A stretch of 64,000 nt of DNA from Arcobacter cloacae (GTDB lineage: Bacteria > Campylobacterota > Campylobacteria > Campylobacterales > Arcobacteraceae). Both the position numbers and the translations under genes were made by a program. The notes under the pieces were generated by a model, which was not told the DNA's origin, did not search any database, and worked only from the letters and a program-made list of their open reading frames with translations. The stretch spans positions 1 through 64,000 of the forward strand of contig NZ_CP053833.1 in assembly GCF_013201935.1 (NCBI RefSeq). Direction: 5' to 3'. Positions within the stretch are counted from its first letter, which is position 1. Each line of letters starts with the position of its first letter. Below, piece by piece: positions 1 through 64,000 of the stretch.

Positions 1-1317
1 ATGACAAGCAAAGATTTTCTAACAATTATTCAAAAAGAAGCTACAAAAACTGACTATGAAAGATACTTAAAGCAGTTAGTTTACAAAAAAGTATCTTCTG
101 ATGAAAAAATTGCCATTTTTGAAGTAAATAACAAGTATATAGCCTCTTGGATAAAGAGTAAATTTACTAATTTAATTCAACACTGCTTTGAAATTTACGA
201 TGGTTCAAAACCTACTATTGAAATAAAACTTGCTGGTGAAAAAAAATCTAAAAAAGAGATTTTAAAAGAACAAGTTCAAAATCAAACAGCGGAAAGTACA
301 ATACTTAATCCCTCTTATACTTTTGATTCATTCGTAGTTGGTCCTTCAAATCAAATGGCTTATAATGCTTCACTTGCTGTTTCAAATAAGCCAGGAATTC
401 AATATAATCCTTTATTCATTTATGGAGGAACTGGGCTTGGAAAAACTCACCTTTTACAAGCTGTTGGAAATCATGCAATTGAAAAAGGTAATACTGTTAT
501 TTATGTAACAATCGAACAATTTATGAATGATTTTACCTTCTCTTTAAAAAATAAAAGTATGGAACATTTTAGAAACAAATATAGAAAATGTGACGTTCTT
601 TTAATAGATGATATTCAATTTTTAAGTGGAAAAGAACAGACTCAAGAGGAGTTTTTTCACACTTTTAATGAACTTCATAACGCAAAAAAACAAATAGTAA
701 TGACAAGTGATAGACTTCCATCTCAAATTGCTGGACTTGTAGACAGATTAAAATCAAGATTTGAATGGGGATTGACAGCTGATGTTCAAATTCCAGGACT
801 TGAAACGAAAATTGCTATTATTGAAAAAAAATCTGAATTAAATGGAATCTCACTAAGTAGAGAAATCATTAATTTTATTGCAACAACACTTGATAACTCT
901 ATTAGAGAAATTGAAGGTGTTTTAATAAGAATTAATGCAAGTGCCTCTTTATTAAATCAAGAAATTACTTTACAAATGGTTCAAGGTTTATTAAAAGATC
1001 AAATAAAAGAGACAAAAGAGAATATAAAACTTCCTGATGTTATAAATATTGTTGCAAATCAATTAAATATTAAACCAAGTGATATAAAATCTAAAAAAAG
1101 AACAGCAACAGTAGCAAATGCAAGAAGAATTGTTATATATCTAACAAGAGAATTAACTCATAACTCTATGCCAGATATTGCAAAGTTCTTAGGAATGAAA
1201 GATCATAGTTCAATTTCTCATAATATCAAAAAAGCAAATGAACTAATTGAAAAAGATGAAAACTTTAAAGTAATCATTGAAAATTTAAAAAATAAAATTA
1301 TAAATAAGGAGTGGTAA
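1..1317 (+). CDS. dnaA: Chromosomal replication initiator protein DnaA
   Basis: DnaA binds DnaA boxes at the origin, opens the duplex and loads the replicative helicase. The 438-residue protein has the usual architecture: an N-terminal interaction domain (about 1-90), a short linker, an AAA+ domain with Walker A GGTGLGKT at 142-149 and Walker B LLIDDIQF at 200-207, and a C-terminal DNA-binding domain with the DHSSISHN signature from residue 401 (family DHTTV-type). The length is normal for Campylobacterota. The ATG is the first base of the window, so upstream signals cannot be seen; the start fits the conserved N-terminal style. It is followed by a 166-base gap with DnaA-box-like octamers and then dnaN, the classic origin arrangement. 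Identification is very secure. Confidence 0.98.
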   Translation: MTSKDFLTIIQKEATKTDYERYLKQLVYKKVSSDEKIAIFEVNNKYIASWIKSKFTNLIQHCFEIYDGSKPTIEIKLAGEKKSKKEILKEQVQNQTAESTILNPSYTFDSFVVGPSNQMAYNASLAVSNKPGIQYNPLFIYGGTGLGKTHLLQAVGNHAIEKGNTVIYVTIEQFMNDFTFSLKNKSMEHFRNKYRKCDVLLIDDIQFLSGKEQTQEEFFHTFNELHNAKKQIVMTSDRLPSQIAGLVDRLKSRFEWGLTADVQIPGLETKIAIIEKKSELNGISLSREIINFIATTLDNSIREIEGVLIRINASASLLNQEITLQMVQGLLKDQIKETKENIKLPDVINIVANQLNIKPSDIKSKKRTATVANARRIVIYLTRELTHNSMPDIAKFLGMKDHSSISHNIKKANELIEKDENFKVIIENLKNKIINKEW

Positions 1318-1483
1318 AACTTTAAAACAAATAAGTTTTAAAGAATTGTGTGAAAAGATGTGAATACATATTAAACTTTAATCACTTAAAAAAATTCGAT
1401 TTTTAAGGAGTTAAGGAGGTATTTTCATCTTTTCACATAGACTACTACTTTTACTAATTAAATAAAAATATATAGGAGAAAAA
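1318..1483. other. oriC: Putative oriC: DnaA-box-like octamers between dnaA and dnaN
   Basis: This intergenic stretch holds TGTGAAAA at 1349-1356 (reverse of TTTTCACA), TGTGAATA at 1359-1366 (reverse of TATTCACA) and a direct TTTTCACA at 1430-1437. They flank an AT-rich segment (about 1366-1412) that could unwind. Origins of Campylobacterota are known to lie next to dnaA and to use boxes with a TTCAC-type core; that these octamers are the functional boxes is inference. The region also holds the dnaN ribosome site (AGGAG just before 1484). There may be a second origin part upstream of dnaA, outside the window. Confidence 0.6.
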
Positions 1484-2554
1484 ATGAGGTTTGTAATTAC
1501 AAAAAATATATTCGAAAATGTTATAGCTTCTATGCAACCTTTTTTAGAAAAAAAAGACTCTAGCTCAATAACATCACATATATATTTAGAAATCAATAAC
1601 ACAAAATTAATTATCAAAGCAACAGATTATGAAATTGGTTTAGAATCATATATTGATAATATTACTGATATGGTAGATGGAAAAATTACAGTAAACGGTT
1701 CTAATTTATTAGGAATTATTAAAAGATTAAAAAATGAAGATATTATAATTGAATCTTTAAATAACAATTTAATTATAAAACAAAATAAATCTACATTTAA
1801 ATTACCTACTTATGATGCAAATGAATTTCCTTCATTAAACAAATATGAAAATTTAAAAGATTTATCAATGTCAACAATAAACTTCATTAATTCTATAAGA
1901 AAAATTACACCTGCAATTGATAATAATAATCCTAAATTTGAATTAAATGGTGCATTACTTGATATTAAAAGTCAAAAAATCAATTTTGTTTCAACTGATA
2001 CTAGAAGATTAGCAGTCTCTTTTTTACAAAATATAAATAATGATGAAGTTCAATTTATAATTCCAAAAAAAGCAATCATAGAAATTCAAAAACTTTTTTT
2101 AGATGAAGCAAAAATATCTTACGATGATACAAATTTAGTAATTTCAAATGAACATACAAAATTCTTTACAAAATTAATAAATGGAAAATTCCCTGATTAT
2201 GAAAGAATTATTCCAAATACATTAAAATACAATTTTCCATTACCTAAAAATGTATTAGTAGAATCTATAAAATTAGTAACATCACTTTTCTCAAATATTA
2301 AAATCACATTTAATTCAACTTCTATAATTTTTGAATCATTAGATGAAGATAGTGAAGCGAAAACTCAAATTGATATTGATTTAAATATTGAAAAAGAGTT
2401 TTATTTAGCAGTAAATGCAAAATATTTATTAGACTTTTTAAGTATGTCAAATAATGACAAAATCAAAATTGGTTTTAATGAATCAAATTTACCATTTTTA
2501 CTAGAAGATGATAAATTTTTTACTATTGTAATGCCAATAGTTTTAGAAAAATAA
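1484..2554 (+). CDS. dnaN: DNA polymerase III beta subunit (sliding clamp)
   Basis: DnaN forms the ring-shaped clamp that tethers DNA polymerase III to DNA. The 356-residue length and the three-fold clamp pattern fit: an N-terminal domain to about residue 120, a central domain containing STDTRRLAVS near residue 170, and a C-terminal domain ending in VMPIVL close to the C terminus, as in other clamps. The start is supported by an AGGAG site a few bases upstream. It lies between dnaA and gyrB in the conserved origin order. The protein is rich in Asn, Lys and Ile, as expected from the low GC content. Nothing unusual was seen. Confidence 0.97.
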   Translation: MRFVITKNIFENVIASMQPFLEKKDSSSITSHIYLEINNTKLIIKATDYEIGLESYIDNITDMVDGKITVNGSNLLGIIKRLKNEDIIIESLNNNLIIKQNKSTFKLPTYDANEFPSLNKYENLKDLSMSTINFINSIRKITPAIDNNNPKFELNGALLDIKSQKINFVSTDTRRLAVSFLQNINNDEVQFIIPKKAIIEIQKLFLDEAKISYDDTNLVISNEHTKFFTKLINGKFPDYERIIPNTLKYNFPLPKNVLVESIKLVTSLFSNIKITFNSTSIIFESLDEDSEAKTQIDIDLNIEKEFYLAVNAKYLLDFLSMSNNDKIKIGFNESNLPFLLEDDKFFTIVMPIVLEK

Positions 2555-2567
2555 AAAAATAAATTAA

Positions 2568-4904
<2,337 letters not shown>

Positions 4905-4910
4905 TAAAAT

Positions 4911-4935
4911 AAAGCATAGTTTTAAACTATGCTTT
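4911..4935. terminator. Bidirectional terminator between gyrB and the oxidoreductase
   Basis: A near-perfect inverted repeat AAAGCATAGTTT / AAACTATGCTTT with T-rich flanks on the plus strand and A-rich flanks on the other side. It lies exactly between two convergent genes, so it can terminate both transcripts. Confidence 0.85.
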
Positions 4936-5937
4936 TTAATTTGAAAATTTTTCCGTATGGGCAAAAATATTACCTCTTTTTCTTAAAATATTATTCACAA
5001 TATGATAACCATGATTTAAAGCAATAGCAATTGATCCACCACTAGCGAATGCAATATCTCCAGCTACATATATATCTTTTGCGGTTGTTTCTTGGTGTTC
5101 ATCAAAAATTGGTTTTAAATCTTCGTCAACTTCTATTCCACAGGCTTTTAGGAAATCAACAGGTGTCGTTCCTCCAATTGCATAAATAATTCTGTCATAA
5201 ATAACGCTAAAACCATCATTAAATGTAACTTTAACTTTACCATCTTCATTTTCTAATGATTCAATATCTGTATTCATTCTAAGTCTTAACTTTTCTTCAC
5301 CATAGTATTTTCTTAATAATTCTTCATTTAAATCATTTAATCTTGAAAAAGTAGCTTTTCTATAAACTAAAGTTACATTGTTATTTTCATCTGCTAAATG
5401 ATATGCATATTCAGCAGCACTATTTCCACCACCAACAACTAATATTTTTTCATTTGATGAACAGTGGTCTAAATTAAAATTAACAAAAGGTTTTATTGAA
5501 GGTGGGATTTTATAATCAGGTTTATTAGGTTTTCCCATTTTTCCAATGGCAACAATTGCATTTTTTGTTTGGATTATTCCTTTTGAAGTATGAACTTCAA
5601 GTAAATCAGTTTTTTCATTTCTTACTATTTTTTCAACTTCTGTATTAAATATAGAATCAATCTTTTCATTGTCTAATAAATCATTGAAATAGTCTATAGT
5701 TGTCTCTTTTGTACCATCAAAAAAATCAACATTTCCTTGTAAAGTTGTAACTTGTCCTTTGTAATCTTTATCTACTCTTTTATTATCTTTATAAAATTTT
5801 CTAATAGTATTAGAGTGATTATCACTTTTTTCAATCAGTAAGATTTCACCTATTTTATGGGCAGATGCTTCAATAGCACAACCAATTCCACCAGGACCTC
5901 CACCAATAATTACGACATCATAAATTTTATCTTTCAT
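4936..5937 (-). CDS. FAD/NAD(P)-binding oxidoreductase (YpdA / thioredoxin-reductase-like)
   Basis: The 333-residue protein has two dinucleotide-binding motifs: an N-terminal FAD site (VVIIGGGPGGIGCA, residues 9-22) and a central NAD(P)H site (ILVVGGGNSAAEYAYHLA, near 165-182), followed by a TAKDIYVAGD FAD signature near residue 288. This is the two-Rossmann layout of thioredoxin-reductase-type flavoproteins. The CxxC redox pair of true thioredoxin reductase is absent, so it more closely resembles the YpdA/ferredoxin-NADP reductase-like group. The physiological electron acceptor is unknown. It is monocistronic, convergent with gyrB and divergent from queF. Role uncertain; family confident. 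Confidence 0.8.
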   Translation of the reverse strand: MKDKIYDVVIIGGGPGGIGCAIEASAHKIGEILLIEKSDNHSNTIRKFYKDNKRVDKDYKGQVTTLQGNVDFFDGTKETTIDYFNDLLDNEKIDSIFNTEVEKIVRNEKTDLLEVHTSKGIIQTKNAIVAIGKMGKPNKPDYKIPPSIKPFVNFNLDHCSSNEKILVVGGGNSAAEYAYHLADENNNVTLVYRKATFSRLNDLNEELLRKYYGEEKLRLRMNTDIESLENEDGKVKVTFNDGFSVIYDRIIYAIGGTTPVDFLKACGIEVDEDLKPIFDEHQETTAKDIYVAGDIAFASGGSIAIALNHGYHIVNNILRKRGNIFAHTEKFSN

Positions 5938-6071
5938 ATAATACTCTCTTATATTTATTTGTTAATTTCATCATTATACTTGAAATAATTTGTTTTTTCA
6001 ATAAGTAACATTTGTAAGGCACTTTTAGATAGAATTCATCAAAAATTATAGTTATAAAGGTTATTAAAGAT

Positions 6072-6455
6072 ATGGAAATTAAATACGGTGAACAAGAGAT
6101 TTTAGATTTTAATATAGATAATGAAGAAAATTTTTGGCCAAATAAACATGAAAAAAATTATGTAATAGATATTGAATTACCTGAATTTATGGCAAAATGT
6201 CCAAGAAGTGGTTACCCAGATTTTGCAACAATTAAAATTCAATATACTCCAAATAAAAGAGTAATAGAATTAAAAGCTTTAAAAATTTATATTAATTCAT
6301 TTATGAATAGATATATTTCCCATGAAAATTCAGCAAATGAAATTTTTGATACTTTATATACAAAATTAGAACCAAAATGGTTAAAAGTTATTGCTGATTT
6401 TAAACCAAGAGGAAATGTACATACAGTTATAGAAATAGATAGTTCAAAAATGTAA
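6072..6455 (+). CDS. queF: NADPH-dependent 7-cyano-7-deazaguanine reductase QueF
   Basis: QueF reduces preQ0 to preQ1 in queuosine tRNA modification, in the cytoplasm. The 127-residue, single-domain form is the short (type I) class. The catalytic cysteine lies in AKCPRSGYPD (C43) with the proton-transfer aspartate at D50, seven residues later as in the family, and the QueF motif ELKALKIYINSFMNR follows at about residue 76. The start is 7 bases after an AAGG-type site. It sits 11 bases before a helix-turn-helix gene with which it is probably co-transcribed. A preQ1 riboswitch was looked for upstream and not found. Confidence 0.93.
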   Translation: MEIKYGEQEILDFNIDNEENFWPNKHEKNYVIDIELPEFMAKCPRSGYPDFATIKIQYTPNKRVIELKALKIYINSFMNRYISHENSANEIFDTLYTKLEPKWLKVIADFKPRGNVHTVIEIDSSKM

Positions 6456-6466
6456 GGATTTAAACC

Positions 6467-7072
6467 TTGGAAAGATTAGTTACTACCTCACAAGCAGCTG
6501 AAATATTGGGCTTATCTTTACAAGGGATACATTATCGTATTAAAAAAAATCAATTAAAATCAATTAAAAAAGATGGGAAAATTTTTGTTTATGTTGATGA
6601 TTCTAAAAAAGTTTATCAACAAGAACAAAAAGTTGAAGCTATAAAACAAGAATCAAATTTTAATAATTATGAAGCTGTTATAGAAGTAAAAAATGAGCAG
6701 ATTGAACTTTTAAAAAAGTCTATGAAATGGATGAAAAAACAGTATATTTCAGAAATTTTTAGACTTGAAAAAAATCAAAAAAGAATAATTGAAGTGTTCA
6801 ATTCGGAAATAAAACTTTTACAAAGTGCTTTTAATGAAATGCGTTCTATTTATAAACCTCAAATTGAACAAAAAATATCAGAACAAAAACAAAATAGTGG
6901 TTTTATAGCTTTAAAAGATTTTTTTATTCTAATGAAAAGAGAAAATAAAAGTGATAAAGAGATAAAGCACATTATTTTTGAAGCAATTAAAAATGGCGAT
7001 AGAAGATTTATTTATAATAAAATAGAAAAAAAATTATTGATTTTAGATTCAAATTTTGAGGATTTGATTTAA
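6467..7072 (+). CDS. Helix-turn-helix coiled-coil protein of unknown function
   Basis: The 201-residue product starts with an excisionase/MerR-like helix-turn-helix (residues 4-45; TTSQAAEILGLSLQGIHYRI), followed by a Lys/Glu-rich stretch (about 62-140) that should form a long coiled coil, and a compact C-terminal part with many charged and aromatic residues. The start is TTG with an AAGGA site 8 bases upstream (6454-6458); no ATG serves better. It probably binds DNA as a dimer, but neither target nor ligand is evident. It follows queF closely and precedes the convergent SRP RNA gene, whose terminator begins right after its stop codon. Function unknown. Confidence 0.65.
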   Translation: MERLVTTSQAAEILGLSLQGIHYRIKKNQLKSIKKDGKIFVYVDDSKKVYQQEQKVEAIKQESNFNNYEAVIEVKNEQIELLKKSMKWMKKQYISEIFRLEKNQKRIIEVFNSEIKLLQSAFNEMRSIYKPQIEQKISEQKQNSGFIALKDFFILMKRENKSDKEIKHIIFEAIKNGDRRFIYNKIEKKLLILDSNFEDLI

Positions 7073-7080
7073 ATATATGC

Positions 7081-7109
7081 AAAAAAAAAGAGTACTTTTA
7101 AGTACTCTT
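7081..7109 (-). terminator. Rho-independent terminator of the SRP RNA
   Basis: On the minus strand, AAGAGTACTT pairs with AAGTACTCTT (7088-7109) and is followed by an uninterrupted run of nine T (7089-7081). The 5' arm of the hairpin overlaps the 3' end of the SRP RNA stem. It may also stop transcripts from the convergent upstream gene. Confidence 0.85.
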
Positions 7110-7207
7110 CTCCAGATACCTAAACACAACACTAAAAAAGGTGCCTTGCTATGTTCCCATCCTGGGGCGTTGTCTTTAGAAATGCTTGTAAAGGTCTAAA
7201 GAAGAGC
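7105..7207 (-). ncRNA. ffs: Small signal recognition particle RNA (4.5S-like)
   Basis: Read on the minus strand, positions 7168-7143 form the SRP domain IV: a GCC/GGC stem, an internal loop CCAGG opposite AGCAA, a 3-bp AUG/CAU stem and a GGAA tetraloop. This reproduces the universal CAGG/AGCA symmetric loop and GGAA cap that bind Ffh. The flanks also pair: CTAAA and ACAAC with GTTGT and TTTAG, and CTCTTCTTTAGA (from 7206) with TCTGGAGAAGAG (to 7105), giving a single hairpin of about 100 nt as in small bacterial SRP RNA. A TAGTAT -10-like box (7221-7216) lies 8 bases upstream and a rho-independent terminator follows. The exact 5' end is inferred. Confidence 0.88.
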
Positions 7208-7306
7208 ATTCAAAATACTAAAAGTATTCTCAATGTTCCTCTTTTAAGGCTGGAAGTATAACTTAAAAATCTTTAATTTATACTAAATTTATGAAAAAAG
7301 GAATTT

Positions 7307-7714
7307 ATGACCTATTTAATACTCTTCATATCAGCTTTTTTATCAGCAACATTACTTCCTTTTGGAAGTGAAGCTTTATTAATTTATAATATTTCAGTTG
7401 GATATGATATTTATTTATTACTCTTTTTTGCAACATTAGGAAATAGTTTAGGTTCTATTTTAAACTATTATTTGGGATTAAAGGGTGAAGAGTATTTAAT
7501 AGAAAAAAAACTTTTAAAAGAAAAATATATAGATATTTCAAAAAGATATTTTGATAAATACGGATTTTTATCTATTTTATTTGCTTGGGTTCCAATAATT
7601 GGTGATCCTATTACCTTTGTAGCAGGAGTTTTAAGATATGATTTTAAAAAATTTGTTATTTTGATTATAATTTCGAAATTTTCAAGATATCTTTTTATTG
7701 CTTTGATAATTTAA
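7307..7714 (+). CDS. Small YqaA/DedA-like (VTT-domain) membrane protein
   Basis: The 135-residue protein is hydrophobic, with about four membrane segments (roughly 1-25, 35-58, 80-105 and 115-135) and a central amphipathic stretch. The motifs PFGSEALLIY, GNSLGSILNYYLG and WVPIIGDPITFVAG match the YqaA subgroup of the SNARE-associated/VTT superfamily, with the glycine-rich reentrant loops of that family. DedA-type proteins are implicated in lipid carrier flipping, but the substrate of YqaA proteins is not settled. The start has a GGAA site 5 bases upstream. It is probably monocistronic; its promoter would lie between it and the divergent SRP RNA gene. Confidence 0.75.
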   Translation: MTYLILFISAFLSATLLPFGSEALLIYNISVGYDIYLLLFFATLGNSLGSILNYYLGLKGEEYLIEKKLLKEKYIDISKRYFDKYGFLSILFAWVPIIGDPITFVAGVLRYDFKKFVILIIISKFSRYLFIALII

Positions 7715-7772
7715 AACTAAGTAATATTTTTAAATTAATTTTTTATCAAAGGAATTTATATTAAAATATCGC

Positions 7773-7910
7773 TATAATTCGAGCGTTGAAAAATTGATGA
7801 CCGATGAGTATAAAACTTACAGCAGAAGTTTAACTAAAACAAATATACTCATCGCTTATTAATTTGGATGTTTTCTAATATTTAAATTACTCCCTATCGT
7901 TTTTTCTTAT
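7773..7910 (+). ncRNA. Possible structured RNA or long leader, unknown class
   Basis: No open reading frame of note occupies this stretch. A perfect TATAAT (7773-7778) is followed by a possible start near 7785 and an 11-bp perfect stem, CGATGAGTATA (7802-7812) with TATACTCATCG (7844-7854). Inside it is a second hairpin, AAACTT/AAGTTT (7813-7818/7826-7831) with loop ACAGCAG, and the 3' strand between them is the A-rich AACTAAAACAAA. A T-run (7901-7906) may be the 3' end. It could be a small RNA or an independent transcript ending before the promoter at 7933. It matches no class I recognise. Confidence 0.35.
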
Positions 7911-7932
7911 ATCACATATCATTATTAACTAT

Positions 7933-7960
7933 TTGACACAACATAACTTTTAGTGATAAT
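7933..7960 (+). promoter_or_regulatory. Sigma-70 type promoter of the MFS transporter gene
   Basis: TTGACA at 7933-7938 and GATAAT at 7955-7960 are separated by 16 bases, close to consensus. Transcription would begin near 7967. It places the possible upstream GTG (7953) inside the promoter, so the real start of the downstream gene is the ATG at 7992. Confidence 0.75.
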
Positions 7961-7991
7961 ATACCTTACTTTATATACTCAAGGTTTTTTT

Positions 7992-9170
7992 ATGAACAGA
8001 CTTTTAGATAAAAATGATAATTTATCAATTATTATAGCTGGTATGTTTGCGATAATTATTGGATTAGGTGTTGCAAGATTTGCTTTTACTTCTTTGATAC
8101 CTTTTATGCTTGAAGATTATTTAAACATTACATTTGCAGGAATTTTAGCTTCATTAAATTTTGCTGGGTATTTAGCAGGTTCGATTTTATCTATATTTAT
8201 AAAAGATATTAATCAAAAGGTAGTTTTATTTAGAGTAGGTATCTTTTTAGCAATCATTTCAACTTTGGTTTTAGGTTTTAGTACAAATGAAACTTTATGG
8301 ATTATTGCAAGAATAGTTGCAGGATTTGCAGGAGCAATGGCTTTTGTTGTAGGTTCTGCTATTGTAATGATGAAGTTACAAATAGAGAGTAAAACAAAAG
8401 TAATGGGAATTCATTTTAGTGGAATTGGGTTTTCTATTCTAACAACAGATTTAATAAGTAGGTATGTTTTAAGTTCAGGAGGAACTTGGCAAGATTCTTG
8501 GATAATTCTAGCTATTTGTGCAACTATACTATCTTTTTATTCAATTTATATTTTAAGTTTTGATGAAAAAGTAAAGCAAAATGTAGTAAAACATAAATTT
8601 GATACTTCAATTTTTTCTATTTTTGTGATTATTTTAATTATGGCTTACTTTACTGAAGGTGTAGGATTTGTTGTACAGGGAACATTTTTACCTGATATTA
8701 TAAATAATCTTCCAGGACTAGAGGGATATGGAAATATAACTTGGACATTAGTAGGACTTGCTGGTATTCCTTCTTGTATTATTTGGATGAGATTAGCTCA
8801 TAAATATGGAAGTATAAATATTATTATAATTGCACTTTTACTTCAAACAATTGGAATTTTAATACCAACTTTTACTAATAATATTTATTTAAATCTTTTA
8901 AGTGGAGTATTTTATGGTGGAACTTTTGTTGGATTAGTTGGATTATTTATGAATTTAGGTGGGCAATTAGCTAAAAATAATCCAGTAGTTTTGATGGGAG
9001 CATTAACTACTTCTTATGGAATAGGACAAGTTATAGCTCCACTTTATAGTGTTTACTTAATTGAAAGATATGGAAATTATGATTATGCCTTGTATTTAAC
9101 AGCATTTATTGTTTTTGGTGGAGTTTTATTGTTGTTAATTGCAAAAAAATTTCAAACCCAAAGAGTTTAA
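7992..9170 (+). CDS. MFS transporter, YbfB/YjiJ family
   Basis: The 392-residue protein has about twelve membrane segments in two halves, starting with a GVARFAFTSLIPFML motif in segment 1 that is typical of YbfB/YjiJ proteins, and a conserved GYLAGS in segment 2. This is a major facilitator, probably a proton-coupled exporter or importer in the inner membrane; its substrate is unknown. The start at 7992 (ATG, AAGG 7 bases upstream) is preferred over an in-frame GTG at 7953 that overlaps the -10 box. The gene is convergent with an RluA-family gene 7 bases downstream. Confidence 0.8.
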   Translation: MNRLLDKNDNLSIIIAGMFAIIIGLGVARFAFTSLIPFMLEDYLNITFAGILASLNFAGYLAGSILSIFIKDINQKVVLFRVGIFLAIISTLVLGFSTNETLWIIARIVAGFAGAMAFVVGSAIVMMKLQIESKTKVMGIHFSGIGFSILTTDLISRYVLSSGGTWQDSWIILAICATILSFYSIYILSFDEKVKQNVVKHKFDTSIFSIFVIILIMAYFTEGVGFVVQGTFLPDIINNLPGLEGYGNITWTLVGLAGIPSCIIWMRLAHKYGSINIIIIALLLQTIGILIPTFTNNIYLNLLSGVFYGGTFVGLVGLFMNLGGQLAKNNPVVLMGALTTSYGIGQVIAPLYSVYLIERYGNYDYALYLTAFIVFGGVLLLLIAKKFQTQRV

Positions 9171-9177
9171 ATAAATT

Positions 9178-10071
9178 TTATTCAAACTCTTTGTAAATAT
9201 CTCTGTTTTTAGAGAAAATTTTATAAGTGACATCTTTAAAAGTAAACTCTAAATAGTTTGCATGAAGCCATAATCTATTAGATTTTGTAACTTTAAATCT
9301 ATCTTCTTCACTTAAAGTTTTATTTAGATAGTTTTCGGCATTAACATCGTCAATTCCATAAATTGGGTCACCTAAAATAGTGTGACCAATTGAATATAAA
9401 TGAACTCTTATTTGATGTTGTCTTCCTGTAAGCGGTATTGCTTCAATAAGTGTTAAATCTTTTTCTTTATTATATTTAATAGGTTTTATGATTGTAATTG
9501 ATTCTTTTCCATCATCACAAACTTTCATTCTAACGCCAATTGCTAAGCCTTCTCTATCTAAACCTTTATCAATTTTTATCTCTTCTTTTATCTTTCCTTG
9601 AACAATTGCAAGATATGATTTATGATATTTTTTTTCTTGAAACATATCTTTTAATTCAATTTCACTTTTTTTGTTTTTTCCTACTATTACAAGACCAGAA
9701 GTTTCTGCATCTATTCTATGAATTAAATTTGCATCTTCTCCAAAATGATAACGAATTTCATCGAGTAAAGAGTAAGGAGTATTTTTTGAAATGGGATGAA
9801 CCATAAGGTTTGTTGGTTTATCAAATATTGCAAAATCACTAAACTCTACTAAGGGTTTTAAACCCCTTGTCGCACCCTCAAAAACAGCAATATAAATATA
9901 TTCTGTAGGTATTGTATCTCCTGTATTTATTGTATTCATATTTTCATCAAAAATTCTTCCTTTTGATGTTAGTCTTTGCCCTACTTTTGGTTCTATTCCT
10001 AACTCTTGAATTAAGAAAATTTGAATTTTTTTACCTACAATTGCTTTATGTTTTTTTAGTGTGAATGGCAA
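9178..10071 (-). CDS. RluA-family 23S rRNA/tRNA pseudouridine synthase
   Basis: The 297-residue protein isomerises uridine to pseudouridine in structured RNA. The catalytic aspartate is D121 in LIHRIDAETSGLVI, the diagnostic RluA motif, and GRQHQIRVHL near residue 218 and LGDPIYG near 236 are the other family signatures. The N-terminal 60 residues are a weak S4-like region. Which uridine is modified cannot be decided from sequence. The gene is monocistronic and divergent from purB, with the two promoters sharing about 150 bases. The start ATG is conventional. Confidence 0.88.
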   Translation of the reverse strand: MPFTLKKHKAIVGKKIQIFLIQELGIEPKVGQRLTSKGRIFDENMNTINTGDTIPTEYIYIAVFEGATRGLKPLVEFSDFAIFDKPTNLMVHPISKNTPYSLLDEIRYHFGEDANLIHRIDAETSGLVIVGKNKKSEIELKDMFQEKKYHKSYLAIVQGKIKEEIKIDKGLDREGLAIGVRMKVCDDGKESITIIKPIKYNKEKDLTLIEAIPLTGRQHQIRVHLYSIGHTILGDPIYGIDDVNAENYLNKTLSEEDRFKVTKSNRLWLHANYLEFTFKDVTYKIFSKNRDIYKEFE

Positions 10072-10218
10072 ATTTTTGTCCTATGTTTTTTTAGAAATCT
10101 GTTATTTTTTATCAGATTTTTTAATTTTAGATTTTGTCTTTTTAGATACAATATCATACTAAAATTAATAACAATTTTTAATAAAAATTCACAAAAAACG
10201 ATAACAAGGGACATTATT

Positions 10219-11550
10219 ATGGTTGAAAGATACGCAAGAGAGCAAATGAGTTCAAAATGGACACAACAAGCTAGATATGCAGCTTGGTTAGAAGTTGAAA
10301 AAGCAGCTGTTAAAGCTTGGAATAAATTAGGTCTTATTCCAGATGAAGATTGCGAAAAGATAGTAAAAAATGCTACTTTTTCAGTTGAAAGAATTGAAGA
10401 GATAGAAGCTATTACAAAACACGACTTAATTGCATTTAATACAAGCGTATCAGAATCTTTAGGTGAAGAATCAAGATGGTTTCACTATGGTATGACTTCT
10501 TCAGATGCAGTAGATACAGGTGTTGCACTTCAAATGAGAGACTCTTTAGAAATTATTATTGAAGATGTAAAAATGCTTATGGAATCTATAAAAATAAGAG
10601 CTTATGAACATAAAATGACTTTAATGGTTGGAAGAAGTCATGGAATTCATGGTGAGCCAATAACTTTTGGTTTAACTTTAGCTGTTTGGTATGATGAAGT
10701 GGCACGACATTTAAAAAATCTTGAAGAGACAATGGATGTTATTGCTGTTGGACAAATTTCAGGAGCTATGGGAAATTTTGCCCACGCACCACTTGAACTT
10801 GAAGAGTATGCAATGGCTGAACTTGGATTAAAACCTGAGCCTTGTAGTAATCAAGTTATTCATAGAGATAGATATGCTAGACTTGCTACATCTTTAGCAT
10901 TATTAGCATCTTCTGTTGAAAAATTTGCGGTGCAAGTGCGACATTTACAAAGAACAGAAGTTTATGAAGCTGAAGAGTATTTTGCAAAAGGGCAAAAAGG
11001 AAGTTCTGCAATGCCTCATAAAAGAAATCCAATCTTAACAGAAAATATTACTGGACTTGCAAGAATGATTAGAGCTTATGTGACACCTGCTTTAGAAAAT
11101 GTAGCTTTATGGCATGAAAGAGATATTTCACACTCTTCAACAGAAAGATTTTGGTTACCAGATGCATTTATTACAACCGATTTTATGTTACATAGAATGA
11201 ATAGTGTAATTGCAAACTTAACTGTAATGCCTGAAAATATGATGAAAAATCTTAACTTAACAGGTGGATTAGTATTCTCTCAAAGAGTTTTATTAGAGTT
11301 ACCACTTGCTGGTGTAAGTAGAGAAGATGCTTATAGAATTGTTCAAAGAAATGCTATGAAAGTTTGGGAAGAGATACAACAAGGAAAATCAACTACAAAT
11401 GAAAAAGGTGAATCTTTATATCTTCAATATTTATTAGCAGATGAAGAATTAAGAAATTCATTAAGCGAAGAGCAAATAAGAGAATGTTTTAATTTTGATT
11501 ATTACACAAAAAATGTAGACAAAATTTTTGAAAGAGTATTCAATAAATAA
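10219..11550 (+). CDS. purB: Adenylosuccinate lyase
   Basis: PurB acts twice in purine synthesis, cleaving SAICAR to AICAR and adenylosuccinate to AMP, with fumarate released. The 443-residue protein has GRSHGIHGEP with the catalytic histidine at H141 and the superfamily signature loop GSSAMPHKRNP from residue 261 with the catalytic serine. The length equals that of the Bacillus-type enzyme. The start has an AAGGG site about 10 bases upstream; a TACAAT -10-like box lies at about 10147. It is followed after 11 bases by nrdA, so the nucleotide genes are probably co-transcribed. Confidence 0.96.
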   Translation: MVERYAREQMSSKWTQQARYAAWLEVEKAAVKAWNKLGLIPDEDCEKIVKNATFSVERIEEIEAITKHDLIAFNTSVSESLGEESRWFHYGMTSSDAVDTGVALQMRDSLEIIIEDVKMLMESIKIRAYEHKMTLMVGRSHGIHGEPITFGLTLAVWYDEVARHLKNLEETMDVIAVGQISGAMGNFAHAPLELEEYAMAELGLKPEPCSNQVIHRDRYARLATSLALLASSVEKFAVQVRHLQRTEVYEAEEYFAKGQKGSSAMPHKRNPILTENITGLARMIRAYVTPALENVALWHERDISHSSTERFWLPDAFITTDFMLHRMNSVIANLTVMPENMMKNLNLTGGLVFSQRVLLELPLAGVSREDAYRIVQRNAMKVWEEIQQGKSTTNEKGESLYLQYLLADEELRNSLSEEQIRECFNFDYYTKNVDKIFERVFNK

Positions 11551-11561
11551 GGTAGTATCAA

Positions 11562-13946
11562 ATGGGAATTATGATAAAAAAAAGAAATGGTCGTAAAGAG
11601 ATTTTAGATATTACTAAAATTCAAAAAATGACTATTGATGCAACTTCTGATTTAGAAGGTGTTAGTCAAAGTGAACTTGAACTTGATGCACAAATTAAGT
11701 TTATTGATGGAATGAGTTCATCTGATATTCAAGATGCACTTATTAAAACAGCAGTTGAAAAAATAGATATCGACGTTCCAAATTGGACTTTTGTAGCTGC
11801 TCGTCTTTTTGTTTTTGACTTATACCATAGAGTTGGAAAAGCAACTCATGGAATCAAAGGTGAGCCGTATTGTCATTTAAAAGATTATTTAAAATATGGA
11901 AAAGATGCGGGAAGATTAATACCAAGTCTTGGTGATGGTTATGATTTAGATGAATTAAATTCTTATATTGATCCAAAAAGAGACTTTTTATTTAACTATT
12001 TAGGAATTAAAACTTTATATGATAGATATTTAATCAAAAATAATCAAGGTGATCCAATAGAGTTACCACAGCATATGTTTATGGCAATTGCTATGTTTTT
12101 AGCTCAAAATGAAACAAATAAACAAGAGTGTGCAAAAGAGTTTTATGATGTTATTTCTAAATTTGAAGTAATGCTTGCAACTCCAACACTATCAAATGCT
12201 AGAACAAATAGACACCAATTATCTTCTTGTTATATTGGAAGTTCTCCTGATAATATTGAGGGAATTTTTGATGGTTACAAAGAGATGGCACTTTTATCAA
12301 AATTTGGTGGAGGAATCGGTTGGGATTGGACACAAATTAGAGCTTTAGGTGGAGTTATTGATAACCACAAAAGTGCAGCTGGTGGAACGGTACCATTCTT
12401 AAAAATTACAAATGATATTGCACTTGCAGTTGACCAACTTGGAACTAGAAAAGGTGCAATTGCTGTTTACCTTGAGCCTTGGCATATGGATATTGTAGAT
12501 TTTATAGATTTAAAGAAAAACTCAGGTGAAGAAAGAAGAAGAGCCCACGATTTATTTCCAGCTTTATGGATAACAGATTTGTTTATGGAGAGAGTTTTAG
12601 AAGATTCTTATTGGACATTATTTGACCCTTATGAAGTAAAAGATTTATCAGAGTGTTATGGTGATGAGTTTAAAGCTAAATATATAGCTTATGAAAATGA
12701 TGAAACTATTACAAAAAACACTATGAAAGCAAAAGATTTATGGAAAAAAGTTTTAACTTCATATTTTGAATCTGGAAGTCCATTTTTATGTTTTAAAGAT
12801 ACAGCAAATAAAGCTAATCCAAACTCTCATGTTGGGCATATTAGAAGTTCAAATCTTTGTACAGAGATTTTCCAAAATACAAATCCAAACCACTATTTAA
12901 TCAAATTAGAGTTTGAAGATGGAATGATTGAAACTTATGAAGAAGAAGATTTAATAGTTGTAGATGGTGGAATCACTAAAAAAGCAAATAAAGTATCAGC
13001 ACTTGATAGTATAAATGGTAAAAAAGTATTTATAGTTGAAAAAGAGAAAATCGATGGAGATACAGCAGTTTGTAACTTAGCTTCTGTAAATCTTTCAAGA
13101 ATAAATACAAAAGAAGATATACAAAGAGTTGTACCAATAGCTATTAGAATGCTTGACAATGTTATAGATTTAAATTTCTATCCATTAAGAAAAGTAAAAG
13201 CTACAAACATGAAATCAAGAAGTATTGGTCTTGGAGTTATGGGTGAAGCTGAAATGTTAGCTGAATATAAACTAGCTTGGGGTTCAAATGAACATTTTAA
13301 AATGATTGATTCTATTATGGAAGCAATTTCATATAATGCAATTAAATCAAGTTCAGATTTAGCTATTGAAAAAGGTATTTATCCAACATTTGAAGGTTCA
13401 AAATGGAGTCAGGGTATTATGCCACATGACCATGCACCACAAGCTGTAAATGCTTTAGTAAATAAAGATTTATTTGATACGGGATATGATTGGGATAGTT
13501 TAAGAGAAAAAGTAAAAAAAGATGGAATGAGAAATGGTTATTTAATGGCAGTTGCTCCTACTTCATCTATTTCTATTTTAGTAGGAACTACACAAGCTAT
13601 AGAGCCAGTTTATAAAAGAAAATGGTTTGAAGAAAACTTATCAGGATTAATTCCTGTTGTTGTTCCAAAACTAAGCCCAGAAACTTGGAATTATTATACA
13701 CCTGCTTTTGAAATTGACCAATTACAAGTTATAAAAGCAGCTGCAATTAGACAAAAATGGATAGACCAAGGTCAATCTACAAATATTTTTATGAGCTTAG
13801 ATAAAGCAAGTGGAAAATATTTACACGAAATTTATACATTAGCTTGGAAACTTGGACTTAAATCGACTTATTATTTAAGAAGCCAATCTCCTGAGGCAAA
13901 AAATGATGTAGAAGATAGAAGTATGGAGTGTGCGGGTTGTCAATAA
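11562..13946 (+). CDS. nrdA: Class Ia ribonucleoside-diphosphate reductase, alpha subunit
   Basis: NrdA carries the active site that reduces ribonucleoside diphosphates to deoxy forms. The 794-residue protein has an N-terminal ATP-cone (about 3-90), the redox cysteines C223 and C504, the thiyl-radical cysteine C433 in SNLCTE with E435, the radical-relay tyrosine pair Y770-Y771 and the C-terminal CAGC (C790/C793) that is re-reduced by thioredoxin. C433 and C504 are 71 residues apart, against 23 in E. coli, so there is an insert of about 48 residues; the extra length over E. coli NrdA (761) is mostly this. I believe other Campylobacterota share it. The partner nrdB lies 76 bases downstream. Confidence 0.96.
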   Translation: MGIMIKKRNGRKEILDITKIQKMTIDATSDLEGVSQSELELDAQIKFIDGMSSSDIQDALIKTAVEKIDIDVPNWTFVAARLFVFDLYHRVGKATHGIKGEPYCHLKDYLKYGKDAGRLIPSLGDGYDLDELNSYIDPKRDFLFNYLGIKTLYDRYLIKNNQGDPIELPQHMFMAIAMFLAQNETNKQECAKEFYDVISKFEVMLATPTLSNARTNRHQLSSCYIGSSPDNIEGIFDGYKEMALLSKFGGGIGWDWTQIRALGGVIDNHKSAAGGTVPFLKITNDIALAVDQLGTRKGAIAVYLEPWHMDIVDFIDLKKNSGEERRRAHDLFPALWITDLFMERVLEDSYWTLFDPYEVKDLSECYGDEFKAKYIAYENDETITKNTMKAKDLWKKVLTSYFESGSPFLCFKDTANKANPNSHVGHIRSSNLCTEIFQNTNPNHYLIKLEFEDGMIETYEEEDLIVVDGGITKKANKVSALDSINGKKVFIVEKEKIDGDTAVCNLASVNLSRINTKEDIQRVVPIAIRMLDNVIDLNFYPLRKVKATNMKSRSIGLGVMGEAEMLAEYKLAWGSNEHFKMIDSIMEAISYNAIKSSSDLAIEKGIYPTFEGSKWSQGIMPHDHAPQAVNALVNKDLFDTGYDWDSLREKVKKDGMRNGYLMAVAPTSSISILVGTTQAIEPVYKRKWFEENLSGLIPVVVPKLSPETWNYYTPAFEIDQLQVIKAAAIRQKWIDQGQSTNIFMSLDKASGKYLHEIYTLAWKLGLKSTYYLRSQSPEAKNDVEDRSMECAGCQ

Positions 13947-14022
13947 GATAACCTTACACTCTTTTTATACCAACAATTTAATAAATACAATAAAATTTTA
14001 GAAAAAAGCAAAGGACTTCCAA

Positions 14023-15042
14023 ATGGAGAGAAAAACCATATATAACCCAGACTCAAAAGAGAGTTTAAACGATAGAAGAATTTTTGGTGGAAATAGTGAT
14101 GGAATGATTAATTTTACTAAAATGAAATATCAGTGGGCACTAAATTTATGGGATACAATGGAAGCAAATACTTGGTTTCCAAAAGAAGTTCAAATGACAG
14201 GTGATGCAAAAGATTATAAATTTTTAACACCCGCTGAAAAAAGAATGTATGATTTAGTTTTATCTCAACTTATTTTTATGGATTCTTTACAAACAAATAA
14301 CCTAATGGACAATATAAATCCATACATCACAGCTCCTGAAATAAATGCTTGTTTAAGTAGACAATCTTATGAAGAAGCAAATCATAGTAAATCTTATGCA
14401 GTTATGGTTGAGTCTATTTCTGATAATACAGATTTGATTTATGATATGTGGAAAAATGATGCAAAATTAAGAGAAAAAAACAACTATATCGCTGATGTTT
14501 ATAAAAATCTTTCAGGTGAAATCACAGATGAAAAAATTGTTTTAGCACTTTTTGCAAATCAGATTTTAGAAGGTTTATATTTTTATGCAGGTTTTGCAGC
14601 TATTTATGCTCTTGGAAAATCAGGAAAAATGCTTGGAAGTTCACAGATGATTAGGTTTATACAAAGAGATGAAGTTACTCACCTTTTACTTTTCCAAAAT
14701 ATGATAAATTCAGTTAGAAAAGAGAGACCTGAACTTTTTACAGCACAACTTGAAGAGACTGTAAGAGCTATGTTTAGAAAGGCTGTAGAACTTGAATCTG
14801 CTTGGGGAGCATATATCACTCAAGGACAAATTCTAGGATTTACAGATGCAATTATCAAACAATATATACAATACCTAGCTGATAAAAGACTTGAAGCAGT
14901 TGGATATAAACCAGAATACAATGTAAAACACCCTATTCCATGGGTTGATGGTTATGCAAGTTTCAATGACCAAAGAACGAATTTCTTTGAAGGGAATGTT
15001 GTAAATTACAGTAAGGGAAGTATAGATTTCGATGATTTCTAA
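14023..15042 (+). CDS. nrdB: Class Ia ribonucleotide reductase, beta subunit
   Basis: NrdB houses the di-iron centre and the tyrosyl radical that starts catalysis in NrdA. The 339-residue protein shows the ligands D87, E118 and H121 (EEANHSKSY), a second Glu in LEGLYFY and the EVTH pair near residue 221. The radical tyrosine is present at Y125, four residues after H121, so this is a conventional Tyr-radical class Ia enzyme, not the Phe-type. The C-terminal acidic tail SIDFDDF binds NrdA. An AGGA site precedes the ATG. A hairpin about 10 bases after the stop is the likely terminator. Confidence 0.96.
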
Positions 15043-15053
15043 GAATTAGATTT

Positions 15054-15080
15054 ATGTGTTGAAGTTTTAAAACTCCACAT
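15054..15080 (+). terminator. Possible terminator of nrdB
   Basis: An inverted repeat, ATGTG (15054-15058) with CACAT (15076-15080), encloses the palindrome AGTTTTAAAACT and is followed by ATTTCTT. The stem is interrupted, so strength is uncertain. Confidence 0.5.
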
Positions 15081-15260
15081 ATTTCTTAATTTAAGTGATT
15101 ATTCATAAAGTCACTGATTATTATGAAATCAATGACGATATGACTTAATAGTTTAGCGACTGACAGTCTATCCGAATAATTCTTAATATATCTTTGTCTT
15201 TTGTTTAATTTTGTGGCTCTGAGAGCAGGATATTTTATTGTCTAATTTTAAGGATTCCTT
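15081..15260 (+). other. Gene-free leader region with small palindromes
   Basis: The gap between nrdB and the next long gene is 451 bases. This part holds no open reading frame. It has AGTGA/TCACT (15094-15115), the odd palindromes GACTGACAGTC (15158-15168) and GCTCTGAGAGC (15216-15226), and a possible promoter: CTGACA at 15160-15165 and TAATAT at 15184-15189 (18-base spacing). Any transcript from it would read into the small ORF at 15261. I cannot tell whether these palindromes are operators or RNA hairpins. Confidence 0.35.
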
Positions 15261-15383
15261 ATGACAGATATTATGAAAATGATGCTTAAATATATTTTTG
15301 ATATTTTTGCGAATGTTATTACAGACTTAATGGTAAATATATTAACTAATTTTTATGAAAATTCTTTTTACAATATATTTTGA
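15261..15383 (+). CDS. Possible 40-residue hydrophobic or amphipathic peptide
   Basis: An ATG at 15261 with AAGGA 8 bases upstream opens a 40-codon frame, ended by TGA. The peptide (starts MTDIMKMMLKYIFDIF) is rich in Ile, Phe, Met and Leu with spaced Asp/Asn/Lys, giving a plausible amphipathic or membrane helix. The stop is followed at 15390-15407 by a hairpin AGAAGGA/TCCTTCT that can terminate. A good ribosome site, terminator and possible promoter suggest a real unit, but I recognise no family. Size and character would suit a small membrane regulator or a type I toxin; that is inference only. No other gene covers this stretch. Confidence 0.4.
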   Translation: MTDIMKMMLKYIFDIFANVITDLMVNILTNFYENSFYNIF

Positions 15384-15389
15384 TAAAGC

Positions 15390-15407
15390 AGAAGGATTTT
15401 TCCTTCT
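15390..15407 (+). terminator. Hairpin after the 40-residue ORF
   Basis: AGAAGGA (15390-15396), loop TTTT, TCCTTCT (15401-15407), then a moderately T-rich CCTATTTTAATT. A likely weak rho-independent terminator. Confidence 0.55.
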
Positions 15408-15493
15408 CCTATTTTAATTAATAAAAAATTCTTTTTTAACTTTTCTCTAAACTCCTTTCGTTAAACTATTCTCTTTTTAATTGGAGAATATAA

Positions 15494-15922
15494 ATGTTCA
15501 CAGAAATAATAAAACCAAGATTTTTGGAAACAGATGCCCTAGGGCACATAAATAACAATACTTATGGGGTGTGGTTTGAAGCAGCACGTGATGATATATT
15601 TCATATATTTATGCCAAAAGCAAATATTAAAGAGTGGAATCTAATCATGGCTCATAGCTCTTTTGATTTTCTAAAAGAGGTATTTTGGGGTAAAGAAGTT
15701 ATTATAAAAACTGGTATTAGTAAGCTTGGAAACTCTTCTATAGAATTATGCCATGCAGTTTATCAAGAGGGAAAACTATGTACTACTGGAAAATGTGTTT
15801 TAATTCATTATGATTTTACTACAAAAGTAGCTGTAAGAATTCCTGATAATATAAGAATAGAGTTAGAAAAGCATCTTTTTATGAAGCCTTGGTCAGCAAC
15901 TTTAGAAGAATTAGAAGATTAA
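15494..15922 (+). CDS. Hot-dog fold acyl-CoA thioesterase family protein
   Basis: The 142-residue protein matches the 4HBT/YbgC-type hot-dog thioesterases: RFLETDALGHINNNTYGVWFEAAR at the N terminus contains the acid residue (D14) and the helix motif that bind and hydrolyse acyl-CoA thioesters. The second half has the conserved S..F..E-type strands expected for the fold. The exact acyl substrate is unknown. The gene is followed after 1 base by a VOC-family gene and then by a small membrane protein, so a three-gene operon is likely. The start has a TGGAGA site 6 bases upstream. Confidence 0.78.
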   Translation: MFTEIIKPRFLETDALGHINNNTYGVWFEAARDDIFHIFMPKANIKEWNLIMAHSSFDFLKEVFWGKEVIIKTGISKLGNSSIELCHAVYQEGKLCTTGKCVLIHYDFTTKVAVRIPDNIRIELEKHLFMKPWSATLEELED

Positions 15923-15923
15923 A

Positions 15924-16310
15924 ATGATAAAAGTAAATAGATTAGATCATTTAGTTCTGACAGTAAAGGATATAGATAAAACTGTAGATTTTTACACAAA
16001 AGTTTTAGGTATGGAAAAAGAGATATTTAAAGAAAATAGAGTAGCTTTAAAATTTGCTAATCAAAAGATAAATCTTCATAAATTAGGAAATGAATTTGAG
16101 CCAAAAGCTTTTAATGTGAAAAGTGGCAGTGCAGATTTATGTTTTATTATTGATATTCCTTTAATTGAAGCAAAAAATTATATAGAATTACTAGGAATAA
16201 AAATTGAAGAGGGAATAGTAAGTAGAACAGGTGCTATGGGAGAGATAGAATCTATTTATTTACGTGACCCTGATAAAAACTTGATAGAATTATCAAATTA
16301 TAAAAACTAA
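15924..16310 (+). CDS. VOC-family (glyoxalase/bleomycin resistance/dioxygenase) protein
   Basis: The 128-residue protein is a single vicinal-oxygen-chelate domain: VNRLDHLVLTVKDIDKTVDFYTKVLGM opens the first beta-alpha-beta-beta-beta module (metal ligand His near residue 8) and IYLRDPDKNLIELSNY closes the second (Glu ligand). Such proteins bind a divalent metal and act as glyoxalases, dioxygenases or drug-binding proteins; the specific reaction cannot be told. It starts 1 base after the thioesterase stop and is probably translated together with it. Confidence 0.78.
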   Translation: MIKVNRLDHLVLTVKDIDKTVDFYTKVLGMEKEIFKENRVALKFANQKINLHKLGNEFEPKAFNVKSGSADLCFIIDIPLIEAKNYIELLGIKIEEGIVSRTGAMGEIESIYLRDPDKNLIELSNYKN

Positions 16311-16324
16311 AATTAGGAAAAAAG

Positions 16325-16450
16325 ATGCGAAATATATTTATTATTGGATTGATTGTTGTTTCGATGGTTTATATGTTTTCTATTTTATATGGAAAATATG
16401 AAGATGTTATAAATGAAGAGAATAATAAAAAAACATTAGAACAAAAGTGA
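16325..16450 (+). CDS. Small single-pass membrane protein (41 aa)
   Basis: ATG at 16325 is preceded by AGGAAAA with good spacing and opens a 41-codon frame ended by TGA. Residues 3-22 (NIFIIGLIVVSMVYMFSILY) form one membrane segment, followed by a short charged tail (KYEDVINEENNKKTLEQK). Its position 14 bases after the VOC gene and just before a terminator supports a real gene at the end of the operon. No family recognised. Confidence 0.55.
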   Translation: MRNIFIIGLIVVSMVYMFSILYGKYEDVINEENNKKTLEQK

Positions 16451-16451
16451 T

Positions 16452-16475
16452 AAAAGAGGTGAAAACACCCCTTTT
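16452..16475. terminator. Bidirectional terminator
   Basis: AAAAGAGGTG and CACCCCTTTT pair around loop AAAA, with T-rich ends on both sides. It separates the small membrane protein gene from the convergent hydrolase gene. Confidence 0.8.
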
Positions 16476-16482
16476 ATAAAAC

Positions 16483-17208
16483 TTATTTTAAAGTCTCTTC
16501 TAAAACTTCAGTAAATCTTTTCCAAGATTTTTTATCAGCATCTTCCCTATAATTTGGTGAACCAAATACAGAAAAGGCATGAGGAGCTTTGCTATAAGTT
16601 ATCATTTCATGCTCAATTGCTGTTTTTTCTAACTCAACTGCTAAATCAGAAAACTCACTCATAGGAACAACCGTATCAGCTGTTCCGTGAAAAACTACAA
16701 CTTTTCCTTTTGTATTTTTGTAATCTTGTCCCTCAGGTGTTGCTAAATTTCCATGAAATGGAATAAAAGCTTTTAAATCCTTTCCACTTCTTGCAAATTC
16801 TAAAATAGAACTTCCACCAAAACAGTATCCCATTCCTACTGCATTTTGAGTGTTAGCTCCTAGTTTTTTTGCTTCTTCTAGTCCAACATCTAATCTTTTT
16901 CTCATTTCAGTTCTATTTTCATAAAGAGATTTTGTCATAGCTTTTTTATCTTCAAGTTCTGTTGGTCTTATACCTTTTCCATATAAATCCACTGCAAAAA
17001 CTGCATATCCTAACTCATTTAGCATATTTGCTCTTTTAATCTCATAATCAGTTATACCGTCCCAATCGTGAACCATATAAACTAAAGGTGCATCTTTTGA
17101 TGGTGACTTATAATATCCTTCATAATCTTTTCCATCAATTTTATATGTAATATTTTGTGCAAATACAAATGAGCTTAAACTCAAAGCAGTAAAAATTAAT
17201 TTTTTCAT
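16483..17208 (-). CDS. Periplasmic dienelactone hydrolase family protein
   Basis: The 241-residue protein begins with a signal peptide (MKKLIFTALSLSSFVFA, cleavage near 17-18), so it acts in the periplasm. The alpha/beta hydrolase core carries HDWDG near 47-51, the nucleophile elbow GYCFGG with C129 (dienelactone hydrolases use Cys), D178 in HGTAD and H210 in PHAFS, a complete triad. The natural substrate is unknown; homologues are often named carboxymethylenebutenolidase by similarity only. It lies 15 bases after the cytochrome c gene on the same strand, probably co-transcribed. Confidence 0.82.
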   Translation of the reverse strand: MKKLIFTALSLSSFVFAQNITYKIDGKDYEGYYKSPSKDAPLVYMVHDWDGITDYEIKRANMLNELGYAVFAVDLYGKGIRPTELEDKKAMTKSLYENRTEMRKRLDVGLEEAKKLGANTQNAVGMGYCFGGSSILEFARSGKDLKAFIPFHGNLATPEGQDYKNTKGKVVVFHGTADTVVPMSEFSDLAVELEKTAIEHEMITYSKAPHAFSVFGSPNYREDADKKSWKRFTEVLEETLK

Positions 17209-17223
17209 TTTAAATCTCCTTTT

Positions 17224-17712
17224 TTAAAATTTAGTTTCATCGTGATAAAACTTATTAACTCCATTAAATCCCTCTAAAAAGTATAAGAAGTGATTAACTT
17301 CACTTATCTCTTCTTCAGATATTTTGCCTTTCATTGAAGGCATTACTTCAAAATGACGAATAACTCCCTCTAAACAGATGGTTTTTGATAAATCAGGATT
17401 GTATAAATAATCCTTTAAAAACTCTTCAGTTTGATGAAGATGAAACTCCATATCATCTCTGCTTCCAATTTGTTGTTTTAATCTAAAAGAGATTTCATTT
17501 CCAGTTGGGGCTTTTAGATTTAAAAGTTTGTTGTTTTCTTCTATGAAGTTTCTCATCAAAAGTGGAATAGGCATTGATTTTTCATGGCATTCCATGCATT
17601 TATTGTCAAAAACTTTTTCTCCTTTTTCATAAAGAAGTCTATTAAATTCTTCAGGAAGTTCTGAAGCAAAAACAGTACCTAAAAATACGAACATTGCAAT
17701 AATAGTTTTCAT
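17224..17712 (-). CDS. Periplasmic cytochrome c-type protein with one haem motif
   Basis: The preferred start (17712) gives a 162-residue protein with a signal peptide (MKTIIAMFVFLGTVFASE); an AGGAGT site 4 bases upstream supports it over an in-frame start 27 bases earlier. A single haem c motif CMECH lies at 39-43. A Met that could be the sixth ligand is present in several places (for example VMPSMKG near 130-136). The rest has no further named domain. It is likely a mono-haem electron carrier; the partner is unknown. It overlaps nothing but faces the divergent CYTH gene. Confidence 0.72.
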   Translation of the reverse strand: MKTIIAMFVFLGTVFASELPEEFNRLLYEKGEKVFDNKCMECHEKSMPIPLLMRNFIEENNKLLNLKAPTGNEISFRLKQQIGSRDDMEFHLHQTEEFLKDYLYNPDLSKTICLEGVIRHFEVMPSMKGKISEEEISEVNHFLYFLEGFNGVNKFYHDETKF

Positions 17713-17800
17713 GATAACTCCTTTTTTTAATTCTAGCACAAAAAATTCGTTTCAAATAAAAATTTTCGATAAAATTATAAAAACTAAAAAAAGAGAAAAA

Positions 17801-18271
17801 ATGGCTTTAGAAATAGAGAGAAAATATTTAGTTGATTTGAAAAAACTCGGAACTTTACCAATTGGAAATAGAATAAAACAAGGTTATTTATCAACAAATA
17901 AAGAGGCAGTTGTAAGAGTGCGGATTAAAAATGATAAAGCATATCTAACAATAAAAGGCTCAAATATTGGAGCTAGTAGATTAGAGTTTGAATATGAAAT
18001 TCCCTTAGATGAAGCAAATGAGATGCTAGATAAACTTTGTCAAAAACCAGTTATTGATAAAACTAGATATTTAATTGAGTATGAAAATCATACTTTTGAA
18101 CTAGATATTTTTTATGGAGAAAATGAAGGTTTAGTTGTTGTTGAAGTTGAATTAAGTAGTGAAGATGAGACTATAAAACTTCCTTCTTGGATAAAAGAAG
18201 AAGTTACCTCTGATGAAAGATATTACAACTCAAATTTGATGAAAAATCCATATAAAAATTGGAAAAAATAA
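17801..18271 (+). CDS. CYTH-domain (triphosphate tunnel) phosphatase
   Basis: The 156-residue protein starts with the diagnostic EIERKYL motif (ExExK) of CYTH enzymes, and has alternating acidic and basic residues (RVRIKND, LTIKG, YEIPL, TRYLIEY, ELDIFYG, VVVEVE) that line the tunnel. The family hydrolyses inorganic or nucleoside triphosphates with metal ions; a bacterial role as tripolyphosphatase is common but not established here. The start is the ATG at 17801 with AGAGA upstream; a longer frame to 17711 adds a stretch unlike the family and overlaps the neighbour. Its stop codon lies inside the terminator hairpin. Confidence 0.82.
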   Translation: MALEIERKYLVDLKKLGTLPIGNRIKQGYLSTNKEAVVRVRIKNDKAYLTIKGSNIGASRLEFEYEIPLDEANEMLDKLCQKPVIDKTRYLIEYENHTFELDIFYGENEGLVVVEVELSSEDETIKLPSWIKEEVTSDERYYNSNLMKNPYKNWKK

Positions 18272-18290
18272 AGGGAAATATCCCTTTATT
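18267..18290. terminator. Bidirectional terminator overlapping the CYTH stop codon
   Basis: AATAAAGGGA (18267-18276), loop AATA, TCCCTTTATT (18281-18290), then T-rich. The CYTH stop codon (18269-18271) is inside the left arm, and the hcp gene ends 2 bases beyond on the other strand. Confidence 0.85.
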
Positions 18291-18291
18291 T

Positions 18292-19617
18292 TTATGCAAT
18301 AAGAAGTTTTTTCAAATCATCTTTTACATTTGTTGTAAGTGTAAGATTGAAGTTTTCGCTTAAGAAGTTGAAAATATCTTCATTTACAAATTGTGGAGGT
18401 TTTGGTCCAAGATAGATATTTTTTACTCCTAAAGAGAATAATGCAAGTAAAATAATCACTGCTTTTTGCTCCATCCACGATAAAACAATTGAGATTGGTA
18501 AATCATTAATAGGTGTATTTAAAGCACCACTTAAAGCAGTTGCAATTTGAACTGCACCATTACTATCATTACATTGACCTAAATCTAAATATCTTGGGAT
18601 TCCAGTTCCTTCAATCTCTCCAAAATCAATATCATTAAATCTGAATTTTCCACAAGATGAAGTGATGATTACACAATCTTTTGGTAAAGATGAAGTTAAT
18701 TCTCTATAATACTCTCCACCCTTTCCAGGTGCATCACAACCAGCAACTACAAAGAATTGTTTGATTTTGCCTTCTTCTAAAGCTTTTAAAATTTGTGGTG
18801 CTAAAGTAAGAACTGTTTTATAATGGTGACCAGTTACTAGTGTGGTATCTTCATTAAAATCAATTCCATTTGCGTCTTCACATTCTAAAGTTCTTTTTAT
18901 TAAAGCATCAAAGTTGTCATTTTCTATTGGAGTTGAACCCTCAACACCTACGATTTTATATGTAAATAATCTATCTAAATATCCACAGTTTTTCTTTGGA
19001 GGAACAATACAATTTGTATTTACTACAAAAGTTCCAGGGAATTTTTCCATTAGTTTTGCTTGGTCAAACCATGCTTTTCCTACATTTCCTTTTAGGTGAG
19101 GATATTTTCTTAGTTCTGGATAACCGTGAGCTGGTAACATTTCAGAGTGTGTATAAACATTGATTCCTTTATCTTGTGTTGCTATTAACAATCTTTCAAA
19201 CATCTCTAAATCATGTCCAGAAACTAAAATAGCTTTTCCCTCAACTTTGTTTTGAGGAATTCTAACAGGTGTTGGAATACCAAATTTAGCTGTGTGAGTA
19301 TTTGATAAACTCTCCATTACTTTAACTCCAGCACTTCCAACTTTCATTAGTTGATTGATGTGGTCATTAAAATTAAAATTCACATTTGTAAGAGTAAAAT
19401 AAAGCGTTTCACTCATAACATCATCAATCTCTTTTGTAAGTTCTGGTTTAAAACTGTTTAAGTGTTCTCTATATGCACTAAGACCTTTTAAACCAAAAAT
19501 CATAATATCTTGAAGACGTGAAAGATTTTCATCTTTTCCACAAGTTCCAACTGTTGCACCAGAGCTACCACATCCACCTTTTTGACTCATTTCACATTGA
19601 TAACAAAACATACTCAT
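18292..19617 (-). CDS. hcp: Hybrid cluster protein (class III Hcp)
   Basis: Hcp contains a [4Fe-4S]-type cluster and a hybrid Fe-S-O cluster, and reduces nitric oxide or hydroxylamine, protecting from nitrosative stress. The 441-residue length is that of class III proteins, which lack the inserted helical region of the about 550-residue forms. N-terminal cysteines C5, C8, C16 and C26 form the first cluster; downstream motifs NTNC, VAGCDAPG, SSCGKFRFND, GQCND and MEQKA supply the hybrid-cluster ligands. It sits next to a perfect FNR-type box and a TATAAT on the minus strand, indicating activation under low oxygen or NO. A GltD-like reductase lies nearby but is divergent in position. Confidence 0.92.
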   Translation of the reverse strand: MSMFCYQCEMSQKGGCGSSGATVGTCGKDENLSRLQDIMIFGLKGLSAYREHLNSFKPELTKEIDDVMSETLYFTLTNVNFNFNDHINQLMKVGSAGVKVMESLSNTHTAKFGIPTPVRIPQNKVEGKAILVSGHDLEMFERLLIATQDKGINVYTHSEMLPAHGYPELRKYPHLKGNVGKAWFDQAKLMEKFPGTFVVNTNCIVPPKKNCGYLDRLFTYKIVGVEGSTPIENDNFDALIKRTLECEDANGIDFNEDTTLVTGHHYKTVLTLAPQILKALEEGKIKQFFVVAGCDAPGKGGEYYRELTSSLPKDCVIITSSCGKFRFNDIDFGEIEGTGIPRYLDLGQCNDSNGAVQIATALSGALNTPINDLPISIVLSWMEQKAVIILLALFSLGVKNIYLGPKPPQFVNEDIFNFLSENFNLTLTTNVKDDLKKLLIA

Positions 19618-19645
19618 AGTTTAAATCCTTAAAAATTTTATTGGG

Positions 19646-19687
19646 ATTATATGAAGTTAGAATTTTTGATGCATTGATATAAATCAA
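19646..19687 (-). promoter_or_regulatory. hcp promoter with perfect FNR-type box
   Basis: TTGAT-ATAA-ATCAA at 19674-19687 is an exact match to the Crp/FNR-type consensus TTGAT-N4-ATCAA. On the minus strand a TATAAT lies at 19651-19646, and transcription should start near 19639. The box centre (19680.5) is then about 41.5 bases upstream of the start, the position of class II activator sites. The box is palindromic and could also affect the divergent gene at 19765. Confidence 0.8.
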
Positions 19688-19764
19688 TAATAAAAAGTGA
19701 TGTATTATATAAACACAAGTAATAAAAATATACAATACGCCCTCAATTTTAAAAGGAAATAGTT

Positions 19765-20022
19765 ATGTCAAAAGAAAGAATAAAAGATTTTATAGATAAA
19801 CAATTAGAAAATTTAGATAATTTTTCATATAAATTAGAGGAAGATGAAAATCATATTTATGCAATTTTTACAGAAATCTTAAGTAAATATACAAATAAGG
19901 AGTTAACATTTAAACTTCTTGATGATGTTTTATATTTACACTCAATTACTTATGGTTGGAAACCTGTTGAAAAAGGTGTTGCAAATAAGTATTTTTGGTT
20001 GGAGATTTTAAATAAGGCTTAA
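19765..20022 (+). CDS. Hypothetical protein, 85 aa
   Basis: The 85-residue product is acidic-helical in its first half (SKERIKDFIDKQLENLDNF) and has an aromatic-rich C-terminal part (HSITYGWKPVEK, KYFWLEIL). It has no signal peptide or membrane segment. An AAAGGAA site precedes the ATG. I do not recognise it. It is divergent from hcp and could share the FNR-type box between them, which would place it in the same stress response; that is only suggestive. Its stop codon lies inside a terminator hairpin and overlaps the end of the neighbouring gene by 4 bases. Confidence 0.6.
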   Translation: MSKERIKDFIDKQLENLDNFSYKLEEDENHIYAIFTEILSKYTNKELTFKLLDDVLYLHSITYGWKPVEKGVANKYFWLEILNKA

Positions 20023-20033
20023 CAAGCCTTATT
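20011..20033. terminator. Bidirectional terminator shared by two overlapping gene ends
   Basis: AATAAGGCTT (20011-20020), loop AAC, AAGCCTTATT (20024-20033), then a T-run. Both convergent genes end within it; the stop codons overlap by 4 bases. Confidence 0.88.
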
Positions 20034-21236
20034 TTTTGGTGGTAAGTTATTTATATACTCTTCTATAGAAATAGCTACTCTTTTAGAAAATGCCACAGCT
20101 TCAACAACAGTTCTTGCACCTGTAACCACATCCCCAGAAGCAAAAACACCATCTCTTGTGGTAACTCCATTTTCATCACTTTGTAATAAGCCATTTTCTC
20201 CAAGACTAAGACCACTATTATGTTTTACTATCAAATCTCTTGCTGTTTGACTAATAGCAATTAAGATTGTATCAGCCTCTTCAAATCCTTCAGAAGTGTC
20301 ATCTTCTTTTGTATTCTCATATTTTATTCCATTTTCAGTAAATTCTATAGGAGATTTATAAAGATTAAATTTTACACCGTCAATTTTTGCATGTTCAATT
20401 TCTATTCTTTCAGCAGGCATACTCTCTTCGCCTTTTCTATACATAATTGAAACATCTCGTGAGCCATTTCGTATAGCAGTTCTTGCAACATCCATAGCCA
20501 CATTTCCAGCTCCAACAACTACAACTTTTTTACCTAAATCATAAGCTTTTGGTGTTTTTAAATAATCTATTGCAAAATGCACATTTCCTAAACTTTCACC
20601 TTTAATACCAAGCTTTTTAGGAGCCCAAACACCAGTTCCTATGAATATTGCATCAAATCCATCTCTTTGTAAATCATCAATAGTTATGTTTTTACCAATC
20701 ATTATATTTTTTCTGATTTTTACACCTAATTTTTTTAGATTTTCTTCTATTTTATCGATGATTGTTTTATCAAGTCTAAAATCAGGAATACCATATCTTA
20801 AAACTCCACCTATTTGATTATTTCCTTCATACATTGTTACATTGTAACCTTTTAATGCCATCATCATAGCTAAGCTAATTCCTGCTGGTCCTGAACCTAT
20901 GATTGCTAAATTTCTTCCATTTTGAACTGGTTTTTCAAATTCTCTATAATTCATATAATAAGTTGAAATATAGTTTTCAATTCCTCCCACATTTACAGGA
21001 GATAACTTTTTATTTAAAACACAGTGTCCTTCACAATGTTTTTCATGGGGACAAACTAAAGAACAAATAATAGATAAAGGGTTATTATTAAAAACCATTT
21101 CACCAGCTTCTTTTATATTTCCACTTAAAAAAAGTCTTATCATATCAGCTATTGGCGTTCCTACGGGACACCCTTTTTGACATTTTGGTTTCTTACAGTC
21201 CAGACAAGTTTGGGCAGAATTTATAATGTGTTGCAT
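20019..21236 (-). CDS. GltD-like NADPH-dependent FAD/Fe-S oxidoreductase
   Basis: The 405-residue protein resembles the small subunit of glutamate synthase and related enzymes. An N-terminal ferredoxin-like region (cysteines in CLDCKKPKCQKGCP near 11-24 and CSLVCPHEKHCEGHC near 58-72) precedes an FAD site (LAIIGSGPAGISLAMM near 109-124) and an NADPH site (VVVVGAGNVAMDVARTAI near 238-255), ending in a DGVFASGD motif. No large subunit (gltB) is near, so it likely serves as a stand-alone electron-transfer flavoprotein. It may feed electrons to an Fe-S partner; Hcp is a tempting but unproven candidate, since it lies within 2 kb. The start is a conventional ATG. Confidence 0.78.
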   Translation of the reverse strand: MQHIINSAQTCLDCKKPKCQKGCPVGTPIADMIRLFLSGNIKEAGEMVFNNNPLSIICSLVCPHEKHCEGHCVLNKKLSPVNVGGIENYISTYYMNYREFEKPVQNGRNLAIIGSGPAGISLAMMMALKGYNVTMYEGNNQIGGVLRYGIPDFRLDKTIIDKIEENLKKLGVKIRKNIMIGKNITIDDLQRDGFDAIFIGTGVWAPKKLGIKGESLGNVHFAIDYLKTPKAYDLGKKVVVVGAGNVAMDVARTAIRNGSRDVSIMYRKGEESMPAERIEIEHAKIDGVKFNLYKSPIEFTENGIKYENTKEDDTSEGFEEADTILIAISQTARDLIVKHNSGLSLGENGLLQSDENGVTTRDGVFASGDVVTGARTVVEAVAFSKRVAISIEEYINNLPPKNKAC

Positions 21237-21338
21237 TTTATACTCTCAAATTTTTTTCTAATTATAACAAATAAATTAAATTTAAAAATTAATTTTACGA
21301 AATAAGTTTATTTTATAATTAATATTGATTTTACATAG

Positions 21339-21344
21339 TATAAT
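21339..21344 (+). promoter_or_regulatory. TATAAT -10 box upstream of the OmpA-type gene
   Basis: A perfect TATAAT; no good -35 is seen at 17 bases. Transcription would start near 21352, leaving a leader of about 60 bases. Within this leader is a five-codon frame with its own ribosome site (AAAGGA, ATG at 21382, stop at 21397-21399), directly ahead of the 21412 gene. Confidence 0.5.
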
Positions 21345-21411
21345 CCCCATTTTAATTAATAGTCAGCTATTAAAGGATATAATGTCAAAAATTATGTAAA
21401 AAGGTTTGTAA

Positions 21412-22419
21412 ATGTCTCTTGCTCGTAAAATTATTTTTTTACTTCTATTTTTTCTTCTTTTAAATATTTATTCAATTTATGGATTTGATTATAATGAGTA
21501 TTTTGAAAAAAAAGGTGACACTATATCTTTTGTTAAAAAAGAAGAGAGCTATTTTGATAAAGTAATTAATTTATTTAAACAAGAAGAAGAGAGTAAATAT
21601 TTTGAACTTGTTCTTGAAAAGAAAAATGGTATTGTTGAAATGAATGGAGTATTTTCAAATCAGTCTGATGCCGATAAAATTGCAGATTTATTAGATATAA
21701 ATAAAGAGGGTGATTATAAGTTTGAAGACAAAGTAATGATTGATGAAAATTTACTAACAGAATTAACAAAATTAATTCCTCCTTTTAAAGATTTTTTTTC
21801 TGATGATTCGAAGATAATTGTTGTAAATAATGAAGTGATATTAAAAGGACAGTTAAAAGATGCTAATTATAAAGAACTGTTAAATACTATTATTTCAAGA
21901 ATGAATATTGATGTTAAAAATGAATTAAGTGATGAAATAAAAGTTGAAAATATTGCTTTAAATAATGAAGAACAAAAAATTGAAGAAAAAATTGAAACAA
22001 ACGTTGTTGAAGAAGTAGTTGAAAGTAAAGTAGTTGATGTAAAATCACAAATTGAAGAACTACAATCAAAGATAAATAATCTTTTACAGCAAAGAAAGAT
22101 TACTTTTGAAAGAAGAAGTACAGAACTTACTACTGATTCAAAATCTGTTGTTGAAGATATTGCAAAAATTTTAAATGAATATTCTACTTTTAATTTAGAA
22201 GTTGCTGGACATACGGATTCAAGAGGAAATGATGATTTAAATAAAAAAATTTCTCAAGATAGAGCAAATAGTGTGAAAAAACTATTAATATCTTTTGGAG
22301 TTAATGAAAATAGAATAAAAGCTGTAGGTTATGGTGAAGAATTCCCTATTGCTAAAGATGATGAAAATGGTTTATCAGAAATAAATAGAAGAGTAGAATT
22401 TAATATTTTAGGAGAGTAG
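21412..22419 (+). CDS. OmpA-family cell-envelope protein with BON-like repeats
   Basis: The 335-residue protein starts with an N-terminal signal or anchor segment (about 7-25), then two repeats resembling BON modules (about 60-105 and 120-160; IVEMNGVFSNQ and EVILKGQLKDA), a Glu/Lys/Val-rich linker (about 165-215) with a coiled-coil look, and a C-terminal OmpA domain (about 230-335) with GHTDSRGNDDLN and NRRVEFNI. OmpA domains bind peptidoglycan, so it probably links membrane and wall. It is followed 4 bases later by a gene for a membrane/HhH protein. The start has AAGG 8 bases upstream. The exact anchor (signal peptide or membrane helix) is unresolved. Confidence 0.78.
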   Translation: MSLARKIIFLLLFFLLLNIYSIYGFDYNEYFEKKGDTISFVKKEESYFDKVINLFKQEEESKYFELVLEKKNGIVEMNGVFSNQSDADKIADLLDINKEGDYKFEDKVMIDENLLTELTKLIPPFKDFFSDDSKIIVVNNEVILKGQLKDANYKELLNTIISRMNIDVKNELSDEIKVENIALNNEEQKIEEKIETNVVEEVVESKVVDVKSQIEELQSKINNLLQQRKITFERRSTELTTDSKSVVEDIAKILNEYSTFNLEVAGHTDSRGNDDLNKKISQDRANSVKKLLISFGVNENRIKAVGYGEEFPIAKDDENGLSEINRRVEFNILGE

Positions 22420-22423
22420 TTTA

Positions 22424-22909
22424 ATGTTTGAAGTTGCATCACAGATAGTTATAAATTTAATAATTGCAGGTTTAATAGGATTTGTTGCTGGTTATATAGT
22501 AGCTAAATCAAGAAATTCTAAAATTAAAGCAATTAATACTGAAAAAAATGAAACATCTATGGATGATGCTAAGATTAGAACATCTATCAATCCTATATTT
22601 AAAAAAGGTTCTTCTGTAGATAATAAACCATTGGTTTTGAGTTTTCCTAAATCAAGTGGAAAAGATAATCTTAAAAAAATCAAAGGTATTAATTCAAAAA
22701 TTGAGATTGAATTGAATAATTTGGGTATTTATCATTTTGAGCAAATAGCTAAATGGACAAATAAAAACTGTGATTGGATAGAGTCATTTTTAGATATTCC
22801 AGGATGTGCTAAAAATAATCAATGGATTGAACAAGCAAAAATTTTACAAACTGGAAATGAAACTATATATAGTCAAAAAGTGGAAGATGGAGAAATCGAA
22901 GTAGATTAA
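22424..22909 (+). CDS. Membrane-anchored helix-hairpin-helix (H3TH-like) protein
   Basis: The 161-residue protein has one N-terminal membrane segment (about 9-27), a polar linker, and a C-terminal domain from about residue 85 (NLKKIKGINSKIEIELNNLG) resembling the predicted flap-endonuclease-1-like helix-hairpin-helix region often found fused to respiratory or ribosomal proteins. This module binds nucleic acid or protein, but the presence of a membrane anchor makes DNA binding doubtful. The function is unknown. It overlaps no gene but begins 4 bases after the OmpA-type gene and is probably co-transcribed with it. Confidence 0.65.
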   Translation: MFEVASQIVINLIIAGLIGFVAGYIVAKSRNSKIKAINTEKNETSMDDAKIRTSINPIFKKGSSVDNKPLVLSFPKSSGKDNLKKIKGINSKIEIELNNLGIYHFEQIAKWTNKNCDWIESFLDIPGCAKNNQWIEQAKILQTGNETIYSQKVEDGEIEVD

Positions 22910-22910
22910 T

Positions 22911-23900
22911 CTACTCCGAAATTTTAACTACATATCTTCCTACAGCTTTTCCTGAAAGAAGTTGTTCATAAGCCTCTTTTATCTCATAAAGTGAAATTTC
23001 ATTTGTCATATTTGTTAAAGTGTTTATTTTCCATCTACTCGCTAGTTTTTCCCAAGCAGCTTGTTTTTTCTCTAATTTACACTCAACAGAATCAATTCCT
23101 ATTAGTCTAACACCTCTTAAAATAAATGGAAAAACATTTGTATTTAACTCATGAGATGAAGTTAATCCACAACAAGTTGCTACACCATCGTATTTTATCT
23201 GTTTTAATGCAGCTGCTAGAATATCCCCACCAACTGTGTCAACAACTCCTGCATATTTTTCAGCTAATAAAGGTTTTGTTGATGTTGATAAAAACTCTTC
23301 TCTTGAGATAACTTCTGTTGCACCTATTCTTTTTAGGTATTCATATTTTTCACTTTTACCAGATATTGCAATTACGTTATATCCTAATTTGCTTAAAATT
23401 GAAACAGCAATAGAACCTACTCCTCCTGTTGCACCTGTTACTAATATTTCACCACTTTCTGGTTTTATATGATTACTAATTAGTTCATTTATACTTAAAG
23501 CTGCTGTTAAACCAGCTGTTCCAAATGTCATAATCTCTTTTTCAGTAATAGCATCAGGAATTCTAGCAACCCAAGATGCTGGAACTTTTACAAATTGTGC
23601 ATGTCCACCATCTGTATTCATTCCTAAATCATAACCTGTAACTAAAACTCTTTCACCTGTTTTAAAAATAGTTGATGTTGTTTCATATACAGTTCCAGCT
23701 ACATCAATTCCTGTAATGTGTGGAAAATTTCTTGTTACTCCTGGATTTCCTATTGAACTTAGAGCATCTTTATAATTTAAAGATGAATAAGTTACTTTTA
23801 TAACTATTTCATCTTTGCTTTGGCATTTTGGAATAGGTAAATCTTTTACTTCTGAAATAAACTCTTTATCTTCAGTTTTTTCAACTACAAAAGCTTTCAT
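22911..23900 (-). CDS. AcuI/YhdH-type NADPH-dependent quinone or acrylyl-CoA reductase
   Basis: Starting at the ATG 23900 (with a TAAGGAG site upstream) the protein has 329 residues and begins MKAFVVEK, typical of the YhdH/YhfP/AcuI subgroup of medium-chain reductases. It has SSLNYKDAL near 47-55, GIDVAGTV near 70-77 and the Rossmann motif GATGGVGSIAVSIL near 156-169. It lacks zinc ligands, as these enzymes do. AcuI homologues reduce acryloyl-CoA with NADPH, so a detoxifying role is reasonable inference. A longer frame extends upstream to 23972 but lacks the conserved start. The gene ends next to the convergent HhH gene. Confidence 0.82.
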   Translation of the reverse strand: MKAFVVEKTEDKEFISEVKDLPIPKCQSKDEIVIKVTYSSLNYKDALSSIGNPGVTRNFPHITGIDVAGTVYETTSTIFKTGERVLVTGYDLGMNTDGGHAQFVKVPASWVARIPDAITEKEIMTFGTAGLTAALSINELISNHIKPESGEILVTGATGGVGSIAVSILSKLGYNVIAISGKSEKYEYLKRIGATEVISREEFLSTSTKPLLAEKYAGVVDTVGGDILAAALKQIKYDGVATCCGLTSSHELNTNVFPFILRGVRLIGIDSVECKLEKKQAAWEKLASRWKINTLTNMTNEISLYEIKEAYEQLLSGKAVGRYVVKISE

Positions 23901-23964
23901 GTCACTCCTTATTTTGCTTTTTATATAAGCTAATACTATCAAATAAGATAGTTTGGAGAAAATT

Positions 23965-24018
23965 ATGCCCAAGAAAGTTAAAAGTAGTATTAAAAAATGG
24001 AATAATAAATATATCTAA
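23965..24018 (+). CDS. Possible 17-residue cationic peptide
   Basis: ATG at 23965 with TTGGAG 7 bases upstream opens a 17-codon frame (MPKKVKSSIKKWNNKYI), strongly positively charged and amphipathic. A hairpin ACTATC/GATAGT lies just upstream of the ribosome site. No family is recognised and no terminator is obvious, so it may be chance. It sits between the divergent/convergent reductase and tonB genes, in a stretch otherwise without a gene. Confidence 0.25.
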   Translation: MPKKVKSSIKKWNNKYI

Positions 24019-24032
24019 GATTAATAATAAAG

Positions 24033-24707
24033 TTAGTTGAGTAAATATTCTAAAGGTAAATTAAATTCTAAATACTCTTTTTTGATATTTTCATCAAAAG
24101 GTTTATATTTTTTTGTTTCAATTATAGTATTTATTGCAGCTTCATCTAATCTATTTTTATTACTTGAAGAGACTAATTTTATATCAAAAAAGAGTCCTGA
24201 TTTATCTACTTTAAAATTAATTATTACAATGCCTTGTTCTTTTAGTTTTTTAGAAATATTTGGATAGATTTTATTTTTACTTATTTCAACTCTTAATTTT
24301 GTTCCATATTCATCTATGAGTTTTTGTTCTTCCAACTCATCTTTTGGATTTTCTACAAAATTTATTTGATTAGTTTGAACACTCTCTTTTTTTTCTTCAG
24401 TTTTTGATATATTCTCTTGTTTTTCTTCTATTTTAGGATTATTTTTTGGTTTTATCTTTTCTGTTTTAGGTATATTTTCTTGTTTTTTTTCAATTTTTTT
24501 TTCTTTGATAGGTTCTATTTTTTTAACTATTTCTTCTGTTTTTTCTATATTTTTTTCAATATTAACTTTGGATAGATTTATTTCTATTGGATTTTTTGTG
24601 TTTGTTGTTTGGGTTTTGTAAATTTGATGGTTTTTATAGTAAAGAAATAAAAATAGATGTAGTAATAATACAAATAGAAAAGATAGTAAAATTATAAATT
24701 TATTCAT
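24033..24707 (-). CDS. TonB-family energy transducer
   Basis: The 224-residue protein has an N-terminal membrane anchor (FIILLSFLFVLLLHLFLFLYY, about 4-24), a long Lys/Glu/Pro/Ile-rich region (about 40-130) that would span the periplasm, and a C-terminal TonB domain (about 145-224) with YPNISKKLKEQGIVIINFKV and AINTIIETKKYKPF. TonB proteins couple inner-membrane energy to outer-membrane receptors. No exbB or exbD is in the window. The ATG at 24707 is preferred to a TTG one codon upstream. It starts 10 bases after gpsA, probably as the last gene of that operon. The central part is of low complexity. Confidence 0.8.
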   Translation of the reverse strand: MNKFIILLSFLFVLLLHLFLFLYYKNHQIYKTQTTNTKNPIEINLSKVNIEKNIEKTEEIVKKIEPIKEKKIEKKQENIPKTEKIKPKNNPKIEEKQENISKTEEKKESVQTNQINFVENPKDELEEQKLIDEYGTKLRVEISKNKIYPNISKKLKEQGIVIINFKVDKSGLFFDIKLVSSSNKNRLDEAAINTIIETKKYKPFDENIKKEYLEFNLPLEYLLN

Positions 24708-24717
24708 CAATTTATAA

Positions 24718-25614
24718 TTAATTTTTTAATAAATCTCTTAAACTATCTTTTGGATTTTTCCCATTTATTATGTGATAAACTTCATTTGCTATTGGAGTAT
24801 AGATATTGTGTTTTTTTGATAGTTCTTTTATTGCTATAGATGTTTTTACACCCTCTGCAACTTCTCCTAATTCTTTTAAAATTTCATCAAGATTTTTATC
24901 ATTTGCAAGACCTAAACCAACTCTAAAATTTCTACTCATAGTTGAACTAGCTGTTAAAAATAGATCTCCTGCACCACTTAATCCTAAAAAAGATGATTCA
25001 TCTGCTCCAAAATGTTTACCAAATCTTTGCATCTCTACTAAACCTCTTGCAATTAGTGAAGCTTGTGCATTTTTCCCAAGATTTAATCCTTCACAAATTC
25101 CACTTGCAATTGCTAGTACATTTTTATAAGCTCCTGCTACTTCAGCACCTATTACATCAGAACTATAGTAGGTTTTTATAAAATCTGGAAAACAAACTTC
25201 AAACTCTACATAAAGTTTTTTTGAAATAGTATTTATTACTAAAGCACATGGAAGTCCTTTGATAACTTCAGCTGCAAATGATGGTCCTGAAATAAAACCT
25301 ATATTTTCATCTGGTACAAAATCAGCATAAATTTCATTTAAAAATTGTCCACTTGATGCTTCAATTCCTTTTGAAGCTACAAGTATTTTTTGCCCTTTAA
25401 ATACGAAGTTTTCTTTTAGCCAACTTCTTATTTCTTGAGCAGGAATTGCTATTACTAAATAGTCACAATCTAAAGCAGTTTGTAAATCAACAAAATTTTT
25501 AATATCTCTTTTAGTTCTTGATGTTATTAAACATTTTTGTCTTTGGCTTAGTGCAAAATGAAGAGATAATCCCCATTTCCCTGCACCAATTACTGCAATA
25601 GATTTCTCTTTCAT
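24718..25614 (-). CDS. gpsA: NAD(P)-dependent glycerol-3-phosphate dehydrogenase
   Basis: GpsA makes sn-glycerol-3-phosphate from dihydroxyacetone phosphate for phospholipid synthesis, in the cytosol. The 298-residue protein has the Rossmann motif IGAGKWGLSLH at 5-15, the substrate-site GPSFAAEV near 110 and the catalytic KNVLAIASG near 165, followed by NSxLxGARGL-like ARGLVEMQRFG. The length is short but normal for Campylobacterota. Its start codon overlaps the gatB stop by one base, so it is translationally coupled to gatB. Confidence 0.94.
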   Translation of the reverse strand: MKEKSIAVIGAGKWGLSLHFALSQRQKCLITSRTKRDIKNFVDLQTALDCDYLVIAIPAQEIRSWLKENFVFKGQKILVASKGIEASSGQFLNEIYADFVPDENIGFISGPSFAAEVIKGLPCALVINTISKKLYVEFEVCFPDFIKTYYSSDVIGAEVAGAYKNVLAIASGICEGLNLGKNAQASLIARGLVEMQRFGKHFGADESSFLGLSGAGDLFLTASSTMSRNFRVGLGLANDKNLDEILKELGEVAEGVKTSIAIKELSKKHNIYTPIANEVYHIINGKNPKDSLRDLLKN

Positions 25615-27047
25615 TATGATAATCTTTCTTTTAATAAATCATTGATTTTATTTGGATTTGCACTTCCTTTACTAGCTTTCATGGCTTGCCCAACGAAGAA
25701 TCCAAACATTTTTTCTTTACCAGCTTTATATTCAGCTACTTTATCTTGATTTGCATTTAAAATTTCATCAATAATAGTTAATAATGCTCCATCATCAGAA
25801 ACTTGTTTTAAACCTAATTTTTCAATAACAGAATCAACATCTTCACTATTTTCCATTAAATAATCTAAAACTTCTTTTGCTGCTTTTCCTGAAATTGTAT
25901 TATCTTCAATTCTTTTTACAAGAGTTGCTAATGTTTTAGATTTTACAGGTGAATCTTCTATTGTTGCACCCTCTTTTAATCTTCCTTGTAATTCAACAGT
26001 TAACCATGTTGTTGCATTTTTAGCACTGATTCCTTCGCTCATCATTTCATCAAAGAAATTTGCCATTTCAAGAGATGATGTAATAACTGAAGCGTCATAC
26101 TCTTTTAGTCCATACTCTTTTACAAATCTCTCTTTTTTCTCATCTGGAAGTTCAGGAATTTTTGAATACTCAGCTATCATCTCATCTGTAATGATTAAAG
26201 GTAAAAGGTCTGGGTCTGGGAAATATCTATAATCAGCTGCATCTTCTTTTCCTCTCATACTTCTTGTTTCACCAGTTGATGGGTCAAAAAGTCTTGTTTC
26301 TTGTACGATTTCAGTTGAGTGAACTCCATCTTCCCACGCTTCAATATGTCTGTTTACTTCGTAATGAATTGCTTTTTCAATAAATCTAAAAGAGTTCATA
26401 TTTTTGATTTCACATCTTGTATAAAGATTTGTATCACCTTTTGGTCTAATCGAAACATTTACGTCACATCTAAAAGACCCTTCTTGCATATTAGCATCAC
26501 TAATACCTAAATATCTTACAATTGAGTGAAGTTTTTTTAGATATAAAACAGCCTCTTCAGCACTTCTCATATCAGGCTCACTAACAATTTCAAGTAATGG
26601 TGTTCCTGCTCTATTTAAATCCACATGTGAAGCATTTCCAGCATGGATATTTTTTCCAGCATCATTTTCTAAGTGTGCTCTTGTTACACCTATTGTTTTT
26701 TGTCTTCCATCTGGAAAATCAATAACTAATTCTCCAAGTCCAACAACTGGAACTTCAAATTGAGAAATTTGATAACCACTTGGTAAATCTGGATAGAAAT
26801 AGTTTTTTCTATTAAAAACTGATTTTTGATTTATTTTTGCTTTTAAAGCAGTTCCTAGCATAATTGCTTTATGAACAGCCTCTTTATTTAAAACAGGTAA
26901 TGCTCCTGGTAATCCTAAACATGTTGGACATACATTTGTATTTGGTTCTTCTCCAAAGCTTGTAGCACAAGAACAAAATAGTTTACTATTTGTGTTTAAT
27001 TGTGCGTGAACTTCTAATCCAATTATTACTTCAAACATACTTGACAT
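25614..27047 (-). CDS. gatB: Asp/Glu-tRNA amidotransferase subunit B
   Basis: GatB is the kinase/transamidase partner in GatCAB, which converts Glu-tRNA(Gln) and/or Asp-tRNA(Asn) to the amidated forms. The 477-residue protein opens with [20 protein letters not shown] and has the zinc-site cysteines (C31, C42, C45 in FCSC and [12 protein letters not shown]), the HxNR-type [20 protein letters not shown] segment, the GAD domain (about 280-400) and a C-terminal tail helix. gatA and gatC are not in the window. It is cotranscribed with gpsA and probably with the SurA-like gene 9 bases upstream. Confidence 0.95.
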
Positions 27048-27056
27048 CTATTTCCT

Positions 27057-27881
27057 TTATCTAACTATTTTTATATCTGCTGTTAATTTTTGTTTTTCAA
27101 AATACTCTTTAAGATATTTTTTTTCTCTTTCCATCATAATATCATTAAAAATTTTTGCTTTAACACTTTCGTATGGAAGAGCTGTTACACCATTTTTCCC
27201 TTTAATAAATAAAGCTACAAACTGTTTATTTGCTGTAAATATTGGAGTAAATGTATTTACTTTTGTCTCATTTAATAAGTATTGCATTTGAGCTTGTAAA
27301 CTTTGTGTCTCTAATGTAATAGGAGATCTTTGTACCTCTGAAGAAACACTCATAGGATTTTTTAAAGTTTGAGTTAAAGCAGCTTTATTTTTTGAAGTAT
27401 ATTGAACAACTTCAAAACTTTTTGCAGTAGAAAAACTATTTATATTTTTCTCATAATAAAGTTGCATATCTTCTTCTGTTGCAATTGCTAATTGACCTTT
27501 AACCAATTTTTGAATTAATTTTTGTCTAAGAACTGACTCTTTTGCTTCATTTTCAAAAATAGAGTAATCAGGATATTTTTGTTTTACAACCGATTTAAAA
27601 GTGTAAATATCCATACCATTTGAAGCAGCTAGTTTTTCAATATACTCGTTGATATCGAAAATATCAGCTGTGATATTATTTTCGGCAATTACTTGGTCAT
27701 AAAGAGTTTTGTCAATCAAATAACTAACAGCTTCATTTTTAGTTATTTTATTAACAGCCATTGTTCTGTCTATATCATAAATAGTGATTGGATCGTCATT
27801 TACTGTTATGGCAATACCATTTATCATTGATGCATAAGCAAGACTTGAACCCATTATTAGCGATAAAAAAAATTTATACAT
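27057..27881 (-). CDS. SurA-like periplasmic chaperone / peptidyl-prolyl isomerase
   Basis: The 274-residue protein (start 27881, AAGGA at 7 bases) has a signal peptide (MYKFFLSLIMGSSLAYAS), a SurA_N-like helical domain and a C-terminal region where only weak PPIase (parvulin) traces are visible. Campylobacterota homologues (PEB4/Cj1289-like) help fold outer-membrane proteins in the periplasm. The start 6 codons upstream at 27899 is less likely because it would put charged residues before the signal peptide. It is the first gene of the SurA-gatB-gpsA-tonB operon. Confidence 0.75.
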   Translation of the reverse strand: MYKFFLSLIMGSSLAYASMINGIAITVNDDPITIYDIDRTMAVNKITKNEAVSYLIDKTLYDQVIAENNITADIFDINEYIEKLAASNGMDIYTFKSVVKQKYPDYSIFENEAKESVLRQKLIQKLVKGQLAIATEEDMQLYYEKNINSFSTAKSFEVVQYTSKNKAALTQTLKNPMSVSSEVQRSPITLETQSLQAQMQYLLNETKVNTFTPIFTANKQFVALFIKGKNGVTALPYESVKAKIFNDIMMEREKKYLKEYFEKQKLTADIKIVR

Positions 27882-27903
27882 ATCATTTCCTTCTTTCATA
27901 AAG

Positions 27904-27936
27904 CAGATATTTTACCAAAAAAATGGTAAATATCTG
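27904..27936. terminator. Hairpin between the D-lactate dehydrogenase and the SurA-like gene
   Basis: CAGATATTTTACC (27904-27916) pairs with GGTAAATATCTG (27925-27936), with one bulged base, around an A-rich loop. It follows the dehydrogenase stop on the minus strand. The minus-strand T-run is short, so it may act as a processing or partial terminator. Confidence 0.55.
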
Positions 27937-27952
27937 TTTTATAGAAAAAAGA

Positions 27953-30793
27953 TTATATGTTTTTAGCCTTAGTAACTCTGTTTATTAGATAAAAAATAGA
28001 GTTATAATCAAGTCCTGATTCATCACTTAATCCAATTTCACAAGTTTTACTTGTCGAAAATGCCATTTTAGCGCCAGCTGTTTGCTCTTTTAAATATCTT
28101 AGGGCTGATTTGTTTAATTCAGGAAAATTAAATCCTCTATCACCTGCGAATCCACAGCATTTTACATCTGATGGAATAATTACTGTTGTTGAGCATAAAT
28201 TCGCTAATTTTTTAAACTTATCTTCAAGACCCATTTTTCTTGAACTACAAGTTGTATGGATTGTAATTGGCTCATTTATAGGTGTAAACTCTAAATCTTT
28301 TGTCAAGAACTCTAAAGCAAACTCTATTGGTTCATAAATATCAAGTTTATGTGAAAAACTCTCCATCATCTTTTTTGTACAAGGACTTGTATCACATAAA
28401 ATTGGATATTCACCAAATTCACTTGCATATAATAAAGCATCTTCTAATTGTGATGATTTTGTATTTGAAGCTTCAATAAAACCTTTAGAAGAAAAAGGCA
28501 TTCCACAGCAAAGATTTGATAAATCTTTTGGAAAAATTATTTGGTAACCAGCTTTTTGTAAAATCTCAACTGTTACATTAAATAATTGTTTTTCCTCTTT
28601 TGAGACATCATTTAATCCCATGCTTCTTGTGATACATGAAGGGAAATACACAACTTTTTTATCTCTTACTTTTTGTTCAAAATTAAGATTTATATTTGTT
28701 CCTTTTGGCATAGTAACAGACCATTTAGGAAGAGACTTTCTACTTAAATCTCTCATAGTTTTAGTAAAGGTTTCCATACTAGCTGTTCCTAAAACTTTAT
28801 GCATAAAGTTTGCACTATGAAGACCAAATCTAACACCTTTTAATGTTGCACTAAAATTATTTGCTACAAAATTTGCAATTGATTTTACCCCAGGAGTTAG
28901 TTGTTCTGCTCTTAAATGTTTTGTTAAACTTCCCGTATCAATTTTTACAGGACAGGCACTTGAGCATAAACTACATGTTGCACAAGTTTCTATTCCATCA
29001 TATTGATAAAGCTTTTTATACTCATTTGCCTCTTTTGTATTTCCTAAATGCTCAAGTCTTGAAATTTCTCTATTTATTACAATTCTTTGTCTTGGTGTTA
29101 AAGTTAATTCATTTGAAGGACAAGTTGGTTCACAAAATCCACACTCAATACATTTATCAACAATTTCATTTGTAGCAGGTAGTGTTTTTAGATTTTTAAG
29201 GTGAGCTTCTTTGTCATCATTTATTATAACACCAGGATTTAATAAACCTTTTGGGTCGAACAAAGATTTGATTTTTTTCATTATAATATAAGCATCTAAT
29301 CCCCACTCTACTTCAACAAAAGCAGCCATATTTCGTCCAGTTCCATGTTCTGCTTTTAAGCTTCCTTGATATTTTAAAGCAACTGAATTAACAACTTCAT
29401 TCATCAAGTCATCATATCTTTTTACTTCTTTTGCATCTGAGAAATCTTGTGTAAATACAAAGTGAAAATTTCCTTCTAAAGCATGACCAAAAATCAAAGC
29501 TTCACTATAATCATATTTTTTAAATAATCCTTGAAGTTCAAGTGTAGCTTCAGCTAAACACTCAATAGGATATGCAACATCTTCGATAATAACAGTTGTA
29601 CCCGTAACTCTTACAGCTCCAACTGCTGGGAATAAGCCTTTTCTTATTTTCCAATAAAGAGTATATTCATATTCATCTTTTGTGAAATAAATTTCTCTTT
29701 TTACTTCAAATTCTTTTAGTAGTTCTTCGATTTGTTTAATTTGAATATCTAGTTTTTCATCATTTAAAGCTCTTGTTTCTATTAAAAGTGCTGTTACTTC
29801 ATAATCAAAATCTTTTATAAATTTTGGCATAACGGGGTCGTTTTCTATACTTTTTAAAGCAGCTCTATCCATAAGTTCAACCGCATCAACTACAATTTGA
29901 TTTGAATCTCTTGCTAGTTTTAATTTAGTTACTGCATTACAAGCTTCTTTCATATCTTTAAAATAAATCAAAGCACTTGCTTTATCTTTTAAATCTTCAA
30001 CTGTATAGTAAGTAATCTCTTCTATAAATGCTAATGTTCCCTCACTTCCAATTATTAGATGTTGTAAAATCTCAAATTCATCATCAAAATCAATTAAAGC
30101 ATTTATTGAGTAACCACAAGTGTTTTTGATTTTAAACTTTTTCTCTATTTTTGCTCTTAACTCTTCATTCGATTTTGTTTCACGTGAAAACTCTTTTAAT
30201 TGTTCTAAAAACTCTTTATGACTTTTTCTAAAAGCATCTTTACTCTCATTACAGGCTGTATCAAGTTTTGTTCCATCTGCAAAGATTAACTTCATTGATT
30301 TAAGAGTTTTATATGAGTTCTGTGAAATTCCACAGCACATTCCTGAGGCATTATTTGCTGCAATTCCTCCAATCATAGCTGCATTTATACTAGCTGGATC
30401 AGGTCCTATTTTTTTAGAATAACGTGCAAGTAAACCATTTGCTTGTGCACCTGTAAGTGCTGGTTGAAGGGAAATAAAACTAGCATCGCTTGCAATTTTA
30501 AAGTTTGAGAAATTTCTTGAAGTTATAATCAAAATAGAATCACTAATTGCTTGACCAGAAAGTGAAGTTCCTGCTGCTCTAAAAGTTATACTTAAATTCA
30601 TAGAGTTTGATAATTCTATAATATCTTGAACCTCTTTTGCATTATCAGCTTTGATTACTATTTTTGGGATTAACCTATAAAAAGAGGCATCAGTTCCATA
30701 TGCTAAAGTATGAAGTTTATCTGTGAATATTTTATCTTTTGAAATTTTAGTTGAAATTTCATCGTAAAATTGTTGGTATCTGCTTTCTAACAT
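27953..30793 (-). CDS. FAD/Fe-S D-lactate dehydrogenase (Dld-II/GlcD-GlcF-like)
   Basis: The 946-residue fusion oxidises D-lactate (or related 2-hydroxy acids) to pyruvate and passes electrons to the quinone pool. The N-terminal half (about 35-480) is an FAD-binding and FAD-oxidase C domain (TFRAAGTSLSGQ near 70, GPDPASINAAMIGGIAANNASGMCCG near 135-160, GTGRNMAAF near 470). A double 4Fe-4S module follows (CIECGFCEPTCP and CATCSLCSSACPVK) and then two CCG domains (CCGMPF and CCGFAGDRGF). It clusters with lutABC and a two-component system on the same strand. A glycolate or 2-hydroxyglutarate preference cannot be excluded. Confidence 0.85.
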   Translation of the reverse strand: MLESRYQQFYDEISTKISKDKIFTDKLHTLAYGTDASFYRLIPKIVIKADNAKEVQDIIELSNSMNLSITFRAAGTSLSGQAISDSILIITSRNFSNFKIASDASFISLQPALTGAQANGLLARYSKKIGPDPASINAAMIGGIAANNASGMCCGISQNSYKTLKSMKLIFADGTKLDTACNESKDAFRKSHKEFLEQLKEFSRETKSNEELRAKIEKKFKIKNTCGYSINALIDFDDEFEILQHLIIGSEGTLAFIEEITYYTVEDLKDKASALIYFKDMKEACNAVTKLKLARDSNQIVVDAVELMDRAALKSIENDPVMPKFIKDFDYEVTALLIETRALNDEKLDIQIKQIEELLKEFEVKREIYFTKDEYEYTLYWKIRKGLFPAVGAVRVTGTTVIIEDVAYPIECLAEATLELQGLFKKYDYSEALIFGHALEGNFHFVFTQDFSDAKEVKRYDDLMNEVVNSVALKYQGSLKAEHGTGRNMAAFVEVEWGLDAYIIMKKIKSLFDPKGLLNPGVIINDDKEAHLKNLKTLPATNEIVDKCIECGFCEPTCPSNELTLTPRQRIVINREISRLEHLGNTKEANEYKKLYQYDGIETCATCSLCSSACPVKIDTGSLTKHLRAEQLTPGVKSIANFVANNFSATLKGVRFGLHSANFMHKVLGTASMETFTKTMRDLSRKSLPKWSVTMPKGTNINLNFEQKVRDKKVVYFPSCITRSMGLNDVSKEEKQLFNVTVEILQKAGYQIIFPKDLSNLCCGMPFSSKGFIEASNTKSSQLEDALLYASEFGEYPILCDTSPCTKKMMESFSHKLDIYEPIEFALEFLTKDLEFTPINEPITIHTTCSSRKMGLEDKFKKLANLCSTTVIIPSDVKCCGFAGDRGFNFPELNKSALRYLKEQTAGAKMAFSTSKTCEIGLSDESGLDYNSIFYLINRVTKAKNI

Positions 30794-30866
30794 TTATTTA
30801 TCCTTTTTTAAATTTTAACTTTTGAAAATGAAAATAATATGATATTAACTGATTTTTTATTTATGA

Positions 30867-31511
30867 TTAATCTGTTTTAAATATATATCCCGTATCAACA
30901 ACAGTTTGAATATAATCTTTATTTAAAATCTTTCTAACTCTTCTAATTAGACTTCGTATTGATTCTAAAGAGGCAAAATTACCTTCCCAAACATAGTTTT
31001 CTATACTTTCATATGAAATAAGTTGATTCTTTTTTGTTAAAAATAGATTTAATAAAAGTTTCTCTTTTTTGGTTAATCTACTCTCTTCATCATTTATACT
31101 TACTAAAGAGGATTTAAAATCAAAATATGAGTTTTCATCAAAATAGATTTTATCATTTTGGATATTACATAATTTTTCTATTTTTATTTCTAGTTCATCT
31201 ATAAAAAAAGGCTTTTTCAAAAAATCATTACAGCCAAAATCATAAGCTTGTTTTATAACATCAAGTTCAACACTAGCACTAATTATAATTACAGGTAAAG
31301 AGTTATAGTATTCTCTAATCTTTTTTAATATTTTTATTCCATCAATATTTGGAACATTAATGTCCAAAATAAAACAAGAAAATCCTTCGGTTACCATCTC
31401 ATAAGCATCTTTTCCATCTAAAAAAGATAAAACATTGTAACCTTTAAGATTTAATCTTTTTGTAATTGCTTCATTTAATTTTTTGTTATCTTCTAAAAGT
31501 AAAATCTTCAT
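30867..31511 (-). CDS. OmpR-family response regulator
   Basis: The 214-residue protein has a receiver domain with the acidic pocket LLEDN at 5-9, the phospho-acceptor D50 in FILDINVPNIDG and the conserved KKPF near 103, and a winged-helix DNA-binding domain (about 130-214) with ESIRSLIRRVRKIL. It is separated by 1 base from the upstream histidine kinase gene and is certainly its partner. It lies between lutC and the D-lactate dehydrogenase gene, so both are candidate targets. This is inference from position. Confidence 0.88.
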   Translation of the reverse strand: MKILLLEDNKKLNEAITKRLNLKGYNVLSFLDGKDAYEMVTEGFSCFILDINVPNIDGIKILKKIREYYNSLPVIIISASVELDVIKQAYDFGCNDFLKKPFFIDELEIKIEKLCNIQNDKIYFDENSYFDFKSSLVSINDEESRLTKKEKLLLNLFLTKKNQLISYESIENYVWEGNFASLESIRSLIRRVRKILNKDYIQTVVDTGYIFKTD

Positions 31512-31512
31512 C

Positions 31513-33708
31513 TTAAACCTTTTTATGAGGAAGTTTTATAGTAAATATTACACGATTTTCATCATTTCTAACACTTATTGTTCCTCTCATTTTATCTTCA
31601 ATTATAACTTTTGCCATATAAAGACCAATTCCCGTTCCACTCTCTTTTGTGGTGAAATATGGTTCAAAAATCGAATTTATAATTTTTTCATCAATTTTCC
31701 CACCATCATCAACAATCTGTATTGTATTGAAATTTTGACATCTTTTTATATTTATATCAATTTTATATTTCTTATTATCTTCATTTTTATTTTCAACGAT
31801 TTTATTTTTTGCATTATTTATAAGATTCAATAAAACTTGTTTAAATTCATTTTCATAACCATAAATTAATAGTTCTTCATCTTTATTTTCATAATTAAAA
31901 TTCATAATAATATTTGAATAAAAAATTTGTTTTCCAATAATTTCATTTATTTCATTTAAGGCTTTTGAGATAGAAAAAAGTTTTTTCTTAGTCGATGGTT
32001 TTAAAAAGTTTCTAAAATCACTTAGGGTTTTTGACATATATTTTATTTGAACCATAGAATCATTTACAAAATCTTTTACATTAATCTCTTTTAATTCATT
32101 TAATAAATAAGAAGTTTGTATATCTTGGACAAGTGCTGATAATTCAACTAAAGGTTCATTCCATTGATGAGCAATGGCTGCAACCATATCTCCCCTTTCA
32201 GCAAGTTTACTTTGTTGTATTAAAAACTGTTTTTGTTGAATTCTTTCTGTTATATCATCCATAATACAAACAATTCCACCAATACTTCCATCTATATTTT
32301 TATATACAGCTTTGTTTAAAATGATATGTTTCATCTCATTTGATGGGGTGTAAAATGTAAATTCAGATGTACTTGTAGAAAAAGTTTTTAATAACTCTTT
32401 ATCTATTAATGTATTTGCAGTTGCTACTTTTAATGGAAAAAAATCAAATGCAGTTTTTCCAATAATCTCATTTTTAGAGCAATTAACTAAGTTCTCAAAA
32501 CTTGTATTACAGCCTAAAAATTTTCCATCTATATTTTTATAGTATATTGGATTTGGAATAGTATTTATTAGAACTTTATCAAATTCTATTCTATTTGAAA
32601 GAGCAAGTTCAAGTTTTTCTCTTCTTTGAATATTCGCTTTTAAAATTACAACAATAATTGTTAAAATTGAAATGATTAGAAGAGTAATTATAAAAAATTT
32701 TGTATGTTCTTTATAGATTGAACTTGGTTCATTTATGATTATTGGATTATTCACATAATCTGAAATATCTATGTTGAATCTTTTTAATTCATTGTAATCA
32801 AAGATGTATAAATTAGGTGATTTTTCAAGGATTGGAATATCTTTAATATTCTTACCATCTAAAACTTCTAATGCCATTTTTGATACAGCTTCTCCTTGAG
32901 CAACAGCTGAAGTTAAAAGTCCTCCTACAATTCCATCATTTAAATAAAAATCCCAAAGTCCATAAATAGGGACACTACTTACTTCTTTTACTTGTTTAAA
33001 ACTTTGTTTGTATGTAAAATATTTTCCTGTTGTATCTTTAAATAATAAAACAAAAAGTATTACACTATTTTGTTTATCTAAGTTTGAAACTTTAGTTTTT
33101 AAGTTTGAAAATTCTAAATTATCTGTGTATTCTATGTTGAATTTTTCTTCATATTTTTTTATTATTGGGTCTAAATCTCTTTTTATTGCATAACCAGTTG
33201 AAGAGGTGTCATTTATTATTAAAAGATTTTTTAAATTAGGATGTAGTTTAGAAATAAGTTCAAAGTTTTTCTCTAAATCTACTTCTTCAGCAACTCCTGT
33301 CATATAATCTTTCATTCCATTTTTTTCTAATAAACTTTTATCAAAATTATTTATCCCACAAAATAGAACAGGGATATCTTTAAATAAAGTTTCGTGATAA
33401 GTGAACATAAAATCAAATGCATTATTATCACTTACAATTATTAAATCAAATTTTCTATCAAAAAATTGTTGTTCATATAATTTTGCTAAATTTTTTATAT
33501 ATTCATTTTCATCAATTCTTTTTGTATCCATATAAACAGTAGTTAATTCTATGTTTTTGTGTTTTGCAAAATTTTTTTCAATAGTTTTTGAAATGTCATC
33601 ACTCCAACTATAACCTTTATGATAAGAGTGAATTAATAATACCTCTTTTGGTTCATTTGCAAATAAGAAGTTGTAAAAAAGTATGCTAAATAGTAAAAAA
33701 TATTTCAT
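31513..33708 (-). CDS. Sensor histidine kinase with periplasmic binding-protein-like domain
   Basis: The 731-residue protein has a signal/first segment (MKYFLLFSILFYNFLFA), a large periplasmic region (about 20-330) with the look of an ABC-type substrate-binding domain (VLLIHSYHKGYSWSDDI, DLIIVSDNNAFDFM, PVLFCGINNF, DGIVGGLLTSAVAQGE), a membrane segment (about 335-357), a PAS domain (about 375-500), an H-box AIAHQWNEPL near 513 and an HATPase domain with GTGIGLYMAKVI near 697. The H-box HQWNEPL is of the variant HisKA type common in these bacteria. It is fused sensing and signalling. The ligand is unknown; position among lactate genes suggests lactate or a related acid. Confidence 0.82.
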   Translation of the reverse strand: MKYFLLFSILFYNFLFANEPKEVLLIHSYHKGYSWSDDISKTIEKNFAKHKNIELTTVYMDTKRIDENEYIKNLAKLYEQQFFDRKFDLIIVSDNNAFDFMFTYHETLFKDIPVLFCGINNFDKSLLEKNGMKDYMTGVAEEVDLEKNFELISKLHPNLKNLLIINDTSSTGYAIKRDLDPIIKKYEEKFNIEYTDNLEFSNLKTKVSNLDKQNSVILFVLLFKDTTGKYFTYKQSFKQVKEVSSVPIYGLWDFYLNDGIVGGLLTSAVAQGEAVSKMALEVLDGKNIKDIPILEKSPNLYIFDYNELKRFNIDISDYVNNPIIINEPSSIYKEHTKFFIITLLIISILTIIVVILKANIQRREKLELALSNRIEFDKVLINTIPNPIYYKNIDGKFLGCNTSFENLVNCSKNEIIGKTAFDFFPLKVATANTLIDKELLKTFSTSTSEFTFYTPSNEMKHIILNKAVYKNIDGSIGGIVCIMDDITERIQQKQFLIQQSKLAERGDMVAAIAHQWNEPLVELSALVQDIQTSYLLNELKEINVKDFVNDSMVQIKYMSKTLSDFRNFLKPSTKKKLFSISKALNEINEIIGKQIFYSNIIMNFNYENKDEELLIYGYENEFKQVLLNLINNAKNKIVENKNEDNKKYKIDINIKRCQNFNTIQIVDDGGKIDEKIINSIFEPYFTTKESGTGIGLYMAKVIIEDKMRGTISVRNDENRVIFTIKLPHKKV

Positions 33709-33733
33709 TATTATCCCCTATTTAGCAATTATA

Positions 33734-34321
33734 TCAAGATTTCAGAAAAATCACATATCCTGATTTTGGACCATGTGCTCCAATTACAAGTGATTGTTCA
33801 ATATCTGCTGTTTTTGAAGGACCTGAAATAAAAACTCCATATCCACTATCTTCAAAAGAGATTCTTTTATAAGCTTCATGCATATTATCTAAAATCTCTT
33901 TTTCATCAATTACAATCACAATATTTTGAGCAATAAAATATAAAGCTCTATGTCTGTTACTTTCATTTTTCATCCAAATAGCACCATTTTCAGCAACTGC
34001 AAAATTACCTTTTACTATTGCTAAATCAATATCTTTTAAATCATGGGCATCATCAATACTATTTGAATCAAAGTTTCCTAAACTACAAGCTTCAACATTG
34101 CATGCAATCTGTTTTTCATCAGGATATAACTCTTTTATAGTTTTGTCTAAATCTTCTTTATTAATAACTAAAGCTTTCCCTCCAACACTCTCAATCATAG
34201 TTGAAAAAGTTTGAAATTTATCTTCAAATTTGATACCAAAATTTTCATAACTTGGAAGTTTTACATCTTTTACAATATTGTTTTTTCTTATAGAGTCTAA
34301 AATTTTTTCTTTACTAGTCAT
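33734..34321 (-). CDS. lutC: L-lactate utilization protein LutC
   Basis: The 195-residue protein has an LUD (DUF162) domain with AENGAIWMKN near 111 and HGPKSGYVIFL near 183, with no Fe-S motif, as in LutC. It is part of the LutABC complex that oxidises L-lactate. Its start overlaps lutB by 8 bases, and it is followed after 25 bases by the histidine kinase gene. The order lutA-lutB-lutC on the minus strand is the usual one. Confidence 0.88.
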   Translation of the reverse strand: MTSKEKILDSIRKNNIVKDVKLPSYENFGIKFEDKFQTFSTMIESVGGKALVINKEDLDKTIKELYPDEKQIACNVEACSLGNFDSNSIDDAHDLKDIDLAIVKGNFAVAENGAIWMKNESNRHRALYFIAQNIVIVIDEKEILDNMHEAYKRISFEDSGYGVFISGPSKTADIEQSLVIGAHGPKSGYVIFLKS

Positions 34322-35693
34322 CTAATTCTCCATTTCTGAACATCTCTTTGAAGCTTTTTTTAGGCATTTTTGGCAATTCTCTTTGTTTTCCCCAAACATT
34401 AGATTTGTTATATAAAATCGAATTTGGAAGTTTTGGAACTATAAATCTTGCTATTTTTCCAGCCATTTCAAATAGAGTTGGTTTATTCATTAACCATGTG
34501 GTTACCTTCATCGCCATTTTCTTTTTGCTATCTATTAAATTTGCATTTCCTAAATCTTGTCTTAGGCTATAAAGTTGTGAATCTAAATCAATCTTAACTG
34601 GACAAACATTTGTACATGAACCACATAAAGTACAAGCAAATGGTAATGAATTATGAGTATCAGGATGTCTTGCACTTCCTAAAATTGAACCAATTGGTCC
34701 AGGAATTACATATTCATAAGAGTGACCACCACTTCTTCTATATACAGGACATGTATTCATACATGCACCACATCTAATACAATTTAGAGCTTTTTTATTT
34801 TTATGTGATGCTAAAAATTGACTTCTTTTATTATCTACAATAATTATATGCATCTCTCCACCTTCAACACTAGAGTGAAAATGTGAAGTATAAGAAGTTA
34901 TTGGCTGACCCGTTGCACTTCTTGCAAGAAGTCTTGTAAATACAGATAAATCTTCAAGTCTTGGAATAATTTTTTCCATTCCCATTGAAGCTATATGTAG
35001 CTTTGGTACACTAGCTCCCATATCTGCATTTCCCTCATTTGTACAAACTACAACTCCACCTGTATTTGCTATTGCAAAATTTACCCCTGTGAGTCCTGCT
35101 TGGGCTGTTAAAAAATCTTCTCTTAAAGCACTTCTAGCTGCTCGTGTTAGATAAGTTGGGTCATAATTTCCAAGTTCTGTACCTAAATGTTCATGAAAAG
35201 TATCAGAAACATCAGATTTTTTTAAGTGAATTGCTGGAAGAACTATATGTGAAGGTGGTTCATTTCTTAATTGAACTATTCTTTCACCTAAATCTGTATC
35301 AATTACTTCAATGCCTTTTGATTCTAAATATGGATTTAAATGACACTCTTCTGTTAACATAGATTTAGATTTTACAAGTTTTTTTACATTGTGTGAATTT
35401 AGTATGTTGTAAACTATTTCATTATGCTCTTTTGCATCCATTGCAAAATGAATTTTTATACCTTTTTTTGTAGCATTTTCTTCAAATTCTAATAGATACT
35501 TATCTAAATTAGCCATTGTATGAGTTTTTATTTGATTAGCAAATTCCCTTAAGTTTTCCCATTCAGGAATTGATTTACTAGCTCTATCTCTTTTTTCTCT
35601 TACAAACCATAAAGCTTGGTCATGCCAATGCATTCTTTCATCATTTGCTACAAATTTTGTAGCATTATTTGAGTGGTTGTGATTTGTACTCAT
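34314..35693 (-). CDS. lutB: L-lactate utilization Fe-S protein LutB
   Basis: The 459-residue protein has an LUD domain in its first 300 residues and a C-terminal double ferredoxin-like motif: CIRCGACMNTCPVYRR near 307-322 and CTLCGSCTNVCPVKIDL near 357-373, which each bind a [4Fe-4S] cluster. LutB relays electrons from L-lactate oxidation. It overlaps lutC by 8 bases and lutA by 4, a typical tight operon. The name glycolate oxidase subunit seen in some databases is a less good fit than LutB. Confidence 0.93.
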   Translation of the reverse strand: MSTNHNHSNNATKFVANDERMHWHDQALWFVREKRDRASKSIPEWENLREFANQIKTHTMANLDKYLLEFEENATKKGIKIHFAMDAKEHNEIVYNILNSHNVKKLVKSKSMLTEECHLNPYLESKGIEVIDTDLGERIVQLRNEPPSHIVLPAIHLKKSDVSDTFHEHLGTELGNYDPTYLTRAARSALREDFLTAQAGLTGVNFAIANTGGVVVCTNEGNADMGASVPKLHIASMGMEKIIPRLEDLSVFTRLLARSATGQPITSYTSHFHSSVEGGEMHIIIVDNKRSQFLASHKNKKALNCIRCGACMNTCPVYRRSGGHSYEYVIPGPIGSILGSARHPDTHNSLPFACTLCGSCTNVCPVKIDLDSQLYSLRQDLGNANLIDSKKKMAMKVTTWLMNKPTLFEMAGKIARFIVPKLPNSILYNKSNVWGKQRELPKMPKKSFKEMFRNGELDD

Positions 35694-36439
35694 GGTTTAA
35701 CTCCAGCTAAAATCTCAACTATATGCATAACTTTAATTGGATTTTTATCTCTATTTATAATTCCATCCATATGCATAAGACATGACATATCAGCACCTGT
35801 TATTATTTGTGCATTTGAATCTAAATGGTCTTTGATTCTATCTTTTCCCATTGCAACTGAAATAGCTTCTTCTGCAACACTAAAAGTTCCACCAAATCCA
35901 CAGCACTCATCTTCTCTTTTTAAAGTTACAAGTTCTATATCAGACACTTTCTCTAAAAGATTTTTTAATTTTGAGTTATATGGAATATTTAATTCACTTG
36001 CAGTTGCCAGTTTTAAAACTCTATGTCCATGACATGAGTTATGAATCCCTACTTTATAAGGGAAAGAGTGTTCAAATTTTACATTTTCAATTTTAATTAT
36101 GTCATGTAAAAATTCGCAAACTTCATAAATAGAAGCTTTTACTTTATTATAATCTTCATCATCATCAAAAAATTCACCGTAATGTTCTTTTACCATAGTA
36201 ACACATGAACCACTAGGTGCAACGATATAATCATAATTTTTAAAAGTTTTTACAAAAGAGATTGCTAAATCTTTTACATCTTTTGAGCAACCAGAATTTG
36301 CCATAGGTTGTCCACAGCAAGTTTGACTTAATGGATAGTCAACCTCTAATCCTTGATTTTTTAATATTTTATAAGTTGCTTTGCAAACTAGAGGATATAG
36401 TTCATTCATAAAACATGGAATAAATAGACCAATTTTCAT
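35690..36439 (-). CDS. lutA: L-lactate utilization protein LutA (CCG domains)
   Basis: The 249-residue protein is a pair of CCG domains, with the cysteine-rich motifs CCGQPMANSG near 41 and CCGFGGTFSV near 177 and HNSCHGHR near 135. Such domains bind a non-cubane [4Fe-4S] cluster in heterodisulfide-reductase and lactate-oxidising complexes. It is the first gene of the lut operon. A TATAAT with an upstream TG (extended -10) at 36461-36456 lies 17 bases before its start. The start codon follows AGGAG. Confidence 0.93.
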   Translation of the reverse strand: MKIGLFIPCFMNELYPLVCKATYKILKNQGLEVDYPLSQTCCGQPMANSGCSKDVKDLAISFVKTFKNYDYIVAPSGSCVTMVKEHYGEFFDDDEDYNKVKASIYEVCEFLHDIIKIENVKFEHSFPYKVGIHNSCHGHRVLKLATASELNIPYNSKLKNLLEKVSDIELVTLKREDECCGFGGTFSVAEEAISVAMGKDRIKDHLDSNAQIITGADMSCLMHMDGIINRDKNPIKVMHIVEILAGVKP

Positions 36440-36455
36440 ATTTTCTCCTTTATTA

Positions 36456-36461
36456 ATTATA
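36456..36461 (-). promoter_or_regulatory. Extended -10 promoter box of the lut operon
   Basis: On the minus strand TTGCTATAAT gives TATAAT preceded by TG-N, an extended -10. Transcription would begin near 36449 and proceed into lutA. A -35 at the normal distance is not convincing, as expected for extended -10 promoters. Confidence 0.55.
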
Positions 36462-36499
36462 GCAATTCTATATTCAAAATATGAGAAACTTATGATATT

Positions 36500-37087
36500 T
36501 TATTTTTCTAAATAAATTGAGATATCGTTTTGTAAATAATCTTCTTTTATAGTAACTTTTTTTGTTAAATTCTTTGAATAATTTATAATATCTTTGATAT
36601 TTACATTTGTTAATGGGTCATTTTTTAGAAAATTAAAAGCAAATCCTTTTTTTGAAGAGATAAAACATTTTTCTATAAAAATAAATATTTCTTCTTTTTG
36701 TAATAAATTCATAGCCCCGCTACAAACATAATAATCAGCTTCTATTAATTCATCTTTTAAAATATCAATTATTCTAAAATCCACATCAATAAATCTTTTT
36801 TTTGCAAGTTCAATCATCATCTCTTCACAATCAATTCCTAAATAATTCAAAGGTTTTTTATGTGAATCAAATAGATAATTATAATATTCGCCAAGACCAC
36901 ATCCCGCATCAACTATAAAAGAGAATTCTATTTCTTTAATAAAACTTGTTAAAATTTCAAATCTTTTATATTGGGTATATTTAGAGTTCCAATGAACTCC
37001 TTTTGCGCTAATTCCATATTTAGTTAAAGATTTTTTATAAAATTCTGTATTGTCTTTTTTATGGTTTGATTTGTTCAATTTGTACAT
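36500..37087 (-). CDS. Class I SAM-dependent methyltransferase
   Basis: The protein (195 residues from the ATG at 37087) has the Rossmann motif VDAGCGLGEYYNYLF and the acidic end of strand 2 in YLGIDCEEMM, followed by YYVCSGAMNLL, all typical of a class I methyltransferase. The substrate is unknown. The start is uncertain: a longer in-frame ORF reaches 37147, and both versions overlap the dCMP deaminase gene; no clear ribosome site marks the ATG. It begins inside the preceding gene, indicating coupled translation. Confidence 0.65.
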   Translation of the reverse strand: MYKLNKSNHKKDNTEFYKKSLTKYGISAKGVHWNSKYTQYKRFEILTSFIKEIEFSFIVDAGCGLGEYYNYLFDSHKKPLNYLGIDCEEMMIELAKKRFIDVDFRIIDILKDELIEADYYVCSGAMNLLQKEEIFIFIEKCFISSKKGFAFNFLKNDPLTNVNIKDIINYSKNLTKKVTIKEDYLQNDISIYLEK

Positions 37088-37496
37088 TATTGTCTTTAAT
37101 AAATTTTGAAATAATTTCTGAATTTGTATGCTCGTATGCTTTTTCATAAACTATTCTTTTTATTCCACTTGCTATTAGATTTTTAGAACATTCACTACAA
37201 GGTTCAAGTGTTACATAAATAGTTCCACCTTCTATTGAAATACCTTTTCTAGCAGCCCAAATTATTGCATTCATTTCTGCATGAATTTCATAGGTTTTTG
37301 ACCATTCATGATGTTCTTTTGTATATTCACCATTCCAATGGTCACTACAGTTTTTGTAACCAGCTGGTGTTCCATTGTATCCTGTTGATAAAATTCTTCC
37401 ATCTTTTACAATTACTGCTCCAACTTGTTTTGATACACATTTTGAAGCAAGTGCAATTTCTTTTGCGATATTTATAAAACTTCTATCGTTTAACAT
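37059..37496 (-). CDS. dCMP deaminase (cytidine/deoxycytidylate deaminase family)
   Basis: The 145-residue enzyme deaminates dCMP to dUMP for thymidylate synthesis. The zinc motif is H72-x-E74 (HAEMNAI) with C100 and C103 in PCSEC, the standard pattern, and GYNGTPAG near 40 is typical of dCMP deaminases. An allosteric dCTP-binding region was not evaluated. It overlaps the methyltransferase gene by at least 29 bases. The promoter would lie in the gap to the divergent accB. Confidence 0.88.
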   Translation of the reverse strand: MLNDRSFINIAKEIALASKCVSKQVGAVIVKDGRILSTGYNGTPAGYKNCSDHWNGEYTKEHHEWSKTYEIHAEMNAIIWAARKGISIEGGTIYVTLEPCSECSKNLIASGIKRIVYEKAYEHTNSEIISKFIKDNNVQIEQIKP

Positions 37497-37645
37497 AATA
37501 TTCCTAGAATTAATTTTTTCTATTATATCAAAAAGATATTTTAATTATTAAACTTAAATGAAGCTTATTTAAATAAACAAAAATATATTTATTAGAAAAA
37601 ATGTGATATTATCAGAAAAAATTTTACTAAATAAAAAGGCTAAGT

Positions 37646-38110
37646 ATGGATTTTAAAGACATCAAAGAATTAATAAGAGTTTTCGATAAAAGTGAACTTA
37701 ACAAGTTAAAAGTTAAAGAAGGTGAATTCGAAATCTCTATGCAAAGAGGTTTTGAAAGTGGTGTGACTACTGTTACAACTTCAACTGTTGCACAAGCTCC
37801 AGTAGCTGTTGCTACACCTGTTACTATAGCAGCACCTGCTGTTTCTGAAACTTCAGTTTCATCAAAAAATGGGGATTTTATTACTTCTCCAATGGTTGGA
37901 ACTTTTTATTCTTCTCCTTCTCCTGAGTCTCCTTCGTTTGTTGAAGTTGGAAGCACTGTTAAAAAAGGACAGACTCTTTGTATATTAGAAGCAATGAAAA
38001 TCATGAACGAAGTTGAAGCTGAATTTGATTGTAAAATTTTAGAAATTTTAGTTAAAGATGGTTCTCCTGTTGAATATGATATGCCTATATTCTGCGTTGA
38101 AAAGTTATAA
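37646..38110 (+). CDS. accB: Acetyl-CoA carboxylase biotin carboxyl carrier protein
   Basis: AccB carries the biotin that shuttles CO2 in the first step of fatty acid synthesis. The 154-residue protein has an N-terminal domain, a Pro/Ala/Thr/Val-rich linker (about 38-75) and the lipoyl-like domain with the biotinylated lysine K118 in EAMKIMNEV. It is followed after 9 bases by accC. The start has AAAAGG upstream. The divergent deaminase promoter lies within 150 bases. Confidence 0.96.
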   Translation: MDFKDIKELIRVFDKSELNKLKVKEGEFEISMQRGFESGVTTVTTSTVAQAPVAVATPVTIAAPAVSETSVSSKNGDFITSPMVGTFYSSPSPESPSFVEVGSTVKKGQTLCILEAMKIMNEVEAEFDCKILEILVKDGSPVEYDMPIFCVEKL

Positions 38111-38119
38111 GAGTTAAAT

Positions 38120-39472
38120 ATGGCAGAAATTAAAAAAATTTTAATAGCTAACAGAGGAGAAATCGTTCAAAGAGCTGTTAGAACAATAAGAGAAATGGGA
38201 AAAAAATCAGTTGCTATTTATAGTGCTGGTGATAAAAATGCATCTTATTTAAAACATGCAGATGAAGCTGTTTGTATTGGTGGTGCAAAATCAAGTGAGT
38301 CATACTTAAATATTCCAGCAATTATAACAGCTGCTGAAATGACAGGTTGTGATGCAATTTTCCCAGGATACGGTTTTTTATCTGAAAATCAAGATTTTGT
38401 TGAAATTTGTAGATTACACAATATCAAATTTATTGGTCCATCTGTTGAAGTTATGGAAAAAATGGCTGATAAATCAAAAGCAAAAGAAGAGATGATAAAA
38501 GCTGGAGTACCTGTTGTTCCAGGAAGTAAAGGTGCTGTTCACTCTGTTACTGAAGGTAAAAAAGTTGCTCTTGAAATTGGTTATCCAATTATGGCAAAAG
38601 CTGCTGCTGGTGGTGGTGGAAGAGGAATGAGACTTATCAAAGATGAGTCAGAATTTGATCAACTATTTATGGCAGCATCAAGTGAAGCACTTGCAGCATT
38701 TGGTGATGGAACTATGTATCTAGAAAGATTTATCAACAATCCAAGACATATTGAAGTTCAAGTAGTTGGAGACTCTCATGGAAATGCTATTCACATAGGT
38801 GAAAGAGATTGTTCACTTCAAAGAAGACATCAAAAAGTTATTGAAGAGTCACCTGCAATTTTATTAAATGAAGAGACTAGACAAAAACTTTTAGATGTTG
38901 CAGTTAAAGCTACTAAATATTTAAAATATGAGGGTGCTGGAACTTTTGAATTCTTAGCTGATGATAAGCAAAATATCTATTTTATGGAAATGAATACAAG
39001 ATTACAAGTTGAACATCCAGTTTCTGAGATGGTTTCTGGAATTGACATTGTTGAGCTTATGATTAAAGTAGCAGAGGGTGAGCATTTACCTCCTCAAGAA
39101 GCTATTAAATTTAGAGGTCATGCCATAGAGTGTAGAATTACAGCAGAAGATCCAAATACATTTTTACCAAGTCCAGGAAAAGTAACTCAATGGATGGTTC
39201 CTGGTGGAAGAAATGTAAGAGTTGATTCACATGTTTATACAAACTATGTTGTTCCACCTTATTATGACTCAATGATTGGAAAACTTATCGTTTGGGGAAG
39301 AGATAGAAATAAAGCTATAAATATTATGAAAAGAGCTTTAGCAGAATTTGAAGTAGATGGAATTAAAACAACTATTCCATTCCATCAAAAAATGATGGAA
39401 AATGAAGATTTCATTTCAAATAATTATGATACTAAATACCTAGAAAACTACAAAGGTTTAGATGATTTATAA
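38120..39472 (+). CDS. accC: Biotin carboxylase (AccC)
   Basis: AccC is the ATP-dependent carboxylase that adds CO2 to biotin on AccB. The 450-residue protein has the N-terminal biotin carboxylase domain (LIANRGEIVQRAVRT near 7), the ATP-grasp loop AAAGGGGRGMRL near 160-171, and the catalytic region MNTRLQVEHPVSE near 290, and a complete C-terminal domain. The length is normal. It is co-transcribed with accB; a terminator follows directly after the stop. Confidence 0.96.
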   Translation: MAEIKKILIANRGEIVQRAVRTIREMGKKSVAIYSAGDKNASYLKHADEAVCIGGAKSSESYLNIPAIITAAEMTGCDAIFPGYGFLSENQDFVEICRLHNIKFIGPSVEVMEKMADKSKAKEEMIKAGVPVVPGSKGAVHSVTEGKKVALEIGYPIMAKAAAGGGGRGMRLIKDESEFDQLFMAASSEALAAFGDGTMYLERFINNPRHIEVQVVGDSHGNAIHIGERDCSLQRRHQKVIEESPAILLNEETRQKLLDVAVKATKYLKYEGAGTFEFLADDKQNIYFMEMNTRLQVEHPVSEMVSGIDIVELMIKVAEGEHLPPQEAIKFRGHAIECRITAEDPNTFLPSPGKVTQWMVPGGRNVRVDSHVYTNYVVPPYYDSMIGKLIVWGRDRNKAINIMKRALAEFEVDGIKTTIPFHQKMMENEDFISNNYDTKYLENYKGLDDL

Positions 39473-39476
39473 GATT

Positions 39477-39494
39477 AAGAGCTTTGCTCTTTTT
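39477..39494 (+). terminator. Rho-independent terminator of accBC
   Basis: AAGAGC (39477-39482), loop TTT, GCTCTT (39486-39491), then T-rich. It begins 4 bases after the accC stop. Confidence 0.8.
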
Positions 39495-39521
39495 CTTAAA
39501 GCTTAAATTTATCTAAAATTA

Positions 39522-39711
39522 GATACAATCCGAAAAATTATACACATTTATATACCCATTTTTACTTTGATATTTTATCAAAGATTCATTTTTCAAAACT
39601 GACTTACTTGCAAGACTCAAATTGCGTTTTAATTGTACATTTATGGGAGATTTAAATCTAGCTTATATAACCGTGTGTATTTTTTAATAAATCATATACT
39701 AAGGTAAAAAA
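39522..39711 (+). promoter_or_regulatory. Long leader of the DEAD-box helicase gene
   Basis: A TACAAT-type -10 at about 39523-39528 starts a leader of roughly 175 bases without a gene. It contains the perfect hairpin CTTTGATA/TATCAAAG (39565-39583, loop TTT) and a region that could pair further. Long leaders are known for cold-induced helicase mRNAs; whether this one is autoregulatory is inference. Confidence 0.45.
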
Positions 39712-41319
39712 ATGACATTTAATGAATTCAATTTCAAAGAACAATTACAAAGAGCAATTGACGATGCAGGTTTTAAAGAGCCAAGTCCTATTCAAGAACA
39801 AGCTATTCCATTTATATTAGCAGGTAAAGATATTGTTGGTCAAGCACATACAGGTACAGGTAAAACAGCAGCATTTGGACTTCCTATTTTAAATAAATTA
39901 AAAGGAAAATCAGGCGTTGAAGCTGTTGTTATAGTTCCAACAAGAGAGCTTGCAATGCAAGTTTCTGATGAAATTTATAGATTTGGAAAACTTTTAGGAA
40001 TTAACACAGCTACAGTTTATGGTGGGCAAGCTTATGCTAGACAAATTAAATTAATTGAAAATGCTAGTGTTATTATAGCAACTCCAGGAAGATTCCTTGA
40101 TTTATTAAGAGGTGAAAAAATTGATATAAAACCTGATTTTGTTATTCTTGATGAAGCTGATGAAATGCTTGATATGGGATTTTTAGATGATATTAAAGAG
40201 ATTTTTACTTTCTTACCAAAAGAGAGACAAACTCTATTATTCTCTGCGACTATGCCAACAGCTATTAAAAATCTTGCAAAAACTATTTTAAATGAGCCAG
40301 AGTTTGTAACTTTAACAAAAAGTGACGTAACAAATTCAAAAATCACTCAAACTTTTTATGTTGTTGATGAAAGAGAAAGAGATGATGCACTAATTAGATT
40401 GTATGACTATAAAAACCCAACAAAATCTATAATTTTCTGTAGAACTAAAAAAGAAGTTGATAGATTATCAACATTTATGGTTTCTCAAGGATTTATGGCA
40501 AAAGGTCTTCATGGTGATATGGAGCAAAGACAAAGAGAAGAGGCTATTAGAGCATTTAAAACTTCAAAATTAGAGATTTTAATTGCAACAGATGTTGCAG
40601 CACGTGGACTTGACGTAAATGATGTGTCTCATGTATTTAATTACCATTTACCATTTGATTCTGAATCTTATGTTCATAGAATTGGAAGAACAGGACGTGC
40701 TGGTAAAGAAGGAGTAGCTGTATCTATTGTAACTCCTCATGAATTTAGAATGTTACAAAAAATTGAAAAAAATATAGGAACTAAATTAGAAGCTAAAATT
40801 GTTCCAAATATTGATTCTGTAAAAGTTAAAAAAATTGCAGAATTAAAACAACAAATTAGTGAACAAGAGATAAAAGATTATGCTTTAGCATTAGTTGAAG
40901 AGTTAAAAGAAGAGTTTGATATTTCAACTATTGCATTTAAATTAGCTTCAATGATTTCTGCATCTACATATGTTCAAGGAAACAATAATATTGGTAAATC
41001 TGAATCTGATATTAAAAGATTAATTGAAAATTCATCAAGATATGAGGGTGAAGGTTCATCAGGAAGAAATTCAAGAGGTGGTGGAAGATTTGGCTCAAGA
41101 GGTGGATCAAGAGGTTCAGATTCAAGAGGTGGTAGATCTTCTGGTGATAGAAATTCAAGAGGTGGTGATAGAGATAGAGCTCCAAGAGGTGATAGACCAA
41201 GAGGTGATAGACCAAGAGGTGACAGACCTGCTTCTGATAGACCAAGAAGTGATAGACCAAGAACAGACAAACCTAAAACTGATAGACCATCAGGTGATAG
41301 AAGTAGAAAGAGAGATTAA
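39712..41319 (+). CDS. DEAD-box ATP-dependent RNA helicase with RGG/DRPRG tail
   Basis: The 535-residue protein unwinds RNA secondary structure in ribosome assembly, decay or cold adaptation. Motif Q is followed by AHTGTGKT near 45-52 (I), PTRELAMQ near 79, DEAD near 148, SAT near 178, and HRIGRTGRAG near 322 (VI). After the two RecA domains is a low-complexity tail (about 435-535) rich in Arg, Gly, Ser and Asp with repeated DRPRG units; such tails bind RNA. Whether it is RhlE-, DeaD- or CshA-type cannot be fixed. The gene has a long leader and ends inside a terminator hairpin. Confidence 0.93.
   Translation: MTFNEFNFKEQLQRAIDDAGFKEPSPIQEQAIPFILAGKDIVGQAHTGTGKTAAFGLPILNKLKGKSGVEAVVIVPTRELAMQVSDEIYRFGKLLGINTATVYGGQAYARQIKLIENASVIIATPGRFLDLLRGEKIDIKPDFVILDEADEMLDMGFLDDIKEIFTFLPKERQTLLFSATMPTAIKNLAKTILNEPEFVTLTKSDVTNSKITQTFYVVDERERDDALIRLYDYKNPTKSIIFCRTKKEVDRLSTFMVSQGFMAKGLHGDMEQRQREEAIRAFKTSKLEILIATDVAARGLDVNDVSHVFNYHLPFDSESYVHRIGRTGRAGKEGVAVSIVTPHEFRMLQKIEKNIGTKLEAKIVPNIDSVKVKKIAELKQQISEQEIKDYALALVEELKEEFDISTIAFKLASMISASTYVQGNNNIGKSESDIKRLIENSSRYEGEGSSGRNSRGGGRFGSRGGSRGSDSRGGRSSGDRNSRGGDRDRAPRGDRPRGDRPRGDRPASDRPRSDRPRTDKPKTDRPSGDRSRKRD
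41040..41300 (+). repeat. Tandem short repeats encoding the RGG/DRPRG tail
   Basis: Within the helicase gene, GGTGGAAGA-, TCAAGAGGT- and AGACCAAGAGGTGAT-type units recur. The 15-base unit is nearly identical in three copies around 41195-41240, with diverged copies up to 41290. Such arrays change length by slippage or recombination. Confidence 0.75.
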
Positions 41320-41330
41320 TCTCTCTTTTT
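41307..41330 (+). terminator. Terminator overlapping the helicase stop codon
   Basis: AAAGAGAGAT (41307-41316) and ATCTCTCTTT (41319-41328), then more T. The stop codon TAA (41317-41319) lies in the loop and first base of the right arm. Confidence 0.85.
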
Positions 41331-41443
41331 AAATAAATAATTTTATTTCCTCTCTCAACTTAAGCTTTCTTAAAGCTTTGCTAAGAATAATCCGACTATA
41401 ATATTACTAAATAACGATTACAAAACAATTACAAAGGGTTCCC

Positions 41444-43030
41444 TTGGATATCAAAACTCTCAACAAAATTGAAAAGGCAAGAGATAAAACTTTACCTGGT
41501 TTTGCGAAGCTTTCATTGGCACTATTATTTATAGTAGTAGTATTTTTATGGTCATATACTTCTCACGGAAATGTTCCTAATAATACTTTTTTAATAATTG
41601 GTGCAATATTTGGTGCTTATATGGCTATGAATATAGGTGCAAATGATGTTGCAAATAATGTAGGACCTGCTGTTGGTTCGAAAGCTATAACTTTGGGTGG
41701 TGCTATTTTAATCGCTGCAATTTTTGAAGCATTAGGTGCATTTATTGCTGGAGGAGATGTTGTAAATACAATTAAAGGAGGAATTATTGATCCTTCAATG
41801 ATTACTAATCCTGATGTATTTATTTGGGCAATGACAGCAGCACTTTTATCAGGTGCTTTATGGTTAAACTTTGCAACTTCGATTGGTGCACCTGTTTCAA
41901 CTACCCATTCTATTATTGGTGGTGTAATGGGTGGAGGTGTTGCTGCTGTTGGCTTTGCACTTGTTAATTGGGACACAATTGGTAAAATTGTAATGTCATG
42001 GATAGTATCACCTTTATTAGGTGCTTTAGTTGCAGCAGGTTTTTTATTTTTTATAAAAAAACAGATTTTATATAAAGAAGATTTATTAGTTGCAGCAAAA
42101 AAAATTGTACCTATTCTAATAGCAATTATGGCTTGGGCTTTTAGTACGTATTTAATACTAAAAGGATTAAATCTTTTAATAAAAGTAGAATTTATTACAG
42201 CTTCTATTATTGGATTAATAATCGCTGGATTCACTTATTTTCTAGTTAAGCCTTTAATTATAAAAGCTGCAAATAACTTACCAAATGATAGAGCATCTGT
42301 AAATAAATTGTTTAATATTCCTTTAATATTTTCTGCTGCGTTGTTATCTTTTGCTCATGGTGCAAATGATGTCGCAAATGCTATTGGGCCACTTGCTGCA
42401 ATAAATGACGCTATTATGAATTCAGGAGTATCTACAAAGGCACAAATTCCATTTTGGGTTATGGCTGTTGGTGCATTAGGTCTTGTAATTGGTCTTGCCT
42501 TATATGGACCAAAACTTATAAAAACAGTTGGTTCTGAAATTACAGAACTTGACCAAATGAGAGCTTATTCTATTGCTATGGCTGCTTCTTTAACAGTAAT
42601 CTTAGCAAGTCAGTTAGGTCTTCCTGTTTCTTCAACACATATTGCAATTGGTGGAGTTTTCGGAGTTGGATTTTTAAGAGAGTATTTAGATTCAAATGAA
42701 AAAAATTATATGCAAGATATTAGGAAAAAATTCAAAAAGCATAAGAAAGAGTTAGATTCTATGCAAGAAGAGTTGCAAAAACTTGAATCAATTAAAGATA
42801 AGTCAAAAGCGAATTATATGAAAATTGTTGAGTTGTATAAAAAAATTGATGATAGAGAAGATATAGTTAAGCAAGATAGAAAAGATGTTAAAGATGCAAA
42901 AAGTACAAAATATGTAAAAAGAGATGCAGTTAAAAAGATTATTGCTGCATGGATTATTACTGTACCTGCTACTGCTATTTTAGCTGCTGCTATATTTTTT
43001 ATGATAAAAGGAATTATGATTGCAGCATAG
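41444..43030 (+). CDS. Inorganic phosphate transporter, Pit family
   Basis: The 528-residue inner-membrane protein has the two inverted Pit signature repeats: GANDVANNVGPAVGSKA near 67-83 and HGANDVANAIGPLAAIND near 305-322. It has about ten to twelve membrane segments and a charged, coiled-coil-like loop near 425-490. It takes up phosphate, probably with a proton or metal complex. The start is TTG (with AAGGG 7 bases upstream) because no suitable ATG is nearer than the first motif. A TATAAT at 41397-41402 is the likely promoter. No phoU partner is adjacent. Confidence 0.85.
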   Translation: MDIKTLNKIEKARDKTLPGFAKLSLALLFIVVVFLWSYTSHGNVPNNTFLIIGAIFGAYMAMNIGANDVANNVGPAVGSKAITLGGAILIAAIFEALGAFIAGGDVVNTIKGGIIDPSMITNPDVFIWAMTAALLSGALWLNFATSIGAPVSTTHSIIGGVMGGGVAAVGFALVNWDTIGKIVMSWIVSPLLGALVAAGFLFFIKKQILYKEDLLVAAKKIVPILIAIMAWAFSTYLILKGLNLLIKVEFITASIIGLIIAGFTYFLVKPLIIKAANNLPNDRASVNKLFNIPLIFSAALLSFAHGANDVANAIGPLAAINDAIMNSGVSTKAQIPFWVMAVGALGLVIGLALYGPKLIKTVGSEITELDQMRAYSIAMAASLTVILASQLGLPVSSTHIAIGGVFGVGFLREYLDSNEKNYMQDIRKKFKKHKKELDSMQEELQKLESIKDKSKANYMKIVELYKKIDDREDIVKQDRKDVKDAKSTKYVKRDAVKKIIAAWIITVPATAILAAAIFFMIKGIMIAA

Positions 43031-43047
43031 GAGTTATCTCCTATGCT
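43024..43047 (+). terminator. Hairpin overlapping the phosphate-transporter stop codon
   Basis: AGCATAGGAG (43024-43033), loop TTAT, CTCCTATGCT (43038-43047). The stop codon TAG (43028-43030) is in the left arm. The following T-run is weak, so termination may be partial. Confidence 0.65.
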
Positions 43048-43106
43048 GATATATAAATTTTAACTTTATTGATGATACAATCTTGCAAAAATTTCAGGAA
43101 TTTTAA

Positions 43107-44021
43107 ATCGAAGCAATACTTTCAGTTTTACCAGTCTATTTTTTTATTTTATTAGGTTTTGTTGCAAAAAAAATTTTTACAAATGAAATAAATGAAAAGA
43201 CTTTAGTACTAATATCACTATATTTTTTTCAACCTATATTAATTTTCTGGGGATTAACAAAAGCTCCAATAAATTATGAGTTTATTGCATCTCCTTTTTT
43301 TTATTTAGTTATTGTTCTTTTTTGTTTAATCCTTCTTATTTTTTTATCAAAGATTTTTTTCAAATCAAGAACAGATGAATCTATATATTTAGCAACTTCT
43401 CTTGTAGGTAATACGGGTAATTTAGGTATTCCTCTTGGAATTGCACTTTTTGGTATAGAATCTGTTCCTTATACAAGTATTATAAATATAGCAAATATCA
43501 TATTTATTTATATATTTTCAGTCTATTTTTTCGCAAGAGAACAATTTTCTATAAAAGAGGCTATTTTTTCAATTTTAAAAATTCCAGGTATTTGGTTTGC
43601 ATTACTTGCATTATTTGTTAATTATCATGAAATAACAATAAATAAACATATTTATACAGCATTAGAAATGGGTGCTTATACTTCTATGGTTATTCAACTT
43701 TTAATATTTGGTATTTATTTATATAGTGTTAAGATAAAAACTATTCCTTGGCATTTAACTTTACATATCAATTTTGTAAAACATATCTTATTACCAGTTA
43801 TTGGAATAGTTATAGTTGTAAATTTTACTCAATTAGACTCTTTTGTAGCTTCAATATTAATTATGGAACTTATGGTTCCACTTGCAGTTAATAATGTTAA
43901 TATTGCGGCTTTATATAATTGTAAACCATTTGATGTAGCTGCAACAGTTTTAGTCTCTACAGCTTTATTTGTTGGGATGTTGTATTTTTATATTGAAATT
44001 ATTGAATATTTTATAAAGTAG
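43107..44021 (+). CDS. AEC-family (auxin efflux carrier-type) transporter with apparent ATC start
   Basis: Read from 43107 the frame is open for 304 codons without interruption and encodes a ten-segment membrane protein of the AEC/bile-acid transporter superfamily: N-terminal EAILSVLPVYFFILLGF, NTGNLGIPLG near 98-107 (the conserved substrate-site motif) and ELMVPLAVNN near 252. Codon 1 is ATC, preceded immediately by an in-frame TAA and by AGGA with a 7-base spacer. No ATG, GTG or TTG occurs in frame before 43668, which would remove more than half of the protein. The likely reading is a non-canonical start or a start-codon mutation. It is followed by asnB after 5 bases. Substrate unknown. Confidence 0.72.
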   Translation: MEAILSVLPVYFFILLGFVAKKIFTNEINEKTLVLISLYFFQPILIFWGLTKAPINYEFIASPFFYLVIVLFCLILLIFLSKIFFKSRTDESIYLATSLVGNTGNLGIPLGIALFGIESVPYTSIINIANIIFIYIFSVYFFAREQFSIKEAIFSILKIPGIWFALLALFVNYHEITINKHIYTALEMGAYTSMVIQLLIFGIYLYSVKIKTIPWHLTLHINFVKHILLPVIGIVIVVNFTQLDSFVASILIMELMVPLAVNNVNIAALYNCKPFDVAATVLVSTALFVGMLYFYIEIIEYFIK

Positions 44022-44026
44022 ATTTT

Positions 44027-45817
44027 ATGTGTGGAATAATAGGTACAAACTTTTTAAGTGATAGATTTGATAAATCTTTAGAACTTTTACATCATAGAGG
44101 ACCAGATTTTCAAAATTCAATAAAAATAGAAAATAAACAATTTGGACACACGAGACTTGCAATTATTGATTTAGATGAAGAAGCAAATCAACCTATGGTT
44201 TTTGATGATATTTTATTGGTTTTTAATGGAGAGATTTATAACTATAAAGAATTGATTCACGTGGAACATTTAGAGTGCAAAACAAAAAGTGATAGTGAAG
44301 TATTAATTCGACTTTATCAAAAATATGGATTTGATTTTTTAAATAAACTAAATGGAATGTTTTCATTTTGTATTTATGATATGAAAAAAGAGTTGTATTT
44401 TTGCGCACGTGATAGATATGGTAAAAAACCATTTTTTTACTATTTTAAAGATAATAAGTTTATCTTCTCATCAAGTGTAAAATCAATTCTAAATCTACTT
44501 GATTATAAACCAAATCTAAATAAAGTTGCACTTTCAAAATATATGCAATATTTTGTCTCTTTTGGTGAAGATACATTTTATCAAGACATTAAAAAGTTAG
44601 AAGCCTCTACATATATGATTTATGAGCCAAATAAGGCTTGTGAGCTTCAAAAGAAGAAATATTACAAGATAAACACCTATAAAGCTATAAAAGATGAAAA
44701 ACAAGCTTTAAATGATATTGAAGAGCTTTTGTTTAAAAGTGTAGAATATAGACTCAATAGTGATGTTGAAGTTGCCTCACTTTTAAGTGGTGGAATTGAT
44801 AGTTCTTTAATCTCTGCACTTTATACAAAAATTTCAGGAAAAAAGATAAATACCTTTAGTGTTGGATATGATGAATATAAAAATTATTGCGAACTTGATT
44901 TTGCACAAATTACAGCAAGTCACATAAACTCAAATCATAATCCAGTAATTATTAATCAAAAAGAGTATATTTATCATTTTGAACAAACGCTTGATATGCT
45001 TGAAGAACCTCATGGAGATAGTGCATCAATTCCTTTGAATATATTAACAAAACAGATACATAAAGCTGGAATAAAAACTGTATTGTCTGGTGAAGGAAGT
45101 GATGAGATATTTTTAGGTTATGATAACTATGCAAAGTTTTTAAAATATTATGAGTTTGAAAAAAGTTTATCAAATGAACAAAATCTTTTTTTAAATGACA
45201 TAATTGGAGCTTTACAAAATAATACTAAAGAGAGTGAATATTTAAGACGAATTGTTAAAAAACAAAATCTTTATAACTCTTTTGGAGAGATTTATACAGA
45301 TATTCAAAGAAAAAGATTGTTTAAAAAAGTTCCAACATTCAAAAGTGAAACAGCAAAGCAAGACCCCGTTGATTGGATGAGTTATATTGACTTAAAGATT
45401 TGGCTAGGTGAGGCATTATTGAGTAAAGTTGATAGAATATCAATGGGCAACTCTTTGGAAGTTAGAACGCCATTTTTGGACTTTAATTTAGTGAATTATA
45501 TGTTTAGTGTTGAATCAGCTATAAAAGTTGGAGATACAAATAAATATTTATTAAAAAAAATTGCTTCAAAATATATTCCAGATACAATAATAAATCGAAC
45601 AAAAAAGGGGTTTAATTCACCTTTTAATGAGTGGTTAAATAAAGAGTATAAAGATAAGATTCTTGATGTAATAGTTGAAGTAAATAATCAAACAAATCTT
45701 TTTAATCATGAGTATATTTTACATATTTATGAGTTGTCAAAATCAAATAAATTTAAACAACATCTATATTCCCTTTTTGTTTTTTCTTTATGGTATAAAA
45801 AGGAATTTTTATCTTAA
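44027..45817 (+). CDS. asnB: Asparagine synthase (glutamine-hydrolysing)
   Basis: AsnB makes asparagine from aspartate, glutamine and ATP. The 596-residue protein keeps the N-terminal nucleophile C2 (MCGIIG) with HRGPD near 24 and NGEIYNY near 66, and the synthetase domain PPi-loop LSGGIDSS near 248 with GEGSDEIFLGY near 350 and VRTPFLD near 482. The family also includes enzymes acting in cell-envelope polysaccharide pathways, so asparagine as the sole product is inference. The stop codon lies inside the palindrome TTTTATCTTAAGATAAAA (45807-45824), a possible terminator. Confidence 0.88.
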   Translation: MCGIIGTNFLSDRFDKSLELLHHRGPDFQNSIKIENKQFGHTRLAIIDLDEEANQPMVFDDILLVFNGEIYNYKELIHVEHLECKTKSDSEVLIRLYQKYGFDFLNKLNGMFSFCIYDMKKELYFCARDRYGKKPFFYYFKDNKFIFSSSVKSILNLLDYKPNLNKVALSKYMQYFVSFGEDTFYQDIKKLEASTYMIYEPNKACELQKKKYYKINTYKAIKDEKQALNDIEELLFKSVEYRLNSDVEVASLLSGGIDSSLISALYTKISGKKINTFSVGYDEYKNYCELDFAQITASHINSNHNPVIINQKEYIYHFEQTLDMLEEPHGDSASIPLNILTKQIHKAGIKTVLSGEGSDEIFLGYDNYAKFLKYYEFEKSLSNEQNLFLNDIIGALQNNTKESEYLRRIVKKQNLYNSFGEIYTDIQRKRLFKKVPTFKSETAKQDPVDWMSYIDLKIWLGEALLSKVDRISMGNSLEVRTPFLDFNLVNYMFSVESAIKVGDTNKYLLKKIASKYIPDTIINRTKKGFNSPFNEWLNKEYKDKILDVIVEVNNQTNLFNHEYILHIYELSKSNKFKQHLYSLFVFSLWYKKEFLS

Positions 45818-45875
45818 GATAAAAGATTGTAAAATCAAATAAATCATATAATAATTAATAAAAAAGAGAATTAAA

Positions 45876-46178
45876 ATGACTATATTAATACCAGTAGATT
45901 CAAAAGATAGACATCAATGTATAATCTCTTCAATTGAAGAAAATAAAGCTTGGGCATTTGTTACTTTAGATGAAGGTAAAATAGCTAAAGTTGAGTTTTT
46001 TGATAGACGAGAAGATATTACTTGTTGGATAGATGCTGTAGTTGTAATAAATGAACTTGAATATGTTTGGCCATTTATGGACGAAGGTATTATTGCATTA
46101 ATTGCACCAACTCAAAAAAGTATAGATGAAATTGTTGAAGCTTTTTTATTCAAAGATTTACATGACTTTACTGTTTAA
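45876..46178 (+). CDS. Small NifX/NafY-fold-like protein, unknown function
   Basis: The 100-residue protein begins MTILIPVDSKD and has alternating strands and helices (AWAFVTLDEGKIAKVEFF, IDAVVVINELEYVWPFMDEGI, IDEIVEAFLF) with the layout of the dinitrogenase iron-molybdenum cofactor (NifX/NafY/NifB C-terminal) domain. The similarity is by pattern only; no metal-binding motif is seen. The stop codon overlaps the bluB start by one base (TAATG), so it is translated with bluB. No nif gene is in the window. It may be a partner of bluB or an unrelated passenger. Confidence 0.5.
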   Translation: MTILIPVDSKDRHQCIISSIEENKAWAFVTLDEGKIAKVEFFDRREDITCWIDAVVVINELEYVWPFMDEGIIALIAPTQKSIDEIVEAFLFKDLHDFTV

Positions 46179-46798
46179 TGAAATTTAATAAAAAAGATTT
46201 AAAGACACTTACTAAAATTATTGCCTCAAGACGTGATGTTAGAGGCAATAACTTCATAAATAAAGAAATATCAAGTAAAAAGTTAAAAATAATACTTAAA
46301 TCTGCACTGAATGCTCCTTCTGTTGGTTATTCTCAACCTTGGAAGTTTATAATTGTTGATAAAAATAAAAAAGATGAAATTTTTAAACATTTTAGAGATT
46401 CTTTTGAAAAAAGTAAAAAAGATTTTATTGATAAACCTTTATATAATAAATTAAAACTAGAAGGTATAAAAGAATCAAATATAAATATAGCTGTTTATTA
46501 TAAAAAAAGTAATTCTAAAGTCTTAGGTCAAACTTTTATGAAAAGAACAGGTGAATACTCTGTCGTTTGTGCAATATTAAATATGTGGCTTACAGCAAGA
46601 GCTTTAAATATTGGTATGGGTTGGGTATCTATTTTAAAACCAAAAAAGATTGATAAAATACTTGATGTTAATCGGGATAAATACAAATTTATTGCTTATC
46701 TTTGTTTAGGCTATACAAAAGAGTTTTATAACGAACCTGAACTCAAAAAACTTAAATGGAATAAAAAAAAGAGCCTTAAAGACTCTTTTCTAAAATAG
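46178..46798 (+). CDS. bluB: 5,6-dimethylbenzimidazole synthase BluB
   Basis: BluB breaks down reduced FMN with oxygen to make the lower ligand of cobalamin. The 206-residue nitroreductase-fold protein matches the BluB-specific motifs: RRDVRGNNF near 20, APSVGYSQPWKF near 46-58, YSVVCAILNMWLTARALNIGMGWVSI near 126-151 and YLCLGY near 169. No other cobalamin gene is in the window, so it may support a salvage path or an enzyme using cobamide. It overlaps the preceding gene by one base and faces the fumarate-reductase-like operon; a hairpin near its end may terminate both. Confidence 0.85.
   Translation: MKFNKKDLKTLTKIIASRRDVRGNNFINKEISSKKLKIILKSALNAPSVGYSQPWKFIIVDKNKKDEIFKHFRDSFEKSKKDFIDKPLYNKLKLEGIKESNINIAVYYKKSNSKVLGQTFMKRTGEYSVVCAILNMWLTARALNIGMGWVSILKPKKIDKILDVNRDKYKFIAYLCLGYTKEFYNEPELKKLKWNKKKSLKDSFLK
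46767..46789. terminator. Possible bidirectional terminator at the bluB 3' end
   Basis: AAAAGAG (46767-46773) pairs with CTCTTTT (46783-46789) around CCTTAAAGA, inside the last codons of bluB. The stem is short with mismatches, and both flanks are A- or T-rich. Confidence 0.5.
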
Positions 46799-46803
46799 TA
46801 AAA

Positions 46804-47532
46804 TTAAAATCCATTTGGATTAAAACCATCAAACTCATAATCAAAATTCATATTAAAATTATTCAAATTTGGATTTGAAAAACCTTCTTGAAAAGATATG
46901 CTTTGTAATCTTAAAATATCAGCTTTTGGGTCAATACTTTGGGGACAAACTAAACTACATGCTCCACACAAAGTACAATCCCATATCCCATCTGTTTGTA
47001 TGTTATTTAAGATTTCTTTTTTATCTTCAAGTTTTTTATCATCAACATATCTTAATGCTCTAGTTAAAGCAAAAGGACCTATAAAATCTCTATTTACACT
47101 ATAAATTGGACATGAACTATAGCAAGAATTGCATAAAATACAGTTGCTTTGTAAATCAATTTTTTCTATATCTTCTTGATTAATATCTTTATTTGAATTT
47201 ATATCTATGAATGATTTTACTTTATCCAATAAAAATGTTTCATGTGAAACATCAATAACTAGGTCTTTTATAATATTTATATTTGATAAAGATTCAATCA
47301 AGTCATTTTGATTAATTTTTGTTCGGCAAGCTAATCTTTCGATACCATTTACTTTTATAGCACATGAACCACAAACACCACTCTTACAACCACATCTAAA
47401 AGTTAATGTTGAATCATTGTATTGTTTTATTTCAATTAGTGCTTTTAATAGATTACTATTACTTACCTCAAATTCATCTATTGAATTTTTTTCTATTAGC
47501 TCTTGATTATATCTTTTGATTTTTATTTTCAT
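46804..47532 (-). CDS. Succinate dehydrogenase/fumarate reductase-like Fe-S subunit
   Basis: The 242-residue protein has a plant-type [2Fe-2S] site (C49, C54, C57, C69) and two ferredoxin-like motifs, C131-C134-C137-C141 and C186-C189-C192-C196. In E. coli FrdB the second of these has Val at the place of C189 and holds a [3Fe-4S] cluster; here all four cysteines are present, so a [4Fe-4S] is expected. There is no CCG domain and no membrane anchor gene next to it. A C-terminal Asn/Phe-rich tail (about 217-242) is unusual. It overlaps the flavoprotein gene by 4 bases. Confidence 0.85.
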   Translation of the reverse strand: MKIKIKRYNQELIEKNSIDEFEVSNSNLLKALIEIKQYNDSTLTFRCGCKSGVCGSCAIKVNGIERLACRTKINQNDLIESLSNINIIKDLVIDVSHETFLLDKVKSFIDINSNKDINQEDIEKIDLQSNCILCNSCYSSCPIYSVNRDFIGPFALTRALRYVDDKKLEDKKEILNNIQTDGIWDCTLCGACSLVCPQSIDPKADILRLQSISFQEGFSNPNLNNFNMNFDYEFDGFNPNGF

Positions 47533-49127
47533 GAAATTTCCTCAAAACCAATTTTTAATAATTTATCTTCAATCAAAGCATAAGAGTATTTTTCATATTC
47601 ATTTGAAATATTTTTAAACTCCGATCGATTATGTGAACCTCTACTCTCTTTTCTCTGTTTTGAGCATAAAGCAATTATTTTTGAAATTTCTATTTGATTT
47701 AAAAATTCAAGAAAATCTACTAAATTTCTATTATAGATTTTACTTTTATCTAAAATACCCATATTTGGAAGTTGAGAGTTTAAATTATCGATAAAATTAA
47801 TAAAATCATCTAAATCATTTTCATTTTTTATTATTCCAACTTTTTCAAATAGTTCATTTGCTAATAAATCTTTTTTTTCATAAAAATTGATTTTATTAGG
47901 TAGATTATAGATATTTTCTATTTTATTTTTATAAGAAGTTATATATTCTATGTTTTTAATATCTTTAATATTTTTTGAGTTATTTGAAGCACTTATTCCA
48001 GCTTTTTTTCCAAAAGTGATGATTTCTATTAAAGAGTTCCCTCCAAGCCTATTTGCCCCATGTATTGAGCTTTGAGCAGCTTCACCACAAGCATAAAGAT
48101 TTTCTATATTTGTTTTAAAATTTTTATCAGTTTTTATTCCACCCATTGAATAATGAGCAGCTGGATTTATAGGTAATAACTCTTTTGTTATATCGATATT
48201 CGTGTATTCTAAAGCGATTCTTTTTTCTTGAGGTAGAAGTTTATTTATTTTGGTTTCATCTAAATGTCTTAAGTCAAGATAGACTTTATCTTTATTGATT
48301 AATTTTTCATAAATAGCTTTTGTTACTTCATCTCTTGGCTTTAATTCATCAATAAATCTTTTATTTTTACTATCAACTAAATAAGCACCCTCACCTCTAG
48401 CACTCTCACTAATCAAAATATTTGAATTTTCAAGAGCTGTTGGGTGAAATTGAACAAACTCTATATTTGATAATTTAACCCCTGCTCTTAAAGCTGCTGC
48501 TGTACCATCTGCGCAATTTGATAAAGAATTTGTACTATTATTTGAATAGACTCCTGCATATCCACCAGTAGCTAAAATAGTAGATTTTGAGTAGATATTT
48601 TCTATATTTCCTGTTTTAATATCTAAAAAAACAGCACCATAACATCTTTTATTTTTTACTATTAAATCAAGTAAAAAATATTCATTTTTAAAAGCTATTT
48701 TATTTTTTATAGATTGATCAAATAGAGTATGAATTATTTTTAAACCAGTATAATCACTACTATAGCAAGTTCTTTTTTTATTGGTTCCTCCAAATTTTCT
48801 TTGCTTTATTTTTGAATTTTCATCTTTATTAAAAGGAACACCAATTGATTCAAGCCATAGAACACTCTCTTTAGCGGTTGCACATAAAGTTTTTATATTG
48901 TCTTTATTTGAGAGTTTACAAGAAGCTTTATAGGTATCTTCTATATGCAAATCTATACTATCATCATCTTCATATAAAACAGCATTTATTCCGCCTTGAG
49001 CTTGTACAGTTTGAGAATGAGTAGGATAAGTTTTTGATACTACCAAAACATCACAACCATTTTCTTTAGCACTAAGTGCTGCACATAGCCCTGCTCCTCC
49101 TGAGCCTATGATTAATAAATCAATCAT
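47529..49127 (-). CDS. Succinate dehydrogenase/fumarate reductase-like flavoprotein
   Basis: The 532-residue protein has the FAD motif LLIIGSGGAGLCAALSA at 4-20, the Q-rich site near 36-46, FHPTALENSNILISESARGEGAYLV near 226, the proton-shuttle arginine region RDEVTKAIYEKL near 268, AHYSMGG near 324 and GANRLGGNSLIE near 355, so catalytic residues are present. The residue that binds FAD covalently as His in E. coli SdhA/FrdA (SHT) is Q39 here (H37-S38-Q39-T40), so flavin is probably noncovalent. There is no Tat or other signal peptide, so it acts in the cytoplasm. It could be a fumarate reductase that is not quinone-linked; L-aspartate oxidase is less likely because of the Fe-S partner. Confidence 0.85.
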   Translation of the reverse strand: MIDLLIIGSGGAGLCAALSAKENGCDVLVVSKTYPTHSQTVQAQGGINAVLYEDDDSIDLHIEDTYKASCKLSNKDNIKTLCATAKESVLWLESIGVPFNKDENSKIKQRKFGGTNKKRTCYSSDYTGLKIIHTLFDQSIKNKIAFKNEYFLLDLIVKNKRCYGAVFLDIKTGNIENIYSKSTILATGGYAGVYSNNSTNSLSNCADGTAAALRAGVKLSNIEFVQFHPTALENSNILISESARGEGAYLVDSKNKRFIDELKPRDEVTKAIYEKLINKDKVYLDLRHLDETKINKLLPQEKRIALEYTNIDITKELLPINPAAHYSMGGIKTDKNFKTNIENLYACGEAAQSSIHGANRLGGNSLIEIITFGKKAGISASNNSKNIKDIKNIEYITSYKNKIENIYNLPNKINFYEKKDLLANELFEKVGIIKNENDLDDFINFIDNLNSQLPNMGILDKSKIYNRNLVDFLEFLNQIEISKIIALCSKQRKESRGSHNRSEFKNISNEYEKYSYALIEDKLLKIGFEEIS

Positions 49128-49128
49128 A

Positions 49129-49512
49129 CTAATCCCAAAACTCTTTTAAAGGTTCTTCTTTTTCTTTTAAGTCATTTTTTAATTGTGTATCAAAATTAAA
49201 ATCTAATTTTTCAATCTCTTGAAGTGCATTTTCAAAATCTTCTTCTTTTTCACTTTTTGAAATGTTTAAATTTTCTTGATTTTCTTTTTCTTGTTTAGGG
49301 CTAGATTTTATTTTATTTTTCAATTCTAAATAATCTTTTATGATTTTTTCATATTCATTAAAATCAAGAAGAATAATACCTGGTTTTCCATCTCGTAAAA
49401 TAATGGCTTTTTCAATCTCTTTTTTATTTAGTTTATCGAAAATATTTTTACTTTTTCTAACTAATTCTGTTGACGAATACATTTCATCAGAAGTATATTG
49501 TAATAGACCCAT
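49129..49512 (-). CDS. Phd/YefM-type antitoxin homologue without a toxin
   Basis: The 127-residue protein has a Phd/YefM-like N-terminal domain (YSSTELVRKSKNIFDKL, AIILRDGKPGIILLDFNEYEKI; about 8-60), followed by a long, acidic and low-complexity tail (about 65-127) with the FENALQEIEKLDF motif. In classic systems the tail wraps the toxin; here no toxin gene is adjacent. The gene is 1 base upstream of the flavoprotein gene, and an 18-bp palindrome lies just before its start, so it probably represses its own operon. It may be a transcription factor rather than an antitoxin. AAGGA precedes the ATG. Confidence 0.65.
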   Translation of the reverse strand: MGLLQYTSDEMYSSTELVRKSKNIFDKLNKKEIEKAIILRDGKPGIILLDFNEYEKIIKDYLELKNKIKSSPKQEKENQENLNISKSEKEEDFENALQEIEKLDFNFDTQLKNDLKEKEEPLKEFWD

Positions 49513-49531
49513 ATTAAAATTCCTTTACATA

Positions 49532-49549
49532 TTATAATACGTATTATAA
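49532..49549. promoter_or_regulatory. 18-bp palindrome, putative operator over a -10 box
   Basis: TTATAATACGTATTATAA is a perfect palindrome 20 bases upstream of the Phd-like gene. It contains TATAAT in both orientations, so a bound dimer would block the promoter. A smaller site with the same ATACGTAT core (TATACGTATA) occurs at 49613-49622, 77 bases away centre to centre. Confidence 0.6.
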
Positions 49550-49612
49550 CACATTTAAAAAATTATAGATATTTATTTATAAAGTAAAATATTCATAAAA
49601 ATAAAGATTTTG

Positions 49613-49622
49613 TATACGTATA
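49613..49622. promoter_or_regulatory. Second ATACGTAT-core palindrome
   Basis: TATACGTATA shares the core with the 18-bp palindrome at 49532-49549. It could be an auxiliary operator; such short palindromes also occur by chance in AT-rich DNA. Confidence 0.4.
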
Positions 49623-49824
49623 TAAAAGTCCTAAAAAAGATGATTTATTTGATTTTATTGAATAAAAAATTCAATAAAAATACTTATATAATTCATAAGT
49701 TTTTACATATATAAATTATATAATTCAATTTACTATGAATATTTTGTTTTGTATATAAAAATTAAATCTAAATATTTTAATTAGTATTTAAAAATATGTT
49801 TTAGAATGTTTTATTGTTAGTATT
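49623..49824. other. AT-rich gene-free stretch
   Basis: The 345-base gap between the Phd-like gene and the phoH 3' end has no open reading frame, tRNA or repeat that I can see beyond the palindromes. It is almost pure A/T, with AATTTTATTG-type runs, and may be a regulatory or curved region. Confidence 0.5.
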
Positions 49825-49859
49825 AATTTATCTATAAATTTTAATTTTATAGATAAATT
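49825..49859 (-). terminator. Terminator overlapping the phoH stop codon
   Basis: AATTTATCTATAAA (49825-49838) pairs perfectly with TTTATAGATAAATT (49846-49859) around a 7-base loop. The phoH stop codon (49858-49860) overlaps the last bases. A 14-bp, AT-only stem. Confidence 0.7.
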
Positions 49860-51264
49860 ATTTAGAAAAAATCTCTTCAGCCCACTCTGTAATAGGACCT
49901 CTTAGAACTTTTTGTAATTTAATTGCGAAACAATTTACGATTTTATTTTCGTTTTTTGTTGATTTTAAAAGAGTAGTTAAGGCATTTGTATATTTATTTA
50001 CATAGAAATTATCTATTTGTTTATTTGAACCAAGTATTACAACTTTACAAGAACTATCAATTCTTGATAAAACCATCTGCATAGTTTTATTTGACATATT
50101 TTGTGCTTCATCAATTATAATAAAAGAGTTAGAAAGAGTTCTTCCTCTCATCTCTCCTACCCACATAGTTTCTATTCCATAATTACTAATCATTTGTTCA
50201 ATTCTAGAAGTTACTTCACTGTCATCAAGTTCATTAAAAACTGCATCAGGATTCTTTTTATTTCTTTTTCTTTTGTGTTCACTTCTAATTATGTAGTCTA
50301 AACTATCCATCAAAGGATGGTTATAAATCTTAAATTTCTCTTCAAGTCCAGGAAGATATCCCACATCTTCTCCTTTATCAAGAGATTCTATAGAGTTTCT
50401 AATGTATATTATCTTTTGGTAATGTTTTTGTCTTACTAATTTTAAAGCCCCACTAAGAGCTAAAAGAGTTTTTCCTGAACCTGCCCTAGCCTCAACAATT
50501 AAAACGTTATATAAGTGATTTATGATAGCTTCACTAAAGAAAAGTTGTTCTTTATTCAGTGGAGTGATTATTTGATCTCTTATCTCTTCTTCATCAAGAA
50601 TTTTTATTTTTTTATTTTGAATATTTGCCAAAATCACTTGATCTGAATATTTAACATTAAAACAATATGAAAAATTGTAAGGTTTATAATCTTTATCAAA
50701 TTTTGTAATATCTTGATTATCTAAATACTCTAAATCTTCAAAATTTATCTCTATTTCTTTGATAAATTCAAAATCAAAAACATCTTTATCTTTGCCAACA
50801 AGTGCATCTGTTTTTATATCAAGTGATATAGCTCTTGTTCTAGCCATTATATCAAGAGATAAAAATTCAACTTGATTTTTATAGTATGAATTTGCAAATT
50901 TTGCAACTTCTAGGATTTTCCTATCATTTATTATATTAGGAGAGATATTTTTTATATTTACATCATACTCCTCTTTTGAAATGATATCTATGATAGTATT
51001 TTTTTCATTTTCAATTTTAAGTCTTATAATCTTATATAAATCTTTTTTTATAGATTCTAAAATAGTTGCATTTTCAAGAATTCTTGCAAACTCTCTTGCT
51101 TGAAAATTTATCTCATCAAATCCACTTTTTTTAGTATCTATTTCATCTAAAACAGTTTCTGCTAATATGATTAGGTTCCTACCATCTTGTGAAAGTTTAT
51201 AGATGTTTGTTGCATCTTCTAGTAAGATATTTGTATCTAAAACATAGTATTTTTCAAAGTTCAT
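49858..51264 (-). CDS. PhoH-family protein with N-terminal PIN domain
   Basis: The 468-residue protein has a PIN RNase domain at the N terminus (YVLDTNILLEDA with the acidic D10, ETVLDEID near 36-43, NDRKILEV near 113) and a PhoH-type ATPase domain from about 235, with Walker A EARAGSGKT (258-266; K265) and Walker B IIIDEAQNMS near 387. PIN-PhoH proteins are linked to RNA unwinding and cleavage (PhoH2 type), but targets are unknown. It is the last gene of the rsmA-rnj operon; it overlaps hemJ by 11 bases. It ends in a terminator hairpin. Confidence 0.85.
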   Translation of the reverse strand: MNFEKYYVLDTNILLEDATNIYKLSQDGRNLIILAETVLDEIDTKKSGFDEINFQAREFARILENATILESIKKDLYKIIRLKIENEKNTIIDIISKEEYDVNIKNISPNIINDRKILEVAKFANSYYKNQVEFLSLDIMARTRAISLDIKTDALVGKDKDVFDFEFIKEIEINFEDLEYLDNQDITKFDKDYKPYNFSYCFNVKYSDQVILANIQNKKIKILDEEEIRDQIITPLNKEQLFFSEAIINHLYNVLIVEARAGSGKTLLALSGALKLVRQKHYQKIIYIRNSIESLDKGEDVGYLPGLEEKFKIYNHPLMDSLDYIIRSEHKRKRNKKNPDAVFNELDDSEVTSRIEQMISNYGIETMWVGEMRGRTLSNSFIIIDEAQNMSNKTMQMVLSRIDSSCKVVILGSNKQIDNFYVNKYTNALTTLLKSTKNENKIVNCFAIKLQKVLRGPITEWAEEIFSK

Positions 51265-51781
51265 TTTTTACCTTTTTAGGTTTCATAATTACATAAGAGA
51301 TGTATGCAAATAATATCACAATAATTGCAGTAAATGTTATTGAAAATGTTTTAGTAATAACATAGCCTACTATTAAAATTGCAAGCATTGTTGGCATTTC
51401 ATTATACATTCTAAAAAATTTACCACTTTTTTTGCAAGTATCATTTGCTAATTGTTTTCTATATTTTTCAAGTGAAAAAGAGTAATGCAATAAGAATAAT
51501 AGAGCAGTTAGTTTTGCATACATCCAAGAAGAGATATCAAAATCTAACAAAATAGGGTTTAATGTAAGCATAACAATTCCACTTAAAATTGTAGCAATTT
51601 TTGCTGGTAATCCAATATATTTGTATATTTTATACTCTTGAATTTTTACAACTTCAACAAACTCTTTTTTATCAATATTTTCAACATGATATACAAACAA
51701 TCTAGGAAGATAAAACAACATTGCCATCCATGACATAAAAGCAACAACATGAAAAGTCAAAACCCAACTGTAATATTCCAT
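51254..51781 (-). CDS. hemJ: Protoporphyrinogen oxidase HemJ
   Basis: HemJ oxidises protoporphyrinogen IX to protoporphyrin IX in haem synthesis, in the inner membrane. The 175-residue protein has four membrane segments, with the conserved histidine H11 in TFHVVAFMSWMAMLFYLPRLF and the lysine in WMYAKLTALL; these are the haem-binding residues of the family (formerly UPF0093). It overlaps phoH by 11 bases at its 3' end and lies 16 bases after rarA. The start has AGGA. Confidence 0.82.
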   Translation of the reverse strand: MEYYSWVLTFHVVAFMSWMAMLFYLPRLFVYHVENIDKKEFVEVVKIQEYKIYKYIGLPAKIATILSGIVMLTLNPILLDFDISSWMYAKLTALLFLLHYSFSLEKYRKQLANDTCKKSGKFFRMYNEMPTMLAILIVGYVITKTFSITFTAIIVILFAYISYVIMKPKKVKNEL

Positions 51782-51797
51782 TTTTTAATCCTCTTTT

Positions 51798-52982
51798 TTA
51801 TTTTTTATTTTTTATTTTTTTTAGCCATTCATCTAAAGTTTTTTCAAAACCTATATTAGAATTTTCATAAAGTTCTAATTTTTCTTTTAAATATTCTTGT
51901 TCCACATATCCACCAAAATTATGGGGGTATAAATACCCTATATGCTGTGAATCAAGATGTTTTGGTATATCAAGTATCTTTCCTTCTTTTATCTCTTCTA
52001 GGGCTTTATTTATAGCTTTATACGCGCTATTTGATTTTGGACTTGATGCTAGATAAACAGCACATTGAGAAAGAATAATTCTTGATTCTGGATATCCTAT
52101 TTTATTACAAGCAATCATTGTATTAACTGCAAGATTTAAAGCGTTAGGATTCGCATTTCCTATATCTTCACTTGCAAATATAACTAATCTTCTTGTTATA
52201 AAATCAACACTCTCTCCTGCATTTATCAATCTTGCCATATAATATAAAGCCGCATTTATATCAGAACCTCTTAAAGATTTTATCATTGCACTTGCTAAAT
52301 CGTAGTGCGTATCTGAAGATGAAACTCCATCACCAATTACATTTTCTCTTAACTCTTTTAATAAAGCTAAATTTATATCTTTAGATACTTTATATGCAAA
52401 GTTCAATAAAGTTAACATAGCCCTAGCATCTCCAGAACTTGATATAATCAAATATTCTAAGGCATCTTTTTGAATGTTTATCTCTATATCTTTTAAAGCA
52501 ACATAAAGAATTTTATTCATCTCTTCTTTTGTAAAAGCTTTAAATTCATACAAAAAAGACCTAGAACGTATAGCAGAAGTTAGAGTAAAAAATGGATTTT
52601 CAGTACTTGCTCCAATTATTATAGCATCATAGTTTTCCATAATTGGAAGTAAAACTTCTTGTTGGTTTTTTGAAAGTCTATGAACTTCATCAATAAAAAT
52701 TAAAGGCTTAATTAAAGCTCCTTTATATTTATCAAATACTTTTCGTAAATCTTCAATCTTTATACTTGTTGCATTAAAGTAGTAATAATCTGTATTTATT
52801 TCACGAGCAATTATTTTAGCTAGAGTTGTTTTTCCAGTTCCTGGTTTTCCATAAAAAAAGAGATGAGGAATATCTTTTTGTTTGATTAGTTTGTAAAGTG
52901 CTTTATCTTTTGCAATTATATGAGATTGACCAACAAAAGTTTCTAAACTTGTTGGTCTTAGTTTGTTAGATAGATCTATCAT
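51798..52982 (-). CDS. rarA: Replication-associated recombination protein RarA (MgsA)
   Basis: RarA is a clamp-loader-like AAA+ ATPase that acts at stalled forks. The 394-residue protein starts with DLSNKLRPTSLETFVGQSH (the RarA N-terminal signature), has Walker A GKPGTGKTT at 45-53 (K51) and Walker B PLIFIDEVHRL near 93-103, and SRSFLYEF sensor motifs. It ends with a typical C-terminal domain (about 290-390). It overlaps the pseudouridine synthase gene by 17 bases, indicating coupled translation. Confidence 0.93.
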   Translation of the reverse strand: MIDLSNKLRPTSLETFVGQSHIIAKDKALYKLIKQKDIPHLFFYGKPGTGKTTLAKIIAREINTDYYYFNATSIKIEDLRKVFDKYKGALIKPLIFIDEVHRLSKNQQEVLLPIMENYDAIIIGASTENPFFTLTSAIRSRSFLYEFKAFTKEEMNKILYVALKDIEINIQKDALEYLIISSSGDARAMLTLLNFAYKVSKDINLALLKELRENVIGDGVSSSDTHYDLASAMIKSLRGSDINAALYYMARLINAGESVDFITRRLVIFASEDIGNANPNALNLAVNTMIACNKIGYPESRIILSQCAVYLASSPKSNSAYKAINKALEEIKEGKILDIPKHLDSQHIGYLYPHNFGGYVEQEYLKEKLELYENSNIGFEKTLDEWLKKIKNKK

Positions 52983-53796
52983 CTTCGTTCATAAAGATTC
53001 TAAGGTTTTTATACTCTTCTTTTGTTAAAAATCTTGTTTTTCCAGTTGGTAAGTTATTTAATGAAACTCCTCCATACTCAAGTCTTTTTAAATCAAGTAC
53101 ATCAAGATTAAAATGTGCAAAGAATCTTCTTAATTCTCTATTTTTTCCTTCAGATATTACAACTTTTATTTTTGAAAATTTTTCTCCATTACTTTGAATA
53201 TCATAAGCTAAAAATGGTGCGAAACTCATTGATTTAATTTTTGTAGTTTTATACGCACCTGATCTAGCATCTTCTATCTCTAAACCATGTTGCATAGCTT
53301 CTTCTACAGATTTTGTGATTACACCATTTACTTTTATTTTATAAACTCTTTCTAAATCAGAGTGCATTAATGCATTTACAACATCAACACTATCAGATAA
53401 AAGTAATAATCCCTCAGATGAATAGTCAAGTCTTCCAACACTTAAAAAGTGTTTATATTTTTTTTCAAGTGAATCATAGATAGTACGTCTGCCTTGAGGA
53501 TCTTTTTTAGAAACTATTTCACCTTTTGGTTTATTATATACTATTACAGTATACATTTTGTTTTTATCTTCTTTGATATTTTTTTTACCAATTTGTACTT
53601 CATCTTTAGAAGAGACTTTAGTAGCTAAATTTGTAACAACTTTTCCATTTACTTTTACTCTACCCTCTTCTATTAGTTTATCAGCTTCTCTTCTTGAGTA
53701 GTTACTATTGTGAGATAAAAATTTGTTAAGTCTAGTTAACTCTTCAATTATCTCTTCTTTTTTGTTTTTATAATTTTGGTTTTTGTTTTCTTTCAT
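52966..53796 (-). CDS. rluB: RsuA/RluB-family pseudouridine synthase
   Basis: The 276-residue protein has an S4 RNA-binding domain (about 20-70; RLNKFLSHNSNYSRREADKLI) and the catalytic motif VGRLDYSSEGLLL with D124. Among the RsuA/RluB/RluE/RluF group, the S4 domain and length fit RluB (23S rRNA) best, but RsuA (16S rRNA) is possible. The start overlaps the KdsD stop region by 1 base, and the stop overlaps rarA by 17 bases. Confidence 0.85.
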   Translation of the reverse strand: MKENKNQNYKNKKEEIIEELTRLNKFLSHNSNYSRREADKLIEEGRVKVNGKVVTNLATKVSSKDEVQIGKKNIKEDKNKMYTVIVYNKPKGEIVSKKDPQGRRTIYDSLEKKYKHFLSVGRLDYSSEGLLLLSDSVDVVNALMHSDLERVYKIKVNGVITKSVEEAMQHGLEIEDARSGAYKTTKIKSMSFAPFLAYDIQSNGEKFSKIKVVISEGKNRELRRFFAHFNLDVLDLKRLEYGGVSLNNLPTGKTRFLTKEEYKNLRIFMNEDDRSI

Positions 53797-54758
53797 TATT
53801 TTATTCCAGCTTCAATTAGATCATGAATATGTAACACACCAATTAATTTGTCATTTTCATCAGTAACAATCAAAAGTTGAATTTTGTAGTTTTCAATAAT
53901 TTGTAGTGCATCACTTGCCAATATTTCTTTATTTTTGAGAGTTTTAGGGTTTTTTGTTGCTATATCTTCTACTTTACAATCCATAGAGAAGTTATCTTTC
54001 ATCAAAGCTCTTCTTAAATCTCCATCACTTAATAGTGCAATTACTTTTTTATTTTCATCTTCAATGATTACACTACCTAATCTTCCTTCACTCATTACTA
54101 AAATCGCATCTTTTAATTTAGTTTCACGTGAAACTATTGGTAGATTATCTTTTTTTAATAAATCATCAACTTTTATAAAAAGTTTTTTTCCTAAACTTCC
54201 ACCTGGATGAAATGAAGCAAAATCCTCTTTTTTGAAATCTCTTTTTTTCATTAAACAAACAGCCAAAGCATCACCCATTGCCATTGTTAATGTTGTAGAT
54301 GAAGTAGGAGCTGTATCGAGTGGACAAGCTTCTTTATCTACATTTATATTGATAAATACATCTGAATATTTTGCTAATGTTGATTTTTCACTTTTTGCCA
54401 TAGCAATTAAAGGAATATTAAATCTTTTTAAATGGGGTAAAATTTGAACTAATTCTTCACTCTCTCCACTATATGAGATTCCAAGAACAATATCCTCTTT
54501 TCCTATCATTCCCAAATCTCCATGCATAGCTTCAGTTGGATGAAGGAAAAAAGAGCTTGTTCCTGTACTTGCAAGGGTTGCAGCTATTTTACTTCCAACA
54601 AGTCCAGATTTTCCAACTCCAGTTACAATCAATTTACCCTTAGAGTTGATAATCAACTCTATAGCTTTTTCAATGTCAAATGATATTTTATTAGCTGCTT
54701 TTTCTAACTCATAAGCTTCTGTTAATAAAACCTCTTTAACAATTTGTTTGAAATCCAT
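53796..54758 (-). CDS. kdsD: Arabinose-5-phosphate isomerase (KdsD)
   Basis: KdsD makes D-arabinose 5-phosphate for the lipopolysaccharide sugar Kdo. The 320-residue protein has an N-terminal SIS domain (GVGKSGLVGSKIAATL near 48, LHPTEAMHGDLGMI near 73, ISYSGES near 94) and two C-terminal CBS domains (about 205-260 and 270-320), as is typical. It is 9 bases downstream of rnj and overlaps rluB. No other Kdo gene is nearby. Confidence 0.92.
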   Translation of the reverse strand: MDFKQIVKEVLLTEAYELEKAANKISFDIEKAIELIINSKGKLIVTGVGKSGLVGSKIAATLASTGTSSFFLHPTEAMHGDLGMIGKEDIVLGISYSGESEELVQILPHLKRFNIPLIAMAKSEKSTLAKYSDVFININVDKEACPLDTAPTSSTTLTMAMGDALAVCLMKKRDFKKEDFASFHPGGSLGKKLFIKVDDLLKKDNLPIVSRETKLKDAILVMSEGRLGSVIIEDENKKVIALLSDGDLRRALMKDNFSMDCKVEDIATKNPKTLKNKEILASDALQIIENYKIQLLIVTDENDKLIGVLHIHDLIEAGIK

Positions 54759-54767
54759 TATTATTCC

Positions 54768-56699
54768 TTATTGAACAAAAATTGTTGGAACTATCATCGG
54801 GTATTTTTTATATTTTCTTGTACAATGTTTTCTTACAACTTTTCTTAATTCATCTTCTAAAATTCTATTGTTTTTAAGAATTCCAGGTTTTATATTTTCT
54901 AGGAAAATTGCTAATAAATCTTCAATCTCTTTTGAGAAATATTTATCTTGTTTATCAGAAACTAATCCAAAAGATGTAACTTTAGGTCTTTGTGCTAAAG
55001 TTCTATCATTTTCATTGATTTGAGCAACAATCATAACAATTCCTTCTTTAGCCATAGTTTGTCTATCAATGATTATATCATCAGCAATTTTATGATTTAA
55101 TTGGTTATCAATATAAACTTTTCCAGTTTTTACTGTTTTTACTTTTTTAAGATATTTTGGACTAATCTCAATTTGTTCACCATCACTCATAATATATACA
55201 TTTCTTTCTAACACACCACAATCAATACCTGTTTGACCATGTTTTAAAGCATGATTGTATTCACCATGAACAGGTAAGAAGAATTTAGGTTTAACTAGTC
55301 TTAACATAAGTTTTTGTTCTTCTTGTGCCGCATGTCCTGAAACGTGAATATCTGGATAATCTTGATAAGCAACTTTTGCACCAGCTTTTAAAAGATGATT
55401 AATAATCTCTGAAACACTAGCTTCATTTCCAGGAATTGCTTTTGCAGAAAGAATGATTTGGTCTTCAGGTTTTATTTTAATGTGTCTATGTTCATGTATA
55501 GCCATTCTATATAAAGCTGACATTGATTCACCTTGTGAACCAGTTGTAACTATTAAAACTTCTTTATCATTATATTTGTTTACTTCATGTGCTTCAATAA
55601 ATTGGTCTTTAGGAAATTTGATATACCCAAGACTCATTGCAATGTCAAGGTTTTTTTCCATAGAACGACCAATAACACAGATTTTTCTACCATAATAAAG
55701 TGCTTTTTCAATTGCTTGTGCAACTCTGTGAATATTAGAAGAAAAAGTTGACATAATAACTCTTCCTTTTGCATTTTGGAATATTCTATCAAAAGTTGGA
55801 CCTACAGTTTTTTCAGTTCTTGTAAAACCAGGAGCATGCGAATTTGTAGAATCTGATGTTAAAACCAAAACACCCTCTTCTCCATAATGAGCAAGTCTAT
55901 GTAAATCTGTTGGGAATCCATCAATTGGCGTATGGTCAATTTTAAAATCACCTGTATGAATCCAAGTTCCAGCTTCTGTTTTAACAGCAATACAAGATGA
56001 ATCAATAATTGAGTGAGTAACATGCATCCATTCAACTTCAAATCCACCTATTTTTATAGGAGTTCTTTTTTGAATAGCTCTAAAGTAAGCTCTATGTTCT
56101 CTCATTTTATGTTCATCAAATTTAGACCCTATCATTTCAAGTGGTAATGATGTTCCATAAACTGGGAATTGCATCTCTTTAAATAAGTATGGCATAGCAC
56201 CAATGTGATCCTCATGACCATGAGTAATAATAATACCAATAATCTTATCTTTTATCTCTCTTATATAGCTAAAATCAGGAATTAAAATGTCAACACCATG
56301 CATTTCTCCATCTGGAAAACTCATACCAACATCAATGATTAAAGCTTCAGTTTCAGTTTCAACAACCATCATGTTTCCACCAATCTCATTTAATCCACCA
56401 AGGGGAGTAATTCTAAGTTTAGCAGTAGTATTAAGATTTAATTTATAGTGTGGATTTAGTCTATCTCTATGTATCTTTTCATTTATTAAATAAGCTTTTT
56501 TTAAATCACTTATCCAACCTTCACCTTTTGCTTGATTTAACGTAGGATCTTTTGGAATTTTAGGTTTAGGTTTTCTTTTTTTGAAAGGAGGTTTTTTTGT
56601 TTCCCCTGATTCTGTATTTTGATTTTCATCATTTTGATTAGTAACTTGAGTTATCTCTGAGTTAACAACAATTTTTTCTTCGTTTTTAATTTCTTCCAT
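54768..56699 (-). CDS. rnj: Ribonuclease J
   Basis: RNase J is a metallo-beta-lactamase nuclease with 5'-3' exo and endo activity in mRNA decay and rRNA processing. The 643-residue protein has the metal motif THGHEDHIGAMP near 159-170, GTWIHTGDFKID and HVSGHAAQEEQ near 432, and beta-CASP features. The first about 100 residues (rich in Lys, Pro, Glu and Asn) are a basic extension typical of Campylobacterota RNase J and likely to bind RNA or a helicase partner. It overlaps rsmA by 14 bases. Confidence 0.95.
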   Translation of the reverse strand: MEEIKNEEKIVVNSEITQVTNQNDENQNTESGETKKPPFKKRKPKPKIPKDPTLNQAKGEGWISDLKKAYLINEKIHRDRLNPHYKLNLNTTAKLRITPLGGLNEIGGNMMVVETETEALIIDVGMSFPDGEMHGVDILIPDFSYIREIKDKIIGIIITHGHEDHIGAMPYLFKEMQFPVYGTSLPLEMIGSKFDEHKMREHRAYFRAIQKRTPIKIGGFEVEWMHVTHSIIDSSCIAVKTEAGTWIHTGDFKIDHTPIDGFPTDLHRLAHYGEEGVLVLTSDSTNSHAPGFTRTEKTVGPTFDRIFQNAKGRVIMSTFSSNIHRVAQAIEKALYYGRKICVIGRSMEKNLDIAMSLGYIKFPKDQFIEAHEVNKYNDKEVLIVTTGSQGESMSALYRMAIHEHRHIKIKPEDQIILSAKAIPGNEASVSEIINHLLKAGAKVAYQDYPDIHVSGHAAQEEQKLMLRLVKPKFFLPVHGEYNHALKHGQTGIDCGVLERNVYIMSDGEQIEISPKYLKKVKTVKTGKVYIDNQLNHKIADDIIIDRQTMAKEGIVMIVAQINENDRTLAQRPKVTSFGLVSDKQDKYFSKEIEDLLAIFLENIKPGILKNNRILEDELRKVVRKHCTRKYKKYPMIVPTIFVQ

Positions 56700-57480
56700 C
56701 TTTTACCTTTGTATACATTTGGCTATACAAAGACGAACTTACTTCATGAGGTCTAACATTATCATTAATATTTAATTCTTCATAAATTTTAGATATAAGA
56801 TTTTTATCTATTACTGATGTTAGATTTTTTGAAAGTTTTTTTCTTGGCTGCACAAAACATGCCTTTAAAAACTTATTAAAATCCTTATCAAGATATTTAT
56901 CCATATCTTTTTTTATATAAAGAATTGAAGAGATTATTTTTGGAGGTGGATCAAAAGATTCAGGTGGAACATCAAAAAGTATCTTTGAATCAACACTTAT
57001 TAATTCAGTGATTATCCCTAAAGATGAATATTCCTTATCATTGACTTTCGCAGTAAATTTTTCTGCTACCTCTTTTTGAACCATTACAATAATGTGTTCA
57101 CAATTTTTATCTTCAAATGCTCTTAATATAATATTCGTTGCAATATAGTATGGTAGATTTGCAATTAAGTCATATCTTCCATCATGAAGGCTTTTTTGCT
57201 TATCCCAAGCCTCTAAAACATCTGTGTGGATCAGTTTTAGTTTGCCCTCTTCTATTTGTATTGCAAATTTAGACTCTAAAATACCGATTAAATCAGTATC
57301 TACTTCATAAGCAGTTAAATCTTTGTACTTGACTAAATTTTTGGTCAAATCACCTAATCCAGGCCCAATTTCAACCACGTAATTATTGTTGTTGGGCATC
57401 GATTGGATGATTTTGTCCAAAATAGTCGTATCTTTTAAAAAGTTTTGTCCGTATTGTTTTTTTGCTTTTACTTTTTCCAT
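56686..57480 (-). CDS. rsmA: 16S rRNA dimethyladenosine transferase RsmA (KsgA)
   Basis: RsmA dimethylates two adenines near the 3' end of 16S rRNA. The 264-residue protein has QYGQNFLKD near 9-17, the SAM motif [11 protein letters not shown] near 36-46 and the catalytic NLPYYI near 108. It is the first gene of the minus-strand operon with rnj. The shared intergenic region with hisF is about 70 bases. Confidence 0.95.
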
Positions 57481-57553
57481 AATTGGAAAGAGTATATCTG
57501 CTTTTAACTTACAATTAGATAAGATAATATCTAGTTATTATGAAGGATTTTAT

Positions 57554-58315
57554 TTGAGTAGTTTTGCAAAAAGAATAATACCATGTTTAGATGTTGATAA
57601 TGGAAGAGTAGTAAAAGGTGTAAATTTTGTAGGTTTAAGAGATGCAGGTGATCCTGTTGAAGTTGCAAAAAGATATAACGCAGAAGGTGCAGATGAACTT
57701 ACTTTTTTAGATATTACTGCTAGTCATGAAAATAGAGGAACAATCGTTGAAATCGTAAAAAAAGTTGCTCAAGAAGTTTTTATTCCTTTAACTGTAGGTG
57801 GAGGAATAAGAAAACTAGAAGATATTTACTCTTTATTAAATGTTGGTTGTGATAAGGTTTCTATAAATTCATCAGCTGTTACAAATCCAGATTTGATAAA
57901 TGAAAGCTCAAAAAGATTTGGTTCACAATGTATAGTTGTTGCAATTGATGTAAAAAGAGTAAGCGACGGTTCTTATCATGTATTTGTAAAAGGGGGACGT
58001 GAAGATACAGGTCTTGACGCACTTGCTTGGGCAAAAGAGGTTTATGATAGGGGTGCAGGTGAAATACTTTTAACTTCTATGGATACAGATGGGGCTAAAA
58101 CTGGATTTGAGTTAAATATAACAGGACAAATTTCAAAACTTGTAGATATTCCAGTTATTGCAAGTGGAGGTGCTGGAACTATGGAGCATATAAAAGAGGC
58201 TTTTGAATGTGGTGCAAGTGCGGCATTAGCAGCTTCTATCTTTCACTTTAAAGAGATAGATATTATGGATTTAAAACGATATTTAAAAAATAATAATATA
58301 CCAGTAAGGATTTAA
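57554..58315 (+). CDS. hisF: Imidazole glycerol phosphate synthase subunit HisF
   Basis: HisF is the cyclase of histidine synthesis. From the TTG start (57554; AAGGA 6 bases upstream) the 253-residue protein begins [22 protein letters not shown], with the catalytic Asp residues in CLDVDN (D11) and VAIDVKR (about D130), and (TIM) barrel phosphate-site motifs VGGGIR near 81 and ASGGAGT near 202. The longer frame reaching 57386 adds unrelated residues and is rejected. It is followed by the SIMPL gene after 1 base. Confidence 0.92.
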
Positions 58316-58316
58316 A

Positions 58317-59015
58317 ATGCTAAAAAAAAGCAAAATTTTATTTACAACATTGTTACTACCAATTTTAAGTTTTTCTTATGAGTTAGAGTTTAGCAAAAGT
58401 TTTTCACAAGTTGTTAATCCTGATTTATTAACAACAAATATAAATATTAATATTGAAAAAAAAGATGAAAATAAAATCAATATGGATATAGAAAAATTTA
58501 ATGATTTTATAAAAGAGAATAAAAATATAATCATAAAAAATGGAAGTTATAATTTAAGTCCTAAATATAAATATTATGACAATAAGCAAGAATTTGTAGG
58601 ATATGTTGGGAGTTTAAGGTATACAGCTGAATCTAAAGATGCAAAAGAATTAAATACTTTTTTAAATGAATTAATTGCTTTAAAAGACAAATCAAAATCA
58701 GATGATGTGAAACTAAATATTTCAAATATCTCTTGGAGAATTAGTGACGAAGTACAAAATCAAAAGTTTGATGAGTTAAGATTAGAATCTATAAAATGGA
58801 TAGAATCTTATGCAAAAGAGTTATCTTCAAGCTTAGCTAAAAATTGCGAAACGAAAAAAATTAATATAAATGAAGTAAATGGAATAATGCCTATTTATGC
58901 AAGAAATGAGATGGCTTTATCATCTACAATGTCAAAAGCAGTTGCTGATGTTGCACCAATTAGTAGTGAACAAACAATTACAGTAAATCCATATTTTTTA
59001 TTGGAATGTAAATGA
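58317..59015 (+). CDS. SIMPL (DUF541) domain periplasmic protein
   Basis: The 232-residue protein has an N-terminal signal peptide (about 1-20; KILFTTLLLPILSFSYE) and a SIMPL-like domain with the expected strand-rich, Asn/Lys-rich pattern (VNPDLLTTNINI, NIEKKDENKINMDIEKFNDF). SIMPL proteins are secreted or periplasmic; molecular function is unsettled, and links to envelope homeostasis are only suggestive. The domain call is by overall pattern. Its stop overlaps the next gene (ATGA). Confidence 0.7.
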   Translation: MLKKSKILFTTLLLPILSFSYELEFSKSFSQVVNPDLLTTNININIEKKDENKINMDIEKFNDFIKENKNIIIKNGSYNLSPKYKYYDNKQEFVGYVGSLRYTAESKDAKELNTFLNELIALKDKSKSDDVKLNISNISWRISDEVQNQKFDELRLESIKWIESYAKELSSSLAKNCETKKININEVNGIMPIYARNEMALSSTMSKAVADVAPISSEQTITVNPYFLLECK

Positions 59016-59548
59016 TATTAAGTGCTGGAAGAAATGAAACTTTTCCATTTGCTCATCCAATTGGAGTAGGATTAATTGAAAGTACAATAAATCTTACAAG
59101 ATTATGTTTATTTAATAAACCTGATTTTTTACTTTTTATTGGAAGTGCGGGAAGTTACGGTAACCACAAAATTTTCGATATTGTAGAGTCAAAAAGAGCT
59201 TCAAATATTGAATTAGGATTTTTAACACAAAGTGCATACACTCCACTTGATAATGTACTTGAATCAGAAAATAAATTTGCTAGAAATGATACTATTGTTA
59301 ATAGCTCAAATTATATATCAACAAATGAAAAACTTTGCAAAGAGTATTTAGAGTATGGAGTTGGAATTGAAAATATGGAGTTTTTTTCAATTTTAAGTGT
59401 TGCAAAAGAGTTTGAAATTCCAGTTGCTGGAATATTTGTAATAACAAACTATACAAATGAAAATGCCCATGAAGATTTTATAAAAAATCACAAAGAGGCG
59501 ATGGAAAAATTAACAAATTATTTAATTGAAAAAAATATTATAAAATAG
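59012..59548 (+). CDS. Nucleoside phosphorylase-I family protein (short)
   Basis: The 178-residue protein matches part of the purine nucleoside phosphorylase/MTAN fold: [10 protein letters not shown] near 41-50 (phosphate/ribose loop) and [21 protein letters not shown] near 119-138, a strand-helix with the ribose-binding ENME, followed by GIFVITN. Normal enzymes are about 230-300 residues, so this is a short form, and a catalytic role is uncertain. It is coupled to the SIMPL gene by a 4-base overlap and precedes rlmN by 10 bases. Confidence 0.7.
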
Positions 59549-59558
59549 AAAGAAGAAA

Positions 59559-60641
59559 ATGGCAAAAGAAGGATTACCATCTATATATGATTACACATTA
59601 GATGAATTAAAAGAAAAATTAAAACCCTCATTTAGAGCGAAACAAGTTTATAATTGGCTTTATAAAAAGTATGCAAGTTCTTATGATGAGATGAAAAATA
59701 TACCAAAAGATTTAATAGAAGACTTAAAAGCAAACTATCCAATTGATGTGATGGAAATTGTGAAAAAAGAGCAAAGTATCGATGGAAGCATAAAATATCT
59801 TTTTAAATTAAGAGATAATCATACAGTTGAAGCTGTTTTACTTTTGATGAAAGATAAGAAAAAAGATGAAGATGGAAATATTGTAAGAAGTGAAAAATAT
59901 ACTGTTTGTATCTCTTCTCAAGTTGGATGTAAAGTTGGATGTAGTTTTTGTTTAACGGCAAAAGGTGGATTTGTTAGAAATCTTACAGTTGGAGAGTATA
60001 TTGCTCAAATTGTAAATATAAAAAGAGATAACGATATTGCTGAAAATAAAGCTTTAAATATCGTTTATATGGGAATGGGTGAACCCCTTGATAACTTTGA
60101 TAACTTCACTAAAGCAGTAGAAATCTTTTCGGAACTTGATGGTTTAGCAATTAGTAGAAGAAGACAAACAGTTTCAACTTCAGGAATTGCAAGTAAAATC
60201 AAAAAACTTGGTGAAAAAGATTTACAAATTCAATTGGCAATTTCACTTCATGCCGTTGATGATGAATTAAGAAGCGAATTAATTCCTATGAATAAAGCTT
60301 ACAATATTGCTTCTATTATTGAAGCTGTTAAGGCATTTCCTGTGGATACAAGAAAAAAAGTTATGTTTGAATATTTAGTTATTAAAGATAAAAATGACTC
60401 GATTGATGCTGCAAAAAAACTTGTAAAACTTCTAAATGGTATTCAAGCAAAAGTAAATTTAATCTATTTTAATCCATATCCAGGAACAACATATCAAAGA
60501 CCAAGTGTAGAAGATATGATGAGATTTAAAGATTATCTAAATGAAAAGAGCGTGATTTGTACTATTAGAGAATCAAAAGGTTTAGATATTAGTGCTGCTT
60601 GTGGGCAATTAAAAGAAAAGGAAGCAAATGGACATTCTTGA
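59559..60641 (+). CDS. rlmN: Dual-specificity 23S rRNA/tRNA methyltransferase RlmN
   Basis: RlmN is a radical-SAM enzyme that methylates C2 of adenine 2503 in 23S rRNA and A37 in some tRNAs. The 360-residue protein has the radical-SAM motif C124-x3-C128-x2-C131, [10 protein letters not shown] near 168, and the two further cysteines (near C117 and at about residue 347 in SAACGQL) needed for the mechanism. A small membrane protein gene begins inside its last codons. The start follows AGAAAG. Confidence 0.94.
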
Positions 60642-60729
60642 AATATCATTATTAATATTTATAGTTGTTGTGGTTATCGTTTCAGGCGTAGGATTTTATA
60701 TTTATAATAAAAAAGAAGAGGAGAAATAA
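60628..60729 (+). CDS. Small membrane protein, 33 aa
   Basis: ATG at 60628 with an AAAAGGA site upstream opens a 33-codon frame that overlaps the end of rlmN by 14 bases and stops 4 bases before gltX. Residues 6-26 form one membrane segment rich in Ile, Val and Leu, followed by a charged tail (YNKKEEEK). Tight spacing on both sides and a good ribosome site argue for a real gene. No family recognised. Confidence 0.6.
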
Positions 60730-60733
60730 TTTA

Positions 60734-62143
60734 ATGGCAGTAACAAGATTTGCACCAAGTCCAACAGGGTATTTACATATTGGAGGACTTAGAACTTCAC
60801 TTTATAGTTATTTATGGGCAAGAAAAACTGGTGGAGAATTTAGACTTAGAATCGAAGATACAGATTTAGCAAGAAATAGTGAAGAAGCAATGAAAGCAAT
60901 TATTAATGCTTTTGATTGGGTTGGATTGAATTATGATGGTGAAGTATTATATCAATCACAAAGAACAGATATTTATAAAGTATATATAGAAAAACTTTTA
61001 GAAAATGGAAATGCTTATAAATGTTATATGAGTAAAGAAGAGCTTGATGCATTAAGAGCATCTCAAGAAGCAGCAAAACAAAATCCAAGATATGATGGAA
61101 CGTGGAGACCTGAAGAGGGAAAAATTTTACCACAAATCCCAGAAGGAATTGAACCTGTAATTAGAATAAAAGCTCCTACAACTGGAACTATTGAATTTGA
61201 AGATGGGGTAAAAGGTAGCATGAAGTTTGATGCTAACCAAGTTGATGATTTTGTAATTGCAAGAAGCAATGGAATGCCAACATATAACTTTGTTGTTGCT
61301 ATTGATGATGCATTAATGGGAATGACAGATGTAATAAGAGGTGATGATCACTTATCAAATACTCCAAAACAAATAGTTGTTTATAATGCTTTAGGATTTA
61401 AAGTTCCTAAATTCTATCACGTACCAATGATAAACAATCCAGAAGGTAAAAAACTATCTAAAAGAGATGGTGCTATGGACGTTATGGATTATAAAAATCA
61501 AGGATATTTACCAGAAGCATTACTTAACTTTTTAGTAAGACTTGGTTGGTCAAATGGTGACCAAGAGATTTTTTCAATGGAAGAGATGTTAGAACTGTTT
61601 GACCCTTCTAATATAAATAAATCAGCATCAGCATATAATGCAGAAAAACTTTTGTGGTTAAATAGTGAATATATAAAAGCAGTTTCAAATGATAGATTAA
61701 TTGAAGAGTTAAAGTTTTTTGATTTAGATTTATCGCATCATCCAAAAAGAACAGAACTTTTAGATTTAGCAAAACAAAGAGCACAAACTTTAGTTGAATT
61801 AAAAAAATCAATTACAGATATTATAGATGTTCCAACTACTTATGAAGAAGCAGGAGTTAAAAAGTTTGTTAAAGAAGATACAAAAGAGTTTTTAGAAAAA
61901 TATTTAGTTTTATTAGAACAAAATAAAGATAACTTGTATGATGCATTAAAGGTTGAAGAGATAACAAAACCTTTTATAAATGAAAATGGATTAAAATTCC
62001 CTCAATTATTTCAGCCAATTAGACTTGCATTAACAGGTGGAACACAAGCTCCTTCTGTTTATGATATCATTGCAATCCTTGGTTTTAACGAGGTTTCAAC
62101 AAGATTAAAAGAGGCTTTAAAAAGAAATTTTCAAAATACTTGA
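60734..62143 (+). CDS. gltX: Glutamyl-tRNA synthetase
   Basis: GltX charges tRNA(Glu), and in bacteria with GatCAB can also misacylate tRNA(Gln). The 469-residue class I enzyme has SPTGYLHIGGLRTSLY near 8-23 (HIGH-type), and KKLSKRDGAM near 238-247 (KMSKS-type). Campylobacterota often carry two GltX copies, one for tRNA(Gln); which this is cannot be told. It is the last gene of the hisF-rlmN run. The hairpin TGATTATT/AATAATCA at about 62142-62161 may end it. Confidence 0.95.
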   Translation: MAVTRFAPSPTGYLHIGGLRTSLYSYLWARKTGGEFRLRIEDTDLARNSEEAMKAIINAFDWVGLNYDGEVLYQSQRTDIYKVYIEKLLENGNAYKCYMSKEELDALRASQEAAKQNPRYDGTWRPEEGKILPQIPEGIEPVIRIKAPTTGTIEFEDGVKGSMKFDANQVDDFVIARSNGMPTYNFVVAIDDALMGMTDVIRGDDHLSNTPKQIVVYNALGFKVPKFYHVPMINNPEGKKLSKRDGAMDVMDYKNQGYLPEALLNFLVRLGWSNGDQEIFSMEEMLELFDPSNINKSASAYNAEKLLWLNSEYIKAVSNDRLIEELKFFDLDLSHHPKRTELLDLAKQRAQTLVELKKSITDIIDVPTTYEEAGVKKFVKEDTKEFLEKYLVLLEQNKDNLYDALKVEEITKPFINENGLKFPQLFQPIRLALTGGTQAPSVYDIIAILGFNEVSTRLKEALKRNFQNT

Positions 62144-62196
62144 TTATTTGAAAATAATCAGGCATAATGTCTATACTTTTATAAAGGATAGAATAG

Positions 62197-62463
62197 ATGA
62201 ACATTTACGTAGGTAATTTATCATACAGAATGAATGATAATGAGTTAGAAGGAATCTTCGCAAAATTTGGTGCAGTGAAAAGTGCAAAAGTAATCATGGA
62301 TAAAGAAACAGGAAAATCTAAAGGATTTGGTTTCGTTGAAATGGCAGAAGCATCAGCTGGAGCTTCAGCAATCGAAGCTTTAAATGGTAACGATTGTGAA
62401 GGTAGAACGTTAAGAGTTAACGAAGCTAAACCTAGAGAAGAAAGACCAAGAAGACAATTCTAA
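62197..62463 (+). CDS. RRM-domain RNA-binding protein
   Basis: The 88-residue protein is a single RNA recognition motif with RNP2 (NIYVGNLSY at 2-10) and RNP1 (KGFGFVEM near 46-53) and a short basic tail (PREERPRRQF). Such small RRM proteins occur in cyanobacteria and Campylobacterota and probably bind mRNA or assist cold adaptation. It is monocistronic, with AAAGGA before the start, and a strong terminator follows. Confidence 0.9.
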   Translation: MNIYVGNLSYRMNDNELEGIFAKFGAVKSAKVIMDKETGKSKGFGFVEMAEASAGASAIEALNGNDCEGRTLRVNEAKPREERPRRQF

Positions 62464-62472
62464 TTTAAGTTT

Positions 62473-62495
62473 AAGTAGTGTTTTTAACACTACTT
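62473..62495 (+). terminator. Rho-independent terminator of the RRM gene
   Basis: AAGTAGTGTT (62473-62482), loop TTT, AACACTACTT (62486-62495), then T-rich. A strong hairpin. Confidence 0.88.
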
Positions 62496-62587
62496 TCTTA
62501 AAATGCATATTTTAACTTTTTTTAAGTTACCCAGAAAATCCCCGAAATATAATGAATAACTGCTCCTTAAAAGATTAAGGAAATTGA

Positions 62588-63250
62588 ATGAAGATTTTGC
62601 TATTAGAAGATGATTTAATTTTGAATGAGATTATCGAAGAGCATTTAGTTTTACAAGATAATGATGTGATTTCCACATTTAGTGGGTATGAAGCTCAAAA
62701 TTATCTATATTCTGAAACCTTTGATTTATTACTTTTAGATGTAAATGTTCCTGATATAAACGGATTTGAGTTATTAAAAGAGTTAAGAGCTCAAAATATA
62801 AAAACACCAGCCATATTTATAACATCTTTAAATATGGCTGATGATATGCAAAAAGGTTTTGAAAGTGGTTGTGATGACTATATAAAAAAGCCTTTTGATT
62901 TAAAAGAATTAGACTTACGAATAAACAATATTAAAAGATTTTTTAATATTTCTCCCCAAAACATAACAATTATTGATGAGAAAATATCTTTAGATAATGA
63001 AAACTTAACAATTATTACTGAAAATAAAAAGATTCAAATTACAAAAAAAGAGAGTGAAGTTTTATTATATTTAATAAAAAACTGTTCAAAAATAGTAAGT
63101 ATAGAAGAATTAACACTTAATCTTTGGGCATATGTAGATAGTCCTACTGCTTCGACCATAAGAACTTATATAAAAAATCTAAGAAAATTTATTGGTGAAG
63201 ATAAAATAAGTAATATAAGAGGAGTTGGTTATCGATTTAACAAGAAGTGA
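62588..63250 (+). CDS. OmpR-family response regulator
   Basis: The 220-residue protein has a receiver domain with LLEDD at 5-9, phospho-acceptor D51 in LLLDVNVPDINGF and KKPF near 102, and a C-terminal winged helix with ASTIRTYIKNLRKFIG and GVGYRF. It is followed by an overlapping histidine kinase gene, so the pair forms a two-component system. Its targets are unknown. AAGGAA precedes the ATG. Confidence 0.9.
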   Translation: MKILLLEDDLILNEIIEEHLVLQDNDVISTFSGYEAQNYLYSETFDLLLLDVNVPDINGFELLKELRAQNIKTPAIFITSLNMADDMQKGFESGCDDYIKKPFDLKELDLRINNIKRFFNISPQNITIIDEKISLDNENLTIITENKKIQITKKESEVLLYLIKNCSKIVSIEELTLNLWAYVDSPTASTIRTYIKNLRKFIGEDKISNIRGVGYRFNKK

Positions 63251-64000
63251 AAAAACTACATTTTTTAGGTTTTTATTTTTATATTTAGGTTCTTCATTGA
63301 TTTTAATGCTTTTTGTTGCATTTTTTTATTATCAAAATGAAAAAACACTCTATATTGATTTGGTTAAATCAAATATGCAAAATATAATTTCTAAAGCTTC
63401 AAATGAAGTTATTGTTTCACATATGATGCAACAAAAATTTGATAAAGAGAAATATTTAAATTCAAATGAATATAAAATATCTTTTTATGATGAAAATAAA
63501 AATTTTCTTTTTGGAAGTCTAAAAGAAAATATTGATTTCTCTTCTAAATTCATTTTTAATGATAACTATCTACTTTTAGTAGATAATTCAACTGTTGGGC
63601 ATTTAGGAGTTGAATATATAGTTTTAAAAGATTCTAGTTTAATGAAAAAAATTGAAGAGTTAAAATTCTCAATTATTACAATATTTTTATTCTCTTATTT
63701 ATTTATCTCTATTGTAGGAATTTATTTGGCAAAACTTTTTTTAAAGCCAATAAAAGAAGAAAGAATCAAACTAAACAACTTTATAAAAGATACTACCCAT
63801 GAATTAAATACACCTATAAGTGCAATTATTATGTCAACTCAAAATGAAAAATTGAGTGCTAAACAAATAGAAAGAATAAGATTAAGTGCAAATAGAATAT
63901 CAGAAATTTATAAAGATTTGACATTTATATTTTTAGAAAATAAACAAAAATCAACACTTTTAGAAGAATTAGATTTATCAATTATAATTAAAGAACAAAT
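63225..64000 (+). CDS. Sensor histidine kinase (cut by the window end)
   Basis: The frame overlaps the response-regulator gene and runs past the window edge (about 258 codons seen). It has a first membrane segment (SEKTTFFRFLFLYLGSSLIL), a periplasmic part of about 110 residues, a second membrane segment, and the H-box TTHELNTPISAI; the ATPase domain lies beyond the window. The start is uncertain: TTG at 63225 is too close to GGAG (63221-63224), and ATC at 63231 is at an ideal distance. It is the partner of the preceding response regulator. Confidence 0.75.
   Translation, partial: MVIDLTRSEKTTFFRFLFLYLGSSLILMLFVAFFYYQNEKTLYIDLVKSNMQNIISKASNEVIVSHMMQQKFDKEKYLNSNEYKISFYDENKNFLFGSLKENIDFSSKFIFNDNYLLLVDNSTVGHLGVEYIVLKDSSLMKKIEELKFSIITIFLFSYLFISIVGIYLAKLFLKPIKEERIKLNNFIKDTTHELNTPISAIIMSTQNEKLSAKQIERIRLSANRISEIYKDLTFIFLENKQKSTLLEELDLSIIIKEQ

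Follow-up and report, generated by a model that had tools for sequence, protein, structure and literature searches.

The window, the whole stretch of 64,000 nucleotides of Arcobacter cloacae DNA analysed here, carries on its forward strand a gene of 304 codons, followed by TAG, for an AEC (auxin efflux carrier) family transporter (43107–44021), whose initiation codon appears to be ATC (43107–43109). A Shine-Dalgarno (SD) motif, AGGA, lies upstream on the same strand (43096–43099), separated from the ATC by a spacer of 7 nt, and an in-frame TAA, read directly from the sequence, abuts the ATC (43104–43106, forward strand), so that an upstream in-frame start is excluded at this locus. The first in-frame ATG, GTG or TTG is the ATG at 43668, corresponding to residue 188, and an ordinary ORF list therefore gives a C-terminal piece of 117 amino acids (43668–44021). 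The sequence-only reading that preceded this analysis had described a 304-codon frame with ATC as codon 1, preceded by TAA and AGGA, had noted that no canonical start codon (ATG, GTG or TTG) occurred before residue 188, and had predicted that gene callers would report the C-terminal part only; these statements are all borne out. Its left coordinate, 43069, was 38 nt too far to the left and in a different frame. The TTG at 43069 and the ATG at 43072 open a frame that soon exits the AEC gene, and they are located at the edge of a -10-like element.

The upstream neighbour is an ORF on the same strand (41444–43030) that we take, from its sequence, to be a PiT-type phosphate transporter gene and that lies outside the mechanism proposed below. 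The downstream neighbour (44027–45817, forward strand) is an ORF that begins with MCGIIG 5 nt 3' of the AEC stop and is presumably, judging from its sequence, an asparagine synthetase-like gene (asnB). The AEC gene is present in 91 of 104 Arcobacteraceae genomes, and searches with loose motifs found a PiT-like tail upstream of it in 70 of these 91 family loci and an asnB-like start downstream of it in 71. The AEC gene and the asnB-like gene probably form one operon. In a block of species with an ATA start (L019–L032), the loose motif detected no asnB start beside the AEC gene, and the unusual start thus seems not to depend on asnB.

Homology from the first codons onwards, as claimed from the sequence, is confirmed by the Pfam profile PF03547 (AEC/Mem_trans), which matches the protein in two stretches, the best of them covering residues 4–143 (72.7 bits, curated cut-off 25.7, E = 2.8e-20). 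An AlphaFold model built from 26 aligned sequences (mean pLDDT 89) has its first helix at residues 2–23, right after codon 1. The nearest solved fold is that of the plant auxin transporter PIN8 (E = 2.6e-8, TM 0.73), which has the PF03547 family and the fold in common with the AEC protein at a sequence identity of 16%; PIN3 and LYCHOS are also among the top fold matches. By its PF03547 profile and the PIN/AEC-type helical fold of its model, the protein is an AEC transporter, with transport as its predicted activity. In a comparison with a 97% identical relative, codons 2–187 have a dN/dS of 0.054 (Sd 27.0/123.0, Nd 6.0/435.0) and codons 188–304 a dN/dS of 0.095, and the part of the gene 5' of residue 188 has a hexamer coding score of 95.6. 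Codons 2–187 are under strong purifying selection, and coding in this part of the gene is not due to chance.

Codon 1 was read in all 91 family orthologues. It is ATC in 44, ATA in 31, ATT in three, TTG in seven, ATG in five (in L129, the ATG counted sits one codon ahead of the aligned position) and GTG in one, such that ATC, ATA or ATT (AUH) occupies the aligned position in 78 of the 91. A comparison of codon 1 in close relatives, which the sequence-only reading had proposed as a check, gave ATC in relatives with 97%, 86% and 84% identity. Its remark that ATC starts are very rare holds for bacteria in general and fails for the Arcobacteraceae lineage. In all 15 order-level matches from outside the family (L037–L051), a canonical codon occupies the position itself, adjoins it or lies no more than three codons away. 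A tree of 93 AEC proteins was built with codon 1 left out and with L103 excluded. This last locus, an AUH row from a draft genome, has an AEC gene interrupted by an internal TGA some 103 codons in, and represents either a broken gene or a sequence error. The tree contains a crown clade of 76 rows (SH-aLRT 100) in which 74 rows have an AUH start, one has TTG and one has ATG; 12 start-codon changes occurred in this clade, 10 of them within AUH and two out of it. Basal family members and outgroups have ATG, TTG or GTG at or beside codon 1, and two sister species of one genus have ATA (L036) and ATG (L105) at the aligned position, within almost identical flanking sequence. The presence of ATG or TTG at the same column in basal members and in one sister species indicates that this column is the true initiator column. 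With AUH at codon 1 in so many orthologues, no other reading fits nearly as well as initiation at ATC, as first suggested from the sequence.

The AUH rows are set apart from the canonical rows by their SD motifs: 71 of 77 AUH rows match the SD over 4 nt or more, versus four of 15 canonical rows (Fisher 2.4e-7, uncorrected for the relatedness of the rows by descent), and the SD spacing is 5–8 nt in 75 of the 77 AUH rows. An extended -10 promoter-like element, TGATACAAT, is present on the forward strand at 43073–43081, about 34 nt upstream of the AEC start. The motif TGNTANNAT occurs within 60 nt upstream of codon 1 in 59 of the 78 AUH orthologues (shuffled rate 5%), at -31 to -38 in 56 of those 59. 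The RNA is predicted from this sequence element to start at about 43087–43089, with a leader of about 20 nt; the position of the element suggests a short leader, with space for little beyond the SD. At 17 of 77 AEC loci (1.8% after shuffling), among them L094, L098, L099, L102, L120, L126 and L127, an inverted repeat with arms of at least 6 nt extends over the SD, from about -33 to -2 relative to the AEC start; its 3' arm is the SD itself and its 5' arm abuts the -10-like element. The arms co-vary, as illustrated by the pairs AAAATTCCTTT/AAAGGAATTTT, GTCCTTT/AAAGGAC and AATCCTTTAT/ATAAAGGATT. The repeat may serve as an operator, or as a hairpin that hides the SD. As a general device it was rejected, given that it is limited to 17 of the 77 loci and is absent from the window locus.

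Starts of the same type were found in other genes. Along 1.2 Mb of the chromosome that carries the window, with 1206 called genes, a screen for coding signal setting in 12 or more codons ahead of the first canonical codon returned 57 ORFs, of which about 10 were plausible cases with AUH and an SD; by eye, the others were put down to shadow frames, to broken genes or to starts of the ordinary type. Three of the plausible cases, encoding UvrB, an HI0933-like oxidoreductase and an AmiC-type amidase, were each traced through 30 genomes, 27 of them from the family. In the family genomes, uvrB starts with ATC in 12, ATA in four, TTG in five and ATG in six, giving 16 of 27 with AUH, and an SD is present in 16/16 AUH cases and 6/11 canonical cases; in the A. 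cloacae chromosome, the gene (L148:15488, chromosome 775488, forward strand) has two consecutive ATC codons, the second of which fits the conserved protein start. The oxidoreductase gene begins with ATC in 15 family genomes, ATT in five, ATA in two, ATG in four and GTG in one (AUH in 22 of 27), with an SD in all 22 AUH cases and in none of the five canonical ones. The commonest AUH start is AUC in AEC, uvrB and the oxidoreductase gene alike. The amidase gene was assigned by pattern: ATT in 19, ATA in two and ATC in two, for a total of 23 of the 27 family genomes, with GGAGAATA or variants of it just 5' of the ATT, ATA or ATC; the pattern had no match in four family loci (L216, L220, L225 and L228), and row L215 is unsure, as TTG is its codon 2. 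At L149:8410–10173 (chromosome 788410–790173, reverse strand), the amidase gene has an ATA start and its first canonical codon is 275 codons further on. In a genome from outside the family (L227), the amiC-type gene seems to start with ATA, and the AUH trait may, therefore, not be confined to the family.

Another candidate lies in the window itself. A histidine kinase gene with a HisKA match (63240–64000, forward strand, continuing past the window) has a probable ATC start at 63240, in the context GAGGAGTTGGTT-ATC-GATTTAACA (GAGGAGTTGGTTATCGAT). This ATC sits inside the end of the gene for its response regulator (62588–63250), and the same arrangement is present in G021, a second species of the genus; the case is a weaker one, as a TTG is found two codons upstream, directly after the SD. 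A second kinase gene, at chromosome position 223937, has an ATA start preceded, two codons earlier, by an in-frame TAG. A comparison between the window's genome and G021 yielded 682 gene pairs, 612 of them at 45% identity or more. Among these 612 pairs, 358 share a canonical start with an SD, 214 belong to neither group and 40 were AUH candidates, 35 of which were dropped by eye because a canonical codon was upstream or adjacent in frame, or because the match was internal. The AUH cases kept are AEC, uvrB, the oxidoreductase, a zinc-ribbon protein and one kinase. Both species have ATG in 289 of the 358 pairs with a shared canonical SD start, and ATG is thus the choice usually kept.

Putative AUH starts were also observed, in the window's own chromosome, for a membrane protein with ATT ATA (L156:11401–12189, forward strand), an NMT1/SBP sensor kinase with ATA (L062:2526–5093, reverse strand) and an ABC1/UbiB-like kinase with ATA (L166:17581–19137, reverse strand). 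Codon enrichment at SD distance across all genes was too noisy to be of use (ATC 6/36, ATA 16/161 and ATT 6/118, versus 157/2312 for all codons). We tentatively propose, as a reading that is plausible rather than probable, that AUC, AUA and AUU constitute a fourth, regularly used class of start codon in Arcobacteraceae, employed by about 1% of genes (AEC, uvrB, the HI0933-like oxidoreductase, the amiC amidase, sensor kinases and the zinc-ribbon protein), and that these genes are an ancient shared low-output set, the translation of which moves jointly with start-codon fidelity.

In the mechanism proposed for AEC, a good SD on a short leader would position the ribosome at the AUC, and the usual initiator tRNA, with its CAU anticodon, would insert fMet there, with the third base mismatched; the SD and the short leader would compensate for the weakness of the codon. 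The weak start is old: it probably arose inside the family or close to its base, and AUC, AUA and AUU have interchanged since then, with almost no return to AUG. Such a start would keep transporter levels low and render synthesis sensitive to IF3 activity, as we infer from infC and pcnB of Escherichia coli and from ccpN and cvfC1 of Staphylococcus aureus. In vitro, mismatched third bases are disfavoured by IF3, according to the available portion of a published study (PMC10158994). By analogy with these genes, the output of AEC from its AUH start is probably low and sensitive to fidelity. Taken as a whole, the reading that AEC is translated from AUC, an old and conserved weak start with a good SD and a low, probably IF3-sensitive, output, is one that we hold with considerable confidence.

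The translation machinery looks ordinary at the points inspected. All 20 genomes examined for IF3 have it, and its loss was rejected as a cause of the trait. In the window's genome and in the other family genomes read (L310 and other loci), infC begins with TTG; the AUH start of infC that would go with IF3 autoregulation was not found in them, and an IF3 feedback loop is, thus, not in evidence. The initiator-type arm pattern GGGCTNATAACCC has a match in 27 of 30 genomes in one set and in 10 of 10 in another, and all of the matches have C as the first anticodon base (CAU), except for one GAU arm in G058, which we take to be that of an ordinary tRNA-Ile. Genomes with a match have one to five copies of the arm. 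Those with an AUH start in AEC mostly have at least two, but G007, G031, G126 and G076 have one, and copy number was rejected as a cause on these grounds. In 16S rRNA, G1338, A1339, the 790 loop and the 1400 region are the same as in E. coli, and altered decoding sites were also discarded as a cause; position 693 is A instead of G, a state that is presumably common in this class. A G1338A change is reported to raise the number of non-canonical starts, in the passages available from one paper (PMC11497404). The ordinary state of the features inspected (IF3 presence, initiator arms and 16S sites) points to a property of the mRNA, not to an altered ribosome.

The explanation that competes best with selection for a weak start is tolerated drift, in which AUH codons with a good SD would work about as well as UUG, and would come and go with no regulatory role. 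We consider it a genuine possibility, if a rather doubtful one. It is favoured by uvrB, whose movement among AUH (16), TTG (five) and ATG (six) in the 27 family genomes speaks for tolerance, and by the occurrence of AUH in genes of unrelated function, with infC not among them. The near-exceptionless retention of AUH by AEC speaks for selection: 74 of the 76 crown rows keep it, although a single transition would suffice to turn ATA into ATG. The preponderance of ATG among the SD-supported canonical pairs (289 of 358, in both species) and the ordinary IF3, initiator tRNA and 16S sites also argue against free drift. Counts from the tree alone give no significant signal of selection against ATG (about 11 changes, a one-third chance of ATG and no more than one such outcome give a P of about 0.08); AT-rich mutation would lower the expectation for ATG still more.

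It is very improbable that translation of AEC begins elsewhere, whether at an upstream codon, by frameshifting from an upstream frame or at the internal ATG at 43668. Such a start might be sought in the out-of-frame TTG 43069 and ATG 43072, and a canonical codon does lie between the upstream stop and codon 1 in five of the 78 AUH orthologues. In the window, however, the TAA abuts the ATC, and in 63 of the 78 AUH orthologues an in-frame stop is found within 10 codons upstream with no intervening canonical codon; in 10 more, the stop is farther upstream, still with no canonical codon in between. Four of the exceptions (L104, L115, L118 and L119) have their canonical codon at -11, and in L104, L118 and L119 this codon falls in the -10-like element, which would place it in the promoter. 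The -10-like element likewise overlaps the upstream ATG of the window. An upstream start or frameshift was rejected at this locus, the region of 43069 being promoter-like and out of frame. A start at residue 188 would deprive the transporter, whose N-terminal part is conserved, of its N-terminal helices.

A special initiator, in the form of a tRNA with another anticodon or of RNA editing of codon 1 to AUG, would have the merit of accounting for many AUH starts at once, but it is exceedingly unlikely. With the one arm pattern searched, all the GGGCTNATAACCC matches have CAU save the single GAU. A-to-I editing might account for AUA, yet it would leave AUC and AUU unexplained, and these codons interchange in the family. 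A recent mutation from ATG to ATC or a sequencing error in a decaying gene, offered as the alternative by the sequence-only reading, would require a single base to account for the window on its own, but has a negligible probability, given AUH in 78 of 91 orthologues with three different third bases and a dN/dS of 0.054.

Initiation of AEC at a conserved AUC would have consequences for annotation. Callers that accept ATG, GTG and TTG only would cut AEC to 117 of its 304 residues in the species of the window, shorten uvrB by 61 codons and remove more than a third of the amidase. In the A. butzleri genome, ORF prediction allowed only these three starts, as stated in the available part of the genome paper (PMC2147049). 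No report of AUH starts in Arcobacteraceae was present among the matches listed for Arcobacter/Epsilonproteobacteria start codons and AUC starts in the open-licence literature, itself represented in part, and a term search of the portion available of a Campylobacter jejuni Ribo-seq paper (PMC11955535) gave no match for ATA, ATC or AUU. Conserved AUH starts in bacteria have so far concerned single genes or a few genes per species group, whereas Arcobacteraceae retain them across four or more unrelated gene families, one of which is that of uvrB, a DNA-repair gene. Conserved AUH starts are, thus, of a known kind, and the family-wide multi-gene set appears to be new. This gene set provides a direct test of selection for weak starts and of a role for IF3 in linking such genes.

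AEC shows three attributes of the AUH class: an AUH codon with no usable canonical start, a properly spaced SD and conservation across species. In E. coli, infC, which encodes IF3, has an AUU/AUC/AUA start and IF3-dependent translation (excerpts of PMC5472188), and pcnB has an AUU start (cited in the available text of PMC13009471). These two genes resemble AEC in having a conserved AUH start and an SD, and low or IF3-dependent translation is their known mode, as far as these extracts describe it. AEC differs from them in encoding a membrane transporter, and infC in Arcobacteraceae starts with TTG. The sigR gene of Streptomyces has a GTC or GTT start kept across the genus (32/34 GTC, 2 GTT), with an extensive SD, and is repressed by IF3 (PMC5472188, in the same excerpts); it differs from AEC in codon class and in gene, and the IF3 effect was shown for sigR, whereas for AEC we infer it by analogy. 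The closest parallel is with S. aureus, in which AUU and AUA starts are conserved, with a reporter output of about 10% of that from AUG, and in which ccpN (AUA), cvfC1 (AUU) and infC (AUA) combine a conserved AUH codon with a strong SD and extend the class beyond infC, as is the case here (PMC13009471, in the sections available). In the same sections, the cvfC1 product is described as small and zinc-finger-like, and the Arcobacteraceae cases include a small zinc-ribbon protein. S. aureus belongs to another phylum and provides, in the text available, two newly reported conserved cases within a single species group, whereas in Arcobacteraceae at least four gene families have such starts family-wide.

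What the first reader, a model, noticed from the sequence alone, without database searches (positions are those of the whole stretch)
46804..49549. Phd-type regulator leads an anchor-less fumarate-reductase-like operon, with no toxin
Seen: a Phd/YefM-like gene 1 base before a FrdA/SdhA-like flavoprotein gene, which overlaps a FrdB-like Fe-S gene, with an 18-bp palindrome over the promoter. No toxin and no membrane anchor, CCG or cytochrome b gene is adjacent. Known: Phd/YefM antitoxins repress their own promoters. Inference: an antitoxin-like repressor has been co-opted to control a soluble fumarate-type redox pair, perhaps responding to a metabolite. It would be a regulatory module outside toxin-antitoxin function.
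Basis: partly seen in the sequence, partly recalled or inferred. Interest (0 to 1): 0.65.

Follow-up and report, generated by a model that had tools for sequence, protein, structure and literature searches.

The report
Toxin-free Phd repressor beside soluble FrdAB
A gene that looks like the antitoxin half of a toxin-antitoxin pair has no toxin beside it in any Arcobacteraceae locus examined: it is a conserved core gene that probably represses its own promoter, ends in an almost invariant protein tail, and only sometimes carries the neighbouring fumarate-reductase-like genes on the same transcript.

Summary
A Phd-fold gene (49129-49512, -) lies 1 base before a FrdA-like gene, which overlaps a FrdB-like gene by 4 bases. 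No toxin, anchor or CCG gene is adjacent, and an exact 18-bp palindrome (49532-49549) covers the promoter.

The inference that the Phd protein is a dedicated fumarate-reductase switch is only partly supported. The phd-frdA linkage recurs in 55 of 104 Arcobacteraceae genomes. But phd is as common without frdA (36 of 39) as with it (56 of 65), stays under strong purifying selection there, and mostly keeps a recognisable operator. In 9 genomes frdA occurs without phd. Other families carry frdAB, often near a 2-hydroxyacid dehydrogenase gene, without this phd, so phd probably joined an older unit.

The operator is two TAYRTA hexamers 12 bp apart over the -10, the geometry of E. coli YefM operators. 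All 31 near-exact copies in the family precede a phd gene, so autorepression is likely and a wide regulon is not. New here is an acidic linker of variable length ending in an almost invariant LK[ED]FW tail, suggesting a conserved unlinked partner. FrdAB itself is a soluble, E-type-like pair predicted to bind FAD non-covalently, widespread in Campylobacterota.

The parts
49129..49512 (-). phd-like gene, 127 aa: Phd/YefM N-domain (residues 1-70), acidic variable linker, C-terminal tail LKEFWD
   Evidence: ORF; PF02604 E 4e-4; model pLDDT 89 with Phd/YefM structural matches; family alignment
49132..49149 (-). codons of the C-terminal motif LKEFWD, conserved across the family and the only LK[DE]FW[DE]-stop in the genome
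49526..49543 (-). predicted operator: hexamers TACGTA (49538-49543) and TATGTA (49526-49531), 12 bp centre to centre
   Evidence: geometry as in YefM operators (PMC7730913; PMC4803016)
49543..49548 (-). predicted extended -10 (TGTTATAAT), followed by AAAGGA ribosome-binding site at 49521-49526
   Evidence: sequence and alignment of 13 upstream regions; by inspection
47529..49127 (-). frdA-like flavoprotein gene, 532 aa; Gln replaces the FAD-linking His; catalytic Arg, His and Arg kept; no N-terminal extension
46804..47532 (-). frdB-like iron-sulfur gene, 242 aa; 2Fe-2S motif plus two CxxCxxCxxxCP motifs; no CCG domain
49858..51264 (-). phoH-like gene, the constant upstream neighbour of phd (or of HDH-phd) in most of the family
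46178..46798 (+). convergent bluB-like gene that closes the operon

Best explanation
The gene encodes a toxin-free member of the Phd/YefM fold that has become a core protein of Arcobacteraceae. Phd dimers bind two TAYRTA hexamers spaced 12 bp over the -10 and start site and repress their own promoter (inferred from fold and operator geometry). In genomes that keep frdAB next door, frdAB is read from the same promoter and is repressed along with phd, but this is not why the protein is kept. Its retained function runs through the almost invariant LK[ED]FW tail on a flexible acidic linker, which probably docks on a conserved partner encoded elsewhere; that partner would take the place of a toxin as co- or anti-repressor, or be the real target. 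Shown: fold (by model), linkage, operator conservation and uniqueness, independence from frdAB, tail conservation. Inferred: DNA binding, repression, the partner.
For: Fold: model pLDDT 89; the 22 best VIA rows are all antitoxins or prevent-host-death proteins of this class (Z 5.8-8.0), among them operator-bound Phd 4zm0 and DNA-bound YefM 6l8e, then unrelated rows at Z 4.2 and below. Operator: 42/80 exact vs 0.85 expected; 31/31 family sites with at most 1 mismatch lie within 60 bp upstream of a phd gene; unique in the window's genome. E. coli YefM operators: paired palindromes, 12 bp centre to centre, L over the -10. Independence: frdA+phd+ 56, frdA+phd- 9, frdA-phd+ 36, frdA-phd- 3 (counted); N-domain dN/dS 0.00-0.11 without frdAB and 0.02-0.12 with it. 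Tail: 80 of 81 sequences end in FW plus one to three residues while total length runs from 113 to 426 aa; the exception is cut by a run of N. No toxin beside phd in 80 loci. FrdAB older than the linkage: orthologs in other families, often near a 2-hydroxyacid dehydrogenase gene, with no phd of this kind; family and non-family FrdA split cleanly.
Against: No binding or expression data. The operator partly overlaps the -10, whose conservation is expected anyway. In genomes without frdAB the operator is less exact (10 exact and 17 with one mismatch of 32, vs 32 and 9 of 48), which allows some tie between strict repression and frdAB. The tail's partner is unknown. The full-length model is poor (pLDDT 58).
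Confidence: 0.55

Rival explanations
1. Dedicated regulator of frdAB: the Phd protein was recruited to control a soluble fumarate-type redox pair, perhaps with a metabolite as signal.
For: phd directly precedes frdA on the same strand, mostly with a few bases between, in 55 genomes; operators are more exact where frdAB is present; phd sits inside an older HDH-frdAB unit.
Against: phd is kept in 36 genomes without frdA under equal purifying selection; frdA without phd in 9 genomes, e.g. phoH-HDH-frdA-frdB in L148; no near-exact operator before any frdA that is separated from phd.
Confidence: 0.17
2. Antitoxin in trans: the protein neutralises a toxin encoded elsewhere, its FW tail being the toxin-binding segment.
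For: Antitoxins of this fold bind toxins with a flexible C-terminal segment (established for Phd and YefM). A distant toxin-free relative, Cj0797c, is listed as essential in C. jejuni and C. coli (PMC10077673), as an antitoxin in trans would be.
Against: The only ParE/RelE-type hit in the window's genome is a 43-aa fragment; no toxin beside phd in any of 80 loci. Other toxin families were not searched genome-wide. The ddl-linked short Phd proteins lack the tail and form a separate clade.
Confidence: 0.15
3. Remnant of a toxin-antitoxin pair whose toxin was lost; no present function.
For: Solitary antitoxins are common in genome surveys (general knowledge).
Against: N-domain dN/dS 0.00-0.12, near-universal presence in the family (92 of 104 genomes) and an almost invariant tail.
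Confidence: 0.03

Closest known systems
Phd/YefM antitoxins (P1 Phd, E. coli YefM)
   Same: N-domain fold; two short palindromic hexamers 12 bp apart over the -10; flexible C-terminal part
   Different: No toxin gene; hexamer TAYRTA rather than TGTACA; tail LK[ED]FW conserved family-wide; conserved chromosomal context (phoH) rather than a mobile one
Cj0797c-type short Phd proteins (ruvA-ddl-phd-hydrolase-murF loci in other Campylobacterota)
   Same: Phd family, toxin-free, conserved gene context; Cj0797c reported essential in C. jejuni and C. coli
   Different: 71-83 aa, no linker or FW tail, other locus; separate clade, sister relation to the present family unresolved. That the ddl-linked gene is Cj0797c rests on my memory of the C. 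jejuni gene order plus the paper's Phd/YefM domain note.
8-methylmenaquinol:fumarate reductase (MFR, SdhABE; E-type)
   Same: FAD-linking His absent; cysteine pattern for a second 4Fe-4S cluster
   Different: No SdhE/CCG gene adjacent, no N-terminal export extension, far below the NCBIfam cut-offs (419 vs 1100 and 118 vs 600 bits)
Quinol:fumarate reductase FrdCAB
   Same: FrdA/FrdB folds and catalytic residues
   Different: No anchor; FAD-His missing; the genome carries a separate FrdCAB-like set at about 426-430 kb (L154)
L-aspartate oxidase NadB
   Same: Flavoprotein superfamily; fumarate-type active site
   Different: Scores below the nadB cut-off and pairs with FrdB; a distinct 484-aa NadB-like paralog lies at 0.998 Mb

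Membership tests
Phd/YefM fold family | N-terminal Phd/YefM DNA-binding fold | tested here: met
   model pLDDT 89; Phd/YefM structures at Z 6-8, unrelated rows at 4.2 and below; 24 of 31 members hit PF02604 at E <= 0.01
Phd/YefM fold family | Pfam PF02604 gathering score | tested here: not met
   window protein 20.6 bits vs 29.8; a sequence threshold, so the fold claim rests on the structural match, not on this score
Phd/YefM fold family | operator of paired short palindromes overlapping own promoter, 12 bp apart | tested here: met
   sequence only; compared with PMC7730913
Phd/YefM fold family | binds operator DNA as dimer and represses | not testable with these tools
   needs gel shift or reporter assay
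Type II toxin-antitoxin system | toxin gene in the same operon | tested here: not met
   no toxin-like ORF adjacent in 80 loci; neighbour maps
Type II toxin-antitoxin system | toxin in trans neutralised by the protein | tested here: inconclusive
   PF05016 gives only a 43-aa fragment in the genome; other toxin families not searched
MFR / E-type SQOR (SdhABE) | FAD-linking His absent; second 4Fe-4S cysteine pattern | tested here: met
   0 of 57 FrdA with the His motif, 57 of 57 FrdB with two CxxCxxCxxxCP; definition from PMC2680327
MFR / E-type SQOR (SdhABE) | CCG (SdhE) subunit gene in the operon | tested here: not met
   none adjacent
MFR / E-type SQOR (SdhABE) | NCBIfam equivalog cut-offs | tested here: not met
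   419 of 1100 and 118 of 600 bits
L-aspartate oxidase (NadB) | TIGR00551 cut-off | tested here: not met
   370.3 vs 452.75 bits

The most novel reading that the evidence does not exclude
Arcobacteraceae carry a housekeeping Phd protein, no longer an antitoxin, whose almost invariant FW tail docks on a conserved core partner and links that partner's state to transcription of its own operon, with frdAB as an optional passenger. Together with the separate toxin-free Phd clade in the ddl-murF operon of other Campylobacterota (probably Cj0797c in C. jejuni, reported essential), it would show that the Phd fold was domesticated in this phylum, possibly twice.
Probability: 0.35. Interest if true: 0.62.

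Novelty: new variant of a known kind. Interest (0 to 1): 0.42.

Why it matters
Phd/YefM proteins are routinely annotated as antitoxins. Here is a family-wide, selected, toxin-free lineage with a defined operator and a short, testable tail motif. It offers a clean case for asking what antitoxin folds do after domestication. It also cautions against reading a linked enzyme as the regulator's target without comparing genomes that have lost one of the two.

Tried and rejected
Dedicated frdAB regulator: rejected as sole role by the presence/absence counts and by selection in frdAB-free genomes. Toxin hidden in relatives' operons: the ORF scan found only spurious ORFs and one CheY-like gene. Wider regulon: operator scans found no site with at most one mismatch away from a phd gene; two-mismatch hits are scattered and similar in number to the reversed-pattern control. 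Sequence search of the PDB with the phd protein or profile gave no relative; the full-length structure prediction was poor, so the N-domain was modelled alone. Orthology of the ddl-linked short Phd: tree unresolved with 74 columns. Paper searches found no study of this gene in Arcobacteraceae; the A. butzleri genome paper describes FrdABC only. PADLOC gave nothing.

Full report
WHAT IS THERE. The window lies in an Arcobacteraceae genome of 2.81 Mb: its phd relatives are in named Arcobacter, Aliarcobacter, Poseidonibacter, Malaciobacter and related records. On the minus strand, phoH (49858-51264) is followed after 345 bp by a 127-aa Phd-like gene (49129-49512), after 1 base by a FrdA-like gene (47529-49127), and with a 4-base overlap by a FrdB-like gene (46804-47532); a convergent bluB-like gene closes the unit. 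The palindrome TTATAATACGTATTATAA is exact over 18 bp at 49532-49549.

IS IT PHD? By sequence only weakly: PF02604 at E 4e-4, below its cut-off, although 24 of 31 diverse members hit it at E <= 0.01. By structure yes: residues 1-72, modelled with 57 aligned sequences, reach pLDDT 89. The 22 best VIA rows are all antitoxins or prevent-host-death proteins of this class (Z 5.8 to 8.0), among them operator-bound P1 Phd (4zm0, Z 7.0) and DNA-bound YefM (6l8e, Z 7.0); the next, unrelated rows fall to Z 4.2 and below. Z values of 7-8 are middling for a small domain; the consistency of the list and the drop below it carry the argument.

THE PROMOTER. Upstream regions from the family align on TGTGTTATAATACATATTATAATACGTA(A/T)AGGA: an extended -10, then two TAYRTA hexamers 12 bp apart centre to centre. 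Within 60 bp upstream, 42 of 80 phd genes carry TAYRTA-N6-TAYRTA exactly and 26 with one mismatch; shuffles give 0.85 and 7.9 (relatives are not independent). In E. coli yefM-yoeB the operator is likewise two palindromes 12 bp apart with the long one over the -10 (PMC7730913; PMC4803016). In the family, every one of 31 sites with at most one mismatch lies within 60 bp upstream of a phd gene; one of these is a second, only 33% identical Phd gene in G028. The window's genome has no other site at up to three mismatches except the same site on the other strand. This predicts autorepression without a wide regulon. Binding was not tested.

LINKAGE AND ITS LIMITS. Of 104 family genomes, 92 carry the phd gene (one as a contig-end fragment) and 65 a FrdA ortholog (one partial), counted by me. 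In 55 they are adjacent in the order phd-frdA. Both are present but unlinked in one (G073). phd occurs without a FrdA ortholog in 36, many of them complete genomes; frdA occurs without phd in 9 (in one of these, G042, the contig ends just upstream). So phd is present in 86% of genomes with frdA and 92% of those without: there is no dependence. These counts are not corrected for kinship or for gaps in draft genomes. In frdAB-free genomes, close pairs give N-domain dN/dS of 0.00-0.11, like pairs with frdAB (0.02-0.12; Nei-Gojobori). Operators persist there too, though less exactly (10 exact and 17 with one mismatch of 32; against 32 and 9 of 48). Many of the genomes without frdAB are the smaller ones (about 1.9-2.4 Mb) of the window's own genus.

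ORIGIN OF THE ARRANGEMENT. In other Arcobacteraceae genera a D-2-hydroxyacid dehydrogenase gene (HDH; PF02826 E 2e-52) lies between phoH and phd, giving HDH-phd-frdA-frdB, often with a convergent DctP gene. In L148 phd is missing and HDH runs into frdA. FrdA orthologs occur in other Campylobacterota families, the best at 45-52% identity; in the 14 of 16 fetched loci that could be parsed, frdA has an HDH gene one to three genes upstream in about half, and none shows this phd; the class-wide profile search found full-length matches to it only inside the family. Family and non-family FrdA form two sides of a well-supported branch (99/100). Most simply, phd entered an older HDH-frdAB unit in an Arcobacteraceae ancestor, and later lineages lost one or the other.

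THE TAIL. Protein length runs from 113 to 426 aa through an acidic, low-conservation linker, yet 80 of 81 sequences end in FW plus one to three residues, mostly LK[ED]FW[ED]; the exception is cut by a run of N. The motif followed by a stop is unique in the window's genome. In antitoxins the C-terminal part binds the toxin. Here no toxin lies beside phd in 80 loci, and the genome's only ParE/RelE match is a 43-aa fragment. I infer a conserved unlinked partner.

RELATED TOXIN-FREE PHD PROTEINS. A class-wide search found short (71-83 aa) Phd proteins between ddl and a hydrolase-murF pair in other families, again without a toxin, and also ordinary pairs with RelE/ParE-like genes. The tail family and the ddl family each group alone; whether they are sisters is unresolved. 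A transposon study lists Cj0797c, a Phd/YefM-domain protein, as essential in C. jejuni and C. coli (PMC10077673); that it is the ddl-linked gene is from my memory of the gene order.

THE REDOX PAIR. FrdA keeps the catalytic Arg, His and Arg but replaces the FAD-linking His, usually by Gln; none of 57 orthologs has it. FrdB has two CxxCxxCxxxCP motifs in 57 of 57, the pattern for a second 4Fe-4S cluster. Both traits are found in the MFR/E-type enzyme of Wolinella, which reduces fumarate but does not oxidise succinate (PMC2680327). But there is no SdhE/CCG gene adjacent, no N-terminal extension, and scores are far below the MFR cut-offs. The genome has a separate FrdCAB-like set and a NadB-like gene. 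The likeliest activity is a soluble fumarate-type reductase with an unknown electron donor; this is inference.

VERDICT. Observation confirmed; interpretation partly supported. Autorepression is likely (my estimate 0.85); control of frdAB as a by-product of co-transcription is likely where the genes are linked; a dedicated frdAB switch is unlikely (0.17). The more interesting object is the toxin-free Phd family with its FW tail.

Noticed in passing
L108 (G069) 2460-3740: Longest family member: 426 aa, N-domain and FWD tail kept, with a very long charged linker; it sits after sucCD-like genes.
   Followed up: no
G028 contig C34:49679-49970: A second, only 33% identical Phd protein carries a near-exact copy of the same operator about 27 bp upstream.
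   Followed up: partly
G000 C1:2124392-2124529 (L216): A ParE/RelE-type fragment with a 43-aa frame and a stop inside: probably a decayed toxin.
   Followed up: partly
L141 7918-10952 (G000 C1 about 246.9-250.0 kb): Three tandem ORFs of 333-352 aa with nearly the same start (MEINNSYSQNSYQS).
   Followed up: no
L121-L140 (ddl-phd-hydrolase-murF loci): A separate toxin-free short Phd clade inside the cell-wall operon of other Campylobacterota families.
   Followed up: partly
L111 and L155 (G041, G040): The FW-tail phd gene lies directly before an aminotransferase (ilvE-like) gene instead of frdA.
   Followed up: no
window 46178-46798: BluB-like 5,6-dimethylbenzimidazole synthase gene, above its NCBIfam cut-off (177 vs 150 bits).
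   Followed up: no
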